A stretch of 64,000 nt of DNA from Pseudomonas mosselii (GTDB lineage Bacteria; Pseudomonadota; Gammaproteobacteria; Pseudomonadales; Pseudomonadaceae). The position numbers were made by a program, and so were the translations under genes. Positions 1 to 64,000 of this stretch are shown here, piece by piece. Under the pieces are notes generated by a model, which saw nothing but the letters and a program-made list of their open reading frames with translations, made no database searches and was not told the origin of the DNA. The stretch spans positions 1 through 64,000 of the forward strand of contig NZ_QJRP01000007.1 of the NCBI RefSeq assembly GCF_003205295.1, written 5' to 3'. Every line of letters starts with the position of its first letter. The first letter of the stretch is position 1.

Positions 1-76
1 GAACTCAGCAGTGAAACGATGCATCGCCGATGGTAGTGTGGGGTTTCCCCATGTGAGAGTAGGTCATCGTCAAGAT
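1..76 (+). rRNA. rrf: 5S rRNA, 3' part (truncated by window start)
   Basis: The first bases match the 3' two thirds of pseudomonad 5S rRNA, including the GATGGTAGTGTGGGG and GAGAGTAGGTCATCGTC segments. The 5' part lies outside the window. It marks the end of an rRNA operon; the exact 3' end (about 75-77) is approximate. Confidence 0.9.
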
Positions 77-84
77 TCATTTCG

Positions 85-125
85 CAAAACCCCTATCTGC
101 GCGAGCAGGTAGGGGTTTTGTCTTT
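85..125 (+). terminator. Rho-independent terminator of the rrn operon
   Basis: An inverted repeat CAAAACCCCTA...TAGGGGTTTTG, extended inward by a G-U-containing stem around a GCGA loop, is followed by a T-rich run. It lies directly downstream of the 5S gene. Confidence 0.85.
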
Positions 126-158
126 TCTGCGTTCCAAAATCAACGCCACACCGCCACC

Positions 159-278
159 CCTGTGGGAGCGGCCTTGTGTCGCGAAAGGGCCGCAAAGCGG
201 CCCCGGCGATATCAGCGTGATGCACAAACCCTGGGGCCGCTACGCGCCCCATTCGCGACACAAGGCCGCTCCTACAGA
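159..278. repeat. REP pair (inverted), GGCCTTGTGTCGCGAAAGGG type
   Basis: Two inverted copies of the pseudomonad REP core (CTGTGGGAGCGGCCTTGTG ... ) lie in a noncoding gap between the rrn terminator and the acetolactate synthase-like gene. Confidence 0.8.
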
Positions 279-371
279 GATCCCACTACTGCCCATCATG
301 TCTCCCACCGCAAATATCCTTTGCTCGCCGGCTACCTCACATCGCCTCGCCACAGGTGCGACAATATTGCC

Positions 372-387
372 GTCACAATTACGTGAC
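372..387. promoter_or_regulatory. Small palindrome upstream of the acetolactate synthase-like gene
   Basis: GTCAC-N6-GTGAC lies about 130 bp before the start codon at 517. It could be an operator. No regulator gene is adjacent and no clear promoter was seen, so this is only a candidate. Confidence 0.25.
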
Positions 388-516
388 TTCCCCGTACCTA
401 CCCTGCGTCAAGGCTTAGGTTCGGGGCAATCCTGGCACCCGGACCGAGCGATGCCAGCGTACCGTGCTGCGCATTTCTGGACTTTCACCGTCCTATTACT
501 TGAGGTTAGAAGCAAG

Positions 517-2160
517 ATGGCCAAGGCCGCCGATGTCGTTGTGCAATGCCTGGAAAACGAAGGTGTCGAGTATGTGTTCGGCATTCCCGGTGAGGAAAAC
601 CTCGACCTGCTCGAGTCCCTGCGCAAGTCGAAGATCAAGCTGGTACTGACCCGCCACGAGCAATCCGCGGGCTTCATGGCCGCGACCTATGGCCGCCTGA
701 CCGGCAAGACCGGTGTCAGCCTGTCGACCCTCGGCCCTGGCGCGACCAACCTGGTGACCGCCAGCGCCTACGCCTACCTGGGCGGCATGCCGATGATGAT
801 GATCACCGGCCAGAAGCCGATCAAGAAGTCCAAGCAAGGCCGTTTCCAGATCATCGACGTGTGCGGCATGATGGACCCCATCACCAAGTACACCCACCAG
901 TTCGCCTCGGCCGACAACATCCCTGCGCGCATGCGTGAGGCCTTCCGCCTGGCCGAAGAAGAGAAGCCGGGTGCTGTGCACCTGGAGCTGCCGGAAGACA
1001 TCGCCGCCGAGCAGACCGACGCCCTGCCGATCCCGCGCAGCCTGCACCGTCGCCCGCTGGCCGAACACGTGGCCATCGAAGCCGCTGTCGAGAAGCTGAA
1101 GAACGCCCGCAACCCGATCCTGGTGATCGGCGCCGGCGCCAACCGCAAGATGACCGCCAAGGTCCTCAAGCAATTGATCGACAAGACCGGCATCCCGTTC
1201 ATCACCACCCAGATGGGTAAAGGTGTGGTAGACGAGCGCCACCCACGCTTCCTGGGCAACGCCGCGCTGTCGTCCGGTGACTTCGTGCACCGCGCCGTCG
1301 AAGCCGCCGACCTGATCGTCAACATCGGTCACGACGTGATCGAGAAGCCGCCGTTCTTCATGGTCCGTGGTGGCACCGAAGTCATTCACGTCAGCTTCCG
1401 CTCGGCTGAAGTCGATGCCGTGTACTTCCCGCAGGTTGAAGTGATCGGCGACATCGCCAACGCCGTGTGGCAGATCAGCGAAGCGCTGACCGACACCAGC
1501 CACTGGGACTTCACCCGCCTGATGGCCATCCGTGAAGCGAACGAAGCGCAGATCGCCGAAGGCGCCGATGACGACCGTTTCCCGGTCTACCCGCAGCGTA
1601 TGGTCGCCGACATCCGTCGCGCCCTGCCGTCCGAAGGTATCGTCGCCCTGGACAACGGCATCTACAAGATCTGGTTCGCCCGCAACTACAAGGCCCACAA
1701 GCCCAACACCGTGCTGCTGGACAACGCCCTGGCGACCATGGGCGCCGGCCTGCCATCGGCCATGGCCTCGCACCTGGTGTACCCGGATCGCCCGGTCATC
1801 TCGGTATGCGGCGACGGCGGCTTCATGATGAACAGCCAGGAGCTGGAAACCGCGGTACGTCTGGGCATGCACATCACCGTGGTGATCCTGCGTGACGACG
1901 GCTACGGCATGATCCGCTGGAAGCAGGCCAACATGGGCTTCACCGATTTCGGCCTGGACTACGGCAACCCGGACTTCGTCAAATACGCCGAAGCCTACGG
2001 TGCCAATGGCCACCGTGTGGAAAGCGCCGAAGGCTTCCTGCCGCTGCTCGAGCACTGCATCAAGACCCCAGGCGTGCACGTGATCGACTGCCCGGTGGAC
2101 TACAGCGAGAACGACCGCATCCTCAACAGCGAGCTGCGTGAGCGCGCGCTGGCGGTCTAA
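517..2160 (+). CDS. Acetolactate synthase-like ThDP-dependent enzyme (large subunit type)
   Basis: A 547-residue cytoplasmic enzyme of the acetolactate synthase/ThDP family, which typically condenses two pyruvates to 2-acetolactate. The N-terminal PYR domain carries FGIPGEENLDLLE and the glutamate in RHEQSAGFMA that activates thiamine diphosphate. The C-terminal PP domain has the GDGGFMMNSQELETA metal/diphosphate-binding motif. Start at 517 follows a GAGG; an open frame runs further upstream but crosses a REP and lacks a Shine-Dalgarno. It stands alone, with no small regulatory ilvN subunit next to it, which fits a catabolic or stand-alone enzyme rather than the IlvIH type. The exact substrate is not proven. 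Confidence 0.85.
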   Translation: MAKAADVVVQCLENEGVEYVFGIPGEENLDLLESLRKSKIKLVLTRHEQSAGFMAATYGRLTGKTGVSLSTLGPGATNLVTASAYAYLGGMPMMMITGQKPIKKSKQGRFQIIDVCGMMDPITKYTHQFASADNIPARMREAFRLAEEEKPGAVHLELPEDIAAEQTDALPIPRSLHRRPLAEHVAIEAAVEKLKNARNPILVIGAGANRKMTAKVLKQLIDKTGIPFITTQMGKGVVDERHPRFLGNAALSSGDFVHRAVEAADLIVNIGHDVIEKPPFFMVRGGTEVIHVSFRSAEVDAVYFPQVEVIGDIANAVWQISEALTDTSHWDFTRLMAIREANEAQIAEGADDDRFPVYPQRMVADIRRALPSEGIVALDNGIYKIWFARNYKAHKPNTVLLDNALATMGAGLPSAMASHLVYPDRPVISVCGDGGFMMNSQELETAVRLGMHITVVILRDDGYGMIRWKQANMGFTDFGLDYGNPDFVKYAEAYGANGHRVESAEGFLPLLEHCIKTPGVHVIDCPVDYSENDRILNSELRERALAV

Positions 2161-2174
2161 ACGCTGACGCCTCT

Positions 2175-2270
2175 ATCGCGGGTCAAGCCCGCTCCCACGC
2201 TATCCGCTACCACCGAGCTAATACAGGCCCTGTGGGAGCGGGTGGCGTGGGAGCGGGCTTGACCCGCGAT
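2175..2270. repeat. REP pair forming a perfect 26-bp inverted repeat
   Basis: ATCGCGGGTCAAGCCCGC... at 2175-2200 is exactly reverse-complemented at 2245-2270, with a further half element between them. This GGGCTTGACCCGCGAT variant fills the gap after the acetolactate synthase-like gene and may act as a transcript end or processing site. Confidence 0.85.
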
Positions 2271-2380
2271 GCATCAATTCAGGCAACAACGCACGCGGCA
2301 TCACAATACACATCTACTGATCCCCACCTCCCTGCTCCCGGCATGCTCAGGTTCCTCACCCACCCTGAGAACCCGAGCCC

Positions 2381-4327
2381 ATGACCATCGGATCAACGCA
2401 CAACCATCCCGCCGACCTGGCCGTCGAGCCTCACACCCCAGTGCTGCCATGGTCCGCACGATTCCCTAACCCGCCTGACCTGTGTTTCGACTACCGACGC
2501 CTCGTCGAACAACTGGGCGGCATTGCCCAGGCTGCTAGTCCTGCACATCGCATCTGCATTGTCGGTGCTGGCGTTACCGGCCTCACCATCGCACGAGAAC
2601 TGCTGCGCTGTGGTTTCACCCATATCACCCTGATCGAACAGGCCCGGCGAATCGGGGGGCGTCATCTCACCGTGTCACCCTCTGCTGACAAGCCACCAGC
2701 ACACACCGCCCCCTTCGAAATGGGCGCCATGCGCATGCCGTTCTTCAACCGAACCGGCCAGCCGCCCAAGGCAGGCCGTTCATTGATGGCGTATTACGCA
2801 GATCTGTTCGACCTGCGACTTTCCGACTTCCCCAACCCTGGCACGCCCTGGGTCAATGCGACAGGTATCTACCTGCGTGAAGGTCAACTTGAAGGGGAGG
2901 GTGATCCGAAGCTGCTGATCTGGAAAAACCCCGAAGGTCACACTCCGCCACCTACTGCGGTACTGCAGAGGATTCATGGCAAGTGGCGGCGCTTTGCCGA
3001 GCGTTTCGCCGAACAGGTGGCAGCCATTTACGGCACAGAAGGTTGGCTGGCAATGTGGTCGGCAATCGTCGAGCGATATCACAGGCTGTCGTTCCGTGAC
3101 CTTGTATTGCTGCCTATCCAGGAGGCGTGGGACCCCGGCAATCCAGGCGATTTCGGCGGCCTTGGCATGGACCGTGACGAGTCGGCGATCTTCTATGCAA
3201 TCGGCATCGGTGATGGCAGCTGGGGCGCCTTCTACGACGTGTGTTGCCTCTATCCGCTGCGCACCGCCATTTTCGGTTTCAGCAGCCACCTGCAGCTTGT
3301 GCATGGACGTGTAGATGAAAGGGGGCAAGTGCTTGCAGCGCCGTATCGGGATGTCGAGACTGTGCCCGACAGCAAAGGCCTGCATTTCCAGGCTCCTGCC
3401 TACCTGGGGATCGCTGCGTTGGATGAGGCCCTGCTGTTCATGGCCATCGCTGGCTTGGGCGAATCCTTGTATAGCCAGTGCGTGGCGCGTAAGGATGGCC
3501 TGCTGACGGACAGCTCTGTTCATGGGCTGCACAAATTGGCTGATGGCCGCATCCGCGTCGATTACCGTTGGCGGCACAGCGATGAAGCCAAGGCTCAGCC
3601 GATGAGCGAGGTGTTCGACAGTGTGGTGCTTTCCACGCCGTCCTGGTTGATCGAAACAGGGATACGCCTGGAGGGGTTCTCCCGGAACATGCTGCCACCG
3701 GCCATTGTCGAGGCCTGGAAGCACGCCCATTGGGAGACCAGCTGCAAGGTTTATGCGCCGCTGCGTAAAAGCTTTCTCGACCAGCATCCCCATATGCCGC
3801 AGATCCTGGTCACCGACAGCTTTGTGCACGATGTCTACGCCTACCGTTACAACGATCGGCACACCCGCGATTGCATCCTGCTCAGCTACACCTGGGAGGA
3901 CGATGCCACCAAGCTGGCGGCCTATTCAGACACCGAGTTGGTGGAAAAATGCGTAGCGGAACTCGATCGGATCCTGTTGCGTTGCACCAACATCGGCGAA
4001 CCCATCTCGCCACATATCGATCTTGGAAACACCCGCATACAAAGATGGATGACAGACAGGAATGCACTTGGCTGTGCGAAATTGTACCGGGCGGGCACCT
4101 ATTACGACGCGGTAAGCCTGATGAAGTACAACCGCGACCTGAGTGCCCATTCAGGGCTCTACCTCGCCGGGGAGTCTTTCTCTGTCGATGCCGGCTGGAC
4201 CGAGCCGTGTCTGCGTACTGCCATCGACACCGTGATCAACCTCTGCAACGACACCGGCGCACGTTTCAAGGGGGGCTTCAGCTTGGAGCACTATCCGCAT
4301 TATCAGGTGCCTCGACAGGCGCTTTGA
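2381..4327 (+). CDS. FAD-dependent amino-acid 2-monooxygenase/oxidase-like flavoenzyme
   Basis: 648 residues. The FAD-binding dinucleotide motif is near residue 60 (IVGAGVTGLTIARELL, then an acidic LIEQARRIGGR). A MGAMRMP segment follows. The C-terminal region has LLSYTWEDDATKL and GLYLAGESFSVDAGWTE, which closely resemble tryptophan 2-monooxygenase (IaaM), lysine 2-monooxygenase (DavB) and phenylalanine 2-monooxygenase. Those enzymes oxidatively decarboxylate an amino acid to its amide. The next gene is a nitrilase-family hydrolase, as in DavB-DavA, so an amino acid to amide to carboxylic acid route is inferred. The substrate amino acid cannot be read from sequence; plain L-amino acid oxidase activity is the alternative. 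Confidence 0.75.
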   Translation: MTIGSTHNHPADLAVEPHTPVLPWSARFPNPPDLCFDYRRLVEQLGGIAQAASPAHRICIVGAGVTGLTIARELLRCGFTHITLIEQARRIGGRHLTVSPSADKPPAHTAPFEMGAMRMPFFNRTGQPPKAGRSLMAYYADLFDLRLSDFPNPGTPWVNATGIYLREGQLEGEGDPKLLIWKNPEGHTPPPTAVLQRIHGKWRRFAERFAEQVAAIYGTEGWLAMWSAIVERYHRLSFRDLVLLPIQEAWDPGNPGDFGGLGMDRDESAIFYAIGIGDGSWGAFYDVCCLYPLRTAIFGFSSHLQLVHGRVDERGQVLAAPYRDVETVPDSKGLHFQAPAYLGIAALDEALLFMAIAGLGESLYSQCVARKDGLLTDSSVHGLHKLADGRIRVDYRWRHSDEAKAQPMSEVFDSVVLSTPSWLIETGIRLEGFSRNMLPPAIVEAWKHAHWETSCKVYAPLRKSFLDQHPHMPQILVTDSFVHDVYAYRYNDRHTRDCILLSYTWEDDATKLAAYSDTELVEKCVAELDRILLRCTNIGEPISPHIDLGNTRIQRWMTDRNALGCAKLYRAGTYYDAVSLMKYNRDLSAHSGLYLAGESFSVDAGWTEPCLRTAIDTVINLCNDTGARFKGGFSLEHYPHYQVPRQAL

Positions 4328-4462
4328 AACAACTTTGTAGGAGTGCGCCTCCAGGTATTTTCGCAAGCTCCCTCAGTTCCAGAGGATCCTGCTGACTGTT
4401 GCCCCACCTGCCATGCCCGTTCTACTGGCGGCCTTCCACAACAACCAGAACAGGAAGCCGCC

Positions 4463-5359
4463 ATGCAGGAACACACCACTCCCGTCAGCCCCGTACGCAT
4501 TGCCGTCATCCAGTACGACCCGCAGGTCGGCCTGGACCATTGCGATGGCAACCTGAGCCGTGGCCTGGCCCTGGCCCGCCGCGCCGCGCGTGAAGGGGCG
4601 AACCTGATCGTGCTGCCGGAGCTGGCCAACACTGGCTACACCTTCAACTCTCGCGCCGAGGCCTATGCCCACGCCGAGTCGCTGGAGGATGGACGATGCC
4701 TGCGGGCCTGGGCGGAGTTCGCCCGTGAGCAGCAGGTGTATCTGGCCGCAGGCTTCGCCGAGCGTGACGGTCTCAAGCTTTTCGACAGCGCCGTGCTGTT
4801 TGGCCCGCAGGGGCGGCTCGGGCATTACCGCAAAGCGCACCTGTGGAACCAGGAAAAGCTCTGGTTCACGCCAGGGGACTTGGGCTTCCCGGTATTCGAA
4901 ACACCTATCGGCCGCATCGGCCTGCTGATCTGCTGGGACATCTGGTTCCCGGAGGTGCCACGGCTCATGGCGGCGCAGGGCGCCGACATCATCTGCAGCC
5001 TGAACAACTGGGTCTGGACACCGCCGCCGCTGTTCGACGAGGCCGGACGCTGCATGGCCTCGTACCTGACGATGACCGCGGCCCACGTCAACAATGTCTA
5101 CATCGCCGCCGCCAATCGCATCGGCCGCGAACGGGGCGGGCGCTTCCTCGGTTGTTCGCTGATTGCCGGCACCAACGGCTGGCCTATCGGTGAGGTGGCT
5201 AATGCCGAGGAGGAGTGCATCCTCTATGCCGACGTCGACCTCAGCGCCGCCCGCTCGGCGCCGATCTGGAACAGCCTCAACGACCTGCCGCGTGACCGGC
5301 GCACCGACCTCTACGACGCCACCCTGGGTTATCGGCTGCATGCGCCGATGCCACGTTGA
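4463..5359 (+). CDS. Carbon-nitrogen hydrolase (nitrilase superfamily), probable amidase
   Basis: 298 residues of the nitrilase fold. The catalytic triad is visible: Glu in LPELANTGYTF, Lys in HYRKAHLWNQE and Cys in LLICWDIWFPE. The start at 4463 follows AGGAAG; an upstream in-frame extension lacks a ribosome site. The sequence resembles aliphatic/aromatic amidases such as RamA and 5-aminovaleramidase DavA. Placed after an amide-forming monooxygenase, it probably hydrolyses that amide to the free acid plus ammonia. It lies 10 bp before the membrane protein gene, probably in one transcript. Confidence 0.8.
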   Translation: MQEHTTPVSPVRIAVIQYDPQVGLDHCDGNLSRGLALARRAAREGANLIVLPELANTGYTFNSRAEAYAHAESLEDGRCLRAWAEFAREQQVYLAAGFAERDGLKLFDSAVLFGPQGRLGHYRKAHLWNQEKLWFTPGDLGFPVFETPIGRIGLLICWDIWFPEVPRLMAAQGADIICSLNNWVWTPPPLFDEAGRCMASYLTMTAAHVNNVYIAAANRIGRERGGRFLGCSLIAGTNGWPIGEVANAEEECILYADVDLSAARSAPIWNSLNDLPRDRRTDLYDATLGYRLHAPMPR

Positions 5360-5368
5360 GGAGGCGTC

Positions 5369-6520
5369 ATGGAACAGCGCCTTTGCTTACCGCGACAATG
5401 GTCGTCGTCGGTGATACTCCTGGGCCTCGCGCTGCTTTGCGTTGCCAGCCTGATGTTGGCTGGATGGCCCGATTATGCGCAGCTTGTCGCAACCCTCGAC
5501 CAACCACTGAGCAGGCTGCGCTGGATTGTCGGTGATATCAGCGAGGTCGCCTTCTACAAGCACGAATTGCCGGCACTGGGGCTGCTGCTGGGGGCGAGCC
5601 TCGCGCATTGGGCCCAGCAGCGCGGGTATCGCTGGCAAGGCTTTGCCATCTGCTACGGCACCGGGCTGTGGCCCTGGCTGATCATCAGCTCGTTACTTGG
5701 TCTGCTGCTCAGCCATGCCCTGTGGGGCTGGACGCTGGACGGTGGTGCCTGGCAGCCGACCTTCGTCGCCTTTGTCTCGTTACCGGCGGCCATGGTCCTG
5801 CTGTTTGGCGGCGGTTGGCGCGTCACGATCAATGGCGCGCTGCTCGGTGCCGTGCTGGTGACGCCGGCCAGCCTGCTGCTGGTCAACTACCTGTGCTACC
5901 CGCTGCAGTTGCCGGTGGTGATCGGCAATGTCAGTGGCATGGCCCTGGCCAGCGTGCTGGCATTCCTGCTGTGCAAGCGCTTCCCGACGTTGGTTCGCGA
6001 TGGGCAGCGTCCTGAGGTCGTAGCGACGGCCAGCAAGCCGGACTATGGCGTGGTCTGGACCCTGCGTCGGGTACTGGCCGATTTCAGCGAAGCGCCGTTT
6101 TTTGGCAACGAACTGGCCAGCCTCGGTTTGCTGCTGGGCGTGTTGCTGGCTTATGTACTGGCGCCGGCGGCACCGGCCTACGGATCGCAACTGGTGCTGC
6201 AGATGGTCGCCGGGCAGGCATTGGCATCGCTGGTCGGTGTGCTGTTCTGGCGGCGGCAATGGCAAGAGCGGGGCTGGTATCCGACCTATATTCCTATCGT
6301 GTCGATCGTGCCCGCCGCCGTGCTGACACTGGGCGGCAGCTGGCAGGTGATCTTCGCCAGCGCCGTGCTCGGCGCGCTGATCGCGCCACCGCTTGCCGTG
6401 GCCATCAGCCAGCGCCTGCCAGGCTACATGCACGGCTATATCGGCAATGTCCTGTCCATGGCCATCAGCACCCTGGGCATCGTGCCCCTGGTCGGCCTGC
6501 TTGCGGGAGGTAACCCATGA
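5369..6520 (+). CDS. Polytopic membrane protein with internal duplication, function unknown
   Basis: 383 residues, strongly hydrophobic. Two halves are recognisably homologous: residues about 53-200 and 235-378. Paired segments include DISEVAFYKHELPALGLLLG / DFSEAPFFGNELASLGLLLG, WQPTF...LPAAMVLLFGGGW / WYPTY...VPAAVLTLGGSW, and VIGNVSGMA / YIGNVLSMA. Such twofold repeats are typical of secondary transporters. Start at 5369 follows GAGGAGG; the stop overlaps the asparaginase start. From context it may import the substrate or export a product of the cluster. I do not recognise the family by name. Confidence 0.7.
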   Translation: MEQRLCLPRQWSSSVILLGLALLCVASLMLAGWPDYAQLVATLDQPLSRLRWIVGDISEVAFYKHELPALGLLLGASLAHWAQQRGYRWQGFAICYGTGLWPWLIISSLLGLLLSHALWGWTLDGGAWQPTFVAFVSLPAAMVLLFGGGWRVTINGALLGAVLVTPASLLLVNYLCYPLQLPVVIGNVSGMALASVLAFLLCKRFPTLVRDGQRPEVVATASKPDYGVVWTLRRVLADFSEAPFFGNELASLGLLLGVLLAYVLAPAAPAYGSQLVLQMVAGQALASLVGVLFWRRQWQERGWYPTYIPIVSIVPAAVLTLGGSWQVIFASAVLGALIAPPLAVAISQRLPGYMHGYIGNVLSMAISTLGIVPLVGLLAGGNP

Positions 6521-7494
6521 CATCACCACGTGTTTCGATCGCCAGCCTGGGCGGCACTGTCAGCATGCAATCCGGGGTGCCGGGGCAGGGTGTCACACCT
6601 CGGCTCGATTGCGCCGCGCTGTTGGCGTCCCTGCCGCAACTGCAGGCACTGGCGCAGATCAGCACCGCCACGTTGTGCCTGGTGCCGAGCGCCTCGCTGG
6701 CGTTCAGCGACATGCTGGATGCGCTGGCCTGGGCAAGCGCGCAAGTGCAAGCGGGGGCCCAGGCCGTGGTCCTCACCCAGGGCACCGATACGCTGGAGGA
6801 GACCGCGTATTTCCTCGACCTGCTCTGGCCCCATGACACCCCGCTGATCATGACCGGCGCCATGCGTTCGGCCAGCCAGCCGGGCGCCGATGGTCCGGCG
6901 AACCTGCTGGCGGCGGTGCAGGTTGCAATTGCCGATGGCAGCCGGGGGCGTGGCGTGCTGGTGGTGATCAACGACCAGATCCACCTGGCCGCGCGGGTAC
7001 GCAAGACTGCCAGCCTGGCGATGGCGGCCTTCGAGTCGCCCGGCGCTGGGGCGATAGGGGAAATCGTGGAGGGCAGACCACTTTATCGCCAGGTTGCCAC
7101 GCCACGGCGGGGGTTACCCCTGCCGGTGCAGGTGGATCACCAGGTCGTCTTGCTGGAGGCCTGTCTCGATGCCGATACGAGGCTGCTGCAAGCGCTCGGA
7201 GGCCTGGGCTATTCAGGGGTGGTGGTTGCCGGATTTGGCGCAGGCCATGTCTCTGAAGCCTGGGCCGAGGCGTTGGGGAGCATCGCCGGCAACATGCCGG
7301 TGATCATCGCCACCCGCACTGGCAATGGCCCGACAGCCCTGGGGACCTACGGATTCATCGGCGGCGAGATCGACCTGCAGGCCCGGGGCCTGCACATGGC
7401 CGGCTGGCTCTGCCCGCGCAAGTGCCGACTCTTGCTGTGGCTGCTGATCGGCACCGGGCGGCAGGCCGACCTGGCGCACTGGCTGCAGCAATAG
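6517..7494 (+). CDS. L-asparaginase family protein
   Basis: 325 residues. Both active-site threonine motifs of the asparaginase/glutaminase family are present: IASLGGTVSM at the N-terminus and VLTQGTDTLEETAYF near residue 90. TGAMR, DGPANLL and a RKTAS lysine segment follow. There is no signal peptide, so it is probably cytoplasmic. It normally hydrolyses asparagine (or related amides) to the acid plus ammonia. ATG overlaps the preceding membrane gene stop by four bases, indicating translational coupling. Within this cluster it may act on an amide intermediate rather than asparagine itself; that is inference. Confidence 0.85.
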   Translation: MTSPRVSIASLGGTVSMQSGVPGQGVTPRLDCAALLASLPQLQALAQISTATLCLVPSASLAFSDMLDALAWASAQVQAGAQAVVLTQGTDTLEETAYFLDLLWPHDTPLIMTGAMRSASQPGADGPANLLAAVQVAIADGSRGRGVLVVINDQIHLAARVRKTASLAMAAFESPGAGAIGEIVEGRPLYRQVATPRRGLPLPVQVDHQVVLLEACLDADTRLLQALGGLGYSGVVVAGFGAGHVSEAWAEALGSIAGNMPVIIATRTGNGPTALGTYGFIGGEIDLQARGLHMAGWLCPRKCRLLLWLLIGTGRQADLAHWLQQ

Positions 7495-7578
7495 TCCGAT
7501 GCCCGTTCCCTTGATGGGAGCGGGCAGGCGTTGCCTGTGCTAGGGTGCACGCAAATTTCCGCCCTAGGACACCCGCCC

Positions 7579-8133
7579 ATGCTCCCCGCGCTCAGCGAAA
7601 AAGAACTCGACCGTCTCGAAGACCTGCTGATCACCTACGGCAACGACTATTCGGTGCTCAACCTCGCCGAGCTCAACGGTTTCTTCACCGCTCTGGCCAG
7701 CTCCCCTAGCAAGGTCAATCCCGAGCAATGGCTGCCCTCTGTCGCTGGTGGCAAGGTTCCGAAGTTCAAGAAACCTGCCCATGAAGAGGCCTACACTGCG
7801 TTGATGCTGCGTTATGCCAACCAGGTAGCGGAAGAGCTGGCCGACGACCTCGAACACTTCGAACCTCAGTTTGAGGAGGGCGAAAGCGAAGAGGGCCCGA
7901 CAATCATTCTCGAGGAGTGGTGCTTCGGCTACATGCGCGGTACCCAGGTAGCCGAGTGGAGCGAGCTGCCGCCGGAGCAGGATCGTCTGCTCAAGGCCAT
8001 TTCCCTGCATGGGCTGGAAGACAATTTCGAGCTGCTCGACTCGATGAGCTTCGATGAGCATCAGGCCTGTGTACCGCTGGTGGTCGAGGCGGCGCGGGGG
8101 TTGTATCTGTACCAGAAACAGCACCGTCATTGA
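7579..8133 (+). CDS. YecA/UPF0149 family protein
   Basis: 184 residues, acidic, with LNGFFTALASSP and EEWCFGYMRG, which are landmarks of the UPF0149/YecA family. The C-terminal SEC-C zinc motif found in some members is absent. Start at 7579 follows AGGACA. The molecular role of the family is not settled. It is probably a monocistronic housekeeping gene just after the amino-acid islet. Confidence 0.75.
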   Translation: MLPALSEKELDRLEDLLITYGNDYSVLNLAELNGFFTALASSPSKVNPEQWLPSVAGGKVPKFKKPAHEEAYTALMLRYANQVAEELADDLEHFEPQFEEGESEEGPTIILEEWCFGYMRGTQVAEWSELPPEQDRLLKAISLHGLEDNFELLDSMSFDEHQACVPLVVEAARGLYLYQKQHRH

Positions 8134-8150
8134 GATCGCAAGCGCGGGCG

Positions 8151-8175
8151 GGTGGGAGCGGGCTTGCCCCGTGAT
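8151..8175. repeat. Single REP unit, GGGCTTGCCCCG type
   Basis: A lone GTGGGAGCGGGCTTGCCCCGTGAT element lies in the gap between the YecA and GST genes. The rest of the gap (8176-8295) shows no clear promoter. Confidence 0.65.
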
Positions 8176-8295
8176 TGTGATTATTTCACCTGCCGAAATA
8201 CTGGATTGCTCCCGGCACTGATTCTGCTGTCGGGCGATCCAGTGCAGCATGTCCTCCAGCAGCGCCACTCCCGGCGCTGATCCGGAGCCCCGCAC

Positions 8296-8925
8296 ATGCC
8301 AAGCCCGATCAAGCTGTACAACTTCCCCAAGTCTGGCCACGCCCACCGCATCGAGCTGATGCTGTCGCTGCTCGAACTGCCCACCGAGCTGGTCTTCGTC
8401 GACCTGGCCAAGGGCGAGCACAAGCAGCCAGAGTTTCTCGCCATCAACCCCTTCGGCCAGGTGCCGGTGATCGATGACAACGGCATCGTCATCGCCGATT
8501 CCAACGCCATCCTGGTCTACCTGGCCAAGGCCTACGGCGGTGAGCGCTGGTTGCCTGCGGATCCGGTCGGTGCCGCCCGTGTGCAGCGCTGGCTGTCGGT
8601 GGCGTCGGGTCCACTGGCCTTCGGCCCGGCGGCGGCACGCCTGGTGACGGTGTTCGGTGCCTCGTTCAACACCGACGAAGTCATCGGCCGCGCCCACACC
8701 CTGCTCAAGGTGATCGACGCCGAACTGGCCAAGGGCCCGTTCCTGGTCGGTAGCCAGGCGACCATCGCCGATATCGCCAACTACTCGTACATCGCCCACG
8801 CGCCGGAAGGCAACGTGTCGCTGGAGCCGTACCCCAACGTGCGCGCCTGGCTGGCCCGTGTCGAGGCGCTGCCGGGCTTCGTGCCGATGCCACGTACGGT
8901 CATCGGTTTGCAGACCACGCTCTGA
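8296..8925 (+). CDS. Glutathione S-transferase family protein
   Basis: 209 residues. The N-terminal thioredoxin-like domain shows [29 protein letters not shown] with the cis-proline, and ADSNAIL, which binds the glutathione gamma-glutamyl group. The C-terminal helical domain has the [15 protein letters not shown] signature with its conserved Asp. The substrate is unknown. The next gene starts 18 bp downstream on the same strand, so co-expression with the fused flavoprotein is likely. Confidence 0.85.
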
Positions 8926-8943
8926 CTCCCGAGGTATGCCGCC

Positions 8944-10959
8944 ATGCAATCGCCCTGGCATGCAGGTGAAAAACGGCTGCAGGAGCACGTCGGTGTTGCA
9001 GAGCGCATGGAGGTGTTCGGGCAGAAGGTCATCCGTGACTTCATGCCCGACCAGCATCGCGCGTTCTACCAGCAGTTGCCGTTCCTGGTGGCCGGTGCCG
9101 TGGATGCCGCTGGCACCCCTTGGGCGACGCTGCTCGAAGGCGCGGAAGGCTTCGTCAGCTCGCCCGATCCCCGGCAACTGCTGATTGGCACTGAGCTTGC
9201 CGCCGATGACCCGGCCGCGCCGGGCCTGGTGGACGGCGGTGCCATTGGTTTGCTGGGAATCGAACTGCATACCCGGCGACGCAATCGGCTCAATGGCCTG
9301 ATCCGCAGGGCAGGCGCCGGTCAGCTGGAGGTGGTGGTCGAGCAGTCGTTCGGCAACTGCCCGCAGTACATTCAGCTGCGCGAGTACACCCGCGTCGACA
9401 AGCCGCCGCAGGGGCGCCGGGACTCAGCGGAACTCAATGCCGAGACCCGCGCGATAATCGAGAGCGCCGACACCTTCTTTGTCGCCAGCTACGTCGATCG
9501 AGACGGTGGCCAGCGCTCGGTGGACGTGTCCCATCGCGGTGGCCGGCCTGGTTTCGTCAGGGTCGAGGGCAATCGCCTGACCATTCCCGACTACGCCGGC
9601 AACCTGCATTTCAATACCCTCGGTAATCTGCTGGTCAACCCGGTCGCTGGCCTGGTGTTCGTCGACTTCACCACGGGCGATGTGCTGCAGGTTTCCGGTC
9701 GTACCGAGGTGATTCTCGACAGCCCGCTGATCAGCGCCTTCGAAGGCGCCGAGCGGATCTGGACCCTGGACATCGAGCAGGTGGTGCTGCGCCGGGCTGC
9801 CGTGTCGCTGCGCTGGGCCTTCCAGGAATACGCACCCACCAGCCTGATGACCGGCACCTGGCGCGAAGCCGAGCAGCGCCTGCAACAGCGCGAACGGCAG
9901 CGTCAATGGCTGACCTGGCGGGTACTGCACATCGAGCAGGAGAGTCGCGATATCCGCTCGTTCCATCTGCAACCCGAGGATGGCGCCGCAGTGGCCTTCG
10001 CCCCTGGCCAGCATATTCCCGTGCGTTTGCGCATCGATGGGGAGGCGCCGCTGATCCGTACCTACAGCCTGTCCAGCGCGCCGTCCGATGGCTTCCTGCG
10101 CATCAGCGTCAAGGCGCAGGGGCCGGCGTCACGCTATCTGCACCAACAGGTGAAGGTCGGCGATCGGCTGGAGGTGCGCCAGCCCATGGGCAGCTTCACC
10201 CTGGATCAGCAGAGCGACCGGCCTCTTGTGCTGATCGGTGCGGGCGTCGGCATCACTCCGTTGATTGCCATGCTCCGTGAGCAACTGGCCAAGGGGCTGG
10301 GGCGGCGTATCTACCTTTTTCATGGCGGGCGCACACTGGCCGACTTGCCGTTCCAGCAGGAGCTTGCCGCGCTCCAGCAACACGCCAAGGGCTTGCTGAG
10401 CATCCATCGTGCCCTGAGTCAGCCCGAGCCCTCGGCCGTGCCAGGGCATGACTACCAATTCGCCAGCCGCCTGGGCATCGAGCAAATCAAGGCCACGCTG
10501 GCATTGGACGACTACGACTTCTACCTCTGCGGCCCGGCCAGCTTCACCCAGGACCTGTACGAAGGCCTGCGCGGCGTGCATGTGCCCGACGCCCGCATCC
10601 ATGCCGAAGCCTTCGGCCCCTCGACACTGCGCCGCCACACCGACGACAACCAGCCGACGCTGCAGCAGCCACCACCCGCCAGCGAGCCGGTGCCGGTGTA
10701 CTTCGCCAGCTCCGCCAAGGAAGCGCGTTGGGCGCCGGACAGCGGCACCCTGCTGGAACTGGCGGAAAGCCGTGGCCTGTCGCCGGAGTTCAGCTGCCGA
10801 GGGGGCTCCTGCGGTACCTGCAAGACCAAGCTGGTCAGCGGCCAGGTCCACTACCCGAACCCGCCTGCCGAACTGCCCGAAGCCGGCAGCGTGCTGATCT
10901 GCTGCGCCATCCCCGCCCAGGCCGAGGACGGCGCGCAAGCCGTGGTGCTGGAGCTCTAG
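8944..10959 (+). CDS. Three-part oxidoreductase: PNPOx-like flavin domain, FNR-like reductase, 2Fe-2S ferredoxin
   Basis: 671 residues. The N-terminal ~300 residues resemble pyridoxamine-phosphate oxidase-like split-barrel proteins. The middle has FAD-binding RTYSLSSAP and an NAD(P)-binding LIGAGVGITPLIAML, as in ferredoxin-NADP reductases. The C-terminus is a plant-type [2Fe-2S] domain with FSCRGGSCGTCKTK and a later CC pair. This is a self-contained electron chain from NAD(P)H to an unknown acceptor. Start at 8944 follows a GAGG. The same fusion is known in several proteobacteria, without a settled physiological substrate. Confidence 0.85.
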   Translation: MQSPWHAGEKRLQEHVGVAERMEVFGQKVIRDFMPDQHRAFYQQLPFLVAGAVDAAGTPWATLLEGAEGFVSSPDPRQLLIGTELAADDPAAPGLVDGGAIGLLGIELHTRRRNRLNGLIRRAGAGQLEVVVEQSFGNCPQYIQLREYTRVDKPPQGRRDSAELNAETRAIIESADTFFVASYVDRDGGQRSVDVSHRGGRPGFVRVEGNRLTIPDYAGNLHFNTLGNLLVNPVAGLVFVDFTTGDVLQVSGRTEVILDSPLISAFEGAERIWTLDIEQVVLRRAAVSLRWAFQEYAPTSLMTGTWREAEQRLQQRERQRQWLTWRVLHIEQESRDIRSFHLQPEDGAAVAFAPGQHIPVRLRIDGEAPLIRTYSLSSAPSDGFLRISVKAQGPASRYLHQQVKVGDRLEVRQPMGSFTLDQQSDRPLVLIGAGVGITPLIAMLREQLAKGLGRRIYLFHGGRTLADLPFQQELAALQQHAKGLLSIHRALSQPEPSAVPGHDYQFASRLGIEQIKATLALDDYDFYLCGPASFTQDLYEGLRGVHVPDARIHAEAFGPSTLRRHTDDNQPTLQQPPPASEPVPVYFASSAKEARWAPDSGTLLELAESRGLSPEFSCRGGSCGTCKTKLVSGQVHYPNPPAELPEAGSVLICCAIPAQAEDGAQAVVLEL

Positions 10960-11005
10960 CGTGCGCACAGGGATAATCGCCCCACGACAACGCGTGGGGC
11001 GCGGC

Positions 11006-11905
11006 ATGGACCAGATCCACCTGATGAAAGTGTTCGTGGCCGTGGGCGAGCTGGAAAGCTTCGCCGCCGCCGCCCGCCGCCTGGCCATCTCGCCGGCGGC
11101 GGTGACCCGCGCCGTCAGCGCCCTGGAGGAACAGCTCGGGGTCAAGCTGCTGCTGCGCACCACCCGCAGCGTGCGCCTGACCGAGGCCGGCGGGCGCTAC
11201 CTGGAGGACACCCGGCATATCCTCGCCAGCATCGTCGAGGCCAACGAAGCCGCCGCCGGCATCAACGCCGCGCCCAAGGGCGACCTGGCGGTGACCGCGC
11301 CGATCCTGTTCGGCAAGAAGTTCGTCATGCCGTGCATCGTCCGTTACCTGCAGCAGTACCCCGAGGTGGATGTGTCGGCGTACTTTCTCGACCGCGTGGT
11401 GAACCTGGTGGAGGAGGGCATGGACGTGGCGGTGCGAATCGGCCAGTTGCCCGATTCGGGCCTCAAGGCGTTGCGCGTGGGCAGGATGCGCCGGTTGTTG
11501 TGCGCCTCGCCCGAGTACCTCGAACGCCACGGCACGCCGCGCCATCCCTCGGAATTGCAGAAGCACGAAGTCATCGCCGCCGGGACCCTGTCACCGCGCA
11601 CGGACTGGCGCTTCGGCGCCATCGACGACCCGACGCTGATTCGCATGAAGCCGCGCCTGACCGTGACCAGCAACGACGCCGCCATCGCCGCGGCCAGTGC
11701 CGGGCTCGGGATTGCCCGGCTGCTGTCGTACCAGGTGGCGGACGAAGTGGCGGCCGGGCGCTTGCAGGTGATCCTGGCTGAATACGAGGAAGCGCCCTGG
11801 CCGATCCATATCCTGCATCGGGAGAGCAAATATGGCTCGACCAAGGTGAGGACCTTTATCGATATGTTGGCCGAGCATTTGCGCAGCCAGGCACATCTGG
11901 CTTGA
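11006..11905 (+). CDS. LysR-family transcriptional regulator
   Basis: 299 residues. The N-terminal winged helix-turn-helix (MDQIHLMKVFVAVGELESFA...LAISPAAVTRAVSALE) is followed by a periplasmic-binding-like effector domain. Start at 11006 gives the canonical LysR N-terminus; an upstream in-frame GTG at 10961 would add 15 atypical residues. It lies 46 bp downstream of the fused oxidoreductase on the same strand and may control that gene or the GST. Confidence 0.85.
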   Translation: MDQIHLMKVFVAVGELESFAAAARRLAISPAAVTRAVSALEEQLGVKLLLRTTRSVRLTEAGGRYLEDTRHILASIVEANEAAAGINAAPKGDLAVTAPILFGKKFVMPCIVRYLQQYPEVDVSAYFLDRVVNLVEEGMDVAVRIGQLPDSGLKALRVGRMRRLLCASPEYLERHGTPRHPSELQKHEVIAAGTLSPRTDWRFGAIDDPTLIRMKPRLTVTSNDAAIAAASAGLGIARLLSYQVADEVAAGRLQVILAEYEEAPWPIHILHRESKYGSTKVRTFIDMLAEHLRSQAHLA

Positions 11906-11916
11906 TTCCGGAACCT

Positions 11917-12129
11917 GGGGCTGCTGCGCAGCCCTTTCGCGACACAAGGCCGCTCCCACATGGACCGCGCCAAGCCTGAGCTTCACTCCAAACCCGTAGG
12001 ACCCCAGTTTTTCTGGCGATGCCCGGCATGGCCGGGTCAGCTTCCACAAAGAAGACAGTTGTTCCCACAGGAGCACGTATTCCCCTGTGGGAGCGGCCTC
12101 GTGTCGCGAAAGGGGCGCGCAGCGCCCCC
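11917..12129. repeat. Two inverted REP copies flanking a 120-bp gap
   Basis: GGGGCTGCTGCGCAGCCC... at 11917-11961 and CCTGTGGGAGCGGCCTCGTG... at 12083-12129 are inverted copies of the TGTCGCGAAAGGG-type REP. They fill the gap between convergent genes, so they may serve as transcript ends. Confidence 0.8.
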
Positions 12130-12146
12130 AAGTACCTCAAGCGTAA

Positions 12147-13565
12147 TCAAGACCTCGAAAGCGCCGCACACTCCGCCAGTACCCTCAACCCGCCCATCAC
12201 CTCCGGCGTTATCACCCGCCCCAGGCACACCCGCAACCCAGTGCCACATTCCCCATCGGCAAAGAACATCCCGCTGTCGCCGACATTGCAGCCACGCTCC
12301 GCCGCAAACCGTTGCAGCGCCAGCATGTCCGTCCCTTCCGGCAATTCGATCCAATGGATAAACCCGCCCTGCGGCGCCACATACCGTGTCCCCGTCGGAA
12401 ACACCGACTGCACCAGCGTCGCCATCACCTCGGTCTGCGCTACCAGCCGCCCGCGCAGCTTCGCGCAGTGCTCCTCCATGTACCCCCGCCCGATAAACTC
12501 ATCCAGCACCCGCTGGGCCAGGCTCGACACCGCCAGGTTGCGCGAAAACAGCTGTGCCAGGATCGCATCCCGGTACCGTCCGGCCACGCACCAGCCAACC
12601 CGGTACCCCGGCGCCACGGTCTTGGAGAACGACGAGCAATAGATAGTCTGCCCGGTGCTGTCGTAGTGCTTGATCGCCTTGGGCCGCTGCGCCTCGTCCA
12701 CCAGGTCGAAGAAGATATCGTCCTCGATGATCGGCACATCCGCTGCCTGCGCCAACTGTGACAGCTGTGCCCGCGCCACGTCGGGCATGATGAAGCCCCG
12801 TGGGTTCTGCAGCGTCGGGTTGAGAAACACCACATCGACCTTGCCGCGCTTGAGGGCCCATTCCAGGTGCTCGAGGTCCATGCCGCTGTCGGCGTGGGTG
12901 CGGATGGGCAGGGCGCGCATCCCCAGGCGTTCGATGGTCTGCAGGATGCCGTAGTAGGTAGGTGTCTCGATGGCCACCGTGGCGCCCGGCCGGGCGACGG
13001 CTTCGAGGGCCAGCTCCAGGGCCACGGTGTCGCCCGAGGTCACCAGGATATCGTCCGGCCCGCAGGCCACGCCGCGTTGCAGCATCAGCCCGGCGATGCG
13101 CCGGCGCAGCGAGACCAGGCCCGGCGGAGCGATCAGGCCGGCCAAGGGTAGGCCGGCCTTGGCGGCCAGCGTCGCCAGGCACTTGTTCAGCAGCACCTGG
13201 GGCGTGAGCTCGTCGTGCAGCACTGCCGAGCTCAACGACAGCGCGGTGTTGCTGGCCGCCTGGGCGAGCATGGCGACCACCGCGTGGTTGACGTTGACGG
13301 TGACGCTAGCCAGGTCGAACCCCTGTACCTGGGCCGCGCCCTTGGCGACGAAATAGCCGATCCGCGGCGTGGCCTGCACATAGGCATTGGCCTCCAGCTC
13401 CGCCAGGGCCCGCTGCACGGTGGCGATGCTGCTGTCGAACAGCCGCGCCAGCTCGCGCACCGAGGGCAGTTGCGTGCCGCTGGGCCATTCGCCGCTGTCG
13501 ATCTGGCGCAGCAGCCAGGCGTTGACGGTGTGCCAGCGTTTGTCGGGCTTGGGGTTCCGGTCCAT
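12147..13565 (-). CDS. MocR-type regulator (GntR DNA-binding domain fused to class I aminotransferase-like domain)
   Basis: 472 residues. Residues ~10-75 form a GntR winged helix (SGTQLPSVRELARLFDSSIATVQRALAELEANAY). The remainder is a PLP-binding aminotransferase fold with TSGDTVALELAL, an NPTLQNPRG segment, IIEDDIF and a Schiff-base lysine in YCSSFSKTVAPGYRVGW. Such proteins sense PLP or amino-compound effectors. It begins 17 bp after the stop of the lactate-permease-like gene on the same strand, so it is probably in that transcript and may regulate it. Confidence 0.85.
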   Translation of the reverse strand: MDRNPKPDKRWHTVNAWLLRQIDSGEWPSGTQLPSVRELARLFDSSIATVQRALAELEANAYVQATPRIGYFVAKGAAQVQGFDLASVTVNVNHAVVAMLAQAASNTALSLSSAVLHDELTPQVLLNKCLATLAAKAGLPLAGLIAPPGLVSLRRRIAGLMLQRGVACGPDDILVTSGDTVALELALEAVARPGATVAIETPTYYGILQTIERLGMRALPIRTHADSGMDLEHLEWALKRGKVDVVFLNPTLQNPRGFIMPDVARAQLSQLAQAADVPIIEDDIFFDLVDEAQRPKAIKHYDSTGQTIYCSSFSKTVAPGYRVGWCVAGRYRDAILAQLFSRNLAVSSLAQRVLDEFIGRGYMEEHCAKLRGRLVAQTEVMATLVQSVFPTGTRYVAPQGGFIHWIELPEGTDMLALQRFAAERGCNVGDSGMFFADGECGTGLRVCLGRVITPEVMGGLRVLAECAALSRS

Positions 13566-13582
13566 GGGGGCCTTGTGTCGTC

Positions 13583-15013
13583 TCAGGCGGGGGCTCCCGA
13601 AAGGTAGAGCAAAACCACGCCGGTTGCAGCCACGATGACGATGTTCAGCAGCACCAAGGCAAAGCCGAAGCGGATCAGTCCGTGCTCTTCCTCACGGTTC
13701 GCCCCGGCCAGCCCGATGATCAGCGACAGGATCGACAGTGAGCCCAGCGCGCCATGGCCTGCGGCGCTGTTGGCCATGGCCGCCAGCCAGGGGCCGTGGA
13801 CGCTGGATAGCGCAGCGATGGACGGCATCACCAGCGTGGTGCCGCCGACATTGGAACCCGTGACGTAACCGGCCAGCCCGGCCAGCAGAGATACCGTCGA
13901 AGCCAGCGACACACCCGACATCGCTTGCAGCGCGCGTTGCGCCTCGACCAGGAAACCGGCCTTGACCATCACCTGCGACAGCAGCAGGAACAGGAATATT
14001 GTCGCCACCGGGAACCGCACCCGGGTGACCAGCGCCTGCCATGGGAAGCCCGCGCCCTGGCGCCCGACCATCATCAGCACCACCAGCAGCAAGGCCAGCC
14101 CCGGCGAAGCCAGTGGCTTCCACGACACGTTGGTGCCATGCACCACCCACAGCCCGTCCCACCCCGACAGCAGGAACAGCCCCCGCGAGATGATAATCAC
14201 CGCCAGCAGGGCCAGGTACGGCCATGCCGCCTGCGGCCAGCGCACCAGCGCCCCGCGCCGCGCCCAGGACATCCCCAGGCCCACGCCGGCCACCGCCAAC
14301 CCAGCCAGCACGCCCGACGCCTCCGGCCCGATCCAGCGGTTGACCGCATACAGCACCGCGCTGAACAGCAACGAGACCAGCGCCAACCCCAGCCAAGCCT
14401 GCAGACTGCGAATCCCCGCCAGCACCAGCGCCACGGCGGCCAGGCCGAGGAACACCGGGGCACTGACCAGCGCCGAATGGCTGCCCAGTTCCTGCGCCGG
14501 CACATGGGCCAGCAGCGCGCCGATCACCGTGGCCAGCCCCAGCGTGCCCCAGGGCATCACCACCATGCCGGCCAGCGCCATCTTCATGCCGACCTGGCGG
14601 GAAAACAGCCCCATCAGCAGCGGCACCGTGGCGATCAGCGATACGCCGAACCCGGTCATCGCCTCCAGCAGCGGCGCCAGGCCCAGCACGATGAAGATCA
14701 CCTGCATCGGCGGCGTCCAGCCCAGCTCCCGCACCCAGGCACCGATCGCCTGCGGGGCGTTGGCGCGTTCGACCAGGATGACGAAGGCCAGCCCCGGGAC
14801 GATCACGCAGGCGGTGCTGAGGAACAGGATCAGCGTGTCTTGCAGGATGGCGCCGGACACCGCCGCCGACAGCGGCTGCGCGGCGCCCAGCCCCCACAGC
14901 AGCAAGACACCGGCCACGCCGGCCAGCGCGGCCTGCACGGGTGGGCGGCGCAGCAGCAGGATCAGGGCGATCACCAGGCCAATGGGGGACATTTGCAGCA
15001 GCAGGGCAGCCAT
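13583..15013 (-). CDS. L-lactate permease (LctP) family transporter
   Basis: 476 residues and many transmembrane helices. LAPLLEAMTGFGVSLIATVPLL corresponds to the LctP-family EGAAGFG segment. TGSNVGGTTLVMPSIAAL is a second conserved region. The start at 15013 is preferred because AAAGGA lies ten bases upstream; an in-frame ATG at 15034 has no ribosome site. Lactate or another 2-hydroxy/monocarboxylate is the likely substrate, but members of this family vary. Upstream lies an unusual array of GGCATT sites. Confidence 0.75.
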   Translation of the reverse strand: MAALLLQMSPIGLVIALILLLRRPPVQAALAGVAGVLLLWGLGAAQPLSAAVSGAILQDTLILFLSTACVIVPGLAFVILVERANAPQAIGAWVRELGWTPPMQVIFIVLGLAPLLEAMTGFGVSLIATVPLLMGLFSRQVGMKMALAGMVVMPWGTLGLATVIGALLAHVPAQELGSHSALVSAPVFLGLAAVALVLAGIRSLQAWLGLALVSLLFSAVLYAVNRWIGPEASGVLAGLAVAGVGLGMSWARRGALVRWPQAAWPYLALLAVIIISRGLFLLSGWDGLWVVHGTNVSWKPLASPGLALLLVVLMMVGRQGAGFPWQALVTRVRFPVATIFLFLLLSQVMVKAGFLVEAQRALQAMSGVSLASTVSLLAGLAGYVTGSNVGGTTLVMPSIAALSSVHGPWLAAMANSAAGHGALGSLSILSLIIGLAGANREEEHGLIRFGFALVLLNIVIVAATGVVLLYLSGAPA

Positions 15014-15124
15014 GATGCGGGTTCCTTTAGCCATCCAGATGAGTGTGGAAGGGATGGTGGAGGGAAGGGAGAGACCGTAATAGATACAGGGAGTGGGGGA
15101 TTTTCAATACAGCCCCTGGCTCGT

Positions 15125-15240
15125 GGCATTAGAGGCACCTGTTCGCACTACCTCTCACGCCAATGCCTGGATTTCTGGGCACTGACTGCAATATTGGCCG
15201 TTAATGCCTGCAATCCGAGGCATTACGTGGATCGGGCATT
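15125..15240. promoter_or_regulatory. Cluster of five GGCATT/AATGCC sites, candidate regulator-binding array
   Basis: GGCATT or its complement occurs at 15125, 15162, 15203, 15219 and 15235. The copies at 15203-15224 form AATGCCT-N8-AGGCATT, a perfect 7-bp inverted repeat. The array lies 110-225 bp upstream of the permease start and downstream of the second MocR gene. It is a candidate operator for one of the neighbouring MocR regulators. Confidence 0.45.
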
Positions 15241-15290
15241 CTGGTCGCATTCCGCATGGGTTTTGACCGTACTGCTTGCACGCAGCGTGG

Positions 15291-16772
15291 TTATCTGGCC
15301 AAACCTGCCAGCACCTTCTGCAGTTTCACCACCGCCTCCCTCATCTCAGCGGGCGTCAGCGCTGCAAACCCCATCAACAAGCCGGCATCGTTCCTCGGCA
15401 CCGCGTACAAGCTGCCCAGCCCCAACAGATCGATCCCCACCCCGCGTGCCGCCCTGACCACGGCGTCTTCAGGCAAGCCCTGCACGAAATGGCAGGGCAT
15501 CTGCAGCCCGCCGGCGGGCACCTGCGGCACGAGAAACGCCCCCAGGTGCCTGCGTAGCAGATCCGCCAGCACATCCCGGCGCTCGGCGTAGAGCGCGCGC
15601 ATGGCCCGCACATGGGCGTTGAAGTGCCCGCCTTCCATGAAGCGGGCCAGAGTCAGCTGGGCGATGGAGGCGTTATGCCCATCCTGCAGCGTGCGGGCGG
15701 CGGTCATCGGCGCGACGAGCTGGGGCGGCAGCAGCAGGTAGCCGATGCGCAGGCCGGCGAACAGCGATTTGGTGAAGGTGCCGATGTACAGCGTGCGGTC
15801 GTGTGGGTCGAGGCCCTGCACGCAGGCGGTGGGGCGGCCGGCGTAGTGGAACTCGCTGTCGTAGTCGTCCTCGATGATCCAGGCTTGTTGCTGGCGCGCC
15901 CATTCGATCGCCAGCAGGCGCCGGTCCAGCGCCAGGGTCGCGCCGGTCGGGTATTGGTGCGAAGGGGTAAGAAACACCGCCCGGGCATCCGGCGCCAGCC
16001 GGGCCATGGCGTCCACCTGCAGGCCGCGCGCGTCCACCGGGACCGGCACGCATGCCAGGCCGGCGGCGGTGACAGCCCTGCGGGTGCCCTGGTACAGCGG
16101 GTCTTCGACCAGGACCTGGTCGCCTGCGTCCATGAGTACCTGGGCGCACAGACCAAGGGCCTGCTGCGAGCTGGTGAGGATCAGGATGCGCTCGGCGGAT
16201 GCCTGGGCCCCGCGCTCGAGGTTGAGGTAGTCGGCGATTGCCCTACGCAAGGGGGCCATGCCCTGCGGCTCGCTGTGCTCCAGCGCCCGCGTGCCGTATT
16301 CCTTGTACACCTGCCGCTCCAGCTTCTCCCAGATGGCCAGGGGGAAGTGCCGGGTTTCGGCCACGCCTGGGGCGAAGGGGCGGGGCGACTGGAAGTTGTG
16401 GACGCCACCGCTGTGCAACACGGCTTCAGCTCGGCGGCTCAACTGTACCGGGGCTTGCTGATGTGCCGGACGCTGGCGCTTGCGCGACGGCAGGCACCGG
16501 GCCCGTTGCGACACGAAGCTGCCGCTGCCCACGCGCCGTTCAATAAAGCCTTCGGCGTGCAACTGGCTGTAGGCCGACTCCACGGTATCCCGCGAGACGC
16601 CCAGGGACTGGGCCAGCGGGCGCGAGGCGGGCAGCGCCTTACCCACCGGCAGTGCGCCGTCGAGGATCAGCTGGCGGATTGCCCGTTGAATACGCACATG
16701 CAAGGCCAGCGCGCCGTGTGCGGGGTCGTTGATCCAGGCTTTCACCGATTCCAGCTGCGCGTGTTTGAACAT
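15291..16772 (-). CDS. PdxR/GabR-like MocR regulator (GntR plus aminotransferase domain)
   Basis: 493 residues. GntR helix-turn-helix near residues 40-85 (LPASRPLAQSLGVSRDTVESAYSQLHAEGF) is followed by a basic linker. The aminotransferase-like domain has LTPSHQYPTGATL, IIEDDYDSEFHY and the PLP lysine in YIGTFTKSLFAGLRIGYL. It is clearly a different subgroup from the other MocR at 12147-13565. The target is unknown; the upstream gene is a GNAT enzyme on the other strand and the downstream gap holds the GGCATT array. Confidence 0.85.
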   Translation of the reverse strand: MFKHAQLESVKAWINDPAHGALALHVRIQRAIRQLILDGALPVGKALPASRPLAQSLGVSRDTVESAYSQLHAEGFIERRVGSGSFVSQRARCLPSRKRQRPAHQQAPVQLSRRAEAVLHSGGVHNFQSPRPFAPGVAETRHFPLAIWEKLERQVYKEYGTRALEHSEPQGMAPLRRAIADYLNLERGAQASAERILILTSSQQALGLCAQVLMDAGDQVLVEDPLYQGTRRAVTAAGLACVPVPVDARGLQVDAMARLAPDARAVFLTPSHQYPTGATLALDRRLLAIEWARQQQAWIIEDDYDSEFHYAGRPTACVQGLDPHDRTLYIGTFTKSLFAGLRIGYLLLPPQLVAPMTAARTLQDGHNASIAQLTLARFMEGGHFNAHVRAMRALYAERRDVLADLLRRHLGAFLVPQVPAGGLQMPCHFVQGLPEDAVVRAARGVGIDLLGLGSLYAVPRNDAGLLMGFAALTPAEMREAVVKLQKVLAGLAR

Positions 16773-16819
16773 TGGCCTGATTCCCTGGCTGGTGGATTAG
16801 ATTAATAACTGCCAATGCC

Positions 16820-16938
16820 GGGGCCGCTTCGCACCCCTTTCCGACCGGTCCGGCGCCCCGGCAAGACCGCTCCCACAGGCGACCGCGAACCCCTGTGGGA
16901 GCGGCCTTGTGTCGCGAAAGGGCTGCAAAGCAGCCCCG
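16820..16938. repeat. Inverted REP pair, one copy with an expanded loop
   Basis: The left copy (16820-16879, reverse orientation) carries CCGACCGGTCCGGCGCCCCGGCAAG in place of the usual short TGTCGCG segment, in two parts. The right copy (16890-16938) is the ordinary CTGTGGGAGCGGCCTTGTG type. They sit in the 358-bp gap between divergent genes; the rest of that gap shows no recognised promoter. Confidence 0.75.
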
Positions 16939-17130
16939 GCAATCTCAAGCCTAACGCCCATCCAGAACCCCAAAGTGGTCTGGCCATTACCAAGCAATTG
17001 GCAGGTAAAAACCAACCATTTATCCGCTATAAAACCCAAGCCCGCAAGCAACCACCAAGGAAGGCAAGCGCTACGGGCAGGCCGGCCCCCTCACTAATTC
17101 ACGCAGTCTTGTCCCAAAGGGGTTCCAACC

Positions 17131-17601
17131 ATGACCACCACCCAACTGCCCGTTTTCATCCGCGAAGTGAAGCAAACCGACCTTCAGCCCTGGCTCGACT
17201 ACTGGGCGCAATACCAGGCCTTCTACCAGGTAGACCTGGGCCCAGCCATCACCGAGCGCACCTGGGCCCGCTTCTTCGACCCGGCCGAACCCATGCACTG
17301 CGCCGTGGCCACCGACGGCGAACAGCTCTTCGGCTTCGTCCACTATGTGTTCCACCGCTCGACCTGGGGACGCAACGACTTCTGCTACCTGGAAGACCTG
17401 TTCGTGTGCCCGAGCGCCCGCGGGCGGATGATCGGCAAGCAACTGATCGAGTTCGTCCAGGACCAGGCCCGGCAGCAGCAGTGCGACCGGCTGTACTGGC
17501 ATACCCAGGAGACCAACCGGACTGCGCAGCGGTTGTATGACTGGATTGCCGAGAAGCCGGGGGTGATCGAGTACCGGATGCCGCTGGATGTTGCTCACTA
17601 A
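17131..17601 (+). CDS. GNAT-family N-acetyltransferase
   Basis: 156 residues. The acetyl-CoA-binding core is visible as YLEDLFVCPSARGRMIGKQLIEFV, the motif A R/Q-x-x-G-x-G/K type loop, followed by LYWHTQETNRTAQRLYDWI. Start at 17131 follows AAGGGG. The acceptor substrate cannot be told. It is monocistronic, between REP elements. Confidence 0.85.
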   Translation: MTTTQLPVFIREVKQTDLQPWLDYWAQYQAFYQVDLGPAITERTWARFFDPAEPMHCAVATDGEQLFGFVHYVFHRSTWGRNDFCYLEDLFVCPSARGRMIGKQLIEFVQDQARQQQCDRLYWHTQETNRTAQRLYDWIAEKPGVIEYRMPLDVAH

Positions 17602-17624
17602 GGCCATTGTGAGCCGATAAGGGC

Positions 17625-17704
17625 GTGGGAGCGGGCTTGCCCCGCGAAGGGGAGCACCGGCTTTGCGGTGCAATCTCCTGCGGCGCAGCGCCGCTCCCAC
17701 GCCC
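17625..17704. repeat. REP pair downstream of the GNAT gene
   Basis: GCGTGGGAGCGGGCTTGCC... and an inverted GGCGCAGCGCCGCTCCCACGCC unit form an imperfect palindrome. It marks the last REP before the accessory island; none occurs between 17705 and 24230. Confidence 0.75.
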
Positions 17705-17844
17705 CAGCCATCAGAAATCCTCCTTCGAAATCTGCCTGAGTCTTACGGTGTTGTCAGACCATTCAGAAAGACGACCCCTTTCTGGCAGAGGAATACTTAA
17801 TCCAATATTTTGTGCCTTAACTGCGATTTCTCGAGATAACACGC

Positions 17845-18165
17845 ATGAAGTTGGATTTAAGTCTTACTAAACCCAGCGAGCTCATGAGGGCCTTGTGCGA
17901 GCGCTTGCGCACCGAGCGGCTCGCTCAACAGATGTCGCAAGCGGAAGTGGCTGCTCGTGCTGGCATCGGCACCAATACTGTGTCCAACCTTGAAACGGGA
18001 CGAAATGTCGGTTTTGAAAATCTGATCCGAGTGGCGATGGTTCTAGGTCGAAGAAAAGAGCTTGAGGCGCTGTTTTTGCCGAAGGTGGAGTGCATAGCCG
18101 ACATCGCTCGCTATGAGCTTGGTGCCAAGCGCCAGCGCATCCGGAAGAAATCAGGGCAGGATTGA
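17845..18165 (+). CDS. XRE-family regulator, orphan HipB-like antitoxin
   Basis: 106 residues. A helix-turn-helix occupies residues ~15-70 (LRTERLAQQMSQAEVAARAG, then TNTVSNLETGR). The tail ALFLPKVECIADIARYELGAKRQRIRKK resembles HipB-type antitoxins that precede hipA. No hipA follows: a terminator comes 3 bp after the stop and then the convergent Bro-N gene. It may be a remnant of a toxin-antitoxin pair or a regulator of the island. The 120 bp upstream are AT-rich and could hold its promoter. Confidence 0.75.
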   Translation: MKLDLSLTKPSELMRALCERLRTERLAQQMSQAEVAARAGIGTNTVSNLETGRNVGFENLIRVAMVLGRRKELEALFLPKVECIADIARYELGAKRQRIRKKSGQD

Positions 18166-18167
18166 AC

Positions 18168-18188
18168 AGGGCTGCATGGCAGCCCTTT
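18168..18188 (+). terminator. Rho-independent terminator after the XRE gene
   Basis: AGGGCTGC-ATG-GCAGCCCT is a perfect 8-bp stem with a three-base loop and a short T run. It separates the XRE gene from the convergent Bro-N gene. Confidence 0.7.
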
Positions 18189-18204
18189 CAGTGGATCGCA
18201 GGGT

Positions 18205-18744
18205 TCAATCGCCAACCCCATGCAACCGCAACGCCCGCTGCGCACATTCCTTCCAGCTCAGCTTGCGCCGCTCGGGCACCACCACGGGTAACTCCGCCGC
18301 CATCACCACCGGCATATCCCGCATTCGTACCCAAGGTTCACTCTGCCAATACAACAGACTCGCCGTATGCCCACCCGGCCAGCACATCCTGCCCAGGCGA
18401 GGCAGGTCTTCCAGCGCCGAGTCCTGCCCATCGCGCAGCACCGCCACCACCTCATGGGTCAGCCAGTGCCGCAGGTGGCGGTTTTCCGGAATGTGGTGAT
18501 GGGCCAGCAGGGTATAGGCACCGGACTCGCTGACCATGGTGGTCTCGCTGTACTGGCCGTAGCGCAGCAGCTGCACGGTGCGATGCTGGTCCGGGTCAAG
18601 CTTGCGGATGCAGTGTTCGTCGAAGAAGCGCCCGGTCATCCGACCGAGTTCGTGGGCGCAGAACCAGGCTTGGGATTCGAGCCAGAGGGTGTGGAGAGGA
18701 CGGTTGTGGCGGGTGAAGAGGGTGGAGTCGTGGAGGTCAGTCAT
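18205..18744 (-). CDS. Bro-N domain protein (phage antirepressor-like)
   Basis: 179 residues from the ATG at 18744, chosen because GGGAGG lies just upstream. The first ~110 residues match the Bro-N domain: WFCAHELGRMTG, RTVQLLRYGQYSETTMVSESGAYTLLAHHH and LRHWLTHEVVAVLRD. Bro-N proteins include phage antirepressors (Ant-like) that bind DNA. The C-terminal ~65 residues are not recognised. On the same strand its leader contains a large inverted-repeat structure and a C4/CI-like antisense RNA candidate, as in phage immunity loci. It is an isolated phage-derived gene; no structural prophage genes are nearby. Confidence 0.75.
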   Translation of the reverse strand: MTDLHDSTLFTRHNRPLHTLWLESQAWFCAHELGRMTGRFFDEHCIRKLDPDQHRTVQLLRYGQYSETTMVSESGAYTLLAHHHIPENRHLRHWLTHEVVAVLRDGQDSALEDLPRLGRMCWPGGHTASLLYWQSEPWVRMRDMPVVMAAELPVVVPERRKLSWKECAQRALRLHGVGD

Positions 18745-18831
18745 GGCTGGCCTCCCTGGTCCTGAGGGAGTGGAATAGGCGGGACGCATGTGCGAAAGGC
18801 CTGCGAACGGTCTCGATAGGCATTTCCTTTA

Positions 18832-18941
18832 CCTCTACGTGATTGCCAGCTTTCTTAGGGCTGGGTGTCGGGAGTTAAGAAAACCCACGTAGAGGCCGGA
18901 CGTATTTCCCTTTCGGGTCTTGTATTGGTCCACTCCCGACA
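18832..18941 (-). promoter_or_regulatory. Structured leader of the Bro-N gene with alternative pairings
   Basis: CCTCTACGTG (18832-18841) pairs with CACGTAGAGG (18886-18895), and TTTCTTA (18851-18857) with TAAGAAA (18876-18882). The loop of this hairpin contains TGTCGGGAGT (18866-18875), which is perfectly complementary to ACTCCCGACA (18932-18941), so a pseudoknot or switch between two folds is possible. On the minus strand CTACGTG and TTTCTTA in this leader are complementary to the exposed loops of the upstream RNA candidate. Confidence 0.6.
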
Positions 18942-18979
18942 TAACACGTTTTTCGCGCGCAGGATTAGACCACGGGCAC

Positions 18980-19060
18980 AAAAAAACCGCATCTGTCGGG
19001 GCGGAACGACCGCTACGTGAGGCGTTTCTTAGGCGCCGACGGCAAATCTAGGTGCCACAC
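18980..19060 (-). ncRNA. Candidate C4/CI-like antisense RNA
   Basis: Read on the minus strand, GTCGG (19040-19036) and CCGAC (18999-18995) close a junction. Inside are GGCG-CCTAAGAAA-CGCC, a single-stranded TCACGTAG and CGG-TCGTT-CCG. The loops TAAGAAA and CACGTAG are complementary to TTTCTTA and CTACGTG in the Bro-N leader. A GCGG then T7 run at about 18990-18980 resembles a terminator. This arrangement parallels phage P1/P7 C4 RNA and P4 CI RNA, which silence antirepressor or replication operons. Assignment is from structure and context only. Confidence 0.5.
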
Positions 19061-19239
19061 TCGATAAGGTCAATAGCTTTCGTGTAGGAGATTTCCGTAA
19101 ATGGCTAGAGTTTCTAATGCCAAGGTGTAGACAAACGATCAGAAAAAATTCTAGTCTGATGGCTATTTAATGGCTTTGCTTAGGGGTTGTCTATTCAATT
19201 TGGTAGAGGTTAAGTGGATTCGAATCATAAGGAGGAGAA

Positions 19240-20289
19240 GTGGGAATACTATTAAGCGAGTCTATAAGGAAGTGGTTATCAAGAAAGGTGCCAGGTCGTG
19301 GTGTTCAGTCATGTTACGACATTCCAGTAATTATTAGTACAGATATAGGACTTCAAAGGAAAAGCAATCAAGACAGAGCAGCAATGCTCAGGCTTGGAGC
19401 AGTAAATGGTGGTCGTGGGATTTTGGCTGTTGTACTGGCTGATGGTATGGGAGGGATGCAGGAAGGAGATAAGTGTGCTGAGTTGGCTATAGCAAGCTTC
19501 TTTAGCTCGCTGTTAGCATATAGAGATTTCAACCTCCAATCGCGGGTGAAGTTTTCTATATTGGAGGCTAATGATCGAGTTAATCATGCTTTTGAGGGGA
19601 GAGGGGGGGCTACCTTAACAGGGTTGATCGTAGATGACGAAGGGAGAGCTTTAATTGTACATGTCGGCGACTCAAGGGCCTATGAGTTTGGTGGCGGAGG
19701 CAGAACCAAACGATTGACTACAGATGATTCTCTACAAGAGGCAGTTGGCGGACATGGGCGGGAACTGCTTCAGTTTGCCGGGATGGGGGCAGGGATTTCA
19801 CCTCACTTAGTAGATGTCTCGTCAGACGCTCAAAGTATTGCGATTACAACTGATGGGGTGCATTACGTCGATTCCAAAACGTTTGACGATATTTTGTACT
19901 ATTCACCTGACATTAAATCTGCGTCAGAAAGAATCTCCGCTCTGTCACGGTGGTGTGGTAGCCCAGATAACGCCTCATCTGCCCTCATGGATCTGCCTGG
20001 GCTTAAGGTTAAGGTCTTAGAGTCGGAACCTGATTCGGTGGAGCTTTGGGATGCTTTTGGGCATGTGTCATTCGCCGAAGTAATAGTTCCAAAGAGCAAT
20101 CTTGCACTGATTCAGCATGAGCTTGGATTGCATGGAAGGAAGGACGAATCTCTAACGAAGAATGAGAGCCAGCGCACAAAGAAGATTAAGTCTTCTAAGG
20201 TGAAAAAGAGAGCTTCTCATGAATTTGAGTTAGATGTAGAGATTAACGGTGGCTCTGCTTCGGAGGGTGGAGATGTTAGTCGCAAATAG
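19240..20289 (+). CDS. PP2C-family Ser/Thr protein phosphatase
   Basis: 349 residues. PP2C motifs occur in order: STDIGLQRKSNQDR (residues 33-46; NQD replaces the usual NED), LADGMGGMQEG (67-76), VHVGDSRAYEF (141-150), TTDDSLQEAV (160-169), ITTDG (202-206) and PDNAS (242-246). The metal-binding aspartates are present, so it should be active. Residues ~300-349 form a Lys/Ser-rich tail. GTG start at 19240 follows GGAGGA four bases upstream. It opens a three-gene operon with two Ser/Thr kinases and is AT-richer than flanking genes, with rare-looking codon use (many AGA, ATA, TTA), suggesting transfer. No membrane segment is seen. Confidence 0.85.
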   Translation: MGILLSESIRKWLSRKVPGRGVQSCYDIPVIISTDIGLQRKSNQDRAAMLRLGAVNGGRGILAVVLADGMGGMQEGDKCAELAIASFFSSLLAYRDFNLQSRVKFSILEANDRVNHAFEGRGGATLTGLIVDDEGRALIVHVGDSRAYEFGGGGRTKRLTTDDSLQEAVGGHGRELLQFAGMGAGISPHLVDVSSDAQSIAITTDGVHYVDSKTFDDILYYSPDIKSASERISALSRWCGSPDNASSALMDLPGLKVKVLESEPDSVELWDAFGHVSFAEVIVPKSNLALIQHELGLHGRKDESLTKNESQRTKKIKSSKVKKRASHEFELDVEINGGSASEGGDVSRK

Positions 20290-21319
20290 GTACGAGGTGT
20301 CATCGGGTGGAGCTGCCGGTGGAATGGGGGAGGTAGTACAGTGTTTTGACACTAACCTGCAGCGTCGCGTTGTTATGAAACGGCTCCAGCCAGGGGTGGA
20401 TACTCGCAGGATTGTTGATGAGCAGATGTCGTTGGCTAAGCTTCGTTCAAAAAACGTGGTGCAGTTATATGATGTTGTTAATTTAAGTGATCGGGGTGTT
20501 TCGGAAGTTGGTATTGTATTGGAGTATATAGATGGCAAGGATTTAGAGCCTGGAAGCTACGAAGTAGGTGTAGAGTATTTAAGGGTTTTGTGGCAGATTG
20601 CTTCGGGTCTGTCAGATATTCATGATGTTGGGATTATTCATCGAGACATTAAGCCAGAAAATATTCGAATTGATCATGATGGCGTTGTAAAGATTTTTGA
20701 CTTCGGGCTGTCTCGTTTCGAAGATGAGGCAAAAACGGTTAGTGTTATTGGTACTGCGGCATACATGGCTCCTGAACTATGGGCGCAGAAGCCAATATCT
20801 TTCACAAAGGCCGTCGATGTTTATGCATTTGGGGTTCTCTGTGTCTCACTTGTGAATAGAGATTTTTCTCTTGTGAGTAAGCTGAGGAATCGAAGAGAAG
20901 ATATTGACGGTGTTTCCTGCCATTTGAAAGGTTTGCACGAAGATATATTGCTTATGATTTCAGCATGCCTGAGTAAAGAGCCTGCTGAGAGGCCTGTCAT
21001 GAGCGAGGTGGCTCGTATGTTGGCGAAGCACCTTTTGAAAAATAAGCATAAGGCTCTAGTTGTGATGAGCGGAAAGGTTCATCAACTTGATGCTGAGAAT
21101 AAGAAGATTGGTTTGAGAGCTCAGGATGTCGGCGAGATAACTATAGTTTATGATGGCTTTGACTTTAAAGTGGAAGCGACTAGTGGTGCGGTTTATTTGA
21201 ATAATACCAGGGTTTCTCCTGGGGATTTAGTTCCAGGATGTTGTGTCATTACATTCGGAGCGGCGGGTAAGAGAAGGTTTGTGACATTCGATGTCTCAAA
21301 TCCGGAGGTTTTGGTATGA
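20273..21319 (+). CDS. Ser/Thr protein kinase with a C-terminal FHA-like region
   Basis: 348 residues from ATG 20273, which follows GGAGG; it overlaps the phosphatase gene by 17 bases. Kinase landmarks: Gly-rich loop GGAAGGMGEVV (12-22), VMK lysine 36, helix C Glu 50, HRDIKPEN (123-130), DFG (143-145), APE (166-168) and VDVYAFG (181-187). All catalytic residues are present. After ~residue 260, a beta-rich segment with GAVYLNNTRVSPGDLVPG and ITFG resembles the end of an FHA phosphothreonine-binding domain, but it is divergent. No transmembrane helix, so it is cytosolic. Substrates are unknown; the adjacent phosphatase and second kinase are natural partners. Confidence 0.85.
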   Translation: MLVANRYEVSSGGAAGGMGEVVQCFDTNLQRRVVMKRLQPGVDTRRIVDEQMSLAKLRSKNVVQLYDVVNLSDRGVSEVGIVLEYIDGKDLEPGSYEVGVEYLRVLWQIASGLSDIHDVGIIHRDIKPENIRIDHDGVVKIFDFGLSRFEDEAKTVSVIGTAAYMAPELWAQKPISFTKAVDVYAFGVLCVSLVNRDFSLVSKLRNRREDIDGVSCHLKGLHEDILLMISACLSKEPAERPVMSEVARMLAKHLLKNKHKALVVMSGKVHQLDAENKKIGLRAQDVGEITIVYDGFDFKVEATSGAVYLNNTRVSPGDLVPGCCVITFGAAGKRRFVTFDVSNPEVLV

Positions 21320-22383
21320 GCCATATTGTAGCCCAGCGATATGAGATTTTAAGGCATGTTGGGAAGGGTGGGATGCAAGATGTATTTCTTGCTAAAGACC
21401 ATTTATTACAGTGTGAAGTTGCGCTTAAAACACCTCAGGCAGGCCAGGTTCTGAGGCGATTCAGTCAAAGTGCAATTATTGCGGCAAAGGTAAATCATCA
21501 TAATGTCGCAAAAACATTAGATTATTTTGAGGATGAAGGAAAAGCTTACCTGATTGAAGAGTATGTTCCTGGGCGGACGCTTGAAAAGGTAATTGAGGAG
21601 TTTGGAGCGGTAGATCCTCATCTCGGGGCACGAGTATTTCTCCATTTGGCAAAGGGTGTTGCCGCATCCCATTACGTAGATGTCATTCATCGTGATTTGA
21701 AACCTAGTAATATAATTGTCGGTCCAGGAGTGAATCTTCATCAGCTAAAAATAACAGACTTTGGTATTGCTACTTTTACCAAGGAGGTGTTGGATGAGGC
21801 TGCAAAAGATGGTGGTGATCTGACAAATTCAACCTCGGGCACTATTAAAGGGGCGCTGCCTTATATGGCGCCAGAAATGATGTTCCGCTCTCCTGGGGAT
21901 CATCCAGGGAAAAGTACAGATATCTGGTCACTTGGCGCTTTGATGTTTAGAGTGCTGACTGGAGACTACCCGTTTGGTGTGTATTTAGAGGCGGCTGTAA
22001 ATGTTAAGACTGGACAGCGTGCCGCTTGGCCAGGCTTTATGACGAGTAATCCTCAGTATAAGATTCTTTCAGAGCAACTGCAGTTGATAGTTGAAAGTTG
22101 TTTGCAATCTGACTTAAAGGCACGACCTACTGCCGGGGAGCTTGTAAGGTCGTTATCGGATCTTTGCTTTATTTGTGGCGACCGCTACGAGGGAGAGTTA
22201 CTTAATCTTATTCAAAATGGGTATAGTGGTTTTGTAATGGGTGGGGATGGGTTGCAATCATTCTTTAGTATGGAAAGTATTTATGGGTTGCAGAAGCCTT
22301 CAAATGAGCGGCGGAGGGTTTGCTATTCAAGGTTCCCTGGGTCACCTCATTTCAGAGGGCATCCAATGGTCGTTATGAGATAA
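21316..22383 (+). CDS. Second Ser/Thr protein kinase, with an atypical helix C and unknown C-terminal domain
   Basis: 355 residues; its ATG overlaps the previous stop (ATGA). GKGGMQDVFLAKD (16-28), Lys38, HRDLKPSN (125-132), DFG (148-150), APE (185-187) and TDIWSLG (201-207) are intact. At the position of the helix C glutamate there is Ser52 (RRFSQSAIIAAKV), so the usual Lys-Glu salt bridge is missing. The activation segment is long (about 34 residues between DFG and APE). Residues 284-355, starting CFICGDRYEGEL and ending FPGSPHFRGHP, form an unrecognised basic C-terminal domain. It may be autophosphorylation-limited, a pseudo-activator, or a substrate of the first kinase. Confidence 0.85.
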   Translation: MSHIVAQRYEILRHVGKGGMQDVFLAKDHLLQCEVALKTPQAGQVLRRFSQSAIIAAKVNHHNVAKTLDYFEDEGKAYLIEEYVPGRTLEKVIEEFGAVDPHLGARVFLHLAKGVAASHYVDVIHRDLKPSNIIVGPGVNLHQLKITDFGIATFTKEVLDEAAKDGGDLTNSTSGTIKGALPYMAPEMMFRSPGDHPGKSTDIWSLGALMFRVLTGDYPFGVYLEAAVNVKTGQRAAWPGFMTSNPQYKILSEQLQLIVESCLQSDLKARPTAGELVRSLSDLCFICGDRYEGELLNLIQNGYSGFVMGGDGLQSFFSMESIYGLQKPSNERRRVCYSRFPGSPHFRGHPMVVMR

Positions 22384-22445
22384 TGTGGTTTTAACTAATG
22401 GCTTTTCGTGTTGCTAAGTTTTGAAGATGAATGGTTTCCGAATAT

Positions 22446-22472
22446 AAAAAGGCTGCCTTGGGCAGCCTTTTT
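22446..22472. terminator. Bidirectional Rho-independent terminator
   Basis: AAAAAGGCTGCC-TTG-GGCAGCCTTTTT has a 7-bp GC stem flanked by A5 and T5. It serves both the kinase operon and the convergent nrdB gene and marks one boundary of the AT-rich island. Confidence 0.85.
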
Positions 22473-22485
22473 ATTCAAATAAGCG

Positions 22486-23736
22486 TCAATCCCAGCTCAA
22501 CGCCCCACCAGTCTGATACTCAATCACCCGAGTCTCAAAGAAGTTCTTCTCCTTCTTCAAGTCCATGATCTCACTCATCCAAGGGAACGGGTTAGTCGTC
22601 CCCGGATACTCTTCCTTCAGACCAATCTGGGTCAGTCGACGGTTAGCAATGAACTTGAGGTAATCCTCCATCATCGCCGCGTTCATGCCCAGCACGCCGC
22701 GTGGCATGGTGTCACGGGCGTATTCGATCTCCAGCTGGGTACCCTGCAGAATCATCTGGGTAGCCTCTTCCTTCATCGCGGCATCCCACAGGTGCGGGTT
22801 CTCGATCTTGATCTGGTTGATCACGTCGATGCCAAAGTTCAGGTGCATGGACTCGTCGCGCAGGATGTACTGGAACTGCTCGGCGACGCCGGTCATCTTG
22901 TTGCGGCGGCCCATGGACAGGATCTGGGTGAAGCCGCAGTAGAAGAAGATGCCTTCCAGGACGCAGTAGTAGGCGATCAGGTTGCGCAGCAGCTCTTTGT
23001 CGGTCTCGACGGTGCCGGTGTTGAACTCCGGGTCCGAGATGGCACGGGTGTACTTCAGGCCCCAGGCGGCTTTTTTCGCGACCGACGGGATCTCGTGGTA
23101 CATGTTGAAGATCTCGCCTTCATCCATGCCCAGCGACTCGATGCAGTACTGGTAGGCGTGGGTGTGGATCGCCTCTTCGAAGGCCTGGCGCAGGATGTAC
23201 TGGCGGCACTCCGGGTTGGTGATCAGGCGGTACACGGCCAGGGCCAGGTTGTTGGCAACCAGCGAGTCGGCGGTGGAGAAGAAGCCGAGGTTGCGCATCA
23301 CGATGCGGCGCTCGTCTTCGGTCAGGCCGTCCATGCTCTTCCACAGGGCGATGTCGGCGGTCATGTTGACCTCTTGCGGCATCCAGTGGTTGGCGCAGCC
23401 ATCGAGGTACTTCTGCCAGGCCCAGTCGTACTTGAACGGGACCAGCTGGTTGAGGTCGGCGCGGCAATTGATCATGCGCTTTTCATCGACCGCGACACGG
23501 GCCGAGGAGCCTTCCAGCTCGGCCAGGCCTTCAGCGATGTCCAGGGCGTCCAGCGCAGCCTTGGCGCGCTTGACGGCGTCGGAGTCGGCGGCGGTGGCGG
23601 CACGGGCTTCCAGGGCGGCGGCACCGCCGGCGCTGTCGAGCTTGTCGAGGGTGGTGGCGGCTGCGGCCTGCGCGGGGGTGTTGCCTTTGGCGGCGACTTC
23701 ACCGTCTTCTTTGTCGAATTCGTCCCAGCTCAGCAT
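22486..23736 (-). CDS. nrdB: Class Ia ribonucleoside-diphosphate reductase, beta subunit
   Basis: 416 residues. The diiron/tyrosyl-radical subunit, pairing with NrdA. Metal ligand regions are seen: [10 protein letters not shown] (Asp), [20 protein letters not shown] (Glu, His and the radical Tyr) and [15 protein letters not shown] (Glu and His). A ~70-residue Ala-rich N-terminal extension precedes the conserved domain, as usual in pseudomonads. The C-terminal tail that docks on NrdA is present. It is transcribed apart from nrdA: a terminator and its own NrdR-box promoter lie between them. Confidence 0.95.
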
Positions 23737-24141
23737 GGTCCTGGCTCCTGCTAGAGGGTTGCGCGGGGCAACCGGTTGGATTTTGAAGTGATGCCTGTAC
23801 GGCGCGACGCCAACGGGCGCTGCGGCAAGCAGTGAGAGCGGGCTCTCGTCACGTTTGAAGGTGTTCGGGTCGGCGCCTGGCCTGCACTCGGGCGAGGGGG
23901 CAGGGCACCTGGAAGCTGTACGGCAACGATAAAACCTGCGGTGTGGCCCCGGGGGCTTGCTTCACGCAGTCGATCATTGGCTCATCCCTTTTTGGGGCCG
24001 CGAAGTATACCGGAAATCACTTTGGATCGGGGCGGCGCAGGGGGCGCAGGGCGGTAAATTTTCGACCTGCATTACGTGCTTCCGTTCACTGGATACCGGT
24101 GGTTCGTCACGGGGTAAGAGTCTAGCCCTAAATGGGACTAG
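23737..24141 (-). other. Long nrdB 5' leader, about 400 bases
   Basis: Between the NrdR-box promoter and the nrdB start there is no credible gene. If transcription starts near the -10-like TATAGGAT, the untranslated leader is ~400 nt. I looked for a cobalamin riboswitch signature (GCCACTG B12 box) and saw none. A Shine-Dalgarno (AGGAGCC) precedes the ATG. Confidence 0.4.
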
Positions 24142-24188
24142 ATCCTATATGTAGTGTGATTTTTTTTGTTAGGCGCTACATATGGTGT
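24142..24188 (-). promoter_or_regulatory. NrdR-box pair at the nrdB promoter
   Basis: ATCCTATATGTAGTGT (24142-24157) and GCGCTACATATGGTGT (24173-24188) match the NrdR consensus ACACWATATATWGTGT at 13 and 12 of 16 positions. Their starts are exactly 31 bp apart, the three-turn spacing typical of NrdR. Read on the minus strand, box one overlaps a -10-like TATAGGAT. Confidence 0.75.
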
Positions 24189-24231
24189 TTTGATCTTGGT
24201 CAGGGCCTAGGGGGTGTATTGCCTGTAGGGG

Positions 24232-24261
24232 CCCTATCGCGGGGCAAGCCCGCTCCCACGC
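24232..24261. repeat. Single REP unit, GGGCAAGCCCGC type
   Basis: CTATCGCGGGGCAAGCCCGC followed by TCCCACG is one reverse-orientation REP unit between the nrdA terminator and the nrdB promoter. It is the first REP after the accessory island. Confidence 0.7.
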
Positions 24262-24290
24262 ACCGCTCCCGCAGGGGGATGTCGGGGCGC

Positions 24291-24336
24291 AAAAAAATGC
24301 CGCCTCAGCCACCCGTGAGGGCGATTGAGGCGGCAT
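24291..24336 (-). terminator. Rho-independent terminator of nrdA
   Basis: ATGCCGCCTCA (24297-24307) and TGAGGCGGCAT (24326-24336) form a perfect 11-bp stem. On the minus strand it is followed by seven T residues, 25 bases after the nrdA stop. Confidence 0.85.
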
Positions 24337-24360
24337 GTTCAGCTCAGCGCTGCGAAGGCC

Positions 24361-27240
<2,880 letters not shown>

Positions 27241-27623
27241 GGGTGGGTGTCTCCACAGTTTCTAGTTTGTTCAGGCGCCTTGTTGGGGCGCCCACCGTTC
27301 CGTCCACTTGCTCGATGGCCTGGGCGGGGAGGCGTCATGCACGCGCATACGCCCGCTCGGGCTTACCGACTTCGGGACAGACTCAGGAATAAGGGGCAAT
27401 AACCTGCCGCTCCCTGGCCGAAGTCAAAGGTTCTGGGCGTACCCAAAATCTGTTGCTGATGAGTGGGAGGCACTGCCTGCAACACTCATACCCGAACAAG
27501 GCCGTCTGCGGCTTGCCTCGGTCGCCCTCCGCAGGAGCGGTTTGGCTGTTGAAATCACGTTAAGTTCAGTCGGTAAATTCGCTTGAATTTGCCTGGCGAC
27601 TTGTGTTTGTGATTTTGCGCGAA

Positions 27624-27670
27624 ACCCAACATCTAGTGGTTCGCTGCGATAGGGATACAAGATAATGCGG
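27624..27670 (-). promoter_or_regulatory. NrdR-box pair upstream of nrdA
   Basis: ACCCAACATCTAGTGG (27624-27639) and ATACAAGATAATGCGG (27655-27670) match the NrdR consensus at 12 and 11 of 16 positions. They are also exactly 31 bp apart, like the nrdB pair. The individual matches are weaker, but the identical spacing supports them. Confidence 0.6.
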
Positions 27671-27697
27671 TCTCGGGGGCTTTGCAAGGTGAGCGCC

Positions 27698-27706
27698 TGT
27701 GGATAA
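27698..27706 (-). promoter_or_regulatory. DnaA box upstream of nrdA
   Basis: TGTGGATAA is the exact complement of the consensus TTATCCACA. It lies 28 bp from the NrdR pair. DnaA control of nrdAB is established in E. coli; here it is inferred from the site. Confidence 0.65.
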
Positions 27707-28021
27707 CTTGTGGGTACTTTGTGAGTGATCCGTGGGTATTCGCTGTAGCCCTTGTCCCAAGAGGTTTGCACTATTTTTTGCCTGTGCTACGCCATCGCAG
27801 AGATTTTTTCGGGCGCGCACCCTATCACAAAAAACGGTTCAGTCGTGGGGCGTTCTGGGTGGTTGGCAGGGGTGGGGGCGGGACGTAGTATCCGGGGCTG
27901 ATGTTGCGCTTTGGTGAAGGTGTATTTTCGCTGGAATCAAAGGGTTGTACTGGCTTGCCCCGCGATGAGGCCGCTACAGCCAACAGCAAGGCCCGACAAA
28001 AACCAGAAGAAGGGTAAGGCC

Positions 28022-28717
28022 ATGGACCAGCCAATCAACCGCATCCTCATCGTCGAGGACGACCAGCGCCTCGCCGAGCTCACTGCCGAGTACCTCCAGG
28101 CCAATGGCTTCGAGGTGGCGGTGGAGGGCGATGGCGGCCGTGCCGCCCGGCGCATCATCGACAGTCAGCCGGACCTGGTGATCCTCGACCTGATGCTGCC
28201 CGGCGAGGACGGCCTGAGCATCTGCCGCCGGGTGCGTGGCCAGTACGCCGGCCCAATTCTAATGCTCACCGCCCGCAGCGACGAGCTGGACCAGATCCAG
28301 GGCCTGGACCTGGGCGCTGATGACTATGTCTGCAAACCGGTGCGCCCGCGCGTGCTGCTGGCGCGCATCAATGCCCTGCTGCGCCGCAGCGAGGCCCCGG
28401 AGCGGCGCCAGGAGCTGAGCTTCGGCCCGCTGCATATAGACAGCCGCCAGCGCGAGGCGCGCCTGAGCGGCCAGTTGATCGAGCTGACCGGCGCCGAGTT
28501 CGACCTGCTCTGGCTGCTGGCCAGCAACGCCGGGCGGGTGCTGTCCCGCGAGGAGATCTTCACCTCGCTGCGCGGTGTCGGCTACGACGGCCAGGACCGC
28601 TCCATCGATGTGCGCATCTCCAAGATCCGCCCCAAGATCGGCGACGACCCGATCAACCCGCGGCTGATCAAGACCCTGCGCAGCAAGGGCTACCTGTTCG
28701 TCGGCGAGGCGCCATGA
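28022..28717 (+). CDS. rstA: OmpR-family response regulator, RstA-like
   Basis: 231 residues. Receiver domain with acidic pocket VEDD, phosphoacceptor Asp in DLVILDLMLPGEDG and Lys in DDYVCKPVRP. The C-terminal winged helix has LTGAEFDLLWLLASNAGRVLSRE and the YLFVGEAP end. Start at 28022 follows AAGGG; a longer open frame upstream runs through a half REP. Four-base overlap with the sensor gene shows coupling. Orthology to RstA is by overall similarity; the stimulus is unknown. Confidence 0.8.
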   Translation: MDQPINRILIVEDDQRLAELTAEYLQANGFEVAVEGDGGRAARRIIDSQPDLVILDLMLPGEDGLSICRRVRGQYAGPILMLTARSDELDQIQGLDLGADDYVCKPVRPRVLLARINALLRRSEAPERRQELSFGPLHIDSRQREARLSGQLIELTGAEFDLLWLLASNAGRVLSREEIFTSLRGVGYDGQDRSIDVRISKIRPKIGDDPINPRLIKTLRSKGYLFVGEAP

Positions 28718-30318
28718 ACTCGATCTTCCTGCGCATCTATGGCGGCATGCTCGCGGTGCTGGTGCTGGTGGCCGTACTCGGCGTGCTCAGCCTGCACCTG
28801 CTCAACGAAATCCGCGCCGGCCAGCACCGCGAGCGCCTGGCCCAGGGTACCTTCAGCCTGATGGCCGACAACCTGGCGCAACAGAACGCGGTGGAGCGCA
28901 CCCGTTCGCTGGTGATCTGGGAGCGCCTGCTCGGCGTGCCGCTGGACCTGCAGCCGCTGTCGGCGTTCACCCTCGACGGTGGGCAGCGGGCGCGGCTGTA
29001 CCGCGACCTGGTGGTGGTGGAGAAGACCGGCCCGCATGCCGCCCGGGTATTGCGTCGGGTCGGCCACGAGGATCTGCTGCTGGTGGCCGAGGTCAAGCAG
29101 ATCAGTGAGCAGCTGGCCCGTGCCACGCTTTACCTGTTGGCTGACGAGCTGGTGCGCTACCCGGTGACCGAGCAGCAGGCGCGCCTGGCGCAGCTGCGCC
29201 AGAGCAAGGGTTTCGGCTTCGACATCGCCTTGCAGCGCATCGAGCGCGCCGCCCTGGACGACGACCAGCGCCGCCGGGTGGAGGAGGGCGACACGGTGAT
29301 GGCCCTGGGCCGGGACGGCGATTCGATCCGCGTGTTCGCGGGGCTGTCCGGCTCGCCCTGGGTGCTGGAGATCGGCCCGCTGTATCAGCTCAACCCGTAT
29401 CCACCGCAGTTGCTGATCCTGATCGCCTTCCTCGGCCTGTGCCTGATCGGCCTGGTGGTCTACCTGCTGGTGCGCCAGTTGGAACGGCGTGTGTCGGGCC
29501 TGGAGGTGGCGGCCACGCGCATTGCCCAGGGCAGCCTCGATACCCGCGTGCCGGCCGGCGACGCCGACTCGGTGGGGCGCCTGGCCGAGGCCTTCAACGG
29601 CATGGCCGAACACCTGCAGCGTTCATTGACCATGCAGCGCGAGCTGGTGCGGGCGGTGTCCCACGAATTGCGCACGCCGGTGGCCCGGCTGCGCTTCGGC
29701 CTGGAGATGATCGAGAGCGCCAGCACCGATGAAGCGCGGGCTAAGCACCTGGCCGGCATGGACGGTGATATCCAGGACCTGGACAAGCTGGTCGACGAGA
29801 TGCTGACCTACGCCCGCCTGGAGCAGGGCGCGCCGGCCCTGCATTTCCAGGTGGTGGACCTGGACGAGCTGCTGGCGCGGGTGATCGAGGAGCTGGCGCC
29901 GCTACGGGCCGAGGTGCGGGTGGTGCGTGGGGTGTGCCACGGGCTCGACGGCGGCGACGCCCGGGTCGAGGCCGAGCCGCGCTATCTGCACCGGGCCCTG
30001 CAGAACCTGGTGCGCAATGCCATGCGCCATGCTGAATCGGAAGTGCGCCTGAGCTACCAGATCGGCCAGCAGCGTTGCCGCATCGACGTGGAGGATGACG
30101 GCCCCGGGATTCCCGAAGGCGTGTGGCACCGTATCTTCACCCCGTTCACCCGCCTCGACGACAGCCGCACCCGGGCTTCGGGCGGGCATGGGCTGGGGTT
30201 GTCGATCGTGCGGCGGATCATCTACTGGCACGGCGGCCGCGCCCTGGTCGGGCACAGCGAGCAGTTGGGTGGGGCGTGTTTCAGCCTGAGCTGGCCGCGT
30301 GAGCAGCCGAGGGTTTAG
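28714..30318 (+). CDS. rstB: Sensor histidine kinase, RstB-like
   Basis: 534 residues. N-terminal membrane helix (MLAVLVLVAVLGVLSLHLL), a ~200-residue periplasmic region, a second helix (LLILIAFLGLCLIGLVVYLL), then HAMP. The phosphoacceptor is in VRAVSHELRTPVARLRFGLE. The ATP-binding domain has NLVRNAMRH, DDGPGIP and GGHGLGLSI. It phosphorylates the RstA-like partner encoded just upstream. Its stop overlaps the convergent pcpS stop. Confidence 0.8.
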   Translation: MNSIFLRIYGGMLAVLVLVAVLGVLSLHLLNEIRAGQHRERLAQGTFSLMADNLAQQNAVERTRSLVIWERLLGVPLDLQPLSAFTLDGGQRARLYRDLVVVEKTGPHAARVLRRVGHEDLLLVAEVKQISEQLARATLYLLADELVRYPVTEQQARLAQLRQSKGFGFDIALQRIERAALDDDQRRRVEEGDTVMALGRDGDSIRVFAGLSGSPWVLEIGPLYQLNPYPPQLLILIAFLGLCLIGLVVYLLVRQLERRVSGLEVAATRIAQGSLDTRVPAGDADSVGRLAEAFNGMAEHLQRSLTMQRELVRAVSHELRTPVARLRFGLEMIESASTDEARAKHLAGMDGDIQDLDKLVDEMLTYARLEQGAPALHFQVVDLDELLARVIEELAPLRAEVRVVRGVCHGLDGGDARVEAEPRYLHRALQNLVRNAMRHAESEVRLSYQIGQQRCRIDVEDDGPGIPEGVWHRIFTPFTRLDDSRTRASGGHGLGLSIVRRIIYWHGGRALVGHSEQLGGACFSLSWPREQPRV

Positions 30319-31016
30319 ACGCTGATCATGCTCAGCAGATGGCCGTCTTGCAGGCAGAACTGGCCATCGAGCTCGACGCCATGGTGCCACTCGGCCGATA
30401 GGTCGGTGAGCAGGCGCAGGCGGGCATGGCCGTCGGCGGACCAGGTCAGCAGCTCGGCGTGTTCGAAATAGAAGCGCTGTTTGGTGATCGGGTAGAGGGT
30501 CTTGAACAGGCTTTCCTTGAGCGAGAAGGTCAAGGTCACGGCCAGGGCTTGCTGGCTGCGGTCCAGGCGCTCCAGCTCGGCGGGGGTGAGGATTTCCCCG
30601 GCCAGGCGTTCGGCGCGCTCTTCGCTGAGCAAGGTTTCCTGGTCCAGCCCCAGGCCACGGCATTGGCCGTCGGCCGCGACCACGGCGGCGGCCCAGCCTT
30701 GGCCGTGGGTGATCGAGCCGTGGATGCTGGCGGGCCAGATCGGCGAGCGGTCTTCATGAGGTGCGGGAACGTAGCTGCGACCGTCTAGAATCCGCAGCGC
30801 CTCGCGGGCGCAGACCCGGCCGGCCAGGTACTCGGCCTGGCGCTTGGCCACCGAGCGTTGCAGGCTGGCGGTCTGCTCGATGCCGGCGCGCTGGAAGTCG
30901 TCGGCGGCCAGGCGGGCCGGGTCGAAGGCGCAACTGACCAGCACCGCGCCGGGGACCGGGCGGGGCAGGGGCCAGTGGTGCTGGAGCGGGGCGCAGCAGG
31001 TAGGGAGTCTGTTCAT
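30315..31016 (-). CDS. pcpS: 4'-phosphopantetheinyl transferase (EntD/PcpS type)
   Basis: 233 residues. It transfers phosphopantetheine from CoA to carrier proteins of fatty acid, NRPS or siderophore synthesis. Family motifs: AGRVCAREAL, SIHGSITHGQGWAAAVV, GLGLDQETLL and the FSLKESLFKTLYP signature with the Lys/Glu pair. Pseudomonads often have a single broad-range enzyme of this kind (PcpS). It is convergent with rstB, overlapping by four bases. Confidence 0.85.
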   Translation of the reverse strand: MNRLPTCCAPLQHHWPLPRPVPGAVLVSCAFDPARLAADDFQRAGIEQTASLQRSVAKRQAEYLAGRVCAREALRILDGRSYVPAPHEDRSPIWPASIHGSITHGQGWAAAVVAADGQCRGLGLDQETLLSEERAERLAGEILTPAELERLDRSQQALAVTLTFSLKESLFKTLYPITKQRFYFEHAELLTWSADGHARLRLLTDLSAEWHHGVELDGQFCLQDGHLLSMISV

Positions 31017-31063
31017 GGTCGGTATTGTGCCAGTCGCGATAGCTGGCGCAAATCACCGGAGCG

Positions 31064-31139
31064 TCATCGCGGGGCAAGCCCGCTCCCACGCCGGAAAACA
31101 ACGCCATTCGTGGGAGCGGGCTTGCCCCGCGATGAGGCC
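31064..31139. repeat. REP pair upstream of pcpS
   Basis: TCATCGCGGGGCAAGCCCGC and inverted GCGGGCTTGCCCCGCGATGA units, each with the TCCCACG/CGTGGGA extension, form a near-perfect palindrome between the dienelactone hydrolase and pcpS genes. Confidence 0.85.
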
Positions 31140-31140
31140 T

Positions 31141-31932
31141 TCAGTCAAACGCCGTCTTCAAGAACGCCTGCATATCCTTCCAAGAGCTCTCGTCAGCCGC
31201 CTTGTCATACCCGATATCCGGCCCGCCATGCCCCCCATGCCCCAACCGATCCGCGTCCGGGTTGGTAAACCCATGCTTGGCCCCCGGAATCCCGACGAAC
31301 TTGTAGTCGGCCTTGGCCGCATCCATCTCCGCCTTGAACGCCGCCACCTGCTCCGGGGTAACCATGCTGTCGGCCTCACCGTGCTCCACCAGGATCTTCG
31401 CCCTGATCACCCCGGGCTTGGCCGGTGTCTGGGTCACCAGCGCGCCATGGAAGCTCACCACGCCATCGAGCTTCACGCCCCGGCGCGCCGCATCCAGCAC
31501 CACCTTGCCGCCAAAGCAGTAGCCGATGGCCGCCAGCTGGTGCTTGTTGGTGTTGGGCTGGATCTTCAATAGCTCAAGCCCGGCGTCGAAGCGCCGGGCA
31601 GCGGCTTTCGGATCCTTCATCGCCGCCGCCATGAACGCCTGGGCGTCGGCCGGGTGCTCGGTGTTCTTGCCGTCGCCGTACATGTCGATGGCCAGGGCGT
31701 TGTAGCCCAGCGCGGCGAGGTCGCGGGCGCGGCGCTTGGCATAGTCGTTCAGCCCCCACCATTCATGCACCACCACCACGCCCGGGCGCTTGCCCTCGAG
31801 GGCGTCGTCGTAGGCGTAGTAGCCGATTAGCGCGGTGCCGTCGGCATCCTGATAGCGAATCTCGCGGGTCTGCACCGCCGCCTGGGCAAGGCTGGCGCTG
31901 CACAACAAGGCCAGGGCAAGCAGGGTACGCAT
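31141..31932 (-). CDS. Exported dienelactone hydrolase family protein
   Basis: 263 residues. A signal peptide is evident (MRTLLALALLCSASLAQA). The alpha/beta hydrolase fold carries the DLH nucleophile Cys in IGYCFGGKV, Asp in GEADSMV and His in AKHGFTNPD. The family hydrolyses dienelactones or related esters; the periplasmic location suggests another natural substrate. It is divergent from oprH with the PhoP-site array between them, so it might also respond to PhoP. Confidence 0.8.
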   Translation of the reverse strand: MRTLLALALLCSASLAQAAVQTREIRYQDADGTALIGYYAYDDALEGKRPGVVVVHEWWGLNDYAKRRARDLAALGYNALAIDMYGDGKNTEHPADAQAFMAAAMKDPKAAARRFDAGLELLKIQPNTNKHQLAAIGYCFGGKVVLDAARRGVKLDGVVSFHGALVTQTPAKPGVIRAKILVEHGEADSMVTPEQVAAFKAEMDAAKADYKFVGIPGAKHGFTNPDADRLGHGGHGGPDIGYDKAADESSWKDMQAFLKTAFD

Positions 31933-31954
31933 GGTCGAGCTCCTTCTTCGGTTC

Positions 31955-31993
31955 GTTCAGCCAAGGTTCAGGCCGGGTTCAGCAGGGGTTCAG
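31955..31993 (+). promoter_or_regulatory. PhoP box array: four GTTCAG half-sites with 11-bp period
   Basis: GTTCAG occurs at 31955, 31966, 31977 and 31988, each pair separated by exactly five bases. A PhoP box is normally two such half-sites (GTTTA/GTTCAG-N5 repeats), so this is a double box. A TACTCT -10-like hexamer begins about 11 bp after the last repeat, and oprH begins at 32056. Confidence 0.85.
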
Positions 31994-32055
31994 GGCGCCC
32001 TCCCTACTCTAGCCCCCAGACAGCAACAACGCATCCAACCCGGAGTACCTGAACC

Positions 32056-32661
32056 ATGAAAACCCTCAACACCCTGATCGCCGCCATGGCAGTTTGCGCC
32101 GCCGGCCTCACCAGCGTTGCCCAGGCCGATGACAACTTCGCCAGCCTGACCTACGGCCAGACCAGCGACAAAGTGCGCAAGTCCGGCCTGCTGCAAAGCA
32201 ACACCGACGGCCTGAACGCCGACGGCATCATCGGCAAGGACAGCACTTGGGGCGCGCGCCTGGGCAAGATCAACGACCAGGGCCGCTACTACCTGACCTA
32301 CGACAACGTCTCGGGCGACCACAGCGGCGTCAAGCTGCGCCAGGAGAACCTGCTGGGCAGCTACGACCTGTTCCTGCCGGTGGGCGATACCACCAAGCTG
32401 TTCGGCGGCGGCAGCCTGGGCATGACCAAGCTGACCCAGGATTCGCCGGGCGCCCGCCGCGACACCGACTACGGCTACGCCGTCGGCCTGCAGGCCGGTG
32501 TGATCCAGGAAGTGACCGACAACACCTCGGTGGAGCTGGGCTACCGTTACCTGCGCAGCAACGCCGCCACCGAGATCGGCACCCACGGCGGGCCGAAGGA
32601 CGGTACCCTGCGCCTGACCAGCAGCGCGCAGACCTACCTGGCGGCTACCTACAAGTTCTGA
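32056..32661 (+). CDS. oprH: Outer membrane protein OprH/H1
   Basis: 201 residues. Signal peptide to about residue 24 (AAGLTSVAQA). The mature protein alternates polar and hydrophobic residues, as in an eight-strand beta barrel, and ends in TYKF with a C-terminal Phe. OprH is a low-magnesium-induced barrel that stabilises LPS. It leads the oprH-phoP-phoQ operon, under the PhoP array just upstream. Confidence 0.9.
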   Translation: MKTLNTLIAAMAVCAAGLTSVAQADDNFASLTYGQTSDKVRKSGLLQSNTDGLNADGIIGKDSTWGARLGKINDQGRYYLTYDNVSGDHSGVKLRQENLLGSYDLFLPVGDTTKLFGGGSLGMTKLTQDSPGARRDTDYGYAVGLQAGVIQEVTDNTSVELGYRYLRSNAATEIGTHGGPKDGTLRLTSSAQTYLAATYKF

Positions 32662-32675
32662 GGTCGCTGTTATCC

Positions 32676-32762
32676 TGTGCCGGCCTCTTCGCGAGTAAAC
32701 CTGCTCCCACAGGTGGTGCACAACCCTGTGGGAGCGGGTTTACCCGCGAAGAGGCCGGCACA
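32676..32762. repeat. REP palindrome between oprH and phoP
   Basis: A 37-base arm (32676-32712) matches the reverse complement of 32726-32762 at 35 of 37 positions, with a 13-base loop. The core is the GGGTTTACCCGCGAAGAGGC REP variant. Inside an operon it could attenuate or process the transcript, uncoupling the porin from the regulator genes. Confidence 0.9.
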
Positions 32763-32789
32763 GGGCATTCCCATTGAAAGGAGATCCAC

Positions 32790-33467
32790 ATGAAATTGCT
32801 GGTGGTCGAGGACGAGGCGCTGCTGCGTCATCACCTGTTCACCCGCCTCGGCGAGGGCGGCCATGTGGTGCAGGCGGTGGCCAACGCGGAAGAGGCCTTG
32901 TACCAGGCCGAGCAGTACAACCACGACCTGGCGGTGATCGACCTGGGCCTGCCGGGCATGAGCGGGCTGGACCTGATCCGCCAGTTGCGCAGCCTCGGCC
33001 AGACCTTCCCGATCCTCATCCTGACCGCCCGCGGCAACTGGCAGGACAAGGTCGAGGGCCTGGCTGCCGGCGCCGACGACTACGTGGTCAAGCCGTTCCA
33101 GTTCGAGGAGCTGGAGGCCCGCCTGAACGCCTTGCTGCGCCGCTCCAGCGGTTTCACCCAGTCGACCATCGCCGCCGGGCCCCTGGTGCTCGACCTCAAC
33201 CGCAAGCAGGCGACCCTGGACGAGCAACCGCTGGCGCTGACCGCCTACGAATACCGCATCCTCGAGTACCTCATGCGTCATCACCAGCAAGTGGTGGCCA
33301 AGGACCGCCTGATGGAGCAGCTGTACCCCGACGACGAGGAGCGCGACCCGAACGTCATCGAGGTGCTGGTCGGCCGCCTGCGCCGCAAGCTCGAGGGCGA
33401 CAACGGCTTCAAGCCGATCGACACCGTGCGCGGCCTGGGCTACCTGTTCACCGAGCGCTGCCGATGA
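32790..33467 (+). CDS. phoP: PhoP response regulator
   Basis: 225 residues. OmpR-family receiver (VVEDE, Asp in LAVIDLGLPG, Lys in DYVVKPFQ) and winged helix (LTAYEYRILEYLMRHHQQVV, VLVGRLRRKLEG, GLGYLFTE). It responds to low Mg2+ or cationic peptides through PhoQ and activates oprH. Shine-Dalgarno AAAGGAG precedes the start. Stop overlaps the phoQ ATG. Confidence 0.95.
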   Translation: MKLLVVEDEALLRHHLFTRLGEGGHVVQAVANAEEALYQAEQYNHDLAVIDLGLPGMSGLDLIRQLRSLGQTFPILILTARGNWQDKVEGLAAGADDYVVKPFQFEELEARLNALLRRSSGFTQSTIAAGPLVLDLNRKQATLDEQPLALTAYEYRILEYLMRHHQQVVAKDRLMEQLYPDDEERDPNVIEVLVGRLRRKLEGDNGFKPIDTVRGLGYLFTERCR

Positions 33468-34804
33468 TCCGTTCGCTGCGGGTGCGGCTGATGCTGGCGG
33501 CGGCCTTGCTGGCGCTGCTGTTCATGCTGGCGCTGCTGCCGGCCTTGCAGAAGGCCTTCAGCCTGGCGTTGCAGGAGTCGATCGAGCAGCGCCTGGCCTC
33601 GGACGTGACCACCCTGATCTCGGCCGCGCGCATCGAGCGCGGCCAGTTGCAGATGCCGGCGCTGCTGCCGGACGAACGCTACAACCTGCCCTACACCGGC
33701 CTGCTGGGCTACATCTTCGACCGCCAGGGCACGCTGGTCTGGCAGTCGCGGGCTACGCGCAACCGCAATATCAACTACCACCCCCGCTATGACGGGCGCG
33801 GCAATGAGTTCGCCCGTATTCACCAGGACGACGGCGATGAGTTCTTCGTCTACGACGTCGAGGTCAAGCTACTAGGCGGCAAGAGCGCGGCGTTCAGCAT
33901 CGTCGCCCTGCAGCCGGTGCGCGAATACCAGGACACCCTCAATGGCCTGCGCGAGAAGCTCTACCTGGGCTTCGGCGCGGCGCTGCTGGCGCTGATGGTG
34001 CTGCTCTGGGCCGGCCTGACCTGGGGCCTGCGCTCATTGCGCCGGCTCAGCTCCGAGCTGGACGACGTGGAAAGCGGGGCGCGGGACGGGCTCAGCCGCG
34101 AGCACCCGCGCGAGCTGCTGCGCCTGACCGGCTCGCTCAACCGCCTGCTGCGCAGCGAGCGCGAGCAGCGCCAGCGCTACCGCGACTCGCTCGACGACCT
34201 GGCTCATAGCCTGAAGACCCCGCTGGCGGTGCTGCAGGGCGTGGGCGAGAGCATGGAGCAGGGCGACCGCGAGCAGGCGCGGGTGCTGCAGAGCCAGATC
34301 GAGCGCATGAGCCAGCAGATCGACTACCAGTTGCAGCGTGCGAGCCTGCGCAAGAGTGGTTTGGTAAAGCACCAGGTCGAGCTCAAGCCGTTGCTCGACA
34401 GCCTGTGCAGCACCTTGGCCAAGGTCTATCGCGACAAACGCGTCGAAGTCAGCATTAATCTCCCGGCTGATGCGCGAGTGCCGATGGAGCAGGGCGCCTT
34501 GCTTGAACTGCTCGGCAACCTGCTGGAGAACGCCTACCGGTTGTGCCTGGGGCAGGTGCGGGTCAGCCTGCGCGAAGCGCCGGGGCAACTGGAACTGTGG
34601 ATCGAGGACGATGGCCCGGGCGTGCCGCCCGACCAGCGTGAGCGCATTCTCGAACGCGGTGAGCGGCTGGACCGTCAGCATCCCGGGCAGGGGATCGGCC
34701 TGGCGGTGGTCAAGGACATCATCGACAGCTATGACGCCGAGTTGAGCCTGGGCGACTCCGAATTGGGCGGGGCTGCGTTCCGCATCGCTTTCCGGCTCGA
34801 TTGA
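33464..34804 (+). CDS. phoQ: PhoQ sensor histidine kinase
   Basis: 446 residues. Two membrane helices (about residues 8-30 and 165-188) enclose an acidic periplasmic sensor domain that includes HQDDGDEFFVYDVEVK, the likely divalent-cation site. The PhoQ-type phosphoacceptor is in LDDLAHSLKTPLAVLQG. The ATPase domain has LGNLLENAYR, DDGPGVP and GIGLAVVKDI. The same frame stays open upstream across phoP, but the ATG at 33464 with ATGA overlap is clearly the start. Confidence 0.95.
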   Translation: MIRSLRVRLMLAAALLALLFMLALLPALQKAFSLALQESIEQRLASDVTTLISAARIERGQLQMPALLPDERYNLPYTGLLGYIFDRQGTLVWQSRATRNRNINYHPRYDGRGNEFARIHQDDGDEFFVYDVEVKLLGGKSAAFSIVALQPVREYQDTLNGLREKLYLGFGAALLALMVLLWAGLTWGLRSLRRLSSELDDVESGARDGLSREHPRELLRLTGSLNRLLRSEREQRQRYRDSLDDLAHSLKTPLAVLQGVGESMEQGDREQARVLQSQIERMSQQIDYQLQRASLRKSGLVKHQVELKPLLDSLCSTLAKVYRDKRVEVSINLPADARVPMEQGALLELLGNLLENAYRLCLGQVRVSLREAPGQLELWIEDDGPGVPPDQRERILERGERLDRQHPGQGIGLAVVKDIIDSYDAELSLGDSELGGAAFRIAFRLD

Positions 34805-34818
34805 AATCGCGCAAAACT

Positions 34819-34903
34819 TGTAGGAGCGGCTTTAGCCGCGATCACCGGCACAGCCAGTGCCATGCACCGCGTTGCTTGCTTCGCGGCTAAAGCCGCTCCT
34901 ACA
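34819..34903. repeat. REP pair, GGCTTTAGCCGCGA type
   Basis: TGTAGGAGCGGCTTTAGCCG and its inverted copy TCGCGGCTAAAGCCGCTCC form a palindrome just after phoQ, probably a transcript end. Confidence 0.85.
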
Positions 34904-34922
34904 GGAAATGCCATGCGCGCTG

Positions 34923-34972
34923 GGCGGAAATCCGCCAAACCGCCCTGTACGATTTCCGCCATCGGGCGGAAA
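34923..34972. promoter_or_regulatory. Palindromic upstream sites of dctA, likely DctD enhancers
   Basis: GGCGGA-AA-TCCGCC (34923-34936) and TTTCCGCC-ATCG-GGCGGAAA (34953-34972) lie 85-150 bp upstream of a sigma-54 promoter. Position and palindromy fit enhancer sites for a sigma-54 activator such as DctD; dctBD itself is not in the window. Confidence 0.55.
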
Positions 34973-35027
34973 CCCGCCATTTCCTACCGGCTTTTGCGCC
35001 CCGTCCCGGGGCATTCACACCCTGTAA

Positions 35028-36527
<1,500 letters not shown>

Positions 36528-36543
36528 TCGCGATGTGAAATGA

Positions 36544-36571
36544 AGAAGGCGACCCTCGGGTCGCCTTTTTT
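36544..36571 (+). terminator. Rho-independent terminator of dctA
   Basis: GAAGGCGACCC-TC-GGGTCGCCTTTTTT is a GC-rich stem with a run of six T residues. Confidence 0.9.
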
Positions 36572-36607
36572 GTGCCACTAGCAGAATGCCCGGGATAGTA
36601 CGCCTAC

Positions 36608-36740
36608 CCCTGTGGGAGCGGCCTTGCCGAGGCGTCGAACCGGTCGGAAAGGGGCGCGCAGCGGCCCCAGATTCCGAGTCACCATCAAAATTGCTGGGGC
36701 TGCTGCGCAGCCCTTTCGCGACGCAAGGCCGCTCCCACAG
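36608..36740. repeat. Inverted REP pair, first copy with expanded loop
   Basis: The left copy has GCCTTGCCGAGGCGTCGAACC then GGTCGGAAAGGG in place of the short TGTCGCG segment. The right copy is the ordinary type. Together they fill most of the gap between dctA and sprT. Confidence 0.75.
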
Positions 36741-36812
36741 AGATAGCAGTTCCCTGCGCGACAGCGCAGCCCCAAAGGGCTGGGTGATCTCCTACAGGGA
36801 CGTGTCCGGCAT

Positions 36813-37307
36813 CTACTCGACCCGGGTCTCGCCGCTGTACACCAATATCTCCCGACACCGCCGGCACAGGTACCGCCGCCCCTGGCGCACCAGCTTGTGC
36901 CGCTGGGCGGTGAACGGGAAATCACTCTCCGGGCACGGACAGCGGTAGATGTAGCGCGTCGCCACCCGCCGCTGCACCTCATAGTTGTGGCAACGGTTCG
37001 GCGGCAGCTCGTACACCCCGCGCATGATCAGTTGCCACTCCTCGCCATGGGCCTGGATGCGCTCGCCGAACAACTGGTGGGCAACCAGATGGGCGACCTC
37101 GTGGGCCACGGTCTGGCGCAGGAAGTCTTCCTGGTTCTCGCGGTACAGCTGCAGGTTGAAACGCAGCAGGTTCTCGTGCAGGTGGGCAACACCGGCCTTC
37201 TGGCCGCGCAGCTTGAAGCTGACTTGCGGGCGCGGAAAAGGGCGTTTGAAGAAGGTTTCGGCTTGCTGGTAACAGGTTTCGACGCGTTGTCTGAGCAGCT
37301 CGGGCAT
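36813..37307 (-). CDS. sprT: SprT family zinc metalloprotease-like protein
   Basis: 164 residues. The HEVAH zinc-binding motif is at residues 69-73, followed by a zinc-ribbon-like C-terminus with CPCPESDF and CRRC. Family members relate to the Spartan protease domain; the bacterial role is unclear. Start at 37307 follows AGGAGAA; an upstream ATG at 37334 lacks a good site and would make the protein longer than usual. Confidence 0.85.
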   Translation of the reverse strand: MPELLRQRVETCYQQAETFFKRPFPRPQVSFKLRGQKAGVAHLHENLLRFNLQLYRENQEDFLRQTVAHEVAHLVAHQLFGERIQAHGEEWQLIMRGVYELPPNRCHNYEVQRRVATRYIYRCPCPESDFPFTAQRHKLVRQGRRYLCRRCREILVYSGETRVE

Positions 37308-37448
37308 GGCGGGGCAGTTCTCCTGACCGGGCATTATGCCGCAGGCAATGGCCGGCTGCCGAGCCGCCGGTCAGGCACACGAAACGAAGCCGCCTTGCGG
37401 CGGCCTCGGGTGATGCCCCAGTGTTGGTTGGATCTGATAGGTATGCGT

Positions 37449-38048
37449 TCAGTTGGTGTAGACGGGCCCCACGCCCAGTCCCCAGATGATCACGGTCGCG
37501 GCCATGATCGCCACCAGTACCACCAGGCCCACCGCCAGCACGGAGCTTGAGAACAGGAAGCCTTCATCCGACGGTATGTTCATGAACGTCGGCAAGCCGA
37601 CATACAGCAGGTACACGGTGTAGCAGATGGCCGCCGTGCCGATCAGCATGCCTAGCCACAGGTGCGGGTACAGCGCCGCGAGGCCGCCGATGAACAGCGG
37701 GGTGGCGGTGTAGGTGGCGAAGGCGATGCACTGCGCCATGCTCGGGTTGGCGTCGTAGGTGCGCGCCATCCAGTGGATGAAGGCGCCCATCACCGCGACC
37801 CCGGCGAGCATCGCCAGGTAGGACATGATGCTCATCCACAGCGCGCTTTCCATGGTCAGCATCACCGCTGGCCGCTCGCCGATCACCCAGCCGACCTGGG
37901 TGGTGCCGATGAACGCCGAGACGGCGGGGATCGCCGCCAGGATCAGCGTGTGCGTCAGGTACATGTGGCTGATGCTTTCGTCCTCGCCACGGATCTCCCG
38001 CCACTCCTGGTCAGGGTGGGTGAACAGCCCAACAACGTGATGAATCAT
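37449..38048 (-). CDS. Yip1-domain inner-membrane protein
   Basis: 199 residues with about five hydrophobic helices. MIHHVVGLFTHPDQEWREIRGE at the N-terminus is typical of bacterial Yip1/DUF-type membrane proteins; it is 22 residues of an amphipathic lead. Start at 38048 follows AGGAGT; a longer frame upstream is not credible. Function unknown. It is divergent from ttcA across a 263-bp gap in which I see no clear operator. Confidence 0.75.
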   Translation of the reverse strand: MIHHVVGLFTHPDQEWREIRGEDESISHMYLTHTLILAAIPAVSAFIGTTQVGWVIGERPAVMLTMESALWMSIMSYLAMLAGVAVMGAFIHWMARTYDANPSMAQCIAFATYTATPLFIGGLAALYPHLWLGMLIGTAAICYTVYLLYVGLPTFMNIPSDEGFLFSSSVLAVGLVVLVAIMAATVIIWGLGVGPVYTN

Positions 38049-38311
38049 ACGGGTCACTCCTATCGTCGTTGCCAAACGCCCCCCGGATGGAGCGCCTATG
38101 GCCCGAGGCCAGGACACCAAGTGCTGCGCCAATGTGGCCTTATGTCGCAGTATAGGAAGCCGTTCCCCGCATAAAACCGGGTTTTTAGAGCAAATTGCGC
38201 TGTCAGGCCCGGTGCTGATTCCCTTGAAGTCTTTATCGGATTCACCTACTGCGCCGTGCGGTTTGTGCGTAAAATAGTCGGCTTTTGTCACACCTCGCGG
38301 ATCCAAGCGCT

Positions 38312-39136
38312 ATGGGCACCCTCTCGGTCAACCAGAACAAACTGCAAAAACGCCTGCGTCGTCTCGCCGGCGAAGCCATCACCGACTACAACATGATCGA
38401 GGATGGCGACAAGGTCATGGTCTGCCTGTCCGGCGGCAAGGACAGCTACACCATGCTCGACGTTCTGTTGCACCTGCAGAAGGTGGCACCGATCAAGTTC
38501 GACATCGTCGCGGTGAACATGGACCAGAAGCAGCCGGGCTTCCCCGAGCACGTGCTGCCGGCTTATCTGAAAGAGCTGGGCGTCGAGTACCACATCGTCG
38601 AGAAGGACACCTACTCGGTGGTCAAGGAGCTGGTACCCGAGGGCAAGACCACCTGCTCGCTGTGCTCGCGCCTGCGTCGCGGCACCCTGTACACCTTCGC
38701 CGACGAGATCGGCGCGACCAAGATGGCCCTGGGGCATCACCGCGACGACATCGTCGAGACCTTCTTCCTCAACATGTTCTTCAACGGCGCGCTCAAGGGC
38801 ATGCCGCCGAAGCTGCGTGCCGACGATGGCCGCAACGTGGTGATCCGCCCGCTGGCCTACTGCAGCGAGAAGGACATCCAGGCCTATTCGGACATGAAGG
38901 AATTCCCGATCATCCCGTGCAACCTGTGCGGCTCGCAGGAGAACCTGCAGCGCCAGGTGGTCAAGGACATGCTGGTGGAGTGGGAGCGCAAGCACCCGGG
39001 CCGTACCGAGAGCATCTTCCGCGCCCTGCAGAACGTCGCGCCGTCGCAGCTGGCCGACCGCAACCTGTTCGACTTCACCAGCCTGAAGATCGACGAGAGC
39101 GCCACCCCGCGTTTCCTCGACGTGCTGAACATCTGA
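38312..39136 (+). CDS. ttcA: tRNA 2-thiocytidine biosynthesis protein TtcA
   Basis: 274 residues. It thiolates C32 of some tRNAs, using ATP and a 4Fe-4S cluster. The PP-loop [10 protein letters not shown] is near residue 40, with cysteines in [12 protein letters not shown] and [23 protein letters not shown] is also characteristic. Start at 38312 gives the usual length. The Tag-like gene follows after four bases, in one probable transcript. Confidence 0.95.
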
Positions 39137-39140
39137 ACCC

Positions 39141-39812
39141 ATGCGCGACTATCAGTGGCTGCACGAGTACTGCCTGAACCGCTTCGGTTCGGCCCAGGCG
39201 CTGGAAGCCTTCCTGCCGCAGCCGCGCACGCCCGCGCAGCTGCGCGACATCCCTGACGACCGCTACCTGTCGACCCTGGCCCTGCGCGTGTTCCGCGCCG
39301 GGCTCAAGCACAGCCTGGTGGACGCCAAGTGGCCGGCGTTCGAGCAGGTGTTCTTCGGTTTCGATCCGCAGAAGGTGGTGCTGATGGGCGCCGAGCACCT
39401 GGAGCGGCTGATGCAGGATGAGCGCATCATCCGCCACCTGGGCAAGCTCAAGAGCGTGCCGCGTAATGCGCAGATGGTGCTGGATGTGGCCAAGGAGAAG
39501 GGCAGTTTCGGCGCGTTCATCGCCGACTGGCCAGAGACCGATATCGTCGGGCTGTGGAAGTACCTGGCCAAGCATGGCAACCAGCTGGGCGGGTTGTCGG
39601 CGCCGCGGTTCCTGCGGATGGTCGGCAAGGATACCTTCATCCCCACCGACGACATGGCGGCGGCGTTGATCGCGCAGAAGATCATCGACAAGCCGCCGAC
39701 CAGCCAGCGTGACCTGGCGCTGGTGCAGCAGGCGTTCAACCAGTGGCATGCAGAGAGCGGCCGGCCGCTGTGCCAGTTGTCGGTGATGCTGGCGCATACC
39801 GTCAACCACTGA
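39141..39812 (+). CDS. DNA-3-methyladenine glycosylase I (Tag)-like protein
   Basis: 223 residues. LALRVFRAGLKHSLVDAKWPAFEQVF, then RIIRHLGKLKSVPRNAQMVLD, match the helix-hairpin-helix glycosylase core of Tag, including the conserved Trp and Glu region. It is longer than E. coli Tag and lacks its zinc-binding Cys/His pattern, so substrate range may differ. It follows ttcA immediately. Confidence 0.75.
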   Translation: MRDYQWLHEYCLNRFGSAQALEAFLPQPRTPAQLRDIPDDRYLSTLALRVFRAGLKHSLVDAKWPAFEQVFFGFDPQKVVLMGAEHLERLMQDERIIRHLGKLKSVPRNAQMVLDVAKEKGSFGAFIADWPETDIVGLWKYLAKHGNQLGGLSAPRFLRMVGKDTFIPTDDMAAALIAQKIIDKPPTSQRDLALVQQAFNQWHAESGRPLCQLSVMLAHTVNH

Positions 39813-39828
39813 TATCAGTGTTGCCTGC

Positions 39829-39914
39829 TTCGCGGGTAAACCCGCTCCCACAGGTAGTGCACTGCTTTCAGATGCAGTGAAGATCCTGTGGGAGCGGGTT
39901 TACCCGCGAAGAGG
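39829..39914. repeat. REP pair, GGGTTTACCCGCGAAG type
   Basis: CTTCGCGGGTAAACCCGCTC and GAGCGGGTTTACCCGCGAAG are inverted copies between the Tag-like gene and the convergent DUF2069 gene. Confidence 0.85.
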
Positions 39915-39925
39915 CCAGGCCAGGT

Positions 39926-41287
<1,362 letters not shown>

Positions 41288-41373
41288 GACGGGTCGCATC
41301 CAGCTGGGTGTGGCGGCTATTCTAACCGCAGCGACCGACTTCAATGCTTGAAAACTTCGAGAAGGATTGACCC

Positions 41374-41841
41374 ATGGCAAGGCGTTTGGCAGCTGCACTG
41401 GCCATCACCGCGAGCCTGTTGCTCGGCGGTTGCGGTGCGGACTACGGCGTGGACCAGCACGGCAATACGGTAAAGGCCGAACAGATCGACGGGCACTGGC
41501 TGGTGCTCAACTACTGGGCCGAATGGTGCGGCCCGTGCCGCACGGAAATCCCTGAGCTCAATGCCGCCGCCAAGCAGTGGGAGGCCCAGGGCATTCGCGT
41601 GGTGGGGGTGAATTTCGATGGCCTGCAGGGGCCGGACCTGAAAACGGCCGCCGACACCCTGGGCATCGGTTTCACCGTGCTGGCCCAGGACCCGGCCGAG
41701 CGCTACGAGCTGCCGCGCAGCGAGGCGCTGCCGGTGACCTACATCATCGACGACAAGGGCAAGGTGCGTGAGCAGCTGATGGGCGAGCAGACGCTCGAAG
41801 GGCTGCAGGCGAAGATCAAGGCTTTGAAAGGCGGCGCCTGA
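41374..41841 (+). CDS. TlpA/thioredoxin-like lipoprotein
   Basis: 155 residues. Lipobox LLLGGC near residue 20, then a thioredoxin fold with WAEWCGPCRTEIPEL and the cis-proline segment LPVTYIIDDKG. It is probably a periplasmic, membrane-anchored disulfide reductase. It is divergent from arsC. Confidence 0.85.
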   Translation: MARRLAAALAITASLLLGGCGADYGVDQHGNTVKAEQIDGHWLVLNYWAEWCGPCRTEIPELNAAAKQWEAQGIRVVGVNFDGLQGPDLKTAADTLGIGFTVLAQDPAERYELPRSEALPVTYIIDDKGKVREQLMGEQTLEGLQAKIKALKGGA

Positions 41842-41848
41842 TCGATCT

Positions 41849-41953
41849 TGGGGCTGCTTCGCAGCCCTTTCGCGACACAAGGCCGCTCCTACAGGGGAAC
41901 GCGAAACCCTGTAGGAGCGGCCTTGTGTCGCGAAAGGACCGCAAAGCGGCCCC
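41849..41953. repeat. Inverted REP pair, TGTCGCGAAAGG type
   Basis: GGGGCTGCTTCGCAGCCC... and CCTGTAGGAGCGGCCTTGTG... are inverted copies between two convergent genes. Confidence 0.85.
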
Positions 41954-41961
41954 GGCGATAA

Positions 41962-42366
41962 TCAGCCTTCCTCAGGCCAGAACCGCAGCGGCTTGCCTTC
42001 GGCCGGCCAGAAACGGATCTGCTCGATCGGCGACACATCCCAGCGCTGCACCGTTTCCAGCGCCTGCAGGAAACGTTTTTCCTGGTCCATCAGCGCCGGC
42101 GCGCACAGCTTGCGGGTCTTGCCGACCTTGCCGAAGCTGATGCGCTCGCCATCCAGCGTGTAGGGCGCGAACCAGTGGTTGCAGCCGCCGTTGCCGTAGG
42201 CGCGACCATCGCTGGCCAGGGTCAGCGTCAGGTGGCTGTAGTCGATCAGCGGGCGCTCACCGATCCACTCCAGCACGTAGCTCTGCTCCTGCTGCAGCTT
42301 CGAGGGTTGTGCGGCGCAGCCCAGCAGGCCGCAGGCGATCAGCGCGCCGGTCAGCAGCTGTTTCAC
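41962..42366 (-). CDS. META-domain lipoprotein
   Basis: 134 residues from the GTG at 42366. Lipobox ACGLLGC near residue 17. DGRAYGNGGCNHWFAPYTLDGERISFGKVGKTRKLC is the core of META (HslJ-like) domains, here in two halves. It is probably outer-membrane anchored; role unknown. The GTG follows directly after the stop of the upstream gene, so the two are coupled. Confidence 0.8.
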   Translation of the reverse strand: MKQLLTGALIACGLLGCAAQPSKLQQEQSYVLEWIGERPLIDYSHLTLTLASDGRAYGNGGCNHWFAPYTLDGERISFGKVGKTRKLCAPALMDQEKRFLQALETVQRWDVSPIEQIRFWPAEGKPLRFWPEEG

Positions 42367-42801
42367 TCAACCACGCTCCCGGCACTGCGGGCACAGGTGC
42401 TTGTCGCCCTTGCTCGCCCAGCCCAGTTCCTGGATACGCGCGCTGGCGGCCGGGGCCTGGCCCTTCTTGCCCAGCTTGGCGTCGTTGGCGAACTCGAAGT
42501 CCAGCACCGCGTCGCAGCTGTCGCACTTGACCTGCCAGTTGAGGATTTCCAGCTCGTTGAACGCCGGGCCCTGGGCCACGGCGACCCACTGGCCGTGCGG
42601 ATTGATCAGGTGGCGCACGGTCTGGACGGTCAGGCGCATGGACAGGTCCTTGCTGCCCTTGAGGGTGACCAGCAGGACGTCGCCCTTCTGGATCGAGCCG
42701 CCGTTGCCGGTGACCTGGTAGCGGCCCGGCGCCAGCGCGCGGCACTCGATCAGGGTGTGTTGCGGGTTGAAAAGGGTGTAGCGGAAATCGTGTTCGACCA
42801 T
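42367..42801 (-). CDS. Conserved zinc-ribbon-like protein, function unknown
   Basis: 144 residues. One CDSC pair (about residue 92) and a C-terminal CPQC pair suggest a zinc ribbon. The N-terminal half is beta-rich (YTLFNPQHTLIECRALAPGRYQV). GGAGGA precedes the ATG. I do not recognise a named family. It is coupled to the META lipoprotein gene. Confidence 0.7.
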   Translation of the reverse strand: MVEHDFRYTLFNPQHTLIECRALAPGRYQVTGNGGSIQKGDVLLVTLKGSKDLSMRLTVQTVRHLINPHGQWVAVAQGPAFNELEILNWQVKCDSCDAVLDFEFANDAKLGKKGQAPAASARIQELGWASKGDKHLCPQCRERG

Positions 42802-42832
42802 GGGTCCTCCAAAATTGCCGCGTATCCTAGCA

Positions 42833-43822
42833 TCAACCGTTTACAAGATTGTGCGGATTGCCTGCCGCCCAGCGGTTGATGTTGTCCAGGGTGGTCGTGG
42901 CGATGGCGTCCAGGGCCTCGCGGGTGAGGAAGGCCTGGTGGGCGGTGACGATCACGTTGGGGAAGGTCAGCAGGCGCGCCAGCACGTCATCCTGCAGCGG
43001 CAGGTCGGAACGGTCCTCGAAGAACAGCTGCGCCTCCTCTTCATACACATCCAGCCCCAGATAGCCGAGCTGGCCGCTCTTGAGCGCGTCGATCAGCGCC
43101 GGGGTGTCGACCAGCGCACCGCGGCCGGTGTTGATCAGCATGGCTCCAGGCTGCAGCTGGGCCAGGCTCTGTGCGTTGATCAGGTGGCGGGTGTGCTCGG
43201 TCAACGGGCAGTGCAGGCTGATGATGCGTGCCTGGCGCAGCAGCTCGGGCAGTTCCAGGTAGCGGGCGCCGAGGGCGACCAGCTCAGGGTTGGGGTAGGG
43301 GTCGTAGGCCAGCAGCTGGCAGCCGAAGCCGGCCATGATGCGGGCGAAGGCGGCGCCGATCTGGCCGGTGCCGACCACGCCGACGGTCTTGCCGCTCAGG
43401 TCGAAGCCGGTCAGGCCGTGCAGGGTGAAGTCGCCTTCGCGGGTACGGTTGTAGGCCCGGTGCAAACGGCGGTTGAGGGCCAGGATCAGGGCCACGGCGT
43501 GCTCGGCGACGGCGTGGGGCGAGTAGGCCGGGACGCGGACCACGGTCAGGCCCAGGCGCTGCGCCGCAGCCAGGTCAACGTGGTTGTAGCCGGCCGAGCG
43601 CAGGGCGATCAGGCGCGTGCCGCTGGCGGCCAGGCGCTCCAGCACCGGCGCGTCGAGCTCGTCGTTGATGAAGGCGCAGACCACCTCGAAGCCCTGGGCC
43701 AGGGGCGCGGTGTCGAGGGTCAGGCGGGCGGGCTGGTAGTGCAGCTCCACCGTGCCCGCACTGGCGGCGCGGGTGAAACTTTCCTGGTCGTAGTGCTGGC
43801 TGCTGAACAACAGGGCGCGCAT
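42833..43822 (-). CDS. ldhA: D-lactate dehydrogenase (D-2-hydroxyacid dehydrogenase, LdhA type)
   Basis: 329 residues. NAD-binding TVGVVGTGQIGAAFARIM, catalytic Arg in INTGRGALVDT, Glu in VYEEE and His in VTAHQAFLTREAL. The LdhA subgroup reduces pyruvate to D-lactate. It lies next to gacS, as in other pseudomonads. Confidence 0.9.
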   Translation of the reverse strand: MRALLFSSQHYDQESFTRAASAGTVELHYQPARLTLDTAPLAQGFEVVCAFINDELDAPVLERLAASGTRLIALRSAGYNHVDLAAAQRLGLTVVRVPAYSPHAVAEHAVALILALNRRLHRAYNRTREGDFTLHGLTGFDLSGKTVGVVGTGQIGAAFARIMAGFGCQLLAYDPYPNPELVALGARYLELPELLRQARIISLHCPLTEHTRHLINAQSLAQLQPGAMLINTGRGALVDTPALIDALKSGQLGYLGLDVYEEEAQLFFEDRSDLPLQDDVLARLLTFPNVIVTAHQAFLTREALDAIATTTLDNINRWAAGNPHNLVNG

Positions 43823-43890
43823 GGTCTGAGTCCTATCTTAAATGCCACCAGTCTAGCCAAATGGTTGTTCTGGGCGTTGACCTGTGTCTC

Positions 43891-46647
<2,757 letters not shown>

Positions 46648-46866
46648 ACCTGTCTCCTGTCATGTGCTGTTAAAGGCGCGGTTCGCGCATCAGCGGGAAC
46701 GTTACTCTGCGCTGAGGGGTAATGCACAGGATTTGTAATGGTTTTTGCTTTTCTCGGCTGGCGTTGCCGGTGCGGGCGCTTCAATGTCACGCCAGTCGGA
46801 CGGAGGTTGCCTTGTTCGGACCGCTTGTCCAATAATCGCGTAATTGAGAATTGATGGCAGTTGCCA

Positions 46867-47583
46867 ATGCATCCTGAAGCGATTCACGCGACCAACATCC
46901 TCGCCATCGAGGACGATCCCGTGCTGGGGGCCTACCTGCATGACGAGCTGCAGCGCGGCGGCTTCCAGGTGACCTGGTGCCGCAATGGCCTGGAAGGCCT
47001 GGAGGCGGCGGGCCGGCAGGTGTTCGACCTGGTGCTGATGGACATCCTGCTGCCCGGCCTCAACGGCCTGGACGCACTGGCCAGCCTGCGTCGACGCAGC
47101 GCCACGCCGGTGATCCTGATGTCGGCGCTGGGCGCCGAGGCCGACCGCATCAGCGGCTTCGAGCGCGGCGCGGACGACTACCTGCCCAAGCCGTTCAGCT
47201 TTGCCGAGCTGCGGGTGCGCATCGAGGCGATCCTGCGCCGGGTGGCCTTCGAGCGGCGCGCTCGGGCGCCGCGTGAGGTGGAAGCCGGGCAGTTGCATTT
47301 CGACGAGCAAGCCACCGATGTCAGCCTCGCCGGAGCCTGTGCCGGGCTGACCCCCAGCGAGTACCGCCTGCTCGATACCCTGCACCGCAGCCAGGATGAG
47401 GTGCTGAGCAAGCCCTTCCTCTACCAGCAGGTGCTGCAGCGCGGCTATTCGCGGCATGACCGCAGTCTGGACATGCACGTCAGCCAGATCCGCCGCAAGC
47501 TCAAGGCCATCGGCTACCACGAGCGCCAGGTGCGTACCGTTTGGGGCAAGGGCTATGTGTTCGGCGCGGGCGAGGCCGACTGA
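46867..47583 (+). CDS. OmpR-family response regulator
   Basis: 238 residues from ATG 46867. Receiver: AIEDD, Asp in FDLVLMDILLPGLNG, Lys in DDYLPKPFS. Winged helix with LTPSEYRLLDTLHRSQDEVLSKPFLYQQVL and VSQIRRKLKAIG. A TTG six bases upstream is an alternative start. It pairs with the sensor gene three bases downstream. It is divergent from gacS across ~220 bp. Confidence 0.85.
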   Translation: MHPEAIHATNILAIEDDPVLGAYLHDELQRGGFQVTWCRNGLEGLEAAGRQVFDLVLMDILLPGLNGLDALASLRRRSATPVILMSALGAEADRISGFERGADDYLPKPFSFAELRVRIEAILRRVAFERRARAPREVEAGQLHFDEQATDVSLAGACAGLTPSEYRLLDTLHRSQDEVLSKPFLYQQVLQRGYSRHDRSLDMHVSQIRRKLKAIGYHERQVRTVWGKGYVFGAGEAD

Positions 47584-47586
47584 ACC

Positions 47587-48981
47587 GTGCTCGACCGCCA
47601 CTCGCTGTTCTGGAAACTGACCGTCCTGCTGGTGGGCTTCTGCCTGCTGATGATCGGCCTGAGCTACAGCTGGGGCCGGCACATGGAAACCCAGGATGCC
47701 TTTCTGTCCGAGCCGGCGCGGCAAGTGCTGCGCGGCTACGCGGCGGAGGCCGAGCAGGCCTGGCGCAGCGGCGACCGTGAGGGCGTGGACGCCTGGCTGG
47801 CCACGATGCGCGAGCGCGAGCAGGGCTGGGTGGGTGTGCTCGATGGCGACCTGCAGCCGCTGGGCAGCGCCGACCTGACCGCCGGTCAGGCCCAGCGCCT
47901 GACACGCCTGCGTGGCGTCGACTGGCCCATGAGCCGACGCAGTGTCGGCCAGCCCTGGTTGCGCCTGCCGTTCCCCGGTGCGCCGGAGCAGGGCATGCTG
48001 GTGATCGAGCTGCCGGAGCGTTTCAACCCCGGTCAGTACCGGTTGTTCTGGCGCGTCGTGACCAACGGCATCATCCCCGGGTTGTTCACCCTGCTGCTGT
48101 GCGTCGGCCTGTACCGCATGCTGATCGTGCCGCTCAACCAGTTGCGCGAACAGGCCAATGCCTGGCGGGCCGACCAGCTGGCGGCCCGCCTGGATTCGCG
48201 TACCACGCGGCGCAAGGACGAACTGGGCGAACTGGCCCGGGCCTTCGACCAGATGGCCGAGCGCCTGCAGGGCACCGTGGCCTTGCAGCAGCAGTTGCTG
48301 CGCGACCTGTCCCACGAGATGCGCACGCCGCTCAGCCGCCTGCGCGTGGCCTGCGATGGCGAGACCGACCTGCAGCGCCTGCGCGAACGCCTGCACCGCG
48401 AGGTGGATGGCATGCAGCAACTGGTCGAGGACACCTTGCAGCTGGCCTGGCAGGACGCCGAGCGTGCGCCGGTGAACCTCGAGCCGATCCAGGTGGCGGC
48501 GCTGTGGGACCTGCTCAGCGAGAACGCCTGCTATGAAAGCGGCTGGGCGCCGCGGCGGCTGCGTTGCGAGCTGCCGGCCGACTGCTGGGTGCAGGGCAGC
48601 CTCAACGACCTGGCCCAGGCATTGGAGAACATGCTGCGCAACGCCATCCGTCATTCCCCGGAGGCGGGCGTGGTGCGCCTGGGCGGTTGGCGTGAGGGCG
48701 GGTATTGGCGTATCGACCTGGAAGACGAGGGCGGTGGCGTGGCCGAGGACGACCTGGAGCGGATCTTCGCGCCGTTTTCCCGGCTGGAGGGTTCGCGGCC
48801 CGGGGACGGTGGTTTCGGCCTGGGCTTGAGCATTGCCCGCAATGCGATCCGGCGACAGGGTGGGAGCGTGTGGGCGGTCAATGGCGAGCATGGCCTGCGC
48901 TTGTGCATGCGCCTGGCAGCAGTAGAGTCAGACCCATCGCGAGTCAATCCCGTTTCCACAAAGGCTCCGCTCTCCCTTTAG
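47587..48981 (+). CDS. Sensor histidine kinase, partner of the preceding regulator
   Basis: 464 residues from a GTG. Helix at residues ~10-28, a ~130-residue periplasmic domain, helix near 158-178, HAMP, then phosphoacceptor in LLRDLSHEMRTPLSRLRVA. ATPase motifs include ENMLRNAIRHSP, DEGGGVAEDD and GFGLGLSIARNAI. The stimulus is unknown. The last ~12 residues run to the edge of a REP. Confidence 0.85.
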   Translation: MLDRHSLFWKLTVLLVGFCLLMIGLSYSWGRHMETQDAFLSEPARQVLRGYAAEAEQAWRSGDREGVDAWLATMREREQGWVGVLDGDLQPLGSADLTAGQAQRLTRLRGVDWPMSRRSVGQPWLRLPFPGAPEQGMLVIELPERFNPGQYRLFWRVVTNGIIPGLFTLLLCVGLYRMLIVPLNQLREQANAWRADQLAARLDSRTTRRKDELGELARAFDQMAERLQGTVALQQQLLRDLSHEMRTPLSRLRVACDGETDLQRLRERLHREVDGMQQLVEDTLQLAWQDAERAPVNLEPIQVAALWDLLSENACYESGWAPRRLRCELPADCWVQGSLNDLAQALENMLRNAIRHSPEAGVVRLGGWREGGYWRIDLEDEGGGVAEDDLERIFAPFSRLEGSRPGDGGFGLGLSIARNAIRRQGGSVWAVNGEHGLRLCMRLAAVESDPSRVNPVSTKAPLSL

Positions 48982-48993
48982 GAGATCGCCCAG

Positions 48994-49129
48994 CCCTGTG
49001 GGAGCGGCCTTGCCGAGGCGTCGGACCGGTCGGAAAGGGCCGCGAAGCGGCCCCGAGATGTCAGCGTCACCGCCACTGCCGCCGGGGCTGCTGTGCAGCC
49101 CTTTCGCGACACAAGGCCGCTCCCACAGG
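48994..49129. repeat. Inverted REP pair, first copy with expanded loop
   Basis: The first copy (48994-49054) has GGCCTTGCCGAGGCGTCGG then ACCGGTCGGAAAGGG, the same long-loop variant as near dctA and at 16820. The second (49084-49129) is ordinary. Confidence 0.8.
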
Positions 49130-49267
49130 GACTCGCTGAATCTATGACTTACGGTTTGCCCATGCTCTTATAGCCATGAGCTATAACATCCAGCAATTGC
49201 GTGATATGGCCGAGCAGGGTTTGCCGGTATGATAGACGCCCCTGCCGTCCGGATTGCGAAAACGCCC

Positions 49268-50167
49268 ATGACCCTGCAGTACCCAACCATCGCCGATTGC
49301 ATCGGCCATACGCCTCTGGTTCGCCTGCAGCGTCTCGCCGGGAACACCAGCAACACCTTGCTGCTCAAGCTCGAAGGCAACAATCCGGCCGGCTCGGTCA
49401 AGGACCGCCCGGCGCTGTCGATGATCAATCGCGCCGAGCTGCGTGGCCAGATCAAACCCGGCGACACCCTCATCGAAGCCACCTCCGGCAACACCGGCAT
49501 CGCTCTGGCCATGGCCGCGGCGATCAAGGGCTACAAGATGATCCTGATCATGCCCGACAACTCCACCGCCGAACGCAAGGCGGCGATGACTGCCTATGGC
49601 GCCGAGCTGATCCTGGTGACCAAGGAAGAGGGCATGGAGGGCGCGCGCGATCTTGCCGAGAAATTGCAGGCCGAAGGCCGCGGCCTGGTCCTCGACCAGT
49701 TCGCCAACGGCGACAACCCGATCGCCCACTACAACAGCACCGGCCCGGAAATCTGGCAGCAGACCCAGGGCACCATCACCCATTTCATCAGTTCCATGGG
49801 CACCACCGGCACCATCATGGGCTGCTCGCAGTACCTCAAGGAGCAGAACCCGGCGGTGCAGATCGTCGGCCTGCAGCCGATGGAAGGCTCGGCCATTCCG
49901 GGCATCCGCCGCTGGCCCCACGAGTACCTGCCGAAGATCTTCGACGCCAGCCGCATCGACCGCGTGGTCGATATGTCCCAGCAGGAGGCCGAGGAGACCA
50001 CCCGTCGCCTGGCCCGCGAAGAGGGCATTTTCTGTGGCGTATCCTCCGGCGGTGCGGTGGCGGCGATGCTGCGCCTGTCCCGTGAAGTCGAGAACGCGGT
50101 GATGGTCGCCATCATCTGCGACCGCGGCGATCGTTACCTCTCCACCGGCCTGTTCGACCCGACCTGA
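49268..50167 (+). CDS. cysM: Cysteine synthase B
   Basis: 299 residues, PLP-dependent. It makes cysteine from O-acetylserine and sulfide or thiosulfate. PLP Lys45 is in [27 protein letters not shown] and [11 protein letters not shown] bind substrate and phosphate. The C-terminal [13 protein letters not shown] is typical of CysM rather than CysK. Start at 49268 fits family length. Its stop overlaps the rlmD ATG by one base. Confidence 0.95.
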
Positions 50168-51525
50168 TGTCCAGAAAGAAAAGCAACACCGGCCTGCGCT
50201 TCCAGCCGGCCGGCGGCAACCGTGCCGCGCAGGTGCCCGTGGGCAAGAAGCAACGCCTGTCGATCGAGCGCGTGGCCGGTGACGGTCGCGGCATCGCCTT
50301 CAGCGAGGGGCGTACCTGGTTCGTCAGCGGCGCGCTGGCCGGCGAGGACGTCGAGGCGCGGGTGCTGGCCGCCCGCGGCAAGGTGGTCGAGGCGCGCCTT
50401 GAGCGCGTTTTCCAGGCCAGCCCCGAGCGCCGCGAAGCGCCTTGCCGGCACTACGCCCGCTGCGGTGGCTGCAACCTCCAGCACCTGCCCCATGACGGCC
50501 AGCTGGCGCTCAAGCAGCGCCTGCTCGCCGAGCAGCTGCAGCGAGTGGCCGGTGTGCAGCCCGAGGAGTGGGCTGTTCCCCTGAGCGGACCGGAATTCGG
50601 CTACCGCCGCCGGGCGCGGGTCGCGGTACGCTGGGACCCCAAGGCGCGCCAACTGGACGTAGGGTTTCGCGCCGAGGCCAGCCAGGACATCGTCGGCATC
50701 GACGAATGCGCGGTGCTGGTACAGCCCTTGCAGGCGATCATGCGCCACCTGCCCACCGTGCTGCGCAGCCTGGGCAAGCCGCAAGCGCTGGGGCACGTGG
50801 AGCTGTTCAGCGGTACCGCCGAGGCGGTGCTGGTACGGCATGTGGCGCCCTTGCCAAGTGAAGACCTGGCGCGGCTCGAGGCATTCTGCCGTGAGGCCGG
50901 CGCCCAGCTGTGGCTGCAGGGCGAGGGTGACCCGGCGCCGGTGGATGTCGCGGTGCAACTGGGCTTTGCCCTGGAACCCTGGGGGCTGGAGCTGGCCTGG
51001 CGGCCGGGCGACTTCGTCCAGGTCAATGCCCAGGTCAACACCTTGATGATCCAGCAGGCCCTGGCCTGGCTGGCACCTGAAGCGCACGAGCGGGTCCTGG
51101 ACCTGTTCTGCGGGCTGGGCAACTTCGCCTTGCCGCTGGCTCGCCAGGCGCGCGAGGTGGTGGCGGTGGAAGGCGTGCAGGCCATGGTCGAGCGCGCCGC
51201 GTCCAATGCCCACGGCAACAATGTGCATAACGCTCGGTTTTTTCAGGCCGATTTATCGCAGCCTTTGGCGGACGCCGGATGGGTCGCCGAGGGCTTTTCT
51301 GCGGTACTCTTGGATCCACCGCGCGACGGGGCTTTCGAGGTGGTGCAAGGCATCGCCCGGCTGGGTGCGAAACGGCTGGTCTACGTATCGTGCAACCCGG
51401 CCACGCTGGCGCGAGACGCGCAGGTGCTGGTCGGGCAGGGGTACCGGTTAAAAAGGGCCGGGATTCTCGACATGTTTCCTCAAACGGCGCATGTCGAGGC
51501 CATGGCGTTATTCGAAGCGGGCTAG
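50167..51525 (+). CDS. rlmD: 23S rRNA (uracil-1939-C5)-methyltransferase RlmD
   Basis: 452 residues. N-terminal TRAM domain (~30-90), then a 4Fe-4S site with [18 protein letters not shown]-binding [23 protein letters not shown] and the catalytic Cys in [12 protein letters not shown]. It is in the usual cysM-rlmD-relA order. Confidence 0.95.
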
Positions 51526-51624
51526 CCGGGCTGGCCCTCTTGGTGCGCCCTTCAGGGAGTGAGGGACGCACAGGTGATAGCCAGTGCACCCGCGTGGTGC
51601 ACTGTATGGAAAGGTAGAACAAAG

Positions 51625-53865
51625 ATGGTACAGGTGAGAGTGCACCAGCCGGTCAACAACGACGGCAGTATCAATCTCGAAGCATGGCTCGATCATGTGG
51701 TGAGCGTCGATTCGCAGCTCGATCGCCCGGGGCTGAAAGAGGCCTGCGAGTTCGCCCATGAAGTCGAGAGGAAGGGTAATCCGGCCAAGCATTCCTGGGC
51801 CGATGGCACCTCCAGTTTCCAGGCGGGGCTGGAGATCGCCGAGATCCTCGCCGACCTCAAGCTTGACCAGGATTCGCTGGTGGCGGCGGTCATCTACCGT
51901 TCGGTGCGCGAAGGCAAGGTGACCCTGGCCGAGGTCGGCCAGCGTTTCGGCCCGGTGGTGTCCAAGCTGATCGACGGCGTGCTGCGCATGGCGGCCATCA
52001 GTGCCAGCCTCAGCCCGCGCCAGTCGCTGGTACTTGGCTCCCAGGCGCAGGTCGAGAACCTGCGCAAGATGCTGGTGGCCATGGTCGACGATGTGCGCGT
52101 GGCGCTGATCAAGCTCGCCGAACGCACCTGCGCCATCCGTGCGGTCAAGTCCGCCGATGACGAGAAACGCCTGCGCGTGGCGCGCGAGGTGTTCGACATC
52201 TATGCGCCGCTGGCGCACCGGTTGGGTATCGGCCATATCAAGTGGGAACTCGAGGACCTGTCGTTCCGCTACCTCGAGCCAGACCAGTACAAGCAGATCG
52301 CCAAGCTGCTGCACGAGCGCCGGCTGGACCGCGAGCGCTTCATCAGCGACGTGATGAACCAGCTGCAGAACGAGCTGCTGGCCACCGGCGTCAACGCCGA
52401 CATCAGCGGCCGGGCAAAACACATCTATTCGATCTGGCGCAAGATGCAGCGCAAGGGCCTGGAGTTCAGCCAGATCTACGACGTGCGCGCGGTGCGCGTG
52501 CTGGTGCCGGAAGTGCGCGACTGCTACACCGCGCTGGGCATCGTGCACACCTTGTGGCGGCACATTCCGAAGGAGTTCGACGACTACATCGCCAACCCCA
52601 AGGAAAACGGCTACCGCTCCCTGCACACCGCAGTGATCGGCCCCGAGGGCAAGGTGCTGGAGGTGCAGATCCGTACCCACGCCATGCACGAGGAGGCCGA
52701 GCTGGGCGTGTGCGCCCACTGGCGCTACAAGGGCACCGACGTCAAGCCAAGCTCCAACCACTACGAAGAAAAGATCTCCTGGTTGCGCCAGGTGCTGGAG
52801 TGGCACGAAGAGCTGGGCGACATCGGCGGCCTGGCCGAACAGCTGCGCGTCGACATCGAGCCGGACCGTGTCTACGTATTCACCCCCGATGGCCACGCCA
52901 TCGACCTGCCCAAGGGCGCCACGCCGCTGGACTTCGCCTACCGGGTGCACACCGAGATCGGCCACAACTGCCGTGGCGCCAAGATCAACGGCCGTATCGT
53001 GCCACTGAACTACAGCCTGCAGACCGGCGAGCAGGTGGAGATCATCACCAGCAAGCACGGCAGCCCGAGCCGTGACTGGCTGAACTCCAACCTGGGTTAT
53101 GTGACCACCTCGCGGGCCCGGGCCAAGATCGTCCACTGGTTCAAGCTGCAGGCCCGCGACCAGAACGTGGCCGCCGGCAAGACCCTGATCGAGCGCGAAC
53201 TGAGCCGCCTGGGCCTGCCCCAGGTGGACTTCGAACGCCTGGCGGAAAAGGCCAACGTCAAGACCGCCGAGGACATGTTCGCTGCCCTTGGCGCCGGCGA
53301 CCTGCGCCTGGCGCACATGGTCAACGCCGCCCAGCAGCTGCTCGAGCCTGAGCGTCTGGAACCGGTCGAACTGATCCCGCGCCAGGCCCGTGGCATCCGT
53401 GCGGGCAAGCGCAGCGATATCCAGATCCAGGGGGTCGGCAACCTGCTTACGCAGATGGCCGGGTGCTGCCAGCCGCTGCCGGGCGATGCCATCGTCGGCT
53501 ACATCACCCAGGGCCGTGGCGTGAGCATTCACCGCCAGGATTGCGCCTCGGTGCTGCAACTGGCGGGCAAGGAGCCGGAGCGCATGATCCAGGTCAGCTG
53601 GGGACCGATCCCGGTGCAGACCTACCCGGTCGACATCATCATCCGTGCCTACGACCGCCCGGGGCTGCTGCGCGACGTGTCGCAGGTGCTGCTCAACGAG
53701 AAGATCAACGTGCTGGCGGTCAACACTCGCTCGAACAAGGAAGACAACACCGCGCTGATGTCGCTGACCATCGAGATCCCCGGCCTGGACGCCCTCGGGC
53801 GTCTGTTGGGGCGGATCTCGCAGTTGCCCAACATCATCGAGACGCGGCGTAATCGCACCCCTTGA
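51625..53865 (+). CDS. relA: GTP pyrophosphokinase RelA
   Basis: 746 residues. Ribosome-associated (p)ppGpp synthetase for the stringent response. The N-terminal hydrolase-like domain is degenerate: AAVIYRSVREGKVT stands where SpoT-type enzymes have HD and ED residues, so no hydrolase activity is expected. The synthetase domain has YDVRAVRVLV, the RelA-type EFDDYIANPK and NGYRSLHTAV. TGS (VFTPDGHAIDLPKGATPLD), a Cys-containing region (AGCCQPLPGD) and a C-terminal ACT domain follow. Start at 51625 after AAGG; the upstream in-frame extension is not conserved-looking. Confidence 0.95.
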   Translation: MVQVRVHQPVNNDGSINLEAWLDHVVSVDSQLDRPGLKEACEFAHEVERKGNPAKHSWADGTSSFQAGLEIAEILADLKLDQDSLVAAVIYRSVREGKVTLAEVGQRFGPVVSKLIDGVLRMAAISASLSPRQSLVLGSQAQVENLRKMLVAMVDDVRVALIKLAERTCAIRAVKSADDEKRLRVAREVFDIYAPLAHRLGIGHIKWELEDLSFRYLEPDQYKQIAKLLHERRLDRERFISDVMNQLQNELLATGVNADISGRAKHIYSIWRKMQRKGLEFSQIYDVRAVRVLVPEVRDCYTALGIVHTLWRHIPKEFDDYIANPKENGYRSLHTAVIGPEGKVLEVQIRTHAMHEEAELGVCAHWRYKGTDVKPSSNHYEEKISWLRQVLEWHEELGDIGGLAEQLRVDIEPDRVYVFTPDGHAIDLPKGATPLDFAYRVHTEIGHNCRGAKINGRIVPLNYSLQTGEQVEIITSKHGSPSRDWLNSNLGYVTTSRARAKIVHWFKLQARDQNVAAGKTLIERELSRLGLPQVDFERLAEKANVKTAEDMFAALGAGDLRLAHMVNAAQQLLEPERLEPVELIPRQARGIRAGKRSDIQIQGVGNLLTQMAGCCQPLPGDAIVGYITQGRGVSIHRQDCASVLQLAGKEPERMIQVSWGPIPVQTYPVDIIIRAYDRPGLLRDVSQVLLNEKINVLAVNTRSNKEDNTALMSLTIEIPGLDALGRLLGRISQLPNIIETRRNRTP

Positions 53866-53872
53866 TACCGCC

Positions 53873-53921
53873 ATCGCGGGGCGAGCCCGTTCCCGCCGTG
53901 GGAGCGGGCTTGCCCCGCGAT
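53873..53921. repeat. REP pair between relA and mazG
   Basis: ATCGCGGGGCGAGCCCG and inverted GCGGGCTTGCCCCGCGAT units are almost back to back, making a short strong hairpin after relA. Confidence 0.85.
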
Positions 53922-53941
53922 GGGGCCGGTAAGGACAACCC

Positions 53942-54775
53942 ATGACCTACACCCTTGAAGACCTGCTGCACCTCATGGCCCGCCTGCGCGACCCGCAATA
54001 TGGCTGCCCCTGGGACCTCAAGCAGGACTACGCCAGCATCGTCCCGCACACCCTCGAGGAAGCCTACGAGGTCGCCGACGCCATCGAGCGCGGCGATTTC
54101 GAGCACCTGCAGGGCGAGCTGGGCGACCTGTTGTTCCAGGTGGTCTACTACAGCCAGCTGGCCCGTGAAGAAGGGCGCTTCGAGTTCCATGGCGTGGTCG
54201 ATTCGATCACCCGCAAGCTGATCCGCCGTCACCCCCATGTGTTCCCCACCGGCGAGCTGTATGCGCCACTGGACACCCCGGCGCTGAACGAGGCCCAGGT
54301 CAAGTCGCGCTGGGAGGAGATCAAGGCCGAGGAGCGCGCTGAAAAGAGCGAGCCCGAGCAGTTATCGCTGCTCGACGACATACCCGCGGCCTTGCCCGCG
54401 CTGTCCCGCGCCGCCAAACTGCAGAAGCGCGCCGCCACGGTCGGCTTCGACTGGCCCGAGGCGTTGCCGGTGCTGGACAAGGTCCGCGAGGAGCTCGACG
54501 AAGTGCTGCAGGCCATGGCCGACGGCGACAGCGACGCGCTGGAGGACGAGCTGGGCGACCTGCTGTTCGCCACCGTCAACCTGGCCCGGCACCTCAGGCA
54601 CGACCCGGAAAACGCCTTGCGCCGCGCCAATCGTAAATTCGAGCGCCGTTTCCGTTTTATCGAACAGGCATTGCGCGAGCAGGGCCTGTCCATCCAAGAT
54701 CGTACCCTCGACGAGCTGGACGCCCTGTGGGGCGAGGCCAAGCGTCAGGAAAAGAACCTGCCCAGCTGCGGCTGA
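53942..54775 (+). CDS. mazG: Nucleoside triphosphate pyrophosphohydrolase MazG
   Basis: 277 residues with two tandem MazG domains. The first has CPWDLKQDYASIVPHTLEEAYEV and ELGDLLFQVV; the second has KVREELDEVLQAM and ELGDLLFATVNLARH. The EExxE/ExxD metal-binding helices are intact in both. It hydrolyses (d)NTPs and may lower (p)ppGpp, fitting its place after relA. Confidence 0.95.
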   Translation: MTYTLEDLLHLMARLRDPQYGCPWDLKQDYASIVPHTLEEAYEVADAIERGDFEHLQGELGDLLFQVVYYSQLAREEGRFEFHGVVDSITRKLIRRHPHVFPTGELYAPLDTPALNEAQVKSRWEEIKAEERAEKSEPEQLSLLDDIPAALPALSRAAKLQKRAATVGFDWPEALPVLDKVREELDEVLQAMADGDSDALEDELGDLLFATVNLARHLRHDPENALRRANRKFERRFRFIEQALREQGLSIQDRTLDELDALWGEAKRQEKNLPSCG

Positions 54776-54801
54776 GCCGATGCATAAGTGAGTGAACACC
54801 C

Positions 54802-55341
54802 ATGAGCCTTTCCCTTCGCGACCAATTGCTCAAAGCCGGTCTGGTCAACCAGAAACAGGTTTCTCAGACCAACAAGGCCGAGAAGAAACAGAAACGCCTG
54901 GAACACAAGGGCCAGGTCGAGGTGGACGACAGCCAGCAGCGCCTGGCCAAGGAAGCCCAGGCCGAGAAAGCCAGAAAGGACCAGGAGCTGAATCGCCAGG
55001 TCCAGGAAAAGGCCGAGCAGAAGGCCCGCGCCGCGCAGGTCAAGCAACTGATCGAAGCGACCCGGCTGCCCAGGCTGACCACCGAGGATTACTACAACTT
55101 CGTCGATGACAAGAAGGTCAAGCGCATCGCCGTCAACGCCCTGATGCGCAGCAAGCTGAGCAATGGCGCGCTGGCCATCGTCGCCCATGGCGGCGGCTAC
55201 GAAGTGATCCCGCGCGAGGCGGCGGTGAAGATCCAGGAGCGCGACCCCAACCGTATCCTGCTGCTCAACACCCATGTCGAGGAGGCGGACGAGGACGATC
55301 CGTACGCAGCCTACAAGATCCCGGACGATCTGATGTGGTAA
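54802..55341 (+). CDS. DUF2058 (YaiL-like) protein
   Basis: 179 residues. MSLSLRDQLLKAGLVNQKQV, then a highly charged coiled-coil-like helix (residues ~25-85), then a compact C-terminal part with YYNFVDDKKVKRIAVN. This is the DUF2058/YaiL pattern, a nucleoprotein-like family of unknown function. A terminator follows. Confidence 0.85.
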   Translation: MSLSLRDQLLKAGLVNQKQVSQTNKAEKKQKRLEHKGQVEVDDSQQRLAKEAQAEKARKDQELNRQVQEKAEQKARAAQVKQLIEATRLPRLTTEDYYNFVDDKKVKRIAVNALMRSKLSNGALAIVAHGGGYEVIPREAAVKIQERDPNRILLLNTHVEEADEDDPYAAYKIPDDLMW

Positions 55342-55346
55342 GTACG

Positions 55347-55375
55347 AAAAACCCCGCCTTGGCGGGGTTTTTTGT
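55347..55375 (+). terminator. Rho-independent terminator
   Basis: AAAAACCCCGCC-TT-GGCGGGGTTTTTT follows the DUF2058 gene. The A run on its left also lets it work for the convergent small gene. Confidence 0.9.
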
Positions 55376-55387
55376 TGCAAGGCCGGG

Positions 55388-55570
55388 TCACTGCGCCGGA
55401 CGTTGGCGCTCGAGGTATTCCAGCTCCATGCGGTACTGGTGAGCCTGTTGCTCGTCGTGGAACATGCCGACCAGTTGGCCTTGCTGATGCACGTCCCAGA
55501 TCCGCAGGCCAGCGGCCTGGCCTTCGTGGGACATTTTCGATTCGTCGCGTTCGGTTACTTGGACTGTCAT
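55388..55570 (-). CDS. Small conserved hypothetical protein (60 aa)
   Basis: 60 residues from ATG 55570, with GGAG eight bases upstream. The sequence is MTVQVTERDESKMSHEG... with GLRIWDVHQQGQLVGMF and a helical QQAHQYRMELEYLERQ tail. It reads as a real small soluble protein, with good codon use and a ribosome site. I recognise no family. Lies between two terminators, so it has its own transcript. Confidence 0.6.
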   Translation of the reverse strand: MTVQVTERDESKMSHEGQAAGLRIWDVHQQGQLVGMFHDEQQAHQYRMELEYLERQRPAQ

Positions 55571-55703
55571 CGTCAAACTCCACTGCTTGGTTGGCTGCGG
55601 CACTGTGTCGCAGGCCTCCTTTATAGAATTTGTTAGCAGGCTAAGTAAATAAAACAGCGATGAAACAAGTTTCATGAAGGGGCCGATCGAGGGGTATTCA
55701 CCC

Positions 55704-55733
55704 AAAAAGAAGCCCCGCGCAAGGCGGGGCTTC
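55704..55733 (-). terminator. Rho-independent terminator of the DUF3108 gene
   Basis: GAAGCCCCGC-GCAAG-GCGGGGCTTC is a perfect 10-bp stem followed on the minus strand by five T residues. Confidence 0.85.
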
Positions 55734-55753
55734 GGGCATTGCAGGCCTGACGA

Positions 55754-56464
55754 TCAGTTACCCTTGACTGCCTTGCCATCGACCGTGCCATCCTGCAGCA
55801 CGATCACGTACTCCTTGCCATCGGTCTCGACCTGGCGCAGCTGGACCAGCAGGTAGTCCCAGTCCTTGGCGAACCACAGCTCGGTGATGCGCTTGCTCTG
55901 GCTCGGGTCGCGCACGCGCTCGACCTTGATCGCGTCGACCTGGCCGGTCTTGGTGGTTACTTTTTCGGTGCCCAGCACGCGGAAGTCGTAGGTGTCGATC
56001 TCGTCACCGTCAACCACCTGGTAGGTCATGCTCTTCTTGCCGGCTGCCACGTCATGCTGCAGGGCCAGTTGATAGGACGACTTGTCCAGCACGCCGCGAT
56101 TGAGCGGCAGGTTGATGGCATCGCCACGGTCGCTGCCGGTGATCTTCTTGCCGGCCCAGTCGAAGTTCAGGTCGACTTTCTTCGCCTTGCCCAGGCCGCC
56201 ACGTTCGAAATGATACTGCTGTGGCAGCAGGGTGTCGTTCTCGAACTTGAGGGTGCTTTGCTCGGTCAGGCTGGCGATCATCATCGAAGCCTTGAAGTTC
56301 AGGCTCCAGGTGCCGTTGGCGTTTTTTTCCAGGCTGCGCGCGGCGGTGCCGCTCATTGGCAGCTGTTTCCAGTCGGCGGTGTAGCTGGCCGCGAAAGGCT
56401 TCAGGTCAGCTGCCTGGAGGGGCAGGGCGAGCACGGCGAGAGCCAAGAGCAGGGCGCGACGCAT
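55754..56464 (-). CDS. DUF3108 periplasmic protein
   Basis: 236 residues. Signal peptide MRRALLLALAVLALPLQA. The mature part has PFAASYTADWKQLPMSGTAARSL and repeated beta-strand segments ending in ELWFAKDWDYLLVQLRQVE, the DUF3108 pattern. Function unknown. The start follows AGGAG and lies eight bases after purN, so it may be cotranscribed with purM-purN. Confidence 0.8.
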   Translation of the reverse strand: MRRALLLALAVLALPLQAADLKPFAASYTADWKQLPMSGTAARSLEKNANGTWSLNFKASMMIASLTEQSTLKFENDTLLPQQYHFERGGLGKAKKVDLNFDWAGKKITGSDRGDAINLPLNRGVLDKSSYQLALQHDVAAGKKSMTYQVVDGDEIDTYDFRVLGTEKVTTKTGQVDAIKVERVRDPSQSKRITELWFAKDWDYLLVQLRQVETDGKEYVIVLQDGTVDGKAVKGN

Positions 56465-56472
56465 AAGTTCTC

Positions 56473-57117
56473 CTAGGATCGAATCAAGTGACCGCTGGCC
56501 GCCAGCGGCTGGCCATCCAGTAATGCACCCTGTTCGCCCAGACGCAAGCGTCCTTCGGCGAACCAGCGCACCGCCAGCGGGTAGATCTGGTGTTCCTGCA
56601 GGTGCACGCGCTGGGCGAGCGTCTGCGCGGTGTCATCCGTTGCCACGGGTACCACAGCCTGTACGACCAGAGGCCCGCCATCGAGTTCCTCGGTGACGAA
56701 GTGCACGCTGCAGCCATGCTCGGCGTCGCCTGCTTCCAGCGCGCGTTGGTGCGTGTGCAGGCCTTTGTACTTGGGCAACAGTGACGGATGGATATTCAGC
56801 AGGCGGCCCTGGTAGTGGCGTACGAAATCGCCACTGAGGATGCGCATGAAACCGGCCAGCACCACCAGGTCGGGCTGGAAACCGTCGATCAGCGCCATCA
56901 GCGCCGCGTCGAAGGCTTCGCGACCGTCGAAACCGGTGTGCTCGAGCAGCGCGGTATCGATGCCGGCGCCCTTGGCACGCTCGAGGCCATAGGCATCGGC
57001 ACGGTTCGAGATGACCGCGCGGATGCGTGCCGGGCTGTCGCTGGCGCTGTTGCGGTCGATCAGTGCCTGCAGGTTGCTGCCGGAGCCCGACAGCAACACG
57101 ACTACATTGCAGGGCAT
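56473..57117 (-). CDS. purN: Phosphoribosylglycinamide formyltransferase
   Basis: 214 residues. It uses 10-formyl-tetrahydrofolate to formylate GAR in purine synthesis. VLLSGSGSNLQALID binds phosphate. Catalytic Asn and His are in LLNIHPSLLPKYKGLHTH; EELDGGPLVVQ is conserved. Start at 57117 overlaps the purM stop by one base. Confidence 0.95.
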   Translation of the reverse strand: MPCNVVVLLSGSGSNLQALIDRNSASDSPARIRAVISNRADAYGLERAKGAGIDTALLEHTGFDGREAFDAALMALIDGFQPDLVVLAGFMRILSGDFVRHYQGRLLNIHPSLLPKYKGLHTHQRALEAGDAEHGCSVHFVTEELDGGPLVVQAVVPVATDDTAQTLAQRVHLQEHQIYPLAVRWFAEGRLRLGEQGALLDGQPLAASGHLIRS

Positions 57118-58175
57118 CAGTGTGCCTTGAGGTTCTGCAGCTCGACCTGGGCGGCGCCTTCGGCGGCCACGTCGATACGGCCGATCACCCAAGGCTGCTC
57201 GCCTTCGGCGCGCAGCACCTTCAGGGCGTTGTCGACCTGGTCCTGGGCCACGCAGATGACCATGCCCACGCCGCAGTTCAGCACGCGGTGCATTTCATGC
57301 TCGTCGACGTTGCCTTTTTCCTGCAGGAAGTCGAACACCGCCGGGCGCTGCCAGCTGGCCACGTCGACCACGGCCTGGGCGCCTTTTGGCAGCACGCGCG
57401 GGATGTTGTCCAGCAGGCCGCCGCCGGTGATGTGGGCCATGGCCTTGACCGCGCCGGTCTGCTTGATCAACTGCAGCAGCGGCTTGACGTAGATGCGGGT
57501 CGGCGCCATCAGCAGGTCGGCCAGCGGCTTGCCGTCGAGCTGGGTGTTGTCGATGTCGGTGCCGGAGACTTCGAGGATCTTGCGGATCAGCGAGTAGCCG
57601 TTGGAGTGCGGGCCGGAGGATGGCAGGGCGATCAGGGCGTCGCCGGTGACCACTTTCGAGCCGTCGATGATCTCGGCCTTTTCCACCACGCCGACGCAGA
57701 AGCCGGCCAGGTCGTAGTCTTCACCTTCGTACATGCCTGGCATCTCGGCGGTTTCACCACCGACCAGCGAGCAGCCGGCCAGTTCGCAACCGGCGCCGAT
57801 GCCGGTGACCACGGTGGCGGCCACGTCGACGTTGAGCTTGCCGGTGGCGTAGTAGTCGAGGAAGAACAGCGGCTCGGCGCCGCACACCACCAGGTCGTTG
57901 ACGCACATGGCGACCAGGTCCTGGCCGATGCTGTCATGCTTGTTCAGGTTCAGCGCCAGGCGCAGCTTGGTGCCGACGCCGTCGGTGCCGGAGACCAGCA
58001 CCGGCTGCTTGTAGCCGGCCGGGATCTCGCAGAGGGCGCCGAAGCCGCCCAGGCCACCCATGACTTCAGGACGTGCGGTGCGCTTGGCGACGCCCTTGAT
58101 GCGTTCGACCAGTGCTTCGCCGGCGTCGATGTCTACACCGGCGTCTTTGTAGCTCAGGGAGGGTTGCTTGCTCAT
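57117..58175 (-). CDS. purM: Phosphoribosylformylglycinamidine cyclo-ligase
   Basis: 352 residues. ATP-dependent formation of the imidazole ring in purine synthesis. [20 protein letters not shown] at the N-terminus and [15 protein letters not shown] are characteristic, as is [17 protein letters not shown]. It heads the purM-purN operon. Confidence 0.95.
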
Positions 58176-58517
58176 TGATCCAGGCCTTTAGGAGGGAGGG
58201 ATTCAGAAAAACGACCGGGACGGCCAAGGCCGGTTTCAGAAACGGCGGCTGCCTGTACGTCACTGGTCTGCGAAGGCGCGCGATTTTATCAGGGTTGCCC
58301 CGAGGCGGCCATCCTCAGGCCGACGGGCAGGCGGGAAATCTGGGCAAAAAACCGTGTTTCACCCTGTGCGGCTGGTTGCCGCGCCGGTGCCTGTATAAGG
58401 TATAGGCATGGCGCCCAACGCAAAGGGCCGGCAAGGCGGAGCATTTCCCGTGCTTGCGCGGTCACAGCCGACAGGCAAGGGCGTGTCGCCCCAAGGTCAT
58501 CTGGACAGGAATCCTCA
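58176..58517. other. Divergent promoter region purM / DUF2066 gene
   Basis: A 342-bp gap without a supported gene or REP. I could not identify a PurR-type operator or a confident promoter pair. AGGA precedes the DUF2066 start. Confidence 0.4.
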
Positions 58518-59573
58518 ATGCGTCTTCTCAATTTCCTCGCTGGTGCCTGCCTGGCTGTGGCCGGCAGCGTCGCCCAGGCCGAAACCGTCTCCGGTTTGTA
58601 CCAGGTGCGTGAGCCCGTCGAAGGGCAGGGCAGCGAAGCCCGCGCCCAGGCCACCGGCAAAGCCCTGGATACCCTGGTGCTGCGCCTGACCGGCGACCCC
58701 AAGGCTGCGCAGAACCCGGCACTGGCCGCGCTGCGCAAGGACCCGCAGCAGATCATCAACCAGGTCGGCACCGAGGCCGGGCCGCCGGAGTCGGTGCTGG
58801 TCGAGTTCGACCCCGGCAGCACCGAGCGCGCCCTGCGCCAGGCAGGGCTGGCGTTGTGGGGCAGCAACCGGCCGTCGATCCTCGGCTGGTGGCTGAACGA
58901 CAGCGTCGAGGGCAGCAACCTGGTCGGTGATGGCCAGGCCGTCGCCGAGCCCCTGCGCCGAGCCGCCCAGCACCGCGGCCTGCCACTGCGCCTGCCGTTG
59001 GCCGATCTGCAGGAGCAACTGGTGGCCAATGCCAAGTTGCTCGAAGGCAACGACCCGGCGCCGCTGCGCGAGGCCTCCGAGCGCTATGGCGCCGATGCGC
59101 TGCTGGCGGTGCACGCCCACGAGGCCGATGGCAAGTGGCAGGGCAAGTGGCAGTTGTGGCTGGGCGACCAGCGTGAGCAGGGTAGCGCCGAGGGCGCCGA
59201 TCAGGCGGCCCTGGCCGATGCCGTGCTGCTGGCGGTGAGCAATCGCCTGGCGCCGCGTTACGTCACCCGTCCCGGCGCCAGCAGCGACCTGCAGGTGCAG
59301 GTCCAGGGCATGAACCTGCAACGCTACGCCGAGCTGAGCCGGGTGCTCGAGCCTTATGGTGCGCGTCTGCAGATGGCCGATGGCGGCACCCTGACCTACC
59401 GCGTCAGCGGCAATCGCGAACAGCTGCGCGCGCAGTTGAGCCTGGCCAAGCTCCAGGAACTGCCTGCCGAGCCTGTAGCCACCACGCCTGCGCCGAGCAC
59501 GCAGGACCCGGCCGGCGCGACACCGCCGGCCACCGCCGCCAAGCCGTTCGACGGCCTGCGTTTTCGCTGGTAA
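58518..59573 (+). CDS. DUF2066 exported protein
   Basis: 351 residues. Signal peptide MRLLNFLAGACLAVAGSVAQA. YQVREPVEGQGSEARAQATGKALDTLVLRLTGD is the DUF2066 hallmark, with a W-rich ALWGSNRPSILGWW core. A Pro/Ala-rich tail is seen. Function unknown. The PerM-like gene starts 11 bp downstream and hda follows, an order seen in other pseudomonads. Confidence 0.8.
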   Translation: MRLLNFLAGACLAVAGSVAQAETVSGLYQVREPVEGQGSEARAQATGKALDTLVLRLTGDPKAAQNPALAALRKDPQQIINQVGTEAGPPESVLVEFDPGSTERALRQAGLALWGSNRPSILGWWLNDSVEGSNLVGDGQAVAEPLRRAAQHRGLPLRLPLADLQEQLVANAKLLEGNDPAPLREASERYGADALLAVHAHEADGKWQGKWQLWLGDQREQGSAEGADQAALADAVLLAVSNRLAPRYVTRPGASSDLQVQVQGMNLQRYAELSRVLEPYGARLQMADGGTLTYRVSGNREQLRAQLSLAKLQELPAEPVATTPAPSTQDPAGATPPATAAKPFDGLRFRW

Positions 59574-59584
59574 GGAATACTTGA

Positions 59585-60658
59585 ATGATTGATATGCGTC
59601 GCTGGATCTGGCTGGGCGCGGCTTTTGTGGTCGCCCTGCTGCTGTACCTCCTGCACAACATCCTCTCGCCGTTCCTGGTGGGCATCCTGCTGGCCTACCT
59701 GGCAGACCCGCTGGTGGACCGCCTGGAGCGGCTCGGCCTTTCACGTACCTGGGGCGTGGTGGTGGTGTTCAGCCTGTTCACCCTGATCTTCCTGGCCTTG
59801 CTGCTGGTGCTGGTGCCGATGCTGGCCAAGCAGCTGCTGCGTCTGTACGAGCTGGCGCCGCAGATGCTCGACTGGTTGCAGCATGTGGCATTGCCCTGGG
59901 TGCAGAGCCGCCTGGGCCTGGCCGATGGCTTCTGGAAGTTCGACAAGATCAAGGCCGCCATCGGCGAGCACATGGGCCAGACCACCGACATCGTCGGCGT
60001 GCTGCTGTCCCAGGCCACCGCTTCGAGCCTGGCGCTGATCGGCTGGCTGGCCAACCTGGTGCTGATCCCGGTGGTGGGCTTCTACCTGCTGCGCGACTGG
60101 GACCTGATGATGGCCAAGCTGCGCAGTCTGCTGCCGCGCCAGCGCGAGCCGCAGGTGGTGGGGTTGGCCGGCGAGTGCCACGAGGTGCTGGGGGCGTTCG
60201 TGCGCGGACAACTGCTCGTGATGCTGGCGCTGGGCGTCATCTATTCCAGCGGCCTGATGCTGGTGGGCCTGGAGCTGGGCCTGCTGATCGGCATGCTGGC
60301 GGGGCTGGCGGCGATCGTGCCGTACATGGGCTTCATCATCGGCATCGGCGCGGCGCTGGTCGCCGGGTTGTTCCAGTTCGGCGGTGAGCTGTACCCGATG
60401 CTGGGCATCGTCGCGGTGTTCATGGTCGGGCAGGCGCTCGAAGGCATGGTGCTGACACCGCTGCTGGTGGGCGACCGCATCGGCCTGCACCCGGTGGCGG
60501 TGATCTTCGCGATCCTGGCCGGTGGCGAGCTGTTCGGCTTTACCGGCGTGCTACTGGCGTTGCCGGTGGCGGCAGTGATCATGGTGCTGCTGCGGCATGT
60601 GCATGACCTGTACAAGGAATCGGACATGTATGCCGGGGAGATCGACCCCGACCTATGA
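59585..60658 (+). CDS. AI-2E/PerM family permease-like protein
   Basis: 357 residues and about eight membrane helices. LAYLADPLVDRLERLGLSRTWGVVVVF near the N-terminus and GLLAGLAAIVPYMGF / LTPLLVGDRIGLHPVAVIFAIL-like segments in the second half are family landmarks. Members have been linked to quorum-signal or ion export; the function here is not known. A second in-frame ATG at 59594 is possible. Confidence 0.85.
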   Translation: MIDMRRWIWLGAAFVVALLLYLLHNILSPFLVGILLAYLADPLVDRLERLGLSRTWGVVVVFSLFTLIFLALLLVLVPMLAKQLLRLYELAPQMLDWLQHVALPWVQSRLGLADGFWKFDKIKAAIGEHMGQTTDIVGVLLSQATASSLALIGWLANLVLIPVVGFYLLRDWDLMMAKLRSLLPRQREPQVVGLAGECHEVLGAFVRGQLLVMLALGVIYSSGLMLVGLELGLLIGMLAGLAAIVPYMGFIIGIGAALVAGLFQFGGELYPMLGIVAVFMVGQALEGMVLTPLLVGDRIGLHPVAVIFAILAGGELFGFTGVLLALPVAAVIMVLLRHVHDLYKESDMYAGEIDPDL

Positions 60659-60661
60659 TCA

Positions 60662-60733
60662 ATCGCGGGGCAAGCCCGCTACCACGCCGGCGTCATCGAC
60701 AGTGGCAGCGTGGGAGCGGGCTTGCCCCGCGAT
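60662..60733. repeat. REP pair between perM-like and hda genes
   Basis: ATCGCGGGGCAAGCCCGC and its inverted copy GCGGGCTTGCCCCGCGAT flank a ~35-base spacer. Confidence 0.85.
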
Positions 60734-60867
60734 GCTTGTGAAATGGTGCAACTGATTGATTTTACTTGTGCTATTCCCCTCGCTGATTGTGCCGTCCGCG
60801 CTGCGGGTATAGACTTTGCACACTGTTCATCAAAGGCCCCCTGTGGTCCCCGCGACCGCCCGCGAGC

Positions 60868-61572
60868 ATGAAACCGATCCAGTTGCCCCTGGGTGTGCGT
60901 CTGCGCGACGACGCCACCTTCATCAACTACTACCCCGGCGCCAATGCCGCGGCACTGGGCTATGTCGAGCGGCTGTGCGAAGCCGACGCCGGCTGGACCG
61001 AAAGCCTCATCTACCTATGGGGCAAGCAGGGCGTGGGCCGCACCCACCTGTTGCAGGCCGCCACCCACCGTTTCCAGCAGTTGGGTCAACCGGCTGTCTA
61101 CCTGCCCCTGGCGCAACTGCTCGATCGTGGCGTCGAACTGCTCGACCACCTCGAACAGTACGAGCTGGTGTGCATCGACGACCTGCATGTGATCGCCGGC
61201 AAGGCAGACTGGGAAGAGGCGATGTTCCACCTGTTCAACCGCCTGCGTGACAGCGGCCGACGGCTGCTGCTGGCGGCGGCCAGCTCGCCGCGGGAGCTGC
61301 CGATCAAGCTGGCCGACCTGAAATCACGGCTGACCCTGGCGCTGATCTTCCAGATGCGCGGCATGTCCGACGAGGACAAGCTGCGCGCCTTGCAACTGCG
61401 TGCCTCGCGCCGCGGCCTGCACCTGACCGATGAGGTCGGCCACTTCATCCTTACCCGCGGCACGCGCAGCATGAGCGCGCTGTTCGACCTCCTCGAGCGC
61501 CTCGACCAGGCCTCCCTGCAGGCCCAGCGCAAGCTGACCATCCCGTTCCTCAAGGAAACCCTCGGCTGGTGA
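60868..61572 (+). CDS. hda: DnaA regulatory inactivator Hda
   Basis: 234 residues, an AAA+ protein homologous to the DnaA ATPase domain. Walker A-like LWGKQGVGRTHLLQA, Walker B LVCIDDLHVI, sensor/Arg-finger region DLKSRLTLALIF. N-terminal MKPIQLPLGVRL contains the clamp-binding QLPLGV motif. With the beta clamp it promotes DnaA-ATP hydrolysis; note the DnaA box at nrdA in the same window. Confidence 0.9.
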   Translation: MKPIQLPLGVRLRDDATFINYYPGANAAALGYVERLCEADAGWTESLIYLWGKQGVGRTHLLQAATHRFQQLGQPAVYLPLAQLLDRGVELLDHLEQYELVCIDDLHVIAGKADWEEAMFHLFNRLRDSGRRLLLAAASSPRELPIKLADLKSRLTLALIFQMRGMSDEDKLRALQLRASRRGLHLTDEVGHFILTRGTRSMSALFDLLERLDQASLQAQRKLTIPFLKETLGW

Positions 61573-61631
61573 CCCTGAGAACACGGTGCCAGAGCGTCAA
61601 AACGGAAAAGTCACATCTTTTTCGATAAAAT

Positions 61632-61660
61632 TTGCAAATGGGTCCGATAGAAGGCATAGT
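61632..61660 (+). promoter_or_regulatory. Candidate sigma-70 promoter of the first NlpC/P60 gene
   Basis: TTGCAA (61632-61637) and CATAGT (61655-61660) are separated by 17 bp, about 38 bp before the start codon. The region is AT-richer than its surroundings. Confidence 0.35.
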
Positions 61661-61697
61661 TTCCCCCTTCTAAAGGACTACAGACACGGTCGTGCCC

Positions 61698-62333
61698 ATG
61701 CTGAAGCGCTTCGCACCCCTCGTGCCACTTGCACTTGTCACCCTTCTTTACGGCTGCGCCTCCACCGGCCCGGTCGCACCCTCGCAGGATCACCGCGTGG
61801 CCGCCGAGCAATCGGTCAAGGCCAAGGCTTCCGCGTCTTCCGTATTCACCGAGGAAGAACTGGCCAGCGAAGACGACCTCGAGGCCTTCTCCAGCAACAG
61901 CAAGCCGTACCAGCTGCCTGTGCTGGCCGACAGCATTCTCGAACGCGGCATGGCCCTGATCGGTACCCGCTACCGCTTCGGCGGCACCTCCGAGAAGTCC
62001 GGCTTCGACTGCAGCGGTTTCATCGGCTACCTGTTCCGCGAAGAGGCGGGCATGAACCTGCCGCGCTCGACCCGCGAGATGATCAATGTTGACGCGCCCA
62101 AGGTGGCCCGCAACAAGCTCAAGCCCGGCGACCTGCTGTTCTTCAGCACCAACGGCCGTGGCCGCGTCAGCCATGCCGGCATCTACCTGGGTGACAACCA
62201 GTTCATCCACTCCAGCAGCCGCCGCAGCGGTGGCGTGCGTATCGACAGTCTGGGCGATCGCTACTGGAGCAAGACCTTCATCGAGGCAAAACGCGCGCTC
62301 GCCATGGCGCCGACCACGATCTCGCGCAATTGA
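61698..62333 (+). CDS. NlpC/P60 family lipoprotein, probable peptidoglycan endopeptidase
   Basis: 211 residues from ATG 61698 (a GTG at 61692 is an alternative). Lipobox TLLYGC near residue 18. Catalytic Cys in GFDCSGFIGYLF, His in RVSHAGIYLGDNQFIHSSS, as in NlpC/P60 cysteine peptidases that cut D-Glu/mDAP links. An acidic linker separates anchor and enzyme. A close paralogue follows. Confidence 0.9.
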   Translation: MLKRFAPLVPLALVTLLYGCASTGPVAPSQDHRVAAEQSVKAKASASSVFTEEELASEDDLEAFSSNSKPYQLPVLADSILERGMALIGTRYRFGGTSEKSGFDCSGFIGYLFREEAGMNLPRSTREMINVDAPKVARNKLKPGDLLFFSTNGRGRVSHAGIYLGDNQFIHSSSRRSGGVRIDSLGDRYWSKTFIEAKRALAMAPTTISRN

Positions 62334-62358
62334 TTTGATATCAAAATGCTGTAACCTC

Positions 62359-62393
62359 GCACGGCGGCGTAGCTGAAAAGCTTGCCGCCGTGC
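62359..62393 (+). other. Strong hairpin between the two NlpC/P60 genes
   Basis: GCACGGCGGC (62359-62368) pairs with GCCGCCGTGC (62384-62393). The loop itself contains AGCT-GAAA-AGCT, a second stem with a GAAA tetraloop. There is no T run, so it is a poor terminator; it may be an RNA processing or stability element. Confidence 0.6.
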
Positions 62394-62479
62394 GCATTTA
62401 CAGAAAGCGTCTAATCTAAATTCTCAACTCTTTTTACCTTCGGCCGTGGCCGTCGGATTCTCGACAGGACGTTCGCATC

Positions 62480-63013
62480 ATGGCGATGTTGGCGCGCTTC
62501 GCACTCCTTTCCCTGGTGGCCCTGCTTGCGGCCTGCTCCAGCCGTGCGCCCACGCCGGCGCCGGTACCCAAGACGCCGATGGTGTTCAATCAGGCATCTT
62601 CCTCGCCAGCAGCGGACGACGTGCTGTTCCGCGCCATCGGCCTGGTGGGCACGCCGTATCGCTGGGGGGGCAACACACCGGATGCCGGGTTCGATTGCAG
62701 CGGCCTGATCGGCTACGTCTACCGTGACGCCGCGGGCATCAGCCTGCCGCGCTCGACCCGCGAGATGATCGTCATGCACGCGCCGAACGTGGATATCAAT
62801 GCGCTGCAGTCGGGTGACCTGGTGTTCTTCGCCACCAGCGGTGGGTCGCAGGTCAGCCATGCCGGGATCTACGTGGGTGAAGGGCGCTTCGTCCATGCGC
62901 CTTCCAGCGGCGGCACCGTGCGCCTGGACTACCTGTCGAACAGCTACTGGGCCAAGGCCTACCTGCAGGCCAAGCGCGTACTGCCGCCTGGGCACCTGGC
63001 GCAGAATCCCTGA
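62480..63013 (+). CDS. NlpC/P60 family lipoprotein, paralogue of the preceding gene
   Basis: 177 residues. Lipobox ALLAAC near residue 19. Catalytic Cys in GFDCSGLIGYVYRDAAGI, His in QVSHAGIYVGEGRFVHAPS. LPRSTREM is shared with the upstream paralogue, so the pair probably arose by tandem duplication. The linker is shorter than in the first copy. Confidence 0.9.
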   Translation: MAMLARFALLSLVALLAACSSRAPTPAPVPKTPMVFNQASSSPAADDVLFRAIGLVGTPYRWGGNTPDAGFDCSGLIGYVYRDAAGISLPRSTREMIVMHAPNVDINALQSGDLVFFATSGGSQVSHAGIYVGEGRFVHAPSSGGTVRLDYLSNSYWAKAYLQAKRVLPPGHLAQNP

Positions 63014-63120
63014 GTCACGCCTTGCGGGCCGTTGAGCCGTCCGCGCAAGTATCTACCGCTCCCCACCGGCCGCCAGTGGCCAGGATGCTCGTCCGATAAC
63101 GACATTCCGGGAGTGGGGCA

Positions 63121-64000
63121 TGAGCACGATCAAGGAGCGCGTGGAGCGCAGTCTCGGTGCATTGGACGCAGGGCGGCCGCTGGCCGGCCTGGTTGATGAG
63201 ATCATCGGCGCGTACCCAGACCCTTACGAGCTGGCGCGCCAGCATGCGCAGCGCATCCTGTCCAAGCACACGGGCAGGGCGATGGACCCGAGGTTCGTCT
63301 GGTGGCACCAGTTCGACAGGGCCAGCACCAGCAGTCGGAGTTTCACCGGGTGGTGGCACAGCGGCCCGCCCAGCAAGTCGATGCATCTTGCCGAACTGGT
63401 GGTCCAGCGTTTCGACGCCCGCTTCCAGCAGGCGCCCGATGAGCTGGACCTGTATGGCGGATTCTATCGCCAGGGGGACCATGCCAGCGCGTTCGATGAG
63501 CGCAATGAAGTGCCGATGCTGGGTAGGGTGGTGCAGCAGGATCTGTGGGCGCTGGACTTTGCCGTCGCCTATCGTGCCGAGCTCGCGAGCTTCTGGTCCA
63601 CCTACGGTGACAAGTTTCGTGTGCTGGCCAAGATCAATCTGCTGGGCCAGGTGCACGCCGCCAAGCGCGACGGGCGTATTACCGTCGATGACTGGACCCG
63701 ACTGCGTGCCATGGTCAGCCATGAGCTGAGCGTCACCGGTGTGCCGACGCTGGACATGCTGCAGCGCGACAGCACCGCGAACCCGCTGGTCGCAAGCCGC
63801 TATGCGATCGACCGGGTCGACCGAGGCTGCCTTTACAGTTTCGCGGCGCAGGACGGTCGGGTGGTGCTCTACCGCCCATGGGCGACTGAAGCGTTGAAGG
63901 GGTTCGAATCCGAGCTGGCCATGGCCCGCTGGTTGCGCGAACAGCTGCAGGACGCCGACACGCTGAATGCATTCATCCACGCCGCACACATCGACGCCCG
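63121..64000 (+). CDS. N-terminal part of a DUF6543 (dermonecrotic-toxin-like) protein, cut by window end
   Basis: An open frame starts at ATG 63121 (GGGAG upstream) and runs without a stop to the window edge, 293 codons. It reads MSTIKERVERSLGALDAGRP and includes FVWWHQFDRAST, ASFWSTYGDKFRVLAKINLLGQ, GRVVLYRPWATEALKGFESE and MARWLREQL. These segments recall the DUF6543 domain of large pseudomonad toxin-like proteins, often followed by leucine-rich repeats and an NEL ubiquitin-ligase domain. What follows lies outside the window. No signal peptide is visible. Confidence 0.6.

Follow-up and report, generated by a model that had tools for sequence, protein, structure and literature searches.

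The three-gene operon analysed here, part of a 64,000-nucleotide stretch of Pseudomonas mosselii DNA (the window), has the gene order and domain architecture that very likely identify it as a KKP module, which would act as a phosphorylation-based toxin-antitoxin switch arresting the cell upon phage infection. KKP, a phage-defence switch built from two kinases and a phosphatase, was described in 2024 from Pf6 of P. aeruginosa MPAO1, with more than 1200 clusters in total (Guo et al. 2024, PMC11341870). A preliminary description of the window had considered the system possibly undescribed, which the published architecture and our domain tests contradict. KKP itself is thus already described, and the surroundings are the newer part: the operon is probably interchangeable cargo of a so far unreported Pseudomonas chromosomal defence hotspot, whose edges are the nrdB terminator and a fixed GTTTCTTAGGC/sRNA-Xcc1/BRO-N unit marking immune systems (SIR2-HerA, Mza, CBASS, R-M, and KKP), and would provide stand-alone immunity uncoupled from any prophage.

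The ORF calls revealed three overlapping genes in one orientation, encoding a PP2C phosphatase, Ser/Thr kinase 1, and Ser/Thr kinase 2 (Table 1), and the overlaps of 17 bases (PP2C/kinase 1) and 4 bases (kinase 1/kinase 2) agree with the preliminary description. In the KKP layout, the PP2C phosphatase PfpC is followed by the kinase PfkB with an FHA domain and the kinase PfkA with a cold-shock domain (CSD), every gene being >900 and <1300 bp long (PMC11341870). The window genes, with 1050, 1047 (from ATG), and 1068 bp, all lie within these limits, as does kinase 1 when counted as 1071 bp from an in-frame GTG at 20249, upstream of its ATG start at 20273. The PP2C gene starts with GTG, and an AGGAGG is located upstream at 19230-19235. 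All three domain matches exceed the Pfam gathering cut-off (PF13672 on the PP2C gene, 32.3 bits, cut-off 24; PF00069 on kinase 1, E about 1.6e-39 to 1.7e-39, and on kinase 2, E 6.1e-42). The phosphatase, which carries a Lys-rich linker and a conserved C-terminal tail, matched PHROG 17277 (E 2.9e-70), and its PP2C motifs are at least 95% conserved among 80 sequences, the window's own among them. GGM, HRD, and DFG motifs are present in both kinases, where Asp125 of kinase 1 (numbering from ATG) and Asp127 of kinase 2 are indeed the HRD aspartates.

Table 1 Features of the KKP-like operon and of its chromosomal site.
Feature	Position	Strand	Evidence
BRO-N gene, hotspot edge	18205..18789	-	PF02498 3.4e-7; adjoins nrdB in relatives
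sRNA-Xcc1 homologue (RF02221), hotspot edge	18858..18941	-	63.1 bits, gathering 53
GTTTCTTAGGC, conserved motif where variable cargo begins	19024..19034	+	comparison of loci
PP2C phosphatase, PfpC-like predicted antitoxin	19240..20289	+	PF13672, PHROG 17277, PP2C motifs
Ser/Thr kinase 1, PfkB-like	20273..21319	+	PF00069, HRD/DFG/GGM motifs
C-terminal domain of kinase 1, predicted FHA fold	21017..21316	+	structure prediction
Ser/Thr kinase 2, PfkA-like	21316..22383	+	PF00069, HRD/DFG/GGM motifs
C-terminal domain of kinase 2, predicted cold-shock fold, GFV for GFI/GFA	22147..22380	+	profile and fold
Inverted repeat with A/T tails, likely shared terminator	22444..22474	.	perfect 14-nt repeat between convergent kinase 2 and nrdB
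nrdB, other (core-gene) hotspot edge	22486..23736	-	NF005550 715.7 bits, cut-off 309

While the preliminary description had correctly recognised two Ser/Thr kinases, it had missed their additional C-terminal domains. The tail of kinase 2 is a predicted cold-shock domain (profile match to CspB, E 1.2e-5). KKP second kinases carry a conserved GFI/GFA motif in this domain (PMC11341870), where window kinase 2 has the GF motif as GFV, with a Val that is not named in that paper. The residue after GF is I, A, V, or L in 21 of 22 aligned rows, the motif being absent from L019. The kinase 1 tail is predicted, judged as a fold, to be an FHA domain; it gave no FHA match by sequence profile, and Foldseek matches did not go below E 0.056. 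At E<=10, Pfam reported neither PF00498 (FHA) nor PF00313 (cold-shock) on the window kinases. PF00498 was equally unreported (E<=10) for the modules with this architecture from E. coli and the Klebsiella phage, and PF00313 was absent from the families matched by the 22 members of the family alignment A1. The domain filter used in PMC11341870 might therefore miss or exclude this branch. By name, the collections searched yielded no sequence of a KKP module that has been tested experimentally.

These missing Pfam matches would also suit a defence or stress module of kinases and phosphatase that differs from KKP and has gene order alone in common with it. Canonical phosphothreonine-binding FHA domains have an Arg and a Ser-x-x-His pair, whereas neither occurs among the invariant columns of A5, the alignment of the kinase 1 tail. 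Such a distinct module is nevertheless very improbable, as both predicted tail folds and the GF motif fit KKP and the tails of kinase 1 and kinase 2 both align with those of modules retrieved using the E. coli kinase. PADLOC matches on the window kinase domain also pointed to the single-kinase defence proteins PD-T4-6, MAD6 of MADS, and MkoA of Mokosh. The window kinases did not reach the curated MAD6 cut-off, and neither a PP2C antitoxin nor a pair of FHA/CSD kinases is known from these three systems.

Generic kinase and PP2C models score on the operon, as they would on a common Ser/Thr signalling pair of the PrkC/PrpC or type VI secretion type with an extra kinase. We give this reading hardly any credence, since none of the three proteins reached the curated cut-off of any NCBIfam model listed, NF033483 and NF033484 among them. 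The phosphatase reached 75.4 bits against a cut-off of 230 for the Stp1/IreP-type equivalog, and the kinases 138.7 and 163.5 bits against 450 for the PknB/Stk1 PASTA kinase equivalog. Two kinases with predicted FHA/CSD tails likewise speak against it. In line with the partners reported as missing in the preliminary description, a Pfam scan of seven neighbouring ORFs (nrdA, nrdB, MocR, BRO-N, an XRE regulator, and two without Pfam match) revealed no type VI secretion, PASTA, or cell-wall gene. Homologues within a known cluster had been named there as evidence against a new defence module; the cluster type found is KKP, with no sign of type VI secretion among these seven ORFs.

Homologues of kinase 2 numbered 2473 at E<=1e-20, the 120 listed being 335-365 aa long. 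After exclusion of L024 and L025 (27-32%, kinase domain only), a PP2C match was located upstream in 26 of 27 loci checked (in L037 as a shortened ORF) and the identical 4-base kinase-kinase overlap in 25, some of these loci being near-identical to each other. Klebsiella phage Kp4865-2 (OK490418.1) encodes the same triplet (kinase 2 65%, kinase 1 50%, PP2C 43% identical), but differs in that it is a phage record (labelled 'UNVERIFIED') with integrase matches close downstream and, by eye, IS-like ORFs. The nearest named E. coli phage-like module was 47% (kinase 2) and 39% (kinase 1) identical, and a homologue was present in an E. coli element whose annotation includes P2-type capsid genes. Among IMG/VR contigs, seven were found with the E. 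coli kinase (integrase on six) and four with alignment A1 (integrase on none). Viral-contig searches with the window kinase and with L009 returned no relative, and a megablast search of E. coli genomes with the triplet of the Klebsiella phage returned nothing.

Within the genus, kinase 2 relatives (E<=1e-25) were restricted to 4 of 298 sampled genomes, own included, and no KKP gene was detected in the nrdB-downstream stretch (5-8 kb) of 20/20 relatives, which argues against conservation at this locus. Although this patchy distribution would fit a decayed relic on an old island, such a relic is extremely unlikely: the three ORFs contain no stops, their length is conserved, the catalytic motifs are intact, and kinase 2 is 79% identical over its full length to the nearest homologue among the matches listed.

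The AT-rich cargo is only large enough to hold the three operon genes. Its GC content is 44.6% (19038-22445) compared to 63.9% for the window, and GC3 of the operon genes is 0.38-0.41 compared to 0.78-0.89 for BRO-N, GNAT, MocR, nrdB, and nrdA (XRE, 0.60). The earlier claims of a contrast in base and codon use and of a self-contained phosphorylation switch on a foreign island are supported, codon usage being abnormal. The proposed common terminator corresponds to the inverted repeat in Table 1, which a simple terminator scan did not list.

The cargo is positioned between nrdB and a conserved block of GTTTCTTAGGC, the sRNA-Xcc1 homologue, and the BRO-N gene. The latter two are the nearby 'phage-derived elements' of the preliminary description and actually recur as a fixed site edge in relatives. 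In 30 of the 33 genomes of the genus that carry the sRNA, it is encoded on the nrdB strand, 0.3-14.8 kb downstream of that gene. PADLOC defence families were matched by an ORF in 15 of 19 hotspot gaps tested, compared to 1 of 10 control ORFs hand-picked among the ORFs of this window; families in relatives comprised SIR2-HerA, Mza, CBASS cyclase, and R-M. Gaps were fetched for 20 of the 33 genomes, leaving out our own, seven already read, the two shortest (0.3 and 0.8 kb; G096, G130), and three with the nrdB place not on the same contig (G085, G101, G108). L130, similar to L128, was left out of the PADLOC scan, and for L134 and L136 a methylase-like and a Vsr-like ORF were picked by eye rather than the longest. 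Gap ORFs also include ordinary genes by Pfam (AMP-binding enzyme, GrpB, HIT, acetyltransferase). In view of the PADLOC matches relative to controls, the window KKP looks like free-standing immune cargo, and the GTTTCTTAGGC/sRNA-Xcc1/BRO-N unit may help the exchange of immune systems. The site resembles the P. aeruginosa core defence hotspots cDHS1 and cDHS2 in its core-gene flanks, variable defence cargo, and low GC (there for cDHS1), but the flanks described there (PMC10250203) are MerR/DUF4011 and tmRNA/VOC/LysR/RidA instead of nrdB and sRNA-Xcc1/BRO-N.

Initially, sRNA-Xcc1 was counted in 7/8 loci with gaps >=3.4 kb and in 0/6 with gaps <=2.1 kb. As later genomes have the sRNA 0.3, 0.8, and 1.75 kb from nrdB, its role as a tag of long cargo was dropped. 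Its lack in six stretches without BRO-N was partly an artefact of the 8 kb stretches (the sRNA is located at 10.3 kb in G015 and at 12.5 kb in G023), and a TTTCTTAGG direct repeat around the sRNA was rejected as a general feature, with both copies nearby in only 10/20 further loci.

Prophages contain more than 90% of the KKPs in the count of PMC11341870, and the tested P. aeruginosa module combines phage defence with prophage control via an H-NS-like silencer (MvaU/Pf6). A KKP that mainly controls a resident prophage in this way, with defence secondary or absent, is improbable for the window copy: no prophage was seen around it (seven neighbouring ORFs, Pfam), its cargo fits three genes only, and the site in relatives matches defence families. 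This chromosomal setting, together with tails too diverged for Pfam, sets it apart from KKP as published. As interchangeable hotspot cargo, the operon would therefore act as stand-alone immunity without prophage coupling.

The window operon shares with KKP the phosphatase-kinase-kinase order, gene lengths, GF motif in the CSD, catalytic motifs, and foreign composition; frame overlaps and a site where relatives have genes matching other defence families lend further support, so that the early guess of a defence role now gains backing from family and context. In tested modules, both kinases jointly are the toxin and phosphorylate host proteins of replication, translation, and division, their action is normally reversed by the phosphatase, and, for KKP of E. 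coli 15EC039, phage Gp59 inhibits the phosphatase, freeing the kinases (PMC11341870). By analogy, both window kinases together would phosphorylate such host proteins, and the phosphatase would normally undo this as antitoxin. A protein of the infecting phage might then inhibit the phosphatase, and the released kinases would arrest growth of the infected cell. Given its KKP-like order and domains and a site that in relatives holds matches to other defence families, the operon likely stops growth upon infection.

If true, KKP would come to be seen less as a regulator of prophages with an additional part in defence and more as an independent immune operon of the chromosome, and in the window copy the defence role could be examined apart from a KKP-carrying prophage. 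The site (core gene, small RNA, and BRO-N) offers a simple search handle, and nrdB-sRNA-Xcc1/BRO-N cargo matching no known system constitutes a list of candidate defence genes. PADLOC families were also matched by ORFs beyond BRO-N (A3, 61/62), with type IV restriction models on up to 5 of them and further matches to models of methylases and type II nucleases; judged by these matches, defence genes extend outside the nrdB-BRO gap.

Open reading frame (ORF) coordinates bore out the position that the preliminary description had given for a three-gene operon of a PP2C phosphatase and two Ser/Thr kinases. An in-frame GTG at 20249, upstream of the ATG at 20273, is a possible alternative start for kinase 1. 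The reading-frame overlaps suggest translational coupling of the three genes, and such coupling would fit a constant toxin:antitoxin ratio. The inverted repeat downstream of kinase 2 looks like a terminator common to the operon and nrdB; on the upstream side, the neighbours are a BRO-N gene, an XRE regulator, an acetyltransferase and a MocR gene. Positions 19038-22445 have a GC content of 44.6%, compared to 63.9% window-wide, and GC3 of the operon is about half of the value in most neighbouring genes.

Features of the operon and its site in the window, and defence-family (PADLOC) matches in corresponding gaps of relatives (L-numbers)
Feature or locus	Position	Remarks
PP2C gene	19240-20289	GTG start; AGGAGG just ahead of start
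Kinase 1 gene	20273-21319	ATG start; 17-base overlap with PP2C gene
Kinase 2 gene	21316-22383	4-base overlap with kinase 1
Inverted repeat	22444-22474	between kinase 2 and convergent nrdB
nrdB	22486-23736	downstream of and convergent with operon
sRNA-Xcc1 homologue	between BRO-N and cargo	RF02221, 63.1 bits
L127		SIR2 plus HerA
L129		AriA/HEC-04-like ATPase
L133		PDC-S06
L134, L135, L141, L146		methylases
L136		Vsr
L137, L139, L142, L143, L144		MzaC, recurring at the nrdB site in five genomes
L138		ZorD/DpdE-like helicase
L140		CBASS cyclase

According to the available text of PMC11341870, kinase-kinase-phosphatase (KKP) phage-defence modules comprise a PP2C gene and then two kinase genes (900-1300 bp), with a C-terminal FHA domain on the first kinase, PfkB, and a C-terminal cold-shock domain with a GFI/GFA motif on the second, PfkA. 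The window operon agrees with this account in gene order, gene lengths and catalytic domains and is a further KKP member; the earlier proposal of a possibly undescribed module therefore does not hold, as KKP itself is already described. KKPs outside prophages are likewise known, since the same text reports 114 such cases, with 70 of these showing a link to mobile-element genes. The kinase tails were the harder part of the assignment, because Pfam reported neither an FHA nor a cold-shock domain on the window kinases, an E. coli triplet (L026) or a Klebsiella-phage triplet (L001). Kinase 2 of L026 showed weak S1-like similarity (E 0.084), and PF00313 was absent from the Pfam families matched by 22 kinase 2 relatives. 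Canonical phosphothreonine-binding residues are not among the invariant columns of the predicted FHA-fold tail of kinase 1 (21017-21316), so its ligand may differ from that of classical FHA domains. The phosphatase ends (20160-20286) in a Lys-rich linker stretch and a conserved tail, with the majority consensus EDxQLEIxIE in 80 sequences and EFELDVEIN in the window; this tail is a putative peptide for docking on the kinases. By analogy with tested KKP modules, the phosphatase would keep the kinase pair in check until a phage protein inhibiting it set the kinases free, which would then jointly phosphorylate many host proteins and arrest growth.

Kinase 2 matched 2473 proteins among 6973 candidates at E<=1e-20, with homologue lengths of 335-365 aa among the matches listed (120 of 2473). 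We checked the triplet at 27 loci (25 related loci, one Klebsiella phage and one E. coli plasmid) and found an upstream PP2C match at all except L011, which lies at a contig end (26/27), and a 4-base overlap of the kinase genes at 25/27, the exceptions being L020, where the overlap is 1 base, and L022, which a contig end truncates. HRD and DFG motifs were present in 26/26 kinase 1 and 27/27 kinase 2 sequences, and GGM in 17/26 and 27/27, respectively. The module is rare in its own genus, occurring in 4 of 298 genomes including the source genome (kinase 2, E<=1e-25). At L092, from the same genus, a C4 antisense RNA (RF01695; 6607-6693) lies just upstream of a KKP-like triplet (7150-10512). Very similar triplets with similar flanking ORFs occur in an Alcaligenaceae bacterium and a Stutzerimonas (L012 and L013, about 6800-13500), a likeness that suggests recent transfer.

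The stretch downstream of nrdB was read in 20 relatives, taken from the 48 of 57 genomes that gave an nrdB match; KKP genes were matched in none of these 20 stretches. A BRO-N gene in the same orientation lay 154-7085 bp from nrdB in 14/20, with only a fragment in L072 and L075, and the cargo between the two genes differed among the 14. In the window, GTTTCTTAGGC comes after the sRNA-Xcc1 homologue, and eight aligned loci diverge beyond it. Among the 14 BRO-N-bearing relatives, sRNA-Xcc1 reached gathering score in seven and GTTTCTTAGGC was present in 11, four of which lacked the sRNA; the six stretches without BRO-N had neither. The source genome carries one sRNA-Xcc1 copy and two copies of the 11-mer GTTTCTTAGGC. 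The BRO-N gene, sRNA-Xcc1 homologue and GTTTCTTAGGC (18205-19034) are a conserved unit ending where the variable cargo starts.

Across the genus, sRNA-Xcc1 was detected in 33 of 149 sampled genomes by a search whose filters miss weak matches. It lay downstream of nrdB on the same strand, at a distance of 0.3-14.8 kb, in 30 of the 33; in G085 it was on other contigs, and for G101 and G108 nrdB had no listed position. Contigs for which no nrdB position was listed carried five extra copies (G085, G022, G050). BRO-N followed the sRNA on the same strand, 43-166 bp off, in 20/20 gaps retrieved, and GTTTCTTAGGC lay on the cargo side, 85-100 bp from the sRNA, in 18/20. It was missing in L134 and shifted to 1.4 kb in L133, with two transposase-like ORFs (judged by eye) between. 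Elsewhere in these loci, the core TTTCTTAGG occurred three times in 141,248 bases, including the displaced L133 copy.

A full-text search ('hotspot' or 'defense hotspot' with nrdB) found no published description of an nrdB/sRNA-Xcc1/BRO-N hotspot among the papers listed. cDHS1 and cDHS2 have flanks unlike those of the nrdB site in the accessible text of PMC10250203 and PMC12629846, the former without 'nrd' and the latter without 'nrdA' or 'ribonucleotide' in those portions. The one paper among those listed that joins sRNA-Xcc1 with anti-phage terms concerns, in its available part, Xanthomonas integrons (PMC12444791). As far as accessible, the literature describes sRNA-Xcc1 from an integron cassette of Xanthomonas that contains symE, and from islands of Xylella.

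A PADLOC scan of one or two ORFs per gap in 19 of the 20 gaps (E<=1e-10) gave a family match at 15/19 loci, where matches, like those to Pfam, denote similarity and not shown defence activity. Ten large window ORFs outside the site, as a control, yielded one match, short and partial. The scanned ORFs of L128, L131, L132 and L145 had no PADLOC family at this threshold, and their cargo is a candidate source of unknown defence genes; by eye, that of L131 resembles ordinary metabolic genes. In the first set of relatives, 10 of the 14 gaps held 36 ORFs of at least 100 aa and four held none. Pfam assigned cytosine methylase to three of the gap proteins and EcoRII, Vsr, GmrSD, PRTase-CE, ORC-CDC6-like and putative AbiC to one or two each, alongside ordinary genes (e.g. 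AMP-binding, GrpB, HIT); PADLOC families were matched here as well. This context, independent of KKP homology, supports a predicted defence role of the operon. Defence-type genes were also found past BRO-N, indicating that the island extends beyond the gap in some genomes.
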